From IMG/VR virus record IMGVR_UViG_3300046455_000244, positions 1 through 25,928 of that record: DNA of 25,928 nt; one strand, 5' to 3'. Positions 1 through 25,928 of the stretch are shown here, one piece after another. The notes under the pieces were generated by a model. The model saw nothing but the letters and a program-made list of their open reading frames with translations. It was not told the origin of the DNA and ran no database searches. Position 1 is the first letter of the stretch. Each line of letters opens with the position of its first letter. The translations under genes were made by a program, and so were the position numbers. The stretch comes from a virus.

Positions 1-2
1 CG

Positions 3-560
3 AACTGGCCTTCGCCGAACACGCCCGGGTTCGTGCCCTATCGGGTTCCTCGCGACGAGGTCCACGGCGTCGTTGAGAGCGCCTTCACCCGGTTCAAGGT
101 GCTGGCGTTCTTCGCGGACCCAGGGTCGGGCCAGGACGATGACGACGGCGAGATGTACTGGGACGCCTACATCGACGTGTGGGGTCAGACGTGGGGCGCC
201 AAGCTGGCGATGCGGTCCGTGTTGTCGGGCCCGAAGGCTCACGCTGTCCGCTGGGACATGCGCGATCCCCGCAATCAGGAGACGTTCACGGAGGCTGTGA
301 AGCGGACTCACGCAGACGCGCTGGAGCGGACGCTCATCCACGACGGCCACAAGGTGCTGCGCACTCATGTGATCAATGCCCGGCGGCGGACGAATCGGTG
401 GGGCATCACAATCGGCAAGGAGCACCGTGAATCTGCACGGAAGATCGACTTGGCGGTGTGCATGGTCGGGTCCCGAATGCTGCGCCGCATGATCCTCAAC
501 TCGCCGAAGCGGGCCAAGAAGAAGAGTCCAGGCAAGGGGAGGGTGGTGGTGCTGCGGTGA
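3..560 (+). CDS. Terminase large subunit, C-terminal part (partial)
   Basis: The reading frame is open from the left edge, so this is the C-terminal 185 residues of a longer protein. A GTG at 33 is an internal codon, not the likely start. The sequence fits the nuclease half of actinophage large terminases: an FFADP strand, then a region with HDGHKVLRTHVINA, then an IGKE...SARKIDLAV segment. In the family, the aspartate of KIDLAV (codon 447-449) lies in the last part of the RNase H-like nuclease that cuts concatemeric DNA during packaging. The C-terminus is very basic (KRAKKK...). The ATPase domain lies outside the window. The stop overlaps the start of the portal gene, the usual terminase-portal order in siphophages. 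Confidence 0.85.
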   Translation, partial: NWPSPNTPGFVPYRVPRDEVHGVVESAFTRFKVLAFFADPGSGQDDDDGEMYWDAYIDVWGQTWGAKLAMRSVLSGPKAHAVRWDMRDPRNQETFTEAVKRTHADALERTLIHDGHKVLRTHVINARRRTNRWGITIGKEHRESARKIDLAVCMVGSRMLRRMILNSPKRAKKKSPGKGRVVVLR

Positions 561-2023
561 CTATCTCCATTCCTGAACTGCCGCTGCTGAACTTGTCGGA
601 CGACGAGCTCGCCCTGATCAGCATGTTGCGCGCCGATCTGCTGTCGGGCCGCTGGCACCTCCAGCTCCGTGACGCCTACTTCAACGGCGAGCAGCTGGTC
701 CGCGACCTCGGTATCTCGATTCCGCCGCAGCTCAAGGGCTTGCATACGGTGATCGGCTGGCCGCGGGTCGGCGTCGAGAGCCTGGAGGAACGCCTCGATC
801 TGGAGGCGTTCCGGTGGGCTGACGGATCCGACTCGTCTGATCTTGCGGAGATCGCCGAGGCCAACGACCTCTTCGACGAGTCGAGCCTGGCCCACCTGGA
901 TTCCCTGATCTACGGCCGCGAGTACTTGGCGGTCGGCTCCGGGGACTGTGGCAGCAACGACTGCCCGCCGCTGATCACAGTGGAGTCGCCGCTCGACATG
1001 ACCATGCTGTGGGACGCCCGGATCCGCATGGGGACCGCGGCGCTGCGAGAGTGCCAGGCCAGCTCCTATCTGGAGTCGGGCCCCGAGGAGCGGATGCTGG
1101 TCCTCTACCTACCGGATCAGACCGTCACCTGTCTGCCGTCGGAGTCTGGCGGCTGGGAGGTCATCGACCGCGATATGCACGGCCTGGGTGTTGTGCCGGT
1201 GGTGCGGCTGGCGAACCGGCAGCGGACCGCGGATCGGGTCGGCAAGTCGGAGATCACCCCCGACGTCATGTCGATCACGGATGCCGCCTGCCGGCGCCTG
1301 ATGGGCATCGAGGTCGCCAGCGAGTTCTTCGGCGCCCCTCAGCGGTACATCCTGGGGGCATCGGAGTCCGCCTTCCAGGACGCGGAGGGCAACGCCAAGT
1401 CGGCCTGGGAGACGTACATCGGCCGGGTGCTGGCGCTGGAGCGGGACGAGGACGGCAACGTTCCGGACGTCGGCCAGTTCGCCGCACATGACCCGTCCGG
1501 CCAGACGAAAATCATCGACCTATATGCGCGGATCATGTCGTCCCAGTTCGGGCTACCGCCGCACATGCTCGGCTACACCACCGACAACCCGGCCTCCGCC
1601 GACGCCATCCGTTCGACGGAGGCCAAGCTGGTGAAGCGGTCCGAACGCCGGATCCGACGGTTCGGGTCGGCCTGGCAGCAGGCCATGCGGCTAGCTCTCT
1701 GGGTGCGGGACGGGACGCCGCCGGACAAGGCGCGCCGTATCGAAACGGTGTGGCGGAACCCGGCGACACCGACCGTGGCAGCCCAGGCGGACGCCACGGT
1801 CAAGCTCGTCCAGGCCGGGATCCTGCCGGCCGACTCCGACGTGACGTTGGAGATGGCCGGCCTGACGGAGGGGCAACGGCAGCGTGTCGCGGCCGATCGT
1901 CGCCGTTCCTCCGGCCAAGCCGGGAGCAGTGCCCTGATGGATCGGCTCGCCCAGATCGGCGCCGGGCCGGCAGTCCCGGCCGTGACGCCACCGGGGGCCG
2001 ACCTTGGCATCAACAACCTCTGA
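557..2023 (+). CDS. Portal protein (SPP1 gp6-like)
   Basis: This encodes a 488-residue portal, the dodecameric ring at the capsid vertex through which DNA enters and leaves. I chose the GTG at 557: it forms a GTGA overlap with the terminase stop and has a GGGGAGGG ribosome site about 10 nt upstream. A longer frame back to 458 lies wholly inside the terminase and encodes unportal-like residues. Family signs are the N-terminal helical region (ISIPELPLLNLSDDE...), a central wing with the IYGREYLAVG strand, and the C-terminal stem (MSSQFGLPPHMLGYTTDNPASADAIRS), a typical phage portal signature. Length is normal for the family. The basic segment KLVKRSERRIRRF follows the stem. Position between terminase and MuF-like gene supports the call. 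Confidence 0.93.
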   Translation: MTISIPELPLLNLSDDELALISMLRADLLSGRWHLQLRDAYFNGEQLVRDLGISIPPQLKGLHTVIGWPRVGVESLEERLDLEAFRWADGSDSSDLAEIAEANDLFDESSLAHLDSLIYGREYLAVGSGDCGSNDCPPLITVESPLDMTMLWDARIRMGTAALRECQASSYLESGPEERMLVLYLPDQTVTCLPSESGGWEVIDRDMHGLGVVPVVRLANRQRTADRVGKSEITPDVMSITDAACRRLMGIEVASEFFGAPQRYILGASESAFQDAEGNAKSAWETYIGRVLALERDEDGNVPDVGQFAAHDPSGQTKIIDLYARIMSSQFGLPPHMLGYTTDNPASADAIRSTEAKLVKRSERRIRRFGSAWQQAMRLALWVRDGTPPDKARRIETVWRNPATPTVAAQADATVKLVQAGILPADSDVTLEMAGLTEGQRQRVAADRRRSSGQAGSSALMDRLAQIGAGPAVPAVTPPGADLGINNL

Positions 2024-2819
2024 CGGGTCGGCGTCGGTGGCCCGGTGGCGTGCTGCCCAACTGGGGCTGACGAGGCTACTTCTGCGGGACTTGCAGGGCG
2101 TGCGTCGCCTGATTGATCCAGCCCGGTTGCAGGCGTCGGTGCCGTCCTGGATTGAGGCCGTCACTGCGATCGTCGCCCGCTACTCGGAGGTGTCGGCGAC
2201 GCTGGCCGCGGACTTCTACGACGGGGAGCGGCAGGCGGCTGGCGTACCGGGCGCGTTCACAGTGACGCCGTCCGGCCCTCCGCCCGGCGAGCAGGTGGAC
2301 TCCTCGCTGCGCTGGGCCACGAAGGATCTGTGGCCGCGCGACGAGGCGGTCGCCACCGTGGCACAGCAAAAGCCGTTCGACGCGCGGCTCGAGGCTGCAA
2401 TGACCAAGGCCGACTCGGCGACGCAGAAGCTGGTCGCGGACCGCGGCCGGGAGACGCTACGGCAGGCCGTAAAAGCGGACTCACAGGCGGTCGCCTACGC
2501 GCGGGCCGCGGCGCTCGGCGGATGCTCCTTCTGCAAGTTGATGGCGTCCCGCGGTTCGGTGTACAAGACCGCAGGTTCGGCAGGCCGGGATGCGAACGAC
2601 CGCTTCTCTGGTGATGCGTCGGTGGTGAAGTTCCACGACAACTGCCATTGCGCGATCGTGCCCGTCTTTCGCGGGCAGCGGTTCGAGCTGTCGCCGCACG
2701 CGGCGGAGTGGGATCGCATCTACCGCGAGTACGCCCAAGGCCATCCGGGAGATCAGCTCCGCCTTTTCAGGCGGGCGCTGGCGGAGCACGACAGTAATCC
2801 GCTTCCCGGATCTAACTGA
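2004..2819 (+). CDS. MuF-like minor head protein
   Basis: This is a 271-residue minor head protein of the Mu gpF type, which in related phages associates with the portal and is packaged in the procapsid. The TTG at 2004 overlaps the portal gene by 20 nt; an in-frame GTG at 2037 is an alternative start. The C-terminal half carries the diagnostic cysteine and histidine pattern: CSFCKLMASRGSVY near residues 173-186, followed by FHDNCHCAIVPVF. This matches the CxxC ... HxxCxC ... P arrangement of MuF domains. The N-terminal half is helical and may bind the portal or scaffold. No toxin domain is fused to the C-terminus, unlike some MuF proteins. Confidence 0.85.
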   Translation: MASTTSDGSASVARWRAAQLGLTRLLLRDLQGVRRLIDPARLQASVPSWIEAVTAIVARYSEVSATLAADFYDGERQAAGVPGAFTVTPSGPPPGEQVDSSLRWATKDLWPRDEAVATVAQQKPFDARLEAAMTKADSATQKLVADRGRETLRQAVKADSQAVAYARAAALGGCSFCKLMASRGSVYKTAGSAGRDANDRFSGDASVVKFHDNCHCAIVPVFRGQRFELSPHAAEWDRIYREYAQGHPGDQLRLFRRALAEHDSNPLPGSN

Positions 2820-2825
2820 TCAACG

Positions 2826-2850
2826 AGGTCGCCCTGGTGGCGGCCTTTCT
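2826..2850 (+). terminator. Hairpin between MuF and scaffold genes
   Basis: An 8-bp stem with one G-T pair (AGGTCGCC / GGCGGCCT) encloses the loop CTGGT and is followed by TTCTC. It sits just after the MuF stop and before the scaffold ribosome site. It looks like a weak intrinsic terminator or an RNA processing stop that protects the 3' capsid transcript. Confidence 0.5.
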
Positions 2851-2882
2851 CATTTCCACAGCCCCTGGAGGGCCGATCCGTC

Positions 2883-3533
2883 ATGCCTGAAGAGAACGAG
2901 CAGAGCACCGAGCAGGTCGACAGCAGCACCGAGGAGACCGTCGAGGAGACGGCGACCGAGGAGAGCGGTGCCGAGTCCACGGACGACGCCCAGGAGGCGG
3001 AGACCGAGGCCGAGGAGAAGCCGTTCGACCGGAAGCAGGCCGAGGCGAAGATCCGGAAGGCGAACTCGGAGGCCGCGAACCTCCGCAAGCGCCTGAAGGA
3101 GCAGGAGCCTCAGCTCGCCGAGCTGCAGCGCATCAAGGACTCCGAGAAGTCGGAGTCCGAGCGCCTCAACGACCAGCTGACGGCTGCCCAGGAGCAGATC
3201 ACCGCGACGCGCAAGCGGCTGGTGACGGCGCGCGTGCAGGCGATCGCCGGGGCTTCCGTCGAAGACCGGGCGGCTTTCGCCGACCCGGAGGACGCGGTCG
3301 GTGCCCTGGAGCTCGGCTCGTACATCGACTCTGACGGCGACATCGACGAGGCGGCTATCGAGGCCGACCTCCAGGCGCTTTTGGAGCGCAAGCCGCACTG
3401 GGCGCGAGTCCAGCCCCCGGAGGGCCCGCGGCGCCCCGCACCGGACCGCACTCAGGCGTCCGGCGCAAACAAGCAACGGTCCCTCTCACCCGCGGACGAG
3501 TTCGCCGGGTGGATGAAGTCGCAGCTCAAGTAG
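2883..3533 (+). CDS. Scaffolding protein
   Basis: This is a 216-residue, very acidic, helical protein directly before the major capsid gene, the standard place and composition for a siphophage scaffold. Residues 1-45 are rich in Glu, Ser and Thr. Residues 46-115 form a predicted coiled coil (AEAKIRKANSEAANLRKRL, then LKEQEPQLAELQR). The C-terminal tail is basic and polar and ends DEFAGWMKSQLK, a plausible capsid-binding helix. A GGAGGG site 9 nt before the ATG decides the start. No separate head maturation protease was seen. Scaffolds act transiently inside the procapsid and are then expelled or degraded. Confidence 0.88.
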   Translation: MPEENEQSTEQVDSSTEETVEETATEESGAESTDDAQEAETEAEEKPFDRKQAEAKIRKANSEAANLRKRLKEQEPQLAELQRIKDSEKSESERLNDQLTAAQEQITATRKRLVTARVQAIAGASVEDRAAFADPEDAVGALELGSYIDSDGDIDEAAIEADLQALLERKPHWARVQPPEGPRRPAPDRTQASGANKQRSLSPADEFAGWMKSQLK

Positions 3534-3552
3534 CTGCGGAAAGAAGGAAGTC

Positions 3553-4509
3553 ATGGCGGCTACGGCCCCCCTCAAGCTCTCCGATGTCAATGCGGCACTA
3601 CTGCCGCGGACCATCACGGCGCCCATCTTCGAGAAGAGCGTCGAGCAGTCCGCGGTGATGGCGCTCGCCCGCCCGGCGCCGCTGGCGATCGACGCGACCA
3701 CGTCGGTGCCGATCCCGATGGACGTCCCGACCGCGGACTGGGTCGGCCAGGCGGCGAAGAAGCCTCTGTCCACCAGCAGCGTCGGCATCAAGCAGATGAC
3801 CGCCAAGAAGCTGGCCGTACTCATCCCGGTCGCCGAAGAGGTCGCGATGACCAACGCGGGCGGCCTGTACGAGCAGCTGCAGCGCGACCTGCCGACCGCG
3901 TTCGCGCGGGCCTTCGACCACGCCGCGATCCACGGCAAGACCATGAAGGGTGCGACCGGCCCCTTCGACGACTACCTCGCGCTGACCAGCCACTCGGTGG
4001 CGCTGGGCACCGCGACGCAGTCCACCGGCGGAATCTGGAAGGACTTCGTCACCGGCATGGGCGAGGTCATCGACGACGACTGGGACTACACCGGCACGAT
4101 CGCCGACCACCGGCTGAAGCCGATGCTGCTGCTGGCGACGGACACCACGGGCCGCCCGATTCTGGTCGACACGACCACGCCGGGCACCAACATGGCGGCG
4201 GCGGGCACGCTGATCGGTGAGCCGCTGGCGTACTCGCGGTCGGTGTCGGGCAAGCAGCGCCGGCAGTCGACGTCGTCGGACTCGGGCCTTCGGGCGATCG
4301 GCGGTGACTGGTCGCAGGCGGCTTACGGCGTCGGCATGGACATCACCGTGCGGATCTCCAAGGAGGCCACCTACGTGGACGAGGACGGTGGCGTCCACTC
4401 GGCGTTCCAGGAGAACCTGGTGCTGATCCTGGCGGAGGCGTTCTACGGCTACGTGCAGGGTGACGCCGACGCGTTCGTGAAGTACACCGGCACCCCCTCG
4501 GGGTCCTGA
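3553..4509 (+). CDS. Major capsid protein (HK97 fold)
   Basis: This is a 318-residue major capsid protein. The ATG follows an AGAAGGAAG ribosome site. Features of the HK97-type family are the N-terminal LLPRTITAPIFEKSVEQSAVMALA helix and strand region, the TADWVGQAAKKPLS segment, the IKQMTAKKLAVLIPVAEEVAM strand that leads into the spine helix, and the DHAAIHGKTMKG segment. The C-terminus contains GVGMDITVRISKEATY, then a glutamine-phenylalanine segment and a long helix-strand element. Length is typical of uncleaved actinophage capsids with a separate scaffold. The stop overlaps the ATG of the glycosyltransferase. Confidence 0.95.
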   Translation: MAATAPLKLSDVNAALLPRTITAPIFEKSVEQSAVMALARPAPLAIDATTSVPIPMDVPTADWVGQAAKKPLSTSSVGIKQMTAKKLAVLIPVAEEVAMTNAGGLYEQLQRDLPTAFARAFDHAAIHGKTMKGATGPFDDYLALTSHSVALGTATQSTGGIWKDFVTGMGEVIDDDWDYTGTIADHRLKPMLLLATDTTGRPILVDTTTPGTNMAAAGTLIGEPLAYSRSVSGKQRRQSTSSDSGLRAIGGDWSQAAYGVGMDITVRISKEATYVDEDGGVHSAFQENLVLILAEAFYGYVQGDADAFVKYTGTPSGS

Positions 4510-5543
4510 TGGTGAGGGCTGTCCCGGCTTCCGCGCCGGGCGGGGCAGCCAGGCCGCTGTCCATCGTCGCCCGCGTGCACGCGATGCCGCCGGAGCACAA
4601 TGCGGGCGCCGAGCACATGCTGGTGTCGATGCTGCGGCCTCTGGTGGAGCGCGGGCACGATGTGTCCGTGTGGCTGTCCCGGTACGGCAAGGCCCACGAG
4701 ATCTACGACTACCGGGGCATCAAGGTGGTGCCGCTGGAGGCCCGCCTGGACTTCCAGACGGCCGTCAAGCGGGCTCACGTCCTGCTGGCCCATCTGGAGA
4801 CGGTGCCTTCGACGGCGTCGATGGCCCGCGGGTACGGCAAGCCGCTGGTCGTGGTCTGTCACAACACGCACCGACCGACCTTCCGGGATGCTGCGGCGGG
4901 CGGGACCGCTCTGGCGGTCTACAACAGCCAGTGGATGCAGGTCGAGGCGGAGCTGTTCTTCGCCGAGTACCCGAAGTCCGTCCGGCCCGAGTCGTCGCTG
5001 ATCGTCCGTCCGCCGGTGTTCGCCGACGAGTATGCGACGAAGCCCGGCAACGCCATCACGCTGGTCAACTGCAACCCGGAGAAGGGCGGCAAGGTCCTCG
5101 AGGCCCTGGCCCGCCGCATGCCGGACCAGCAGTTCCTTGCCGTGAAGGGCGCCTACGGTGAGCAGATCCTTCCCGACCTGCCCAACGTCGAGGTCGTCGA
5201 GCACGTCCGCGGCGAGGACATGCGGGAGAAGGTGTACGCCCGCACCCGCGTCCTGCTGATGCCGTCGTCCTACGAATCGTGGGGCCGGGCGGGCTGCGAG
5301 GCCCTGGCAAGCGGCATCCCTGTCGTTGCGCACCCCACCCCGGGGCTGTGCGAGAGCTTGGGCGAGGCCGGGATCTTCGTGGACCGCGCCGACCTGGACG
5401 GCTACGAGGCCGTGTTGCGGAAGCTGCAAACCGTGGCCGAGTACCGGCTGGCCAGCAAGCGGGCCAAGGCCCGTTCTGCCGAACTCGATCCTTCTGCCGA
5501 TCTGGCTGCCTGGTGCAGCGCCGTCGAGGACCTGGCCCGATAG
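4509..5543 (+). CDS. Glycosyltransferase, GT4-like (GT-B fold)
   Basis: This is a 344-residue glycosyltransferase. Its ATG overlaps the capsid stop (TGATG), implying translational coupling to a very abundant protein. The N-terminal domain (15-165) has a Rossmann pattern: IVARVHAMPPEHNAGAEH, in which the glycine-rich GAEHML loop resembles the acceptor-side motif, and a VYNSQWMQ strand. The C-terminal domain carries the family EX7E-type signature, ESWGRAGCEALASGIPVVA, followed by HPTPGLCESLGEAGIFV. There is no signal peptide or membrane segment, so it acts in the host cytoplasm. Acceptor and sugar donor cannot be read from sequence. The position suggests glycosylation of a virion protein, as shown for some mycobacteriophages, but a cell-wall or DNA target is possible. 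Confidence 0.9.
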   Translation: MVRAVPASAPGGAARPLSIVARVHAMPPEHNAGAEHMLVSMLRPLVERGHDVSVWLSRYGKAHEIYDYRGIKVVPLEARLDFQTAVKRAHVLLAHLETVPSTASMARGYGKPLVVVCHNTHRPTFRDAAAGGTALAVYNSQWMQVEAELFFAEYPKSVRPESSLIVRPPVFADEYATKPGNAITLVNCNPEKGGKVLEALARRMPDQQFLAVKGAYGEQILPDLPNVEVVEHVRGEDMREKVYARTRVLLMPSSYESWGRAGCEALASGIPVVAHPTPGLCESLGEAGIFVDRADLDGYEAVLRKLQTVAEYRLASKRAKARSAELDPSADLAAWCSAVEDLAR

Positions 5544-5551
5544 GAGGCGTC

Positions 5552-5968
5552 GTGGCTTTCACTCCGCCCACTGTCGAACAACTCGGCCTGTTCCTGGGCT
5601 TGGACGAGATCGACGGCAACCGGGCAGACCTGCTGATCGCGTCGGCGATATCGCTATGCCAGACCATCGTCAAGCCCCTCCCGGAGGGTGCGGAAGCTGT
5701 CGTCTTGTCGGTGGCGGGCCGCGCCTACGTGAACCCCCAGCAGGTGTCCTACGAGACGATCGGCCCCATGTCGGTGCAGCGCCCGTCCGGCTCGGGCGGC
5801 CTGTACCTGACGAAGGCCGACAAGTCCGCCCTCAAGTCCCTGGCCGGCCGCGGGGGAGCGTTCACGGTCGATCCGACACCGGACACCGCGGATCCGTCAC
5901 CGACGTGGCCCCTGGAGCCTGTCTCGGGCTGGGTCGAGGACTACGAGGCGGGCTGGGGGTACATCTGA
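5552..5968 (+). CDS. Head-tail adaptor (connector) protein
   Basis: This is a 138-residue protein starting at GTG 5552, eight nt after a strong TAGGAGG ribosome site; upstream in-frame codons lie inside the glycosyltransferase. The N-terminal helices (TVEQLGLFLGLDEIDGNRA, then DLLIASAISLCQTIVKPLP) and a following strand-turn region fit gp6/gp15-like adaptors, which sit under the portal ring. The second half has a VSYETIGPMSVQRP segment typical of actinophage head-tail connectors. It is followed by a TGATG overlap with the next connector gene. The call rests on helical pattern and gene order. Confidence 0.75.
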   Translation: MAFTPPTVEQLGLFLGLDEIDGNRADLLIASAISLCQTIVKPLPEGAEAVVLSVAGRAYVNPQQVSYETIGPMSVQRPSGSGGLYLTKADKSALKSLAGRGGAFTVDPTPDTADPSPTWPLEPVSGWVEDYEAGWGYI

Positions 5969-6330
5969 TGCCCGCTCCCTACCCGTTCGGGGAGACGGTG
6001 CGGATCCTCCGTACTGGAACCTCGCCGGGCCGGGACCCGCGCGGCCATCCGCTGCCGGGCCCGGACGAGTCCTTCGACGTGGAGGGCTGCGTGGTGACGC
6101 CGCGCGCCGAGACTCCGCAGGTAGGCGGCTCCGAACAGCAGGCGCGGGACACCGTGATCGTCGGCTGGACCGTGTACGCCCCGGCCGGAAAGCCGCTGCG
6201 GACCACGGACAAGGTCGTGATCCGGGGCGTGACCTGCGACATCACGGGCGAGCCCGGTGACTGGGGGCGTTCCCCGTTCACCGGGACCCGCGGCGTCATC
6301 CAGTTCGCTGCGGACCGGGTGACCGGCTAA
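5968..6330 (+). CDS. Head closure (stopper) protein
   Basis: This is a 120-residue beta-rich protein with its ATG overlapping the adaptor stop. The N-terminus PAPYPFGETVRILR and the strand series FDVEGCVVTPRAE, DTVIVGWTVYAPAG, DKVVIRGVTCDITGEPGDW and GVIQFAADRV resemble head closure proteins of the SPP1 gp16/HK97 gp7-like class, in which repeated strands form a barrel below the adaptor. Size and place in the gene order agree. Conserved motifs are few, so the function is inferred mainly from synteny. Confidence 0.7.
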   Translation: MPAPYPFGETVRILRTGTSPGRDPRGHPLPGPDESFDVEGCVVTPRAETPQVGGSEQQARDTVIVGWTVYAPAGKPLRTTDKVVIRGVTCDITGEPGDWGRSPFTGTRGVIQFAADRVTG

Positions 6331-6357
6331 GCGAAGTCATCAACGCCTGGAGGGGCT

Positions 6358-6690
6358 ATGGCGGGGGCACGCTTCAAACCGAATCGCAAAGGCATCGGCC
6401 AGATGCTGCGCATGCCTGGCATGCAGGCGGAGATGCTTCGCCGCGCCGAGGTCATCAAGGGTGTCGCGATTGCACTGTCCCCGGTCGACGATCGCAGTCC
6501 CCGTCCAGGCCACTACAAGGCCTCATGGGAGACGAGCAGCACGGCTCGCGGCGGCCGTCGCCGGGACCGGGCAGTGGCCTACGTGCGCAACACGTCCTAC
6601 TACGCCCGCTGGGTCGAGTACGGCACAGAGAAGGTCCACGCCCACCACGTCCTCCTGCGGGCCGCGCAGATGGGGGGCCGCAACCAGTGA
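6358..6690 (+). CDS. HK97 gp10-like neck/tail protein
   Basis: This is a 110-residue protein preceded by a CTGGAGGGG ribosome site. Family signs are the basic N-terminus, a central helix (EMLRRAEVIKGVAIALSP), and the segment ARWVEYGTEKVHAHHVLLRAA. The YxxxVEYGT...xHxxLRxA pattern is characteristic of HK97 gp10-like proteins, which act at the head-tail junction. The gene overlaps the start of the following tail terminator gene by 4 nt, completing the usual adaptor, closure, gp10, terminator series. Confidence 0.8.
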   Translation: MAGARFKPNRKGIGQMLRMPGMQAEMLRRAEVIKGVAIALSPVDDRSPRPGHYKASWETSSTARGGRRRDRAVAYVRNTSYYARWVEYGTEKVHAHHVLLRAAQMGGRNQ

Positions 6691-7079
6691 CCGCCCTCAT
6701 CGACATCGAGCTGGAGCTCATCACTCGCGCGACCGCCCGCTTCCCCGACGCGGTGGTGCGCGACGAGCTCGACAACAACCTGCTCAACGAGCTACCGACG
6801 ATCCAGATCGAACAGATCCCGGCCGGCGGGGACGACGGGCTGAAGTTGTCCCGGATGCTCGTCGACATCAACGTGTATGCCGCGACCAGGGCGGACGCCA
6901 TCGCCCTGGCCAAGGACGTGCACGACTGGCTGACCAGTGAACTACGGGGTTCGGCCAGTGGCACGGCGGTGATCGGCCGGACCGGGGCGCTTGCCCTTCC
7001 TGCTGTGAGGCCCTACGAAAACGTCGGGTTGCGCCGGGTTGGCGCAACCTACGAAGTCTTCTGCCATCCGGTCTCCTGA
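6687..7079 (+). CDS. Tail terminator protein
   Basis: This is a 130-residue protein starting at GTG 6687, which overlaps the previous stop (GTGA). It shows the alternating strand-helix pattern of gpU-like tail terminators: LPTIQIEQIPAGGDDG, LVDINVYAATRADAIALAKDVHDWLTSEL, and a final VGATYEVFCHPVS strand. In siphophages this protein forms the hexameric ring that caps the tail tube where it joins the head. The place directly before the major tail protein supports the call. No catalytic motif is visible. Confidence 0.75.
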   Translation: MTALIDIELELITRATARFPDAVVRDELDNNLLNELPTIQIEQIPAGGDDGLKLSRMLVDINVYAATRADAIALAKDVHDWLTSELRGSASGTAVIGRTGALALPAVRPYENVGLRRVGATYEVFCHPVS

Positions 7080-7089
7080 CCGTTCTTCG

Positions 7090-7129
7090 GGCCCGCGCCG
7101 GACCCTCAACACCCGCCCGTGCGCGGGCC
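7090..7129 (+). terminator. GC-rich hairpin before major tail protein
   Basis: A perfect 9-bp inverted repeat (GGCCCGCGC / GCGCGGGCC) has a 22-nt loop and is followed by TTCC. It lies in the 71-nt gap between the tail terminator stop and the major tail protein ribosome site. It may end or stall upstream transcription, or stabilise the abundant tail-tube message. Confidence 0.45.
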
Positions 7130-7150
7130 TTCCATGTCTGGAGACATCTC

Positions 7151-7738
7151 ATGGTCAACATCACCCGCGCCTCGGAGTTGGCGCTGGTCGGAGCGAACGG
7201 CGGCGGTTTCGTGGCGCCGGTGGGTTCTACGGCTCCGGCTTCGCCGCTGGATCAGCCCGCGTCGCCGTGGGAGCCGCTGGGCGCGATCAGCGACGACGGC
7301 CTCACCTACGGCTTCGACGAGGACAGTCAGGAGTTCACCCCGTGGGGTCTGACCTCCCCGTTCCGTACCCAGATCACCAAGTCGGTCCGCACGTTCGGGC
7401 TGACGGTGTGGGAGACGTCGCGGACGACGGTGCAGTCTCTGCAGTACCGGCTGGACACGGCCGATCTGGTTCCGGACGGCACCGGCCTGACGAAATACGC
7501 GGAGACCGCGTCGCCGATCCCGGACCGCCGCGCGTTCTGGTTCGTCGTCATCGACGGCGACGCCTACAAGGGGTTCTACGTGCCCCAGGGCGAGATCAAC
7601 GACCGATCCGACGTCACGTTCAAGCAGGACGAGATGTCCGGCTACCAGTGGACGATCACCACCTACCCGGACGAGGCAGGCAACACCGTCTACCACGTCG
7701 ACAAGCTGCCGACGACGCCTGTCTACACGGGCTCCTGA
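7151..7738 (+). CDS. Major tail (tube) protein
   Basis: This is a 195-residue tail-tube protein. A GGAG site lies before ATG 7151. The N-terminus (residues 8-45) is rich in glycine, alanine and proline, as in actinophage tube proteins. It is followed by FDEDSQEFTPWGLTSPFR and beta strands such as FGLTVWETSRTTVQ and FWFVVIDGDAYKGFYVPQG. The segment TFKQDEMSGYQWTITTYPDE is typical of Streptomyces phage major tail proteins. It lies between the tail terminator and the frameshifting chaperones, flanked by a hairpin on each side, consistent with separately controlled high expression. Confidence 0.88.
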   Translation: MVNITRASELALVGANGGGFVAPVGSTAPASPLDQPASPWEPLGAISDDGLTYGFDEDSQEFTPWGLTSPFRTQITKSVRTFGLTVWETSRTTVQSLQYRLDTADLVPDGTGLTKYAETASPIPDRRAFWFVVIDGDAYKGFYVPQGEINDRSDVTFKQDEMSGYQWTITTYPDEAGNTVYHVDKLPTTPVYTGS

Positions 7739-7741
7739 GCT

Positions 7742-7790
7742 GGTGGGCGGGCTGACTACCGTCGGCGCGGGCCCGGCCCGCCCACCTTTG
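7742..7790 (+). terminator. Strong hairpin terminator after major tail protein
   Basis: A perfect 11-bp inverted repeat (GGTGGGCGGGC / GCCCGCCCACC) begins 3 nt after the major tail stop and is followed by TTTG. The 23-nt loop has further GC pairing potential. It probably acts as a partial terminator, lowering transcription into the chaperone and tape measure genes. Confidence 0.65.
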
Positions 7791-7827
7791 AAAACCGCCC
7801 GCGCCACGAGAACAGGAGGCCCGCGCC

Positions 7828-8250
7828 GTGGCAACCACGCCCCGCAAGACCACCGCCAGCAGCAGGAAGCCCCGCACCGCAGCCCGAGCGGCATCCCGGC
7901 CGTCAACACGCCGCGAGATGGACGCTGTCGAGCCCGAAATGGCGGCAGTGGAAGCGCAGGAGCTCGAAGCGGAAGGGCACTACGTCACCGCAGAACTGTG
8001 CGGTGAGGAAGTGCAGATCATCCCGCCTTCAGTGTGGCGGTCGTCGTGGCAACGCATGCTCAACCAGGGCGACTTCGACGGCTTCGCCAAGAAGATTTTC
8101 CACCCCGACGACTACGAGTTCTACCTCGAAGCCGACCCGACGATCGTCGAGTTCGTCGAGTTCACGCAGGAAGCCGCATCCCTTGTCGGTGAGAGCCTGG
8201 GGAAATCGCGTGGACCCGCTCCGTCGTCGAGGAGCACGCGGAGGCGGTAG
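7828..8250 (+). CDS. Tail assembly chaperone, short (G) form
   Basis: This is a 140-residue protein starting at GTG 7828 behind a clear AGGAGG site. The basic Ala/Ser/Thr-rich N-terminus is followed by an acidic helical domain (DFDGFAKKIFHPDDYEFYLEADPTIVEFVEF) typical of actinophage tail chaperones. These proteins coat the tape measure protein during tail assembly and are not in the finished virion. In the zero frame, translation ends at 8250 after a short, basic, low-complexity tail that is probably only the read-out past a frameshift site. Place between major tail and tape measure genes is diagnostic. Confidence 0.88.
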   Translation: MATTPRKTTASSRKPRTAARAASRPSTRREMDAVEPEMAAVEAQELEAEGHYVTAELCGEEVQIIPPSVWRSSWQRMLNQGDFDGFAKKIFHPDDYEFYLEADPTIVEFVEFTQEAASLVGESLGKSRGPAPSSRSTRRR

Positions 8251-8660
8251 AAGCCGACCTGCTGCGCTACTACCAAGGCGTCGACTTGCTGGACGTGCAC
8301 CGCGGGGAGATGTCGTGGCGCCGCCTGCGGGTGCTGATCCAGCACCTGCCGCCGGAGTCCGCGACGATGACCGCGCTCCGCAATGCGATGTCCGACGAGG
8401 AGTTGGCGGGGCAGGCCGAGAAGGGCGAGCCCGAAAAGGGGCATTGGTCTCAGACGGAACTGCTGCTCGCCGTGGTCGCCGATCGCCTCGCGGAGTTGGC
8501 TCACCTCTACGTGAGCGTCAACCGGGACCCCAAGGCGGCCAAGCCCAAGGCTCCGATTCCGATCCGGCGTCCGGGCGCGAAAGCTCCGCGGGCGAAGTCG
8601 GAACTCTCCGGCGAGCAGGCCGAAACACTGTTCAAGCTGATCAACGGAGGCGCTGCGTAG
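7828..8660 (+). CDS. Tail assembly chaperone, long (GT) form by -1 frameshift
   Basis: A -1 shift at the GGGGAAA at 8199-8205 joins the short chaperone to a second frame that is open through 8660; best written as 7828..8205 joined to 8205..8660, giving 277 residues. The second frame has no good start or ribosome site of its own near the junction. It continues at once with chaperone-like sequence: IAWTRSVVEEHAEAVEADLL, then YYQGVDLLDVHRGEMSWRRLRVLIQHLP and a Lys/Pro/Ala-rich tail. In lambda and most long-tailed phages the G and GT products are made in a fixed ratio to assemble the tape measure complex. The tape measure gene begins 19 nt downstream. Confidence 0.85.
8199..8205 (+). promoter_or_regulatory. 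Programmed -1 ribosomal frameshift site
   Basis: The heptamer GGGGAAA, read as CTG GGG AAA in the zero frame, allows the glycine tRNA to re-pair on GGG and the lysine tRNA on GAA. The -1 frame continues with a well-conserved type of tail chaperone sequence, whereas the zero frame becomes a basic low-complexity tail that stops 45 nt later. The site lies where the frameshift is expected in G/GT gene pairs. Confidence 0.85.
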
Positions 8661-8679
8661 CGCTGAGGGGAGGCCCTCG

Positions 8680-11600
8680 GTGCCCGCTATCTCCGTCGGT
8701 TCCGTCCTGGTCGACGTCCTGCCTGATGCGACCGGGATCCGCGCCCGCATGCAGGCCGCGATCGTCCCGGCCGCCGACGAGGTGGGCTCTGAGGTCGGCC
8801 GGATCATCGGCCGCCACATCTCCACGCAGGTGGCGGCGGCGATCCGGGACGGTGTCACGACGGGCGGCCGGACCGCTCAGGCGCCTGCCGCTCGACAGGG
8901 CCAGTCGACTGGTTCGACGTTCGCCCGGTCGCTGAAGGCGACGCTGGAGACGGCGCTCCGGAACCTGCCCGAGATCCGTCTGCACGCCAACTCGACGGAC
9001 GCCGAGCGGGAGATCGCGCAGATCCGCGCCCAGATCCAGAGCCTGCGGGACGCCCGCATCGGTATCGACGTGTCGTCGACGGATGCGGTCGCGGCGATCG
9101 ACCACCTGCGAGAGCGGCTGGCCCGGCTGTCGGCGTCGGATGCGAACGTGGCCGTCCGCGTCGACGCAGGGGCGGCGTCGGCGCAGCTGGCAGCGTTCCA
9201 GGCTGAGGTCAACCGGCTGGACGGGCAGACCGCCCGGGTCGATGTCGACACCAGCTCGGCCGCCGCCAACCTGAACTTGCTGACGACGGCTGCAATTGCG
9301 TTCGGTCCCGCCATCATTCCGGCGTTGCCTGTGATCGCGGCCGGTCTCGGCGCGATCGCGGCAGCTGCGGTCGCTGCCGGTGTTGGTCTCGGCTCGGTCG
9401 CCCTGGTGGCACTGCCTGCGCTGAAGCAGATCGGCGGTGTCCTGCAGGCGCAGAAGGCGGCCCAGGATGCGGCCACGAACTCCACCTACAAGGGCGCGCA
9501 GGCCTCGTCGCAGGGCGCTTCAAAGGCGCTGCAGTTGGCGGGCGCGCAGCAGTCGTTGGCGGCGGCGGAGCGCAACGGTGCTCAGCAGATCGCGGCGGCT
9601 CAGCAGCAGGTCAAGCAGGCCAAGCAGAGTGTCGCGGATGCGATCGTGCAGGCGGGGCAGCGCACCAAGCAGGCCGAGCAGCAGGTCGAGCAGGCCGAAA
9701 CGTCCCTCGCTCAGGCACAGAAGGACGCCAAGCAGGCACAGCTGGATCTGGTGGCGGCCCGCAAGGAGGCGACCCGCCAGCTCCAGGACATGAACAACCA
9801 GCTCGTCGACAGCCAGTTGGCGCAGCGGGATGCGGCCTTGCAGGTGCAGGAGGCGCAGCAGAACCTCAACGCGGTCAACGCCGCCGGGTCGAAGGCGACC
9901 GCGTTGCAGCGGGCTCAGGCGCAGCTTCAGTACGACGAGGCCGTCCAGCACTTGAAGGAGCAGCAGCTCGCCACTAAGCGGCAGGCTGCGGACACCGACG
10001 CGGCGAACAAAGCGGGCGTCAAGGGCTCGACGACGTACAAGTCCGCCCAGGACAAGGTGGCGCAGGCCCAGCAGAACGTGGCCGCCCAGACGAAGGCGCT
10101 GCGAGACGCCCAGGCCAGTCAGGCGCAGGTGGCGGTCCAGAACGCCCGGTCGATCGCCGACGCGCAGCAGAAAGTTGCAGACGCCGAGCGCAACGTGGCG
10201 ACCGCTCAGCAGAATGCCGCCGACAGCATCGCGTCGGCGCAGCGGCAGATCCAGTCGGCGTCCATGTCGGCGGCCGGCGGTGTGGATCAGGCGGCTATCG
10301 CGCAGGCCAAGTACCGGGCCGAGTTGGCGAAGCTGACCCCGGCAGCTCGTGACACCTTCAACGCGTTCCTGGGTCTTCGCAGTGCTTTCGGCGCCTGGTC
10401 GAAGGCGCTGCAGCCTGCCGTCATGCCCATTTTCACCCGGGCGATCATCGGATTGAAGAACGCGCTCCCCGGGCTCACCCCGTTCGTCCTCGCCGCTGCG
10501 GCTGCCATCAAGGGCTTGCAGGATCGGGCGGCGGCCGGGTTCAATTCGCCGTGGTGGAAGACGTTCAGGCAGGATTTGGCGACGTCGGTCGGGCCTGCGA
10601 TCACGGGTCTGGGTGTGTCGTTCGGGAACGTTTTCAAGGGGATCGTTGGCGTCATCGACGCGTTCCTGCCGCATATGGCCGGTATCTCCGACACGATGCA
10701 GCGGATCACCGGCAAGTTCGCGACGTGGGCGACGGGCCTGAAGGGTTCGCCGGAGTTCGAGCGGTTTCTGCAGTTCGCGTCGGACAAGGCGCCGCTCCTC
10801 GGTGACGCACTCGGCAAGATTGCGCTGGCATTCCTGAACGTGGGCCAAGCCCTGTCGCCGCTGTCGGGACCGCTGCTGCAGCTCCTGGGGGGCATCGCTA
10901 ACGCTGTCGCGATCATCGCCGACAAGGCGCCATGGATGATCCAGTTGATCTACGGGATCATTGTGGTGGTGAAGTTGTGGACGATCGCCCAGGCGGCCCT
11001 GAACTTCGTGATGACGGCAAACCCGCTGGTCCTGATCGGGCTGGCGATCCTGGCCCTGGTCGGCTTTGTCATCTACGCCTACACCAAGTTCGGCTGGTTC
11101 CGCGACGCGGTGCATGCCGTCTGGGACGCCATCAAGATCGGGGCGAGTGCGGTCGTCGACTGGTTCAAGGGCCCGTTCATGGACTTCTTCACCAAGAAGA
11201 TTCCCGCGTGGTTCCAGGCGACGCTGAACTGGGTGAAGACCAACTGGCCGTGGATCCTGGGAGCACTCACCGGACCTGTCGGTCTGGCCGTGGTCTACGT
11301 CATCAAGCACTGGGACAAGATCCGGCAGGGTCTCTCCGACGGCTGGACGTGGATCAAGAAGAACGTGCTGTCGCCGATCGGCACGTGGTTTACGAAGACG
11401 ATCCCCGGGTGGGGCTCCACGCTCTCGTCCAAGATCGTGGGCGCCTTCGACACGGCGCGGGCCGGGATCAAGCTCGCCTGGGACAAGATCAAGGGGATCG
11501 CGCGAGCCCCCGTCCAGTACGTGGTGGACGTGGTGTACAACTCGGGCATTCGAGGCGTCTGGAACGCCGTTGCAGGCGCCTTCGGGGCGAAGAAGCTCGA

Positions 11601-12819
11601 CAAATTCAAGTTCGCATCCGGCGGCATCATGCCCGGCTACACGCCGGGCCGCGACGTGCACAAGTTCGTCTCCCCGACCGGCGGGGCGCTCGAACTGTCC
11701 GGCGGCGAGGCCATCATGCGGCCCGAGTTCACCCAGGCCGTCGGCTCCGGCTTCGTCGGTGCGATGAACAGCATCGCCAAGTCCCGTGGCGCGCAAGGCG
11801 TCAAGGCTGCGCTCGCCCCCGCGTTCGGGGGGAATCCGCGCACCCCGACGGACCGGTCGCTGAAGTATGCGAACGGCGGCCTGGTGCAGCGGTTCGGCGA
11901 CGGCGGCATCTTCGGCTGGATCAGCAGCGCCGCCTCCGCCGTGAAGGGTGTCGGCTCGGCTGCCTGGAACGGCATCAAGAAGGGGGCGAGCTGGCTCGCC
12001 GACACGCTCGAGTCGTCGGCCCGCGCAGGCGTGAAGCACGTCGTCGATCCTTTGCTGGCCGGGTTCCCTGGCATGGACACCGGCATCGGCAAGATGATCC
12101 GCAAGATCCCCGACAAGATCATCGACACCCTGTTCGGCTACAGCAAGAAGGCCGACGACAAGGGCGCGGGCGGCATCGGCGGGCCGAGGATTCAGGCGGC
12201 CCTCAACTGGGCCAAGACGCAGGCCGGTAAGCCCTACCAGTGGGCAGGCAACGGCAACCCCTCGTGGGACTGCTCCGGGTTCATGTCCGCCATTGAGTCC
12301 GTCATCCGAGGTCAGAAGCCGCACCGCCGTTGGGCGACCGGGGCATTCTCCGGCAAGACCGCGCCACCCGGCTGGGTCCTGCACGGCAACAGTCCGTTCC
12401 GCATCGGCATCACGAACGCGGGCGTGGGTCACACGGCGGGAACGCTCGGCAAGACCAACGTCGAATCCCGCGGCGGCGCCGGAGTCGTCGTCGGCAAGGG
12501 GGCTCGCGGCTACAACGACTCGCTGTTCGGCTCCTGGTACGGCTTCCAGCCCGGGAAATACGACAGCGGCGGCTACCTGCAACCCGGCATGAACCTTGCG
12601 TTCAACGGCACGGGCAGGCCTGAGCCGGTTTTCACGTCGGCGCAGGCCAACGCCCTGACGAATCTCGCAGCGGCGCGGGCTGGTGGATCGGGACCGGCGT
12701 CCTTCCAGGGCGACCTGTACCTCGACTCCGGAGAGTTCCTCGGCAAGGTCCGCGGCGAGGCCACCCAGGTCATGCAACAGGGCCAACAGCAGCTCATCTC
12801 CGTACTCAACGCGAGCTAG
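8680..12819 (+). CDS. Tape measure protein with NlpC/P60-like peptidase domain
   Basis: This 1379-residue protein sets tail length. It starts at GTG 8680 after a GAGGGGAGG site. Residues 1-200 are helical. A hydrophobic segment (about 208-250) is followed by a long Gln/Ala-rich coiled coil (about 265-535). A second hydrophobic region (about 750-805) contains LVLIGLAILALVGFVIYAY, and amphipathic Trp/Lys-rich helices follow. Glycine-rich SGGIMPGYTPGRDVHKF is a common tape measure segment. Near the C-terminus, an NlpC/P60-like domain (about 1165-1290) has PSWDCSGFMSAI with the likely nucleophile Cys1198 and GVGHTAGTL with His1251. Such domains cut peptidoglycan crosslinks locally during DNA injection. 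The hydrophobic parts fit a role in membrane passage of DNA. Confidence 0.95.
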   Translation: MPAISVGSVLVDVLPDATGIRARMQAAIVPAADEVGSEVGRIIGRHISTQVAAAIRDGVTTGGRTAQAPAARQGQSTGSTFARSLKATLETALRNLPEIRLHANSTDAEREIAQIRAQIQSLRDARIGIDVSSTDAVAAIDHLRERLARLSASDANVAVRVDAGAASAQLAAFQAEVNRLDGQTARVDVDTSSAAANLNLLTTAAIAFGPAIIPALPVIAAGLGAIAAAAVAAGVGLGSVALVALPALKQIGGVLQAQKAAQDAATNSTYKGAQASSQGASKALQLAGAQQSLAAAERNGAQQIAAAQQQVKQAKQSVADAIVQAGQRTKQAEQQVEQAETSLAQAQKDAKQAQLDLVAARKEATRQLQDMNNQLVDSQLAQRDAALQVQEAQQNLNAVNAAGSKATALQRAQAQLQYDEAVQHLKEQQLATKRQAADTDAANKAGVKGSTTYKSAQDKVAQAQQNVAAQTKALRDAQASQAQVAVQNARSIADAQQKVADAERNVATAQQNAADSIASAQRQIQSASMSAAGGVDQAAIAQAKYRAELAKLTPAARDTFNAFLGLRSAFGAWSKALQPAVMPIFTRAIIGLKNALPGLTPFVLAAAAAIKGLQDRAAAGFNSPWWKTFRQDLATSVGPAITGLGVSFGNVFKGIVGVIDAFLPHMAGISDTMQRITGKFATWATGLKGSPEFERFLQFASDKAPLLGDALGKIALAFLNVGQALSPLSGPLLQLLGGIANAVAIIADKAPWMIQLIYGIIVVVKLWTIAQAALNFVMTANPLVLIGLAILALVGFVIYAYTKFGWFRDAVHAVWDAIKIGASAVVDWFKGPFMDFFTKKIPAWFQATLNWVKTNWPWILGALTGPVGLAVVYVIKHWDKIRQGLSDGWTWIKKNVLSPIGTWFTKTIPGWGSTLSSKIVGAFDTARAGIKLAWDKIKGIARAPVQYVVDVVYNSGIRGVWNAVAGAFGAKKLDKFKFASGGIMPGYTPGRDVHKFVSPTGGALELSGGEAIMRPEFTQAVGSGFVGAMNSIAKSRGAQGVKAALAPAFGGNPRTPTDRSLKYANGGLVQRFGDGGIFGWISSAASAVKGVGSAAWNGIKKGASWLADTLESSARAGVKHVVDPLLAGFPGMDTGIGKMIRKIPDKIIDTLFGYSKKADDKGAGGIGGPRIQAALNWAKTQAGKPYQWAGNGNPSWDCSGFMSAIESVIRGQKPHRRWATGAFSGKTAPPGWVLHGNSPFRIGITNAGVGHTAGTLGKTNVESRGGAGVVVGKGARGYNDSLFGSWYGFQPGKYDSGGYLQPGMNLAFNGTGRPEPVFTSAQANALTNLAAARAGGSGPASFQGDLYLDSGEFLGKVRGEATQVMQQGQQQLISVLNAS

Positions 12820-12828
12820 GAGGTTCTC

Positions 12829-15057
12829 TTGCCGATCCCCGGGAACCTCCTCTCCGCGACCACAGAGTCCATCGATCCGAATCAGTCGGGCTGGACGCCC
12901 AAGCTCAACTGCGCGATCTTCTGGGCCACAGGAGGGCGCAACGGGCCCGGCTGCCTGAACGTCAAGAGCCTGGCGGCGGGCGAGATGCAAGCTCGCACCG
13001 TCTCCTCGTATGCGGTCACCGCAGGTACCGTCTACGAGACGTTCGCGGACACGTCGGGCGCGGTCGCCGAACGCATCGGAATCCGCTGGCTCAACAGCAG
13101 CGGCACCGAGATCAGCATCACCTGGTCGCTGACCACCGCCGGGGCGTCCGCTAGCTGGCACCGCGTCAGCGTTGCCGGCACCGCCCCGGTGGGGGCGACA
13201 CAGGCGCAGGTGCTGCTGTCGTCGACCGAGCTCAGCGCCGCAGTCCCGCACTACTGGGAGAACATCTACCTCGGTCTGCCGATCCGCACGACCGGCAACC
13301 TCCTCGGCTTCAACACCGAGAGCACCGAGATCGACGCCTCCGGCTGGGCTGCGGTCGTCAACGCGACGGTCAGCCGCCAGGTGCCGGTGGTGCAGTGGGC
13401 GGTCGACGCCTACAACGTGGGCGGCCACACCCTCGCCATGACCGCGGTCAGCGCAGGTAACGCATCCGTGCTGGCCGTGGACAGGCCCACGGTAACGCCG
13501 GGCGTCGAATACCTCGCCTACGCCTACCTCAACCCGCCCACACTGGCCGCCGTCGCATGGATCGAACTCCGCTACTACGATGCCACCGGCAACCAGATCG
13601 CCGCCCAACGGTCCACGCTCGCCCCACCCGGGACGGGCATGTACCGGCAGCGCGCCTCCCTCGTCGCACCGGCCAACGCGGCGACCTGCTCGGTCGCGGC
13701 AGGCCTGGACGGGGCATCCGCCGGGCAGGTGCTGCGGCTGGAGACGGTCGTCGTCACGGTGGCGCCGAAATTCGCCGCCGGGTCGATCGTCACCTACTCG
13801 GCAGCCAGCTTCGAGCAGGGCGTATCCGGGTGGACCACTGGCGCGGGTGTCGCGACGGTGGACCGGACGACACCGTGGGGTGCCGTCTACTTCGAAGGCT
13901 CCTATGCCCTCGCGATCACCTCCACGACCGCGACGGCGTCGACGATCCGCAGCGGCCGGTTCGCCGGCGCCACGGAGGGCCTGAACTTCCGCGCCCAGGT
14001 CATCGCCCACGTCGGCGCCGGCTCGTGGACGAGCGTCGGGGTGAAAATCCGCTGGTACGACGCCGCCAACACGGACCTCGGCGCGAGCGTCGGCGTCACC
14101 TACGTGATGCCGTCCGGCTCCTGGTACATCCTCAACAGCGACGCGATCGCCCCCGCAGGCGCCACCCAGGCCGCCGTTGAACTGGTCGTGGCGGCTGGCG
14201 CCACCAACTCGGTGCTGCACATCGACCAGGTCGCGCTGTGGCAGGTGATGCCGCAGACCGCGGTGGTGCCGGTCGACGGCGACGGCTACATCCAGCTGAC
14301 ACTGCGGGAGCTGACGCTCGACTACCTGCTCACCGTGTACCGGGTGTCGCCGGACGGCTCCCGCACCCTGGTCCGCGGCCCGTCGGGGCTCCTCAGTCTG
14401 AACGTCATCACCTCAGACCTGATGATCATCGAGGATCATGAGGCGCCCCTCGGCGTGCAGCTCTACTACCTCATCGAGATTTACAACCCCTCCGGAGTAC
14501 TGGCCAGCACGCGAACGTCGGCCCTGGTGACGCTCACCCTCGCCGACGTCAACGAAGCGTGGCTGAAGGACCCCGGCAACCCACAGCGGGGCTGCAGGGT
14601 GCTGATGCAGCGGGCCCCGGACTGGCAGCGGCCGATCGAGCAGTCCGCCTATGTGGTCCGCGGACGCCGCAACAAGGTCGTGCTGTCCGGCAGCCGGCAG
14701 GGCCTGGAGGGCGACCTCGCCATCTGGACCCGCACGGACGAAGAGCGGGCGGCCCTCCACCTGCTGCTCGACTCCGGGAACGTCCTGCTGTGGCAGGCCG
14801 ACCCGGGCATGGGCGTCGACGACATGTACGTCACCGTCGCCCAGGTCGCCGAGACCCGCACAGGAGGTATCGCCCAGGAGCCGTGGCGGGCGTGGACACT
14901 GCCGCTGATCCAGGCGGATATGCCGGTCACCACCGGCGTGAACGGAGCGGCGGGCCGCACCTGGCAGGACGTTCTCACCGAGTTCGCCACCTGGGGTGAC
15001 GTCCGGACCGCGTATGCGACGTGGGAGGACGTGCTCCTCGACCGCCGGAGGGGGTGA
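12829..15057 (+). CDS. Distal tail protein with three jelly-roll-like repeats
   Basis: This is a 742-residue minor tail protein starting at TTG 12829, five nt after TAGGAGG. Three related beta-rich repeats span about residues 5-152, 157-312 and 323-475. Each begins with an Asn/Ser and S/AGW element, has a middle RWL/RYY/RWYDA-type strand followed by a Gly or Asn turn, and ends with an APVGATQAQV-like segment. This is the layout of CBM4/9-like or fibre jelly rolls that may bind cell-wall sugars. Residues 490-700 resemble actinophage tail proteins (RGCRVLMQRAPDWQRP, RRNKVVLSGSRQGLEGDL) and may form the Dit-like part. The last 40 residues repeat a TWxDVxxxx unit three times, a common end in such proteins. 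Confidence 0.8.
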   Translation: MPIPGNLLSATTESIDPNQSGWTPKLNCAIFWATGGRNGPGCLNVKSLAAGEMQARTVSSYAVTAGTVYETFADTSGAVAERIGIRWLNSSGTEISITWSLTTAGASASWHRVSVAGTAPVGATQAQVLLSSTELSAAVPHYWENIYLGLPIRTTGNLLGFNTESTEIDASGWAAVVNATVSRQVPVVQWAVDAYNVGGHTLAMTAVSAGNASVLAVDRPTVTPGVEYLAYAYLNPPTLAAVAWIELRYYDATGNQIAAQRSTLAPPGTGMYRQRASLVAPANAATCSVAAGLDGASAGQVLRLETVVVTVAPKFAAGSIVTYSAASFEQGVSGWTTGAGVATVDRTTPWGAVYFEGSYALAITSTTATASTIRSGRFAGATEGLNFRAQVIAHVGAGSWTSVGVKIRWYDAANTDLGASVGVTYVMPSGSWYILNSDAIAPAGATQAAVELVVAAGATNSVLHIDQVALWQVMPQTAVVPVDGDGYIQLTLRELTLDYLLTVYRVSPDGSRTLVRGPSGLLSLNVITSDLMIIEDHEAPLGVQLYYLIEIYNPSGVLASTRTSALVTLTLADVNEAWLKDPGNPQRGCRVLMQRAPDWQRPIEQSAYVVRGRRNKVVLSGSRQGLEGDLAIWTRTDEERAALHLLLDSGNVLLWQADPGMGVDDMYVTVAQVAETRTGGIAQEPWRAWTLPLIQADMPVTTGVNGAAGRTWQDVLTEFATWGDVRTAYATWEDVLLDRRRG

Positions 15058-15059
15058 GC

Positions 15060-16151
15060 GTGTACCCCGTATCCGATCGGTTCCTGGCCCGGCTCGCCGA
15101 ATCGCACCAGGTCGCCACCCGTGTGCAGCTGTTCCTCACCAACGGCCGCGTCGTCGACGTCGCCCACGCGGGCGGCAGCGTGACGGTGGACCGTTCGCAG
15201 GCGATCCGCCGCACCTGCTCGGTGACGTGCGCCGACCCGTCACTAATCCCGCGCAGCCCGACGGACCAGCTCGCCACCTACGGCGCCCGGCTGCGGATCT
15301 CCCGTGGCGTCAACTACGGCGACGGATCCTCGGAGCTGGTGCCGCTCGGCGTGTTCCGTCTCGACTCGGTGGACGGCGACGTCTCCCAAGGCCCCGTCAC
15401 CCTGCAAGGGAAAGACCTGGCTGCGGTCGTCGCCGACGACAAACTGACCGTTCCCTACACGGCGACGGGCACGGTCGTCACCGCGGTCACCTCGCTGATC
15501 CAGCGGAGCATCCCGGGTGCGACCGTCCTCGCTCAGATCGCTGACGCCAGCATCGGATCCCGAACCTGGGACGTCGAGGCCAACCCGTGGGCCGCCGCGC
15601 AGGAGGTTGCCGCGGCTGCGGGCGCCGAGGTGTACGCGAACGCCGACGGCATGTTTGTGATCTCGACACTGCCCGACCTCGCGACCACGCCACCCGTGTG
15701 GGCGGTCGAGGCGACCGAGGGCGGCGTCTACATCTCCGGCGCCCGCGCCATGAGCGCCGACAAGGTCAACAACGGCATCCTGGCCCGCGGCGAGAACACC
15801 GCGGACAACGTGCCACCCGTCTCCTACCTGGCCGTCGACAACGACCCCAACAGCCCGACGTACTGGAGCGGGCCGTTCGGAAGACGGCCGGACTTCTACA
15901 CCTCGTCGACCCTGACGACGACGGGCGCCTGCATGCTGGCCGCGAACCTGAAGCTCGCCGCAGGCAAGGCCCCCAACGCCAGCGGCAACTTCTCCAGCCT
16001 CCCGAATCCTGCACTGGAGCCGGGCGACGTCATCCGCGTCATGCACGAGGACGGTACGAAGGAGCTCCATCAGGTCGCCTCGTTCTCGGTGCCGCTCGAC
16101 GAGGGCGGCGGCTTCCCCATCGCCACCATCTCGGCGAAGGAGGACGCGTGA
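15060..16151 (+). CDS. Minor tail protein, DUF5047-like (tail hub type)
   Basis: This is a 363-residue protein. GTG 15060 has a GGAGG site at an 8-nt distance; GTG 15054 overlaps the previous stop but is too close to that site, so it is the weaker choice. The N-terminus YPVSDRFLARLAESHQV and the following VTVDRSQAIRRTCSVT region match the DUF5047 type common in Streptomyces phages. It continues with a hub-like core (VTLQGKDLAAVVADDKL, NPWAAAQEVAAAAGAEVYA) and ends in a strand pair (GDVIRVMHEDGTKELHQVASF). In tail hubs of the gp27/gpD class, such proteins connect the tail tube to the tip. Function is inferred from family pattern and position. Confidence 0.78.
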   Translation: MYPVSDRFLARLAESHQVATRVQLFLTNGRVVDVAHAGGSVTVDRSQAIRRTCSVTCADPSLIPRSPTDQLATYGARLRISRGVNYGDGSSELVPLGVFRLDSVDGDVSQGPVTLQGKDLAAVVADDKLTVPYTATGTVVTAVTSLIQRSIPGATVLAQIADASIGSRTWDVEANPWAAAQEVAAAAGAEVYANADGMFVISTLPDLATTPPVWAVEATEGGVYISGARAMSADKVNNGILARGENTADNVPPVSYLAVDNDPNSPTYWSGPFGRRPDFYTSSTLTTTGACMLAANLKLAAGKAPNASGNFSSLPNPALEPGDVIRVMHEDGTKELHQVASFSVPLDEGGGFPIATISAKEDA

Positions 16152-16804
16152 CAAGCAGCCACAGCGTCCACCGCGACCTCGCCTGGGCGCTCAAACAGCA
16201 GGCCAAGCGGACGGGGGAGCAGGCTCCCAGCGTGCGGGGATCGGACTGGCGGCTCGCCACCGTCACCGCCGTCAACGCGAACGGCACGATCGTCGCCGAC
16301 GGAGTCACGGCCCGCCGCATGGAGGCTTATCACAATGCGACCGTCGGCGATGTCGCCGTCCTCGACCAGTCATCGAGCGGCAACTGGATCGCGCACGGCC
16401 GCCTGGCCGCCGCAGCAGAGCTGGGCCCTCTCCCTTACACACCAGCCGTCACCGGCGGAGGCTCGGTCACCTGGACCGCCAGGGTCGGCCAGTACATGAA
16501 GATCGGAAAGCTCGTGACCTTCGGCGTCAGGCTCGCCGTGAACGCAGCCGGCTCTGGCACCGCGAACGTACAGATCGACATGCCGTCAGTCGTGGACGCG
16601 AGCGTCATCGACCAGACGTTCACGGCCCGCTTCACAGAGAACCGCACCGGCTACGCGATCAAGTTCCAGGGAACCAACTCGGCCACCCTCGACCGGCTCC
16701 GCATGCAGGACCAGACAGGAACGAACCAGGTCGTCAACGTCACCGGGGCCGACCTCACCGCAGGCCGGATCATCGGCATTCAGGGCTCGTACTTCGAAGC
16801 CTGA
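16148..16804 (+). CDS. Minor tail protein with OB-like N-terminus
   Basis: This is a 218-residue protein starting at GTG 16148, which overlaps the previous stop. Residues 35-85 (LATVTAVNANGTIVADGVTARRMEAY and the following VGDVAVLDQSSSGNWIAHGRL) look like the small OB-type barrel found at the tail tip of many actinophages. Residues 100-218 are beta-rich, with a QYMKIGKLVTFGVRLAVNAAG strand pair, and resemble phage fibre or receptor-binding C-termini. The two parts suggest a tip protein joining the hub to the adsorption apparatus. Evidence is pattern and position only. Confidence 0.65.
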   Translation: MTSSHSVHRDLAWALKQQAKRTGEQAPSVRGSDWRLATVTAVNANGTIVADGVTARRMEAYHNATVGDVAVLDQSSSGNWIAHGRLAAAAELGPLPYTPAVTGGGSVTWTARVGQYMKIGKLVTFGVRLAVNAAGSGTANVQIDMPSVVDASVIDQTFTARFTENRTGYAIKFQGTNSATLDRLRMQDQTGTNQVVNVTGADLTAGRIIGIQGSYFEA

Positions 16805-16817
16805 AAGGAAACGACTG

Positions 16818-17414
16818 ATGCCCACCACGGACGACTACGGGCAGGGCGTCAACATCGCCTCGCTCACCGACGCCCCGGACGCCAGCCAACTGGCCAAGGA
16901 CATCGCCAACGGGATCGCCCCACGCGGCGTGATGCGATTCGCGTCCGCCTCAGCGCGCGGCGCCGCACTCTCCGGAGCATCCGCGCCGGTCGACGGCATG
17001 GCAACGTGGCTGCAGGACGTGGACCGCCTGGAGGTGTACACCGGCAGCGCCTGGGTGACGCCGGAGCCGTCACTGTCCAGCACGACCAGCGGCATTTCCG
17101 TCACCGCAGGATTCACACTGATCGACTTCTACGGGTTCCGGCAGGGCCGGATGACAACCGTCGACTGCTTCATCAGCCGTAGCGGCGGAACGGTCAACTC
17201 GACCAACGGCAACATCGCCGACCTCGTCATCTGCACCCTTCCGTCGGGCTGGCGGCCCACACACAGCACAATCACCGCCTGCTGGGACAACGGCCTCGTC
17301 CACGGGGGCTTCGTCGTCGGTGTCGACGGCATCTGCACCCTGCGCACCGCAAGCGACGACATCGCCTCCGGCAGCACCCTGCGCCTGCACGTGGCGTTCC
17401 TCAAGACCACCTGA
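16818..17414 (+). CDS. Minor tail / fibre protein
   Basis: This is a 198-residue protein with an AAAGGAAA site before ATG 16818. Residues 1-60 are mixed, with an IAPRGVMRFASASARGAAL element, and RLEVYTGSAWVTPEP at about 71-85 is a short strand-turn motif common in tail proteins of this group. The C-terminal half is beta-rich and shares the FYGFRQGRMTTVDCFISRSGG style of strands with the end of the preceding gene, suggesting a related fibre fold. It is the last tail gene before a clear terminator. Exact partner and ligand are unknown. Confidence 0.65.
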   Translation: MPTTDDYGQGVNIASLTDAPDASQLAKDIANGIAPRGVMRFASASARGAALSGASAPVDGMATWLQDVDRLEVYTGSAWVTPEPSLSSTTSGISVTAGFTLIDFYGFRQGRMTTVDCFISRSGGTVNSTNGNIADLVICTLPSGWRPTHSTITACWDNGLVHGGFVVGVDGICTLRTASDDIASGSTLRLHVAFLKTT

Positions 17415-17432
17415 TCCTGCTCCACCCCGCCC

Positions 17433-17458
17433 GCGCCCCGAACTGTGGGCGCCTTTTT
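17433..17458 (+). terminator. Intrinsic terminator at end of tail module
   Basis: A perfect 6-bp GC stem (GCGCCC / GGGCGC) with an 8-nt loop is followed by CTTTTT. This is the clearest intrinsic terminator in the window. It lies 18 nt after the last tail gene stop and ends 16 nt before the start of the next gene. Confidence 0.75.
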
Positions 17459-17473
17459 CATGCAGGAGAACCT

Positions 17474-17614
17474 GTGAGCGAAACAGGGCCCGCGCCCGAC
17501 GACCAGTACGCCGAGACCGCAGGCGACCCCGGCGACGCCGCCAACCTCCCTGCCACCACAGGCCGCGACCCCGAAGCCGGGGAACCCGACCGCGTCGTCG
17601 AGGAGGAAGCGTGA
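17474..17614 (+). CDS. Small acidic protein upstream of endolysin
   Basis: This is a 46-residue frame from GTG 17474 to TGA 17614, behind an AGGAG site. The GTGA overlap at its end joins it to the endolysin start, so the two are probably co-translated. The product is strongly acidic and proline-rich (SETGPAPDDQYAETAGDPG, ending in DRVVEEEA), with no membrane segment or signal peptide. It may be disordered. Function is not recognised. Good ribosome site and coupling make a real gene likely. Confidence 0.65.
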   Translation: MSETGPAPDDQYAETAGDPGDAANLPATTGRDPEAGEPDRVVEEEA

Positions 17615-18477
17615 CCGGCACCGCAGCCGACACAATCCGCGTCGCCAAGTCCCAAGTCGGCTACCACGAGGGCTACTCAGGCGGCCACTGGACCAACCAG
17701 CAGAAGTACAGCCCAGCCGTGCCCAGCCTCGAATGGAGCCAGAACCAGGCGTGGTGCGCCACCTTCTGCTCCTGGGTGTTCCAAGAGGCAGGCATGGCGA
17801 AGGGCAGCTACCCGGTGACGGCATCGTGCGCCCTCGGAGTCGCCTGGTGGAAGAAGGCGAACCGGTTCTCTGAGTACCCGGCCATAGGCGCCCAAGTGTT
17901 CTTCGGGCCTGGCGGGGGATCTCACACGGGCCTTGTCTACGCCTACGACGCCACGTACATCTACACCGTCGAGGGCAATACCAACACCTCCGGGTCCGCC
18001 GAAGGCGACGGCGTCTACCTGAAGAAGCGCGCTCGCCGCGACGCCTACGTGTACGGCTACGGATACCCGTCCTACCCGGCCGGGATTGTCACCGCCGACC
18101 CCAACTGGAAGAACCCGACGACCCCGCCCCGGGAGGCAGACGTGGCTCTGACCACGGACGACATCAACAAGATCGCCTCTGCGGTCTACACGAAGCTCCT
18201 CAAGACCGACGACGTCCTAGCCGCCCCCAGCGACGCCGCCGACTACAAGACCAACAAGTTCTGGACGTGGCAGACCCACATCCAGGACGTCACCAACCGC
18301 GTCCGCGCCATCCAGACCGCAGAGTCGGGCCAGACTGCGGCGATCACCGCCCTGGCCAAGCTCGTCGGCTCCGGCGTCGACACCGCGACTGTCGTCACCG
18401 CCGTTCAGACCGCCATCGCCGACGCCGTGGTCAAGGTTTCGGTTGACGTCAACAGCAGCTCCACGAAGGGAGCCTGA
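17611..18477 (+). CDS. Endolysin with CHAP domain
   Basis: This is a 288-residue lysis enzyme starting at GTG 17611, after GAGGAGG inside the preceding small gene. The CHAP amidase/peptidase domain covers about residues 5-145. The likely catalytic residues are Cys49 in QAWCATFCSWVF, His105 in GGSHTGLVYAY and Glu121 in TVEGNTNTSG. It would cut peptide or amide bonds of host peptidoglycan. Residues 155-288 form a linker and a mostly helical region (TTDDINKIASAVYTKLL and repeated TA-rich helices), perhaps for wall binding or oligomerisation. There is no signal peptide, so release should depend on the adjacent holin. A longer upstream frame overlaps unrelated coding sequence. Confidence 0.92.
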   Translation: MTGTAADTIRVAKSQVGYHEGYSGGHWTNQQKYSPAVPSLEWSQNQAWCATFCSWVFQEAGMAKGSYPVTASCALGVAWWKKANRFSEYPAIGAQVFFGPGGGSHTGLVYAYDATYIYTVEGNTNTSGSAEGDGVYLKKRARRDAYVYGYGYPSYPAGIVTADPNWKNPTTPPREADVALTTDDINKIASAVYTKLLKTDDVLAAPSDAADYKTNKFWTWQTHIQDVTNRVRAIQTAESGQTAAITALAKLVGSGVDTATVVTAVQTAIADAVVKVSVDVNSSSTKGA

Positions 18478-18479
18478 CT

Positions 18480-18851
18480 ATGAAGATCAAGATATTCGGC
18501 AGAGAGCCCGCGCTGGTCCTCAACTCGCTCAGCGCCATCCTCGGCCTCGTCGTCACGTTCAACGTCGGCCTCACCCAGGAACAGGCTGGCTGGCTCGTCG
18601 CAGGCGTGTCCGCGATCCTCGGCGCGATCGCCGCAGCGCTGACCCGGCCGATCGCCGTTCAGGCCTTCACCGCCCTCGTCGCCACCGTCGCGTCCGCTGT
18701 GGCCGCGTTCGGGTACAACGTCCCGCCCACCACGACCGCCGCCATCAACGGCCTGGTCCTCGCCGTCCTCATGTTCATCACCCGCGGCCAGGTCTCTCCG
18801 GCCGGCCCCACCGCGCCCGCCTCGCAGCCCGCGAAGCCGAGCAGCGTCTGA
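18480..18851 (+). CDS. Holin
   Basis: This is a 123-residue, highly hydrophobic protein starting at ATG 18480 behind AAGGGAG. Up to four membrane segments can be read at about residues 11-30, 37-55, 58-79 and 85-102, with short loops. The polar C-terminus (APASQPAKPSSV) probably lies in the cytoplasm. The position right after the endolysin and the size fit a phage holin, which opens the membrane to release the endolysin. The number of segments and the class are uncertain. Confidence 0.82.
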   Translation: MKIKIFGREPALVLNSLSAILGLVVTFNVGLTQEQAGWLVAGVSAILGAIAAALTRPIAVQAFTALVATVASAVAAFGYNVPPTTTAAINGLVLAVLMFITRGQVSPAGPTAPASQPAKPSSV

Positions 18852-18863
18852 TCGGAGCGGCAC

Positions 18864-19214
18864 GTGCCCGAAGAGCTGTCAGTCGGCGAACTCGGGCGCA
18901 CAGTCAACGCGTTGCGCTCCGAGATCCAATCCCTGGGGCAGGGCATCAACGCACGCCTGGACCGGGTCGTATCGACCGAGGTGTACTCGCTGCAGTCCGC
19001 GTACACCGACCAGCGGATCGGCGCGCTCGGTCAGGAAGTACAGAAGGAACGCGACGAGCGGGAAGCACTGGAGACGGCGTTCTCCAACTACCGCCAAGCT
19101 GAGGCCGACCGCAGGGAACGCGAACGGCAGGCCCGCCTCTACCAGGCCATCATCCCGGTACTGATGGGACTCGCATCTGCGGCGATCGCGATCTGGGCGG
19201 TGGTGGGCAAGTGA
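18864..19214 (+). CDS. Tail-anchored coiled-coil membrane protein
   Basis: This is a 116-residue protein starting at GTG 18864 with a CGGAG site. Residues 5-95 are helical, with many Arg, Glu and Gln in a heptad-like pattern ([16 protein letters not shown], then [18 protein letters not shown] and ERERQARLY). A single C-terminal membrane segment follows ([20 protein letters not shown]). It sits in the lysis block and overlaps the start of the collagen-like gene. It could be a holin partner, antiholin or other lysis accessory protein; no family is firmly recognised. Confidence 0.7.
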
Positions 19215-19858
19215 GCCGTGAACACAAGCGCCGCCGGATCCACCTGCCGCGCGCCGAGTGGCTGATCGCCAGCACAGCAGTGTTCCTCCTCGCATTCCTT
19301 GCCTGGCTGGCCGTACAAGTCGTCTCGCTTCACGCAGACCTTCAGACCGCAAACGCGGCCCGCGACCTGCTGGCCCGGCAGGTGCAAGGCCTGGGGGAGA
19401 AGCCCGTCGCAGGTCCGCCCGGATCCCGCGGCGAGTCCGGCCAGACCGTTGTGGGCCCTCGCGGACCCCAGGGCGACCCAGGTCCAATCGGCCCCCTGGG
19501 ACCGGTCGGTCCATCCGGGTCGCCCGGAAAGAACGGCATCAACGGCAGCAACGGCGTCGGCCAGACCGGAGCACCAGGAGCCGCAGGCAGCAACGGCGAT
19601 GCCGGACCGGCTGGGCCGGCCGGACCGCAAGGCGAACAAGGTCCGGCAGGGCCCCCGGGGCCGGCCGGCGCCGACGGCAAGGACGGGACGAACGGAACGA
19701 ACGGCCAGACCTGCCCCGACGGCTACAGCCTGCAGGCCCCGGCTTATGATCCGGACGCCCTCGTCTGCCGCAAGGACGGGGCACCGCAGCCGACGCAGAA
19801 CAAGAGCGGCGGCCTGCTTTCGATGGGCCTCGACCCCAGCCGCCGCCAGTACATATAG
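19211..19858 (+). CDS. Membrane-anchored collagen-like protein
   Basis: This is a 215-residue protein starting at GTG 19211, overlapping the preceding stop by 4 nt. A basic N-terminus (KRRRIHLPR) and one hydrophobic segment (about 17-40) predict a type II membrane anchor with the rest outside. A short coiled coil leads into about 31 Gly-X-Y triplets (about residues 69-165) in three tracts, broken at GQTVV and at GV. A C-terminal part has two cysteines (TCPDGYSL and LVCRKDG). Such repeats form trimeric triple helices. The place in the lysis block and the anchor argue against a normal tail fibre; a trimeric cell-surface or wall-spanning role is possible but unproved. Confidence 0.82.
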
Positions 19859-19866
19859 GAGGCCCC

Positions 19867-20028
19867 GTGCCTGAAGCGATACCCATCCAGCCGCGCCGCG
19901 ACGACAGTGCAGCTGACACGGCAAGCCTGGTCCGGCTGGGCCGCGTCGACGAACAGCCCGTCCCCGTGCCGAGCATCAGCCCGTTCCTCGAACCCGACCT
20001 GCCGCCCCCGCCCGCCGACGGCGAATGA
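19867..20028 (+). CDS. Small hypothetical protein at end of lysis block
   Basis: This is a 53-residue frame from GTG 19867 to TGA 20028, five nt after a strong ATAGGAGG site. It is the last gene before a long terminator. The sequence has SLVRLGRVDEQPVPVPSISP in the middle and a proline-rich acidic end (LEPDLPPPPADGE). No membrane segment or known domain was seen. The strong ribosome site and codon use like its neighbours support a real gene. Confidence 0.65.
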   Translation: MPEAIPIQPRRDDSAADTASLVRLGRVDEQPVPVPSISPFLEPDLPPPPADGE

Positions 20029-20040
20029 CCGCAGCAGAAA

Positions 20041-20079
20041 GCCCCCGCTACTACCCCTTCCCGGGGTGGTGGCGGGGGC
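20041..20079. terminator. Long bidirectional terminator
   Basis: A 17-bp stem (GCCCCCGCTACTACCCC / GGGGTGGTGGCGGGGGC, with two G-T pairs) has a 5-nt loop. On the minus strand it is followed by TTTCT, on the plus strand by CTCTTC. It lies between the last rightward lysis gene and the end of the leftward lipoprotein gene, so it can end both. Confidence 0.85.
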
Positions 20080-20090
20080 CTCTTCGTGTC

Positions 20091-20708
20091 TCAGGACGCC
20101 AGCTGCTGCTTCACCTCGGCGACATGCGGGCCCGAGTCGACGGCCGGCACCTTCCAGCGGAACGCCGTCCCTTCGCCGTCCGTGTACAGGATGGTGCCGC
20201 CCTTCGCCTGCGCGGCCGTCAGATCGAAGACCTTCGCCCGCCACTGATAGGTGCCCGGCTGGACCGGATCGGCGTTGTTGTACTTGTCCATGACGACGTT
20301 CGACGAGTTGCCGCCGTCGAAGCCGATCGACTCCCCGTCCGGGGCGATCCATGTCCAGCCGCCGCCACCGATGGGCGCGGGCTCGTCGGCGGCCACTGCG
20401 GTCATCGCCTTGTCCTTCATCGTGACGACGGCGAAGACGCCGTTCGCCGACGTCTCCCCGCTGGCCTGCTTCACGTACACGACGGTGTCCGGCGTGACCT
20501 CCAGGACGCCCGTACCGCCGTCGCCGGTGGTCTTGGCCGAGTTCCCGAGCGTCAGCGTCTTCCCGGGCGCGGCGCTCTTCTTGCTGCTGTCCGGTGAAGC
20601 GGTCACCGTCGGCTTGTCTGCCGTGTCGGCCTTGTCGCCGCCACCACCGCATGCGGTGAGAGCGGCCAGAAGCAGGGTGGCCGTGGCTGCTGTAGCGCGA
20701 ACGCGCAT
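20091..20708 (-). CDS. Secreted lipoprotein
   Basis: This is a 205-residue lipoprotein on the minus strand. I chose the ATG at 20706-20708; the frame extends further upstream but only this start gives a proper signal peptide. Residues 1-19 have Arg residues and a hydrophobic core (ATAATATLLLAALTA), followed by the lipobox LTAC with lipid-modified Cys20 and a GGGGDK linker. The mature part (about 45-200) is beta-rich, with KTLTLGNSAKTTGDG and VFAVVTMKDKAM strands, resembling Ig-like DUF4352-type lipoprotein domains. Opposite orientation and place after the lysis block suggest expression in the lysogen. Superinfection exclusion is one possible role. Confidence 0.8.
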   Translation of the reverse strand: MRVRATAATATLLLAALTACGGGGDKADTADKPTVTASPDSSKKSAAPGKTLTLGNSAKTTGDGGTGVLEVTPDTVVYVKQASGETSANGVFAVVTMKDKAMTAVAADEPAPIGGGGWTWIAPDGESIGFDGGNSSNVVMDKYNNADPVQPGTYQWRAKVFDLTAAQAKGGTILYTDGEGTAFRWKVPAVDSGPHVAEVKQQLAS

Positions 20709-20941
20709 ATGTCCCCCCAGGGTTGAGCTGATCGGGACACCATAGGGCAGACGGGACGGAAGGGGGAGAGGGGTTGTGGAGCTGTGACATCCGGACACGA
20801 CGACGCCCTCGCTTCTCTGCCAACCGACAGGGGAGCGGGGGCGCTTCGTCATGCCCGGCGCCAGCTCGTCCCCCAACTGGCCACAGCACTAACGCAGTAC
20901 AGCTACGCTTCCGCCACAGATCACGCCCCCGGGGGACCACT
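20709..20941. other. Divergent intergenic region, lipoprotein / Mrr nuclease
   Basis: This 233-nt gap must hold both promoters, but no convincing -35/-10 pair was recognised. It contains an imperfect hairpin of about 13 pairs formed by the stretch near 20803-20815 and GGGAGCGGGGGCG at 20831. The right arm, GGGAGCGGGGGCGCTTCG at 20831-20848, is repeated exactly at 21650-21667 in the terminator after the nuclease gene. No short gene with a good ribosome site was seen. Confidence 0.4.
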
Positions 20942-21613
20942 ATGTCGCCACGCCGCACCCGCGGTTCGTCCTGCCAGTCCGTCGTCATCCGCCTCGTGTG
21001 GGCCGTCGGCGTCCCGCTCGCCGTCCTCCTCCAGCTGGTCAAACACGCTCCGGAAGTCGGCATCCCGCTGCTCCTGGCCGCAGCCGCAGCCGGCGTCCTC
21101 TACTTGGTGCGCCGCGCCCGCAACGCCGAGCGGCAGCGGATCGAGGACGAGCGGCAGCGGATCGAGGACGAACGCTACGCCCAGGTCCTCGAGGTGCAGT
21201 CACGGGAGATCGCCCGCTACCACTCCCTCGGCCCCACCGAGTTCGAGCACGCCATTGCCTACCTGTGCCAGCGGGACGGCTGCACGAACGTCCAGGTGAA
21301 CGGCGGAGCCGGAGACCTCGGGGCCGACGTCACCGCAACCGCCCCAGACGGGCGGCGGATCGTCATCCAGTGCAAGCGGTACGGACCCACCCACAAGGTC
21401 GGATCCCCCGAGATGCAACGGTTCGGCGGCACCTGTTTCACCGTGCACGGCGCCCACGTCGCCGCCCTCGTCACCACCAGCACGTTCACCCGGCAGGCCG
21501 CCAACTACGCCGCCACGCAGGGCATCCGCCTCTACGACGAGCAAACCCTCGCGGGCTGGGCGTCACGGACCGGTCCAGCCCCATGGCACCAGGTCAACCA
21601 GCCGGCTGCATAG
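20942..21613 (+). CDS. Membrane-anchored Mrr-like restriction endonuclease
   Basis: This is a 223-residue protein from ATG 20942, after GGGGGA. Two hydrophobic segments (about 14-33 and 40-56) form a membrane hairpin. A charged helix (60-90) with the repeat ERQRIEDERQRIEDER leads to an Mrr_cat nuclease domain (about 93-210). Nuclease signs are the GPTEFEHAIAYL helix, Asp129 in GDLGADVTA and QxK (Gln143, Lys145) in RRIVIQCKRY, the usual PD-(D/E)xK-type pattern. C-terminal THKVGSPEMQRF and AALVTTSTFTRQA are typical of the family. These enzymes cut modified or foreign DNA. Membrane placement would suit cutting of incoming phage DNA. Target specificity is unknown. Stand-alone gene between terminators. 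Confidence 0.85.
   Translation: MSPRRTRGSSCQSVVIRLVWAVGVPLAVLLQLVKHAPEVGIPLLLAAAAAGVLYLVRRARNAERQRIEDERQRIEDERYAQVLEVQSREIARYHSLGPTEFEHAIAYLCQRDGCTNVQVNGGAGDLGADVTATAPDGRRIVIQCKRYGPTHKVGSPEMQRFGGTCFTVHGAHVAALVTTSTFTRQAANYAATQGIRLYDEQTLAGWASRTGPAPWHQVNQPAA
21128..21169 (+). repeat. Two tandem 21-nt repeats inside the Mrr-like gene
   Basis: GAGCGGCAGCGGATCGAGGAC occurs twice in direct succession, at 21128-21148 and 21149-21169. It encodes a repeated ERQRIED unit of the linker helix between the membrane segments and the nuclease. Unit gain or loss would keep the frame and change helix length by two turns. Confidence 0.9.
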
Positions 21614-21623
21614 TTGCCCGAAG

Positions 21624-21663
21624 GCGCCCCCGCTCGTCGCTGCTGCGATGGGAGCGGGGGCGC
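21624..21663. terminator. Bidirectional terminator between convergent genes
   Basis: A perfect 12-bp stem (GCGCCCCCGCTC / GAGCGGGGGCGC) with a 16-nt loop is followed by TTC. It lies between the nuclease stop at 21613 and the end of the leftward gene at 21673, so it can serve both. Confidence 0.8.
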
Positions 21664-21672
21664 TTCGCTGTG

Positions 21673-21951
21673 TCAGAACGGTGCGTCGCCGTTGCCCTCG
21701 ATGCGCATCCGGAACGGGCCCCTGGGGGAGGCGGCCCAGTCCGACGTGTCCGGGCGGACGAACGCGCCGTCCCGCCCGTCGATGCGTACCCGTCCCTCGG
21801 TGATGTTCAGGAGCACCGGGACGTGTGCCTCGCCGGCGAACGTGAGGATCCCACGCCAGGTGCCGGCCGCGTCCTTGCTGAGATCTGCTTCGCCGGTGAA
21901 CTGGCGGCCGTCGTCGATGAGAAGGAGGGCCGCGCCCTTGTACGTGTTCAT
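21673..21951 (-). CDS. Small hypothetical protein (leftward)
   Basis: This is a 92-residue protein on the minus strand from an ATG at 21949-21951. It has a strand-rich pattern (YKGAALLLIDDGRQFTGEADL, WRGILTFAGEAHVPVLLNI, then RVRIDGRDGAF and PFRMRIEGNG) like a small beta barrel, loosely similar to DUF4873-type Streptomyces proteins. No signal peptide or catalytic motif was seen. No clear ribosome site lies before the ATG, so translation may be leaderless. It converges with the nuclease gene on a shared terminator. Function unknown. Confidence 0.65.
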   Translation of the reverse strand: MNTYKGAALLLIDDGRQFTGEADLSKDAAGTWRGILTFAGEAHVPVLLNITEGRVRIDGRDGAFVRPDTSDWAASPRGPFRMRIEGNGDAPF

Positions 21952-22042
21952 GGTCGGAGGCTAGCCATGGCGTCAAGCGAGGCAGACCTAACGTTCCCTG
22001 GCGTGCGGCCCGTTGGCGCTCTGCGCGGCCGTCGCCATGCGT

Positions 22043-22084
22043 GACTGTCCATCAATCGATCGATTGATAGCTAGTTGGACAGTC
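22043..22084. repeat. Nested palindrome upstream of the serine recombinase
   Basis: Outer arms GACTGTCCA (22043-22051) and TGGACAGTC (22076-22084) form a perfect 9-bp inverted repeat. Inside is a perfect 18-bp palindrome, ATCAATCGATCGATTGAT (22051-22068). Base composition is clearly more AT-rich than the flanking genes. The layout suggests a recombinase binding site, and the inner palindrome may mark a crossover or a regulator site. Confidence 0.8.
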
Positions 22085-22181
22085 GAGGGTCGAAACGGAC
22101 ATATTCGTGCGCCCGGTTGTCCAAAAAGGGTGTACAGAAAGTCTGAATGTCAATTTACTAAGCATGACCCTTTGTTAGACA
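22046..22181. promoter_or_regulatory. Candidate res-like recombination site
   Basis: Six TGTC/GACA half-sites lie in 136 nt before the recombinase start. Forward copies start at 22046, 22118 and 22148; reverse copies end at 22081, 22101 and 22181. Pairs 22046-22081 (36 nt) and 22148-22181 (34 nt) face inward, as do the half-sites of Tn3/gamma-delta res subsites, whose consensus begins TGTC. The half-sites share TGTCCA or TGTC plus A/T-rich bases. The region also must hold the promoter of the recombinase operon, so autoregulation is likely. The function is inferred. Confidence 0.5.
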
Positions 22182-22188
22182 ATGAGGC

Positions 22189-22842
22189 ATGGACCTCGAT
22201 ACCCAAGACCTCCTCGATCCGGTCGGAGGCGGAGGCGCCCTCATCGGCTATGCGCGCGTCAGCACCAAGGGGCAGATCCTCGACCGGCAGATCGCCGCGC
22301 TGGAAGCCGCCGGATGCCAACGGATCTTCTCCGACAAGAAGTCCGGCAAGAACGCCGAACGCGAGGAGCTCCAGAAGGCCCTCGACTACCTGCGCCCCAA
22401 CGACACACTGGTGGTTCCATCCCTCGACCGACTCGGCCGTTCGATCAAGGACCTCATCGGTATCGTCGGCGACCTTCGCGCACAGGGCATCGGCTTCCGA
22501 TCCCTACACGAGTCCCTCGACACGACCACGCCTGGCGGCCGGCTCGTCTTCCATGTCTTCGCAGCCCTCGCGGAGTTCATCCGTGAGCTCATCGTCCAGG
22601 GAACCCATGAAGGTCTCGCCGCAGCGAGGGCTCGCGGCGAGCGTCTCGGCCGGCCGCCAGCCATGACAGAGGAGCAGGTTCGGCATGCTCGCGCCATGCT
22701 CACCGACCCCGACGCGTCCATCAGTTCAATCGCGAAGCTCCTCGGCGTCAGTCGCATGACTATCTACAAGTACGTCCCGGAACTGGCTGCCGGACGTGCG
22801 TCCTTGGTCGCCACTGAAAGCCGCAAGGAGATCACGCCGTGA
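22189..22842 (+). CDS. Serine recombinase, resolvase/invertase family
   Basis: This is a 217-residue small serine recombinase. The catalytic domain begins after a 17-residue extension: LIGYARVSTKGQILDRQ with nucleophile Ser25 and Arg23, then PSLDRLGRSIKDL with Arg81 and Arg84. An oligomerisation helix follows (FAALAEFIRELIVQGTHEGL). The basic link GERLGRPPA leads into a C-terminal helix-turn-helix (about 168-198, ISSIAKLLGVSRMTIYKYVP). All core residues of an active enzyme are present. Size is that of Tn3-type resolvases or Hin/Gin invertases, not of large phage integrases. The ATG has only GAGG one base upstream, a poor site. The stop overlaps the next gene, so both are probably co-translated. 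Confidence 0.93.
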   Translation: MDLDTQDLLDPVGGGGALIGYARVSTKGQILDRQIAALEAAGCQRIFSDKKSGKNAEREELQKALDYLRPNDTLVVPSLDRLGRSIKDLIGIVGDLRAQGIGFRSLHESLDTTTPGGRLVFHVFAALAEFIRELIVQGTHEGLAAARARGERLGRPPAMTEEQVRHARAMLTDPDASISSIAKLLGVSRMTIYKYVPELAAGRASLVATESRKEITP

Positions 22843-24365
22843 CAGACGCCTCCACGGGCACGATCTACGCGCTCATCGACCCGCGTACCGAGGTGGTGCG
22901 TTACGTCGGTCAGACGACCAAGCCGATCGAAGTCAGACTTGCCGGCCACCTCGCTGCCCCCGCTCCGCTAGTCAGGGGGTGGATCGAAGAGCTAGCGGTC
23001 GAAGGTCGACGCCCCGAGATCACACCCATCCGCGAAGACGTCCCCGCCGCCGAACTCGACCTGGCCGAGCGGGAAGAGATCGCGCTGCACGCCACCAGCG
23101 ACGACTTGCTCAACGTGGCAAGCAACGCAGCCGGGAACGCCAAGCGACGCAAAGCCAGCCGCGAAGAGGCGAAGCGCCGGGAAGCCGAAGAGAAGGCCAT
23201 GGATCTGTCATGGCGACAGGCGTCGTGGCGGCTGGTCGCCGACCAAGTCCGGGCGGCGACGGGCGGGCCTATCCCGCCCAGCGACATCCCGGAACGCCGC
23301 ATCCCCGACGCGGTCTGGGAGACCTACCAGTCCTACCGTGAAGCCGAAGACTGGCTGGCACGCCACCCCTCGGGCGGGTACCTCCTGATGCCCGGCGTAG
23401 GGCTGACCGCGGCGGAGGATTCCCCGGAGGCGCGTGAACGCCAGGAGGTCCGGCGGCTCAGGCAGCGCTGCGCAGACGGGCTTGAGGACTTCATGCGGAC
23501 GTTCAGCCGTAGCTTCTCCGCTGTCGACGATGGCGAGCGCTACGGGGACGGGATCTTCGGGCGAGGTGATGACGCCTACAAGGTCGCCTTCACGGATCCA
23601 TCCCAAATGGAGCGCTACCTCAGTCTGATGCCCTGGGCGGCACGAAGTCTCGACCCGTGGGTCGCGCTCGCCGACGCGGCCGGCATCGACAGCCGTGATG
23701 CAGCATTCGCCGATTGGGTGTCGGACGACTCCGACACGCGCGCTGCAGTGAAGCTCTTTCAGGGCGCGGAGACTCCCGGCTACCTGGGGCGCCGGTACGA
23801 CCGGTGGGACACCGACATTGCGTCCTTCACCCTTGCGCTTGGCGCTGCCCACATCCCAGGGTTCGTCGTACCCGAGCTGCTCAGGTCCGACTTGCGCGAA
23901 GGGCTGGTCAAGGTCGCAAAGGACCGTCAAGCCACGGGCGAGATGTGCAAGCTCCTGCAGGAGATCGACCCGAAGGCTCTCGACACCGTCTACGGCAAGG
24001 ATCGCCTGGCCATCGCCGATGCCGAACTCGGGCTGCCCGTGGGGCTTGCAGCCCAGGTCATCGCGAAGGTCTTCGGCACGGACCATCGAGACCCAGACAG
24101 CGAGATCGGCAAGCTCCTTCAGCGGAACGCCGGGTCCTTCCACGCCCCCGCTATACCGGAATACGCGGACTGGTCAGGGATCCATATCCCGGCTATGCGG
24201 TCAGCCACCGCATGCTTCTGCGCGGCCGGCTTGTTCAGCGACGCGGGCGACGATCTGCTCACAGCTGCGATCGAACGATCGAAGCGAACCTGGACGCCTG
24301 GGGGCAGGGGCTTGCAGGTGCTCGAAGAATTGGAGCGAAGCCTGCAGGCAAAGCGAGCAGCTTAG
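22839..24365 (+). CDS. GIY-YIG nuclease-domain protein with long unknown C-terminus
   Basis: This is a 508-residue protein starting at GTG 22839, overlapping the recombinase stop by 4 nt. The N-terminal domain (about 6-95) matches a GIY-YIG endonuclease: GTIYALID (7-14), YVGQT (22-26), Arg33 and His37 in VRLAGHL, Glu77 in LAEREEI, and Asn92 in LLNVASN. A basic, charged helix (about 100-125, KRRKASREEAKRREAEEKA) follows. The remaining about 380 residues are mostly helical and not recognised; they include DWLARHPSGGYLLMPG, WVSDDSDTRAAVKLFQ and a C-terminal helical stretch. Coupling to a recombinase suggests joint action on DNA, but defence or homing roles are possible. Confidence 0.75.
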   Translation: MTDASTGTIYALIDPRTEVVRYVGQTTKPIEVRLAGHLAAPAPLVRGWIEELAVEGRRPEITPIREDVPAAELDLAEREEIALHATSDDLLNVASNAAGNAKRRKASREEAKRREAEEKAMDLSWRQASWRLVADQVRAATGGPIPPSDIPERRIPDAVWETYQSYREAEDWLARHPSGGYLLMPGVGLTAAEDSPEARERQEVRRLRQRCADGLEDFMRTFSRSFSAVDDGERYGDGIFGRGDDAYKVAFTDPSQMERYLSLMPWAARSLDPWVALADAAGIDSRDAAFADWVSDDSDTRAAVKLFQGAETPGYLGRRYDRWDTDIASFTLALGAAHIPGFVVPELLRSDLREGLVKVAKDRQATGEMCKLLQEIDPKALDTVYGKDRLAIADAELGLPVGLAAQVIAKVFGTDHRDPDSEIGKLLQRNAGSFHAPAIPEYADWSGIHIPAMRSATACFCAAGLFSDAGDDLLTAAIERSKRTWTPGGRGLQVLEELERSLQAKRAA

Positions 24366-24547
24366 AACCCTGCCCCGCCTGTCAGCCCCTCGTGCCACAC
24401 TGCCTGTAGGCCACGCTCGTCTGCTCGCGGGAAACCGGGGCACCCGAGATCCTGTCGGTTGATAGCCAGACTGGCTGCGGCAGTGCGGCCTCCTGGGGCC
24501 GTCCGATCGGCTGCCGCTGCTGGCCTCATGAACCAGCGTCCAGCCTT

Positions 24548-24579
24548 GCGCCCGCCCCCGACATTCCCGGGGCGGGCGC
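24548..24579 (+). terminator. Hairpin terminator before the LexA-like gene
   Basis: A perfect 11-bp stem (GCGCCCGCCCC / GGGGCGGGCGC) has a 10-nt loop and is followed by TCGTG, without a clear T-run. It lies between the GIY-YIG gene and the LexA-like gene and probably separates their transcription. Confidence 0.65.
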
Positions 24580-24599
24580 TCGTGCGTGGGCCCACCGAC

Positions 24600-24635
24600 T
24601 TGCCCCAAAATTCGAACACGCGCTCTAATCGATTC
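24600..24635 (+). promoter_or_regulatory. Possible leaderless promoter with partial SOS-box match
   Basis: TTGCCC (24600-24605) and TCTAAT (24624-24629) are 18 nt apart and may be a -35/-10 pair. A start about 7 nt after the -10 element would fall on the ATG at 24636, giving a leaderless message; no ribosome site is present. Between them, CGAACACGCGCTCT (24613-24626) matches the Gram-positive SOS box CGAAC-N4-GTTCG fully in the left half and at three of five bases in the right. Confidence 0.4.
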
Positions 24636-24860
24636 ATGGGCCACTACAAGGTCGAGCACCTCACCGACACCCAGGAGCGCATCCTCCGCTGCATCCGCGA
24701 GGCCATCGCCGACCGGGGTGAGGCGCCGACCGTGCAGGAGATCGGGGAGCAGGTCGGCATGCGCAGCCGCGCCTCCGTCCACTACCAGCTCGGCGAGCTG
24801 GAGGCGAAGCATGCGATCGTGCGCGAGCCGCACCGCCGGCGCGGGATCCGGCTCGCGTGA
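24636..24860 (+). CDS. LexA-like DNA-binding domain protein (no peptidase domain)
   Basis: This is a 74-residue protein made of one winged helix-turn-helix. The order LTDTQERILRCIREAIADRG, then APTVQEIGEQVGMRSRASVH and the wing VREPHRRRGIRLA matches the N-terminal domain of LexA. Full LexA is about 200-260 residues; the Ser-Lys self-cleavage domain is missing and the gene stops right after the wing. Such a protein could bind SOS operators without being cleaved after DNA damage, or control phage genes. ATG 24636 fits the domain start; an in-frame ATG at 24528 would add a proline-rich tail across a hairpin and is unlikely. The stop overlaps the following gene. Confidence 0.85.
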   Translation: MGHYKVEHLTDTQERILRCIREAIADRGEAPTVQEIGEQVGMRSRASVHYQLGELEAKHAIVREPHRRRGIRLA

Positions 24861-25072
24861 TGGACGACGAGCGCTACCACCTCACCCTGACCCTCGACGG
24901 CCGTCCCGCGATGCACGGCTGGTGGGGGAGCGAGGCGACGGCCCGACGCCAGTTCTCCACCTGGATCGGCGAGCGCGGCAGCATGCCCGGCGTGCGCATC
25001 GTTCTCGTCGACGAGTACGAGCAGCGGGTCCTCGCGTCCTGGCCCGATGAGGCGGACGGCCTGCAAGACTGA
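24857..25072 (+). CDS. Small hypothetical protein
   Basis: This is a 71-residue protein starting at GTG 24857 or at the adjacent ATG 24860, both overlapping the stop of the LexA-like gene. The pattern is strand-helix-strand (YHLTLTLDGRPAMHGWW, SEATARRQFSTWIGE, GVRIVLVDEYEQRVLASW), a compact alpha/beta fold. No family was recognised. Coupling to the LexA-like gene implies joint expression, and a terminator follows directly. Confidence 0.7.
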   Translation: MMDDERYHLTLTLDGRPAMHGWWGSEATARRQFSTWIGERGSMPGVRIVLVDEYEQRVLASWPDEADGLQD

Positions 25073-25075
25073 TAC

Positions 25076-25110
25076 TGCCCCTCGGTCGTCATCCCCGTCG
25101 CCGAGGGGCA
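25076..25110 (+). terminator. Terminator after the small hypothetical gene
   Basis: A perfect 10-bp stem (TGCCCCTCGG / CCGAGGGGCA) with a 15-nt loop starts 3 nt after the stop and is followed by CCTCGTTG. It ends the LexA-like operon. Confidence 0.75.
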
Positions 25111-25174
25111 CCTCGTTGTCAGTGGCCGCAGATAGGCTGATCGCACATATCCGCGTTGCATGGCTGCACGCGCT

Positions 25175-25217
25175 CGCCCCGCACTCCCGATGGACAGCGC
25201 CGCCGGGGTGCGGGGCG
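25175..25217. repeat. Hairpin in the leader of the HAD gene
   Basis: A 13-bp inverted repeat (CGCCCCGCACTCC / GGGGTGCGGGGCG, one G-T pair) has a 17-nt loop. It ends just before the ribosome site of the HAD-family gene. With no T-run it may be an RNA stabiliser or attenuator rather than a terminator. Confidence 0.55.
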
Positions 25218-25235
25218 CTCGACTTGGAGGACCCG

Positions 25236-25646
25236 ATGGCGGATCGCGTACAGACGGTGGCCGTCGACTTCGACGGCGTCCTGCACAGCTACGAGCGCGG
25301 CTGGGCCGACGGCACCATCTACGGGGACTGGAAGCCGGGGGCCGTCACCGGGCTGACGCAGCTCATGCAGGAGTACGCCGTATTCATCCACACGACCCGC
25401 AGTGCCAAGCAGGTCGCACGTTGGATTGAGCAGATGTCCGGCTACGGCATCGAGTGCACGACGGCGGTCCCCCGAACGGGTCTGCTGCGGCGGCCGGGCT
25501 TCTGGAACCGGCAGGGCTACCTGCTCGTCACCAACCTCAAACTGCCCGCCATTGCCTACATCGACGACCGGGCGGTGCGGTTCAAAGACTGGCCGCAAGC
25601 CCTGGGCGCACTGGGCATCGAGGCGCTGGAGAAGCGTCCGAGCTAG
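25236..25646 (+). CDS. HAD-family phosphatase
   Basis: This is a 136-residue protein from ATG 25236 behind TTGGAGG. Motif I is VDFDGVL with Asp11 and Asp13 (nucleophile and acid). Motif II is probably the Thr of FIHTTRS. The acidic motif is AYIDDRAVRF with Asp110 and Asp111. The small size, with only a minimal cap, resembles the phosphatase half of polynucleotide kinase and similar proteins often found in actinophages, which act on DNA ends or nucleotides. The substrate cannot be read from the sequence. Its stop overlaps the stop of the converging gene by 4 nt. Confidence 0.8.
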   Translation: MADRVQTVAVDFDGVLHSYERGWADGTIYGDWKPGAVTGLTQLMQEYAVFIHTTRSAKQVARWIEQMSGYGIECTTAVPRTGLLRRPGFWNRQGYLLVTNLKLPAIAYIDDRAVRFKDWPQALGALGIEALEKRPS

Positions 25647-25843
25647 GCCGCTGTCTCGTACCGCACGAGCGTCTTGAGTCCGAGCTCGACGTCCATCCGC
25701 CGCAGCCCGGCCTGCTCGGCGAACGCGGTGACCGCCTCGTGTACGGCGCGCGCCGTCTCCAGGGTCAGCTCGCCGCGCTGAATCTCAGCCCAGGCGGCCG
25801 TCTCCAGCGCGATCAGATCTTCAGGAAATTCGATGGTTGCCAC
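25643..25843 (-). CDS. Small hypothetical protein (leftward)
   Basis: This is a 66-residue, largely helical protein on the minus strand, starting at a GTG (25841-25843) with AGGA seven bases upstream. Helices are FPEDLIALETAAWAEIQRG, LETARAVHEAVTAFAEQAG and MDVELGLKTLVRYE. It follows another leftward gene by 9 nt, suggesting an operon entering from the right. Similar short proteins occur widely in Streptomyces without known function. A DNA-binding or antitoxin-like role is conceivable but unsupported. Confidence 0.65.
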   Translation of the reverse strand: MATIEFPEDLIALETAAWAEIQRGELTLETARAVHEAVTAFAEQAGLRRMDVELGLKTLVRYETAA

Positions 25844-25852
25844 CGCTGGATC

Positions 25853-25927
25853 CTAAGCGGCTTTCACGACGTCCCCGCGCATCCGCTCGGCCGCTGCGGC
25901 GACCGCCCACTCGGCAACGAGCACCTC
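25853..25927 (-). CDS. C-terminal end of a leftward gene (partial)
   Basis: The last 24 residues of a gene that enters from the right edge, ending EWAVAAAAERMRGDVVKAA and TAG at 25853-25855. It is helical and ends 9 nt before the start of the next leftward gene, so the two probably form one operon. Too short to identify. Confidence 0.5.
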   Translation of the reverse strand, partial: EVLVAEWAVAAAAERMRGDVVKAA

Positions 25928-25928
25928 G

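What the first reader, a model, noticed from the sequence alone, without database searches (positions are those of the whole stretch)
22043..24365. Coupled serine recombinase and GIY-YIG nuclease with a res-like control site
The sequence shows an intact resolvase-type recombinase overlapping by 4 nt a 508-residue protein with a GIY-YIG domain and about 380 unrecognised residues, preceded by nested palindromes and six TGTC/GACA half-sites. Resolvases and GIY-YIG enzymes are each well known. I know of no described system that pairs them in one operon behind a res-like site. Inference: a mobile or DNA-rearranging module, or a DNA-cutting defence unit, carried as cargo.
Basis: partly seen in the sequence, partly recalled or inferred. 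Interest (0 to 1): 0.8.

Follow-up and report, generated by a model that had tools for sequence, protein, structure and literature searches.

The report
Phage recombinase with swappable nuclease partner
A Streptomyces-type phage carries a plasmid-style DNA recombinase and its control site joined to a DNA-cutting enzyme; related phages keep the recombinase and site but swap in other nucleases, which looks like a "selfish" nuclease spreading from phage to phage behind a recombinase gene.

Summary
Window 22189-22842 encodes an intact small serine recombinase, overlapping by 4 nt a 508-aa protein with a GIY-YIG domain (best solved match I-TevI, Z 10.3). A res-like site lies upstream and is conserved base by base in 17 loci with unrelated flanks. 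The pairing is real but not exclusive. The same recombinase and site carry, at the same 4-nt junction, GIY-YIG proteins (5 loci), Endonuclease VII nucleases (7), a T5orf172-like protein, a tyrosine-recombinase fragment, an unknown protein, or nothing. In Streptomyces plasmids they mostly stand alone. Conversely, the GIY-YIG family also follows three different tyrosine recombinases. The nuclease moves independently of the recombinase. Between the window and L005 it is nearly identical (dS 0.03) while the recombinase is diverged (dS 0.51), with a breakpoint about 120 bp before the recombinase stop codon. GIY-carrying recombinases do not form a clade (p-AU 8e-8). Best reading: a plasmid-type resolvase/res unit at a prophage cargo hotspot, whose 3' end is colonised by exchangeable, probably homing, nucleases. 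Defence or competition is the main rival. Cleavage and recombination are untested. I found no description of this recombinase-nuclease slot.

The parts
20810..20855 (.). left flank of the prophage cargo hotspot (terminator-like, conserved in L067)
   Evidence: 46 bp at 91% identity to L067 341-386; in L040 the flank homologous to window 19337-20840 runs to within about 10 bp of the cassette
22043..22083 (.). res site I-like palindrome; 28-bp core 22046-22073 (TGTCCATCAATCGATCGATTGATAGCTA) plus an extra half-site ending GGACAGTC
   Evidence: conserved in 17 phage loci and in plasmids of the same recombinase clade; 23 distinct 28-mers, 81% of dyad positions complementary, 0 of 2000 shuffles reach it
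22117..22182 (.). accessory half-site region (sites II/III-like): TTGTCCAAAAAGGGTGTACAGAAAG ... CCCTTTGTTAGACAA
   Evidence: conserved in the same alignments
22189..22842 (+). small serine recombinase of resolvase/invertase type, 217 aa; catalytic motif GYARVSTKGQ (Ser25), SLDRLGRS, HTH_7
   Evidence: PF00239 E 3.5e-43 and PF02796 E 7.6e-11; Gin invertase 4m6f E 8.6e-46, gamma-delta resolvase E 5e-30; dN/dS 0.08-0.16 in window comparisons
22712..22720 (.). upstream breakpoint of a recent nuclease transfer (L005 changes from L040-like to window-like here)
22839..24365 (+). GIY-YIG protein, 508 aa; nuclease domain about 22854-23129 (residues 6-97), helical linker to about residue 141
   Evidence: AF2 model pLDDT 81.5; VIA-align Z 10.3 to I-TevI 1ln0, 9.4 to PD-T4-3 9u7u; dN/dS 0.12-0.30 within the close group
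23262..24362 (+). all-helical C-terminal region (residues 142-508), no assignable fold
   Evidence: full-length model and the region folded alone, pLDDT 76; no PDB match above Z 5.7
24364..24587 (.). conserved 3' segment ending in terminator hairpin 24548-24579; shared by cassettes with different nucleases (L040) and partly by L067 and L069
   Evidence: 92.9% identity to L040 6239-6457 after the exchanged nuclease gene

Best explanation
A plasmid-type resolvase/res unit sits in a cargo hotspot between the lysis genes and a LexA-like gene of an integrative temperate Streptomyces-type phage family. The recombinase binds the adjacent half-sites, controls its own operon and can recombine DNA at site I (inferred from family and site anatomy). 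The gene overlapping its stop codon is an exchangeable nuclease, here GIY-YIG with a helical targeting/scaffold region. Such nucleases spread between phages in the manner of free-standing homing endonucleases: the enzyme breaks the corresponding locus of a co-infecting phage or resident prophage, and repair copies the nuclease with short flanks (the end of the recombinase gene and the 3' segment), replacing whatever partner was there. Shown: pairing, site conservation, partner exchange, one recent short-tract transfer, purifying selection, conserved catalytic residues. Inferred: cleavage, target, homing, resolvase activity.
For: (1) Same recombinase and site with at least five kinds of partner at the same 4-nt junction, and one without a partner (L038). 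(2) Window vs L005: nuclease dS 0.029, recombinase dS 0.506; L005 matches L040 (Endonuclease VII carrier) at up to 99% until about window 22720, then the window at 97-100%. (3) GIY-carrying recombinases are not a clade: L005 groups with L040 (99/99), p-AU 7.5e-8; 8 partner changes on the phage tree. (4) The nuclease families are those of known phage homing enzymes: GIY-YIG (T4 seg genes, PMC2988022), the Endo VII motif (F-CphI, PMC6083498), T5orf172 (PMC10448857). (5) T4-type phages show replacement of one free-standing HEG by another at one place (SegH/Hef paper title in the PMC2988022 reference list). (6) Recombinase and res stand alone in most plasmids and in L038, so the nuclease is not an obligate cofactor.
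Against: Not all partners are recognisable nucleases (221-aa family in L039/L089/L091; tyrosine-recombinase fragment in L048). The nuclease family also follows tyrosine recombinases with no DNA similarity, so one conserved cleavage site in the recombinase gene cannot explain all cases. A 508-aa GIY-YIG protein with a 367-aa helical region is unusual for a homing enzyme. Ordinary homologous recombination under selection for new nucleases would give the same tracts. No cleavage site is known.
Confidence: 0.45

Rival explanations
1. The nuclease is an anti-phage or inter-phage exclusion effector carried by the prophage; the recombinase and its half-sites act mainly as a regulated expression unit, and partner exchange reflects an arms race.
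For: Cargo position in a prophage hotspot beside an Mrr-type endonuclease gene; the second-best PDB protein for the nuclease domain is the 5hmC-specific defence enzyme PD-T4-3, Z 9.4; strong diversification of partners at one place; HEG-type domains are used in phage-satellite conflict (PMC10448857).
Against: No PADLOC match for the GIY-YIG proteins; no immunity or modification gene beside it; the short transfer tract and co-conversion-like breakpoint fit homing at least as well.
Confidence: 0.25
2. Recombinase and nuclease form a functional mobility pair comparable to TnpA/TnpB of IS607: the recombinase excises or inserts DNA at site I and the nuclease cuts empty sites so that repair restores the element.
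For: One nuclease family pairs with unrelated recombinase classes (serine x5, tyrosine x3), as do Endonuclease VII and the unknown family; the left similarity boundary lies at site I in many contexts.
Against: Only one site I-like copy per record in the exact scan; no second site at the right end and no empty site with a matching junction found; nuclease and recombinase move separately; one recombinase tolerates many partners or none.
Confidence: 0.15
3. Coincidence within a mosaic cargo region: unrelated cargo genes end up behind the recombinase, and the 4-nt overlap is just the usual packing of phage genes.
For: 4-nt overlaps make up 22 of 63 adjacent pairs in phage Kromp; the hotspot holds many kinds of cargo (Ku, TROVE, REase).
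Against: 15 of 16 close phage recombinases have a partner at exactly this offset (P 1.5e-6 under the Kromp rate, assuming independence); most partners are DNA-cutting enzymes; 8 of 8 GIY relatives follow a recombinase.
Confidence: 0.15

Closest known systems
Resolvase/res multimer-resolution systems of actinobacterial plasmids and Tn3-family resolvases
   Same: Recombinase 75-83% identical in circular Streptomyces plasmids, with the same 28-bp site I (e.g. TGTCCAACAACCGATCGGTTGTTGGACG in the phage/plasmid group) and accessory half-sites upstream
   Different: In plasmids it usually stands alone; in the phages a partner gene overlaps it, site I of the window-type group has a displaced right half-site, and the phages have their own tyrosine integrase and no ParA match
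Free-standing phage homing endonucleases (T4 SegA-G, GIY-YIG; SegH/Hef replacing mobC/mobE)
   Same: Optional nuclease gene inserted directly beside a conserved gene, often promoter-less, transferred with flanks, replaceable by another nuclease at the same place (PMC2988022)
   Different: Larger protein with an unassigned helical region; the neighbour is a site-specific recombinase; no cleavage site or preferential inheritance shown
F-CphI, Endo VII-motif homing endonuclease
   Same: The nuclease motif of the commonest alternative partner, CAICG...DHDH...RGWLC..CN (PF02945; PMC6083498)
   Different: F-CphI is encoded beside the intron-containing psbA gene; here the gene follows a recombinase
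IS607-family elements (serine recombinase TnpA with nuclease TnpB)
   Same: Serine recombinase gene followed by a nuclease gene; a nuclease family that pairs with unrelated recombinases
   Different: TnpB is an RNA-guided RuvC-type nuclease; the IS607 TnpA model reaches only 25 bits against a cut-off of 110; no element ends found
PD-T4-3 (GIY-YIG defence endonuclease)
   Same: GIY-YIG fold, Z 9.4
   Different: Fold similarity in the nuclease domain only; no similarity in the rest

Membership tests
Small serine recombinases (resolvase/invertase) | Resolvase catalytic domain with nucleophile Ser and Arg residues, plus C-terminal HTH | tested here: met
   PF00239 and PF02796 over cut-off; GYARVST (Ser25) and SLDRLGRS conserved
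Resolvase/res systems | Upstream res with a 28-bp site I dyad and accessory half-sites | tested here: met
   in the window group the right half of site I is degenerate, with an extra half-site 8 bp further on
Resolvase/res systems | Recombination between two res sites in direct repeat | not testable with these tools
   Needs an in vivo or in vitro recombination assay
GIY-YIG superfamily nucleases | GIY-YIG fold with catalytic Tyr, Arg, Glu (and Asn) residues | tested here: met
   I-TevI Z 10.3 over 85 residues; conserved Y10, Y22, R33, H37, E77/E80, N92
Free-standing homing endonucleases | Optional gene beside a conserved gene, present/absent or replaced among relatives | tested here: met
   L038 without partner; window, L005 and L040 carry different partners behind related recombinases
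Free-standing homing endonucleases | Transfer with co-converted flanks, independent of surrounding genes | tested here: met
   dS contrast and breakpoint; ordinary recombination gives the same pattern
Free-standing homing endonucleases | Site-specific cleavage of the allele lacking the gene | not testable with these tools
   Biochemistry needed
IS607-type recombinase-nuclease elements | TnpB-like RuvC nuclease | tested here: not met
   Second gene is GIY-YIG
IS607-type recombinase-nuclease elements | Defined element ends with empty sites | tested here: inconclusive
   Left boundary at site I in many contexts, but no right-end site or empty site found
Known anti-phage defence systems (PADLOC) | Match to a catalogued defence gene | tested here: not met
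   No PADLOC match for the GIY-YIG proteins
Plasmid-prophage maintenance | Partition genes and lack of an integrase | tested here: not met
   No ParA-type match in 18 records; tyrosine recombinases elsewhere in most records; records may be incomplete

The most novel reading that the evidence does not exclude
Site-specific recombinases of either chemistry (serine or tyrosine) and interchangeable DNA-cutting proteins form a general two-gene modular system in actinobacterial phages, a functional analogue of TnpA/TnpB in which the nuclease secures spread or retention of the recombinase locus.
Probability: 0.2. Interest if true: 0.85.

Novelty: new variant of a known kind. Interest (0 to 1): 0.6.

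Why it matters
It shows a defined slot in a large actinobacterial phage family where nucleases of several unrelated families take turns behind the same recombinase and control site. That gives a natural experiment on whether phage nuclease genes spread as selfish homing elements or are exchanged as weapons, and natural variants (with GIY-YIG, with Endonuclease VII, with none) make it directly testable. It also warns that 'recombinase family protein' and 'Endonuclease VII' genes in prophages may be parts of one operon rather than separate debris.

Tried and rejected
Dedicated fixed two-gene system: rejected because one recombinase subclade carries many partners or none. DNA invertase switching tail genes: the recombinase is closest in sequence to Gin, but the adjacent site has TGTC half-sites like res, no second copy was found, and the tail genes lie several kb away with other genes between. 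Plasmid-prophage multimer resolution as the main role: no ParA match and integrases present, although the plasmid relatives probably do this. Pfam, PHROGs, NCBIfam, PADLOC and PDB sequence searches with the 508-aa protein gave nothing. C-terminal fold: no convincing match; the top rows for residues 142-508 are sigma-factor chains at Z 4.5-5.7, barely above unrelated rows, so treated as chance. Genome collection: both scans of genome contigs found no confirmed relatives and no genome handle could be obtained for a Streptomyces-wide census. Phage collection: no relative of P0002 in GenBank phages at 1e-5 and almost no DNA similarity for 19900-25900.

Full report
Setting. The window is a 25.9-kb IMG/VR virus record with portal, capsid, tape-measure, tail and endolysin genes, GC-rich and Streptomyces-like. 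The finding lies after the lysis genes, in a cargo stretch followed by a stand-alone LexA DNA-binding domain (24636-24857, PF01726 E 2.6e-16).

The observation. The recombinase (22189-22842, 217 aa) is an intact small serine recombinase: PF00239 E 3.5e-43 and an HTH_7 domain, with the closest solved relative the Gin invertase (E 8.6e-46), then gamma-delta resolvase (E 5e-30). It overlaps by GTGA the 508-aa gene 22839-24365. No sequence library recognises the latter. An AlphaFold2 model from its own relatives (mean pLDDT 81.5) has a GIY-YIG fold at residues 6-97 (I-TevI catalytic domain Z 10.3, PD-T4-3 Z 9.4, UvrC Z 7.3) with the catalytic residues conserved. The rest is helical; folded alone (pLDDT 76) it has no assignable relative (best Z 5.7). 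Both genes are under purifying selection.

The site. Six TGTC/GACA half-sites lie in 22043-22188 (1.7 expected, 3 of 1000 shuffles reach six). In 17 loci with the same recombinase the block from the palindrome to the start codon aligns almost without gaps, while the DNA further upstream is unrelated. In one group (L045-L049) site I is a resolvase-type 28-bp dyad, cleanest as TGTCCAACAATCGATCGGTTGTTGGACG (L047). In the window group the dyad centre is the same, but its right outer part is displaced by 8 bp and an extra half-site follows. Among 23 distinct 28-mers 81% of dyad positions are complementary, and no shuffle of 2000 reaches this. Circular Streptomyces plasmids carry the same kind of site upstream of the same recombinase clade. 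In 9 of 12 inspected plasmids nothing follows it closely on the same strand; the others have a Tn3 transposase gene (L060), a 76-aa ORF (L064) and an overlapping resolvase-domain gene (L059). So recombinase plus site is a plasmid-type resolvase/res unit.

Partner exchange. In the viral collection the second gene changes while the recombinase stays. It is a long GIY-YIG protein in the window, L005, L006, L007 and L008; an Endonuclease VII nuclease in L036, L040, L041, L042, L043, L044 and L049 (PF02945 E 4.5e-17 to 2.4e-13 in the five tested; the other two align with them); a cysteine-rich protein with a T5orf172/GIY-like end in L045 (my reading of the sequence; no Pfam match); a tyrosine-recombinase-like fragment in L048 (weak PF00589, E 0.014); and an unknown 221-aa protein in L039. 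L038 has no partner: a terminator follows the recombinase stop. In 15 of 16 close phage relatives the partner starts with exactly a 4-nt overlap. That offset is common in Streptomyces phages (22 of 63 pairs), so consistency rather than overlap is the point (P 1.5e-6 if independent, which related loci are not). Conversely the GIY-YIG family follows three different tyrosine recombinases: L009 (-4 nt), L030 (+4 nt) and Streptomyces plasmid NZ_CP109578 (L004, -14 nt). Endonuclease VII follows a tyrosine recombinase in L082, and the unknown family does so in L089 and L091.

The nuclease moves on its own. Window and L005 share a nearly identical GIY-YIG gene (dS 0.029) but diverged recombinases (dS 0.506). 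L005's recombinase is 90-99% identical to that of L040, an Endonuclease VII carrier, over most of its length; at about window 22720, some 120 bp before the stop codon, L005 becomes 97-100% identical to the window, and stays so through the nuclease. Downstream all cassettes of this group share the segment 24364-24587, so the right breakpoint cannot be placed exactly. On the recombinase tree L005 groups with L040 (99/99), the window and L006 with L036 (99/97), and L039 with L042 (100/99). A single clade of GIY carriers is rejected (p-AU 7.5e-8), and eight partner changes are needed.

Hotspot. A scan with the small protein after the LexA-like gene gave 80 related loci. The stretch before it holds a variable mix: serine recombinases of this clade or another, tyrosine recombinases, Ku, TROVE, REase and nucleases. 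Several of these phages have two tyrosine recombinases, one in this slot and one on the other strand several kb away that is probably the integrase. In L040 the flanks are those of the window on both sides (19337-20840 and 24861-25903).

Mechanism. I favour a resolvase/res unit whose 3' end is a landing place for homing-like nucleases (confidence 0.45). The nuclease families match those of known phage homing enzymes: GIY-YIG (PMC2988022), the Endo VII motif (PMC6083498) and T5orf172 (PMC10448857). Replacement of one such gene by another at one place is known in T4-like phages. The same tracts could arise by ordinary recombination if the nucleases are weapons against other phages, which is the main rival. 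A TnpA/TnpB-like partnership is the boldest reading: attractive because nucleases pair with both recombinase chemistries, but unsupported by element ends. Cleavage, target and recombination were not tested.

Limits. The relatives come from pattern-based scans of viral contigs and are not a census; many records are fragments. Whole bacterial genomes could not be surveyed. The paper library holds open-licence papers only; searches for recombinase-nuclease pairs of this kind found none, which is weak evidence of novelty.

Noticed in passing
window 20942-21613: Mrr-type restriction endonuclease gene (PF04471, E 7.5e-26) with an N-terminal membrane-like stretch, cargo next to the cassette; absent from the otherwise similar L040.
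   Followed up: partly
L035 8491-9414, L040 6921-7784 and about 20 further hotspot loci: Phage-encoded Ku-like gene in the same cargo region, between the cassette and the LexA-like gene.
   Followed up: no
L007 9822-11501, L030 10429-12033, L082 2485-4128: TROVE/Ro60-like gene in the same hotspot, twice close downstream of the GIY-YIG gene.
   Followed up: no
L040 5648-6127, L043 5654-6295, L049 5648-6223; L082 6053-7126: Several Endonuclease VII partners end in ...ADKWTDAxSxDI(G)L, the same tail as the C-terminus of the tyrosine recombinase in L082; possibly captured recombinase 3' coding sequence or a docking tail.
   Followed up: partly
L004 9427-10503 and L009 9436-10416: A further tyrosine-recombinase-like gene overlaps or converges with the GIY-YIG gene, giving recombinase-nuclease-recombinase order.
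   Followed up: no
L059 4160-4615: A plasmid resolvase followed with a 4-nt overlap by a 151-aa protein with a resolvase catalytic domain only (PF00239 E 5e-8).
   Followed up: no
window 24636-24857: Stand-alone LexA DNA-binding domain without the peptidase part, followed by a small HGWW protein; conserved as a pair in many of these phages.
   Followed up: partly
window 21673-21951 (minus strand): Small conserved protein of unknown function (92 codons) often found just before the recombinase slot.
   Followed up: no
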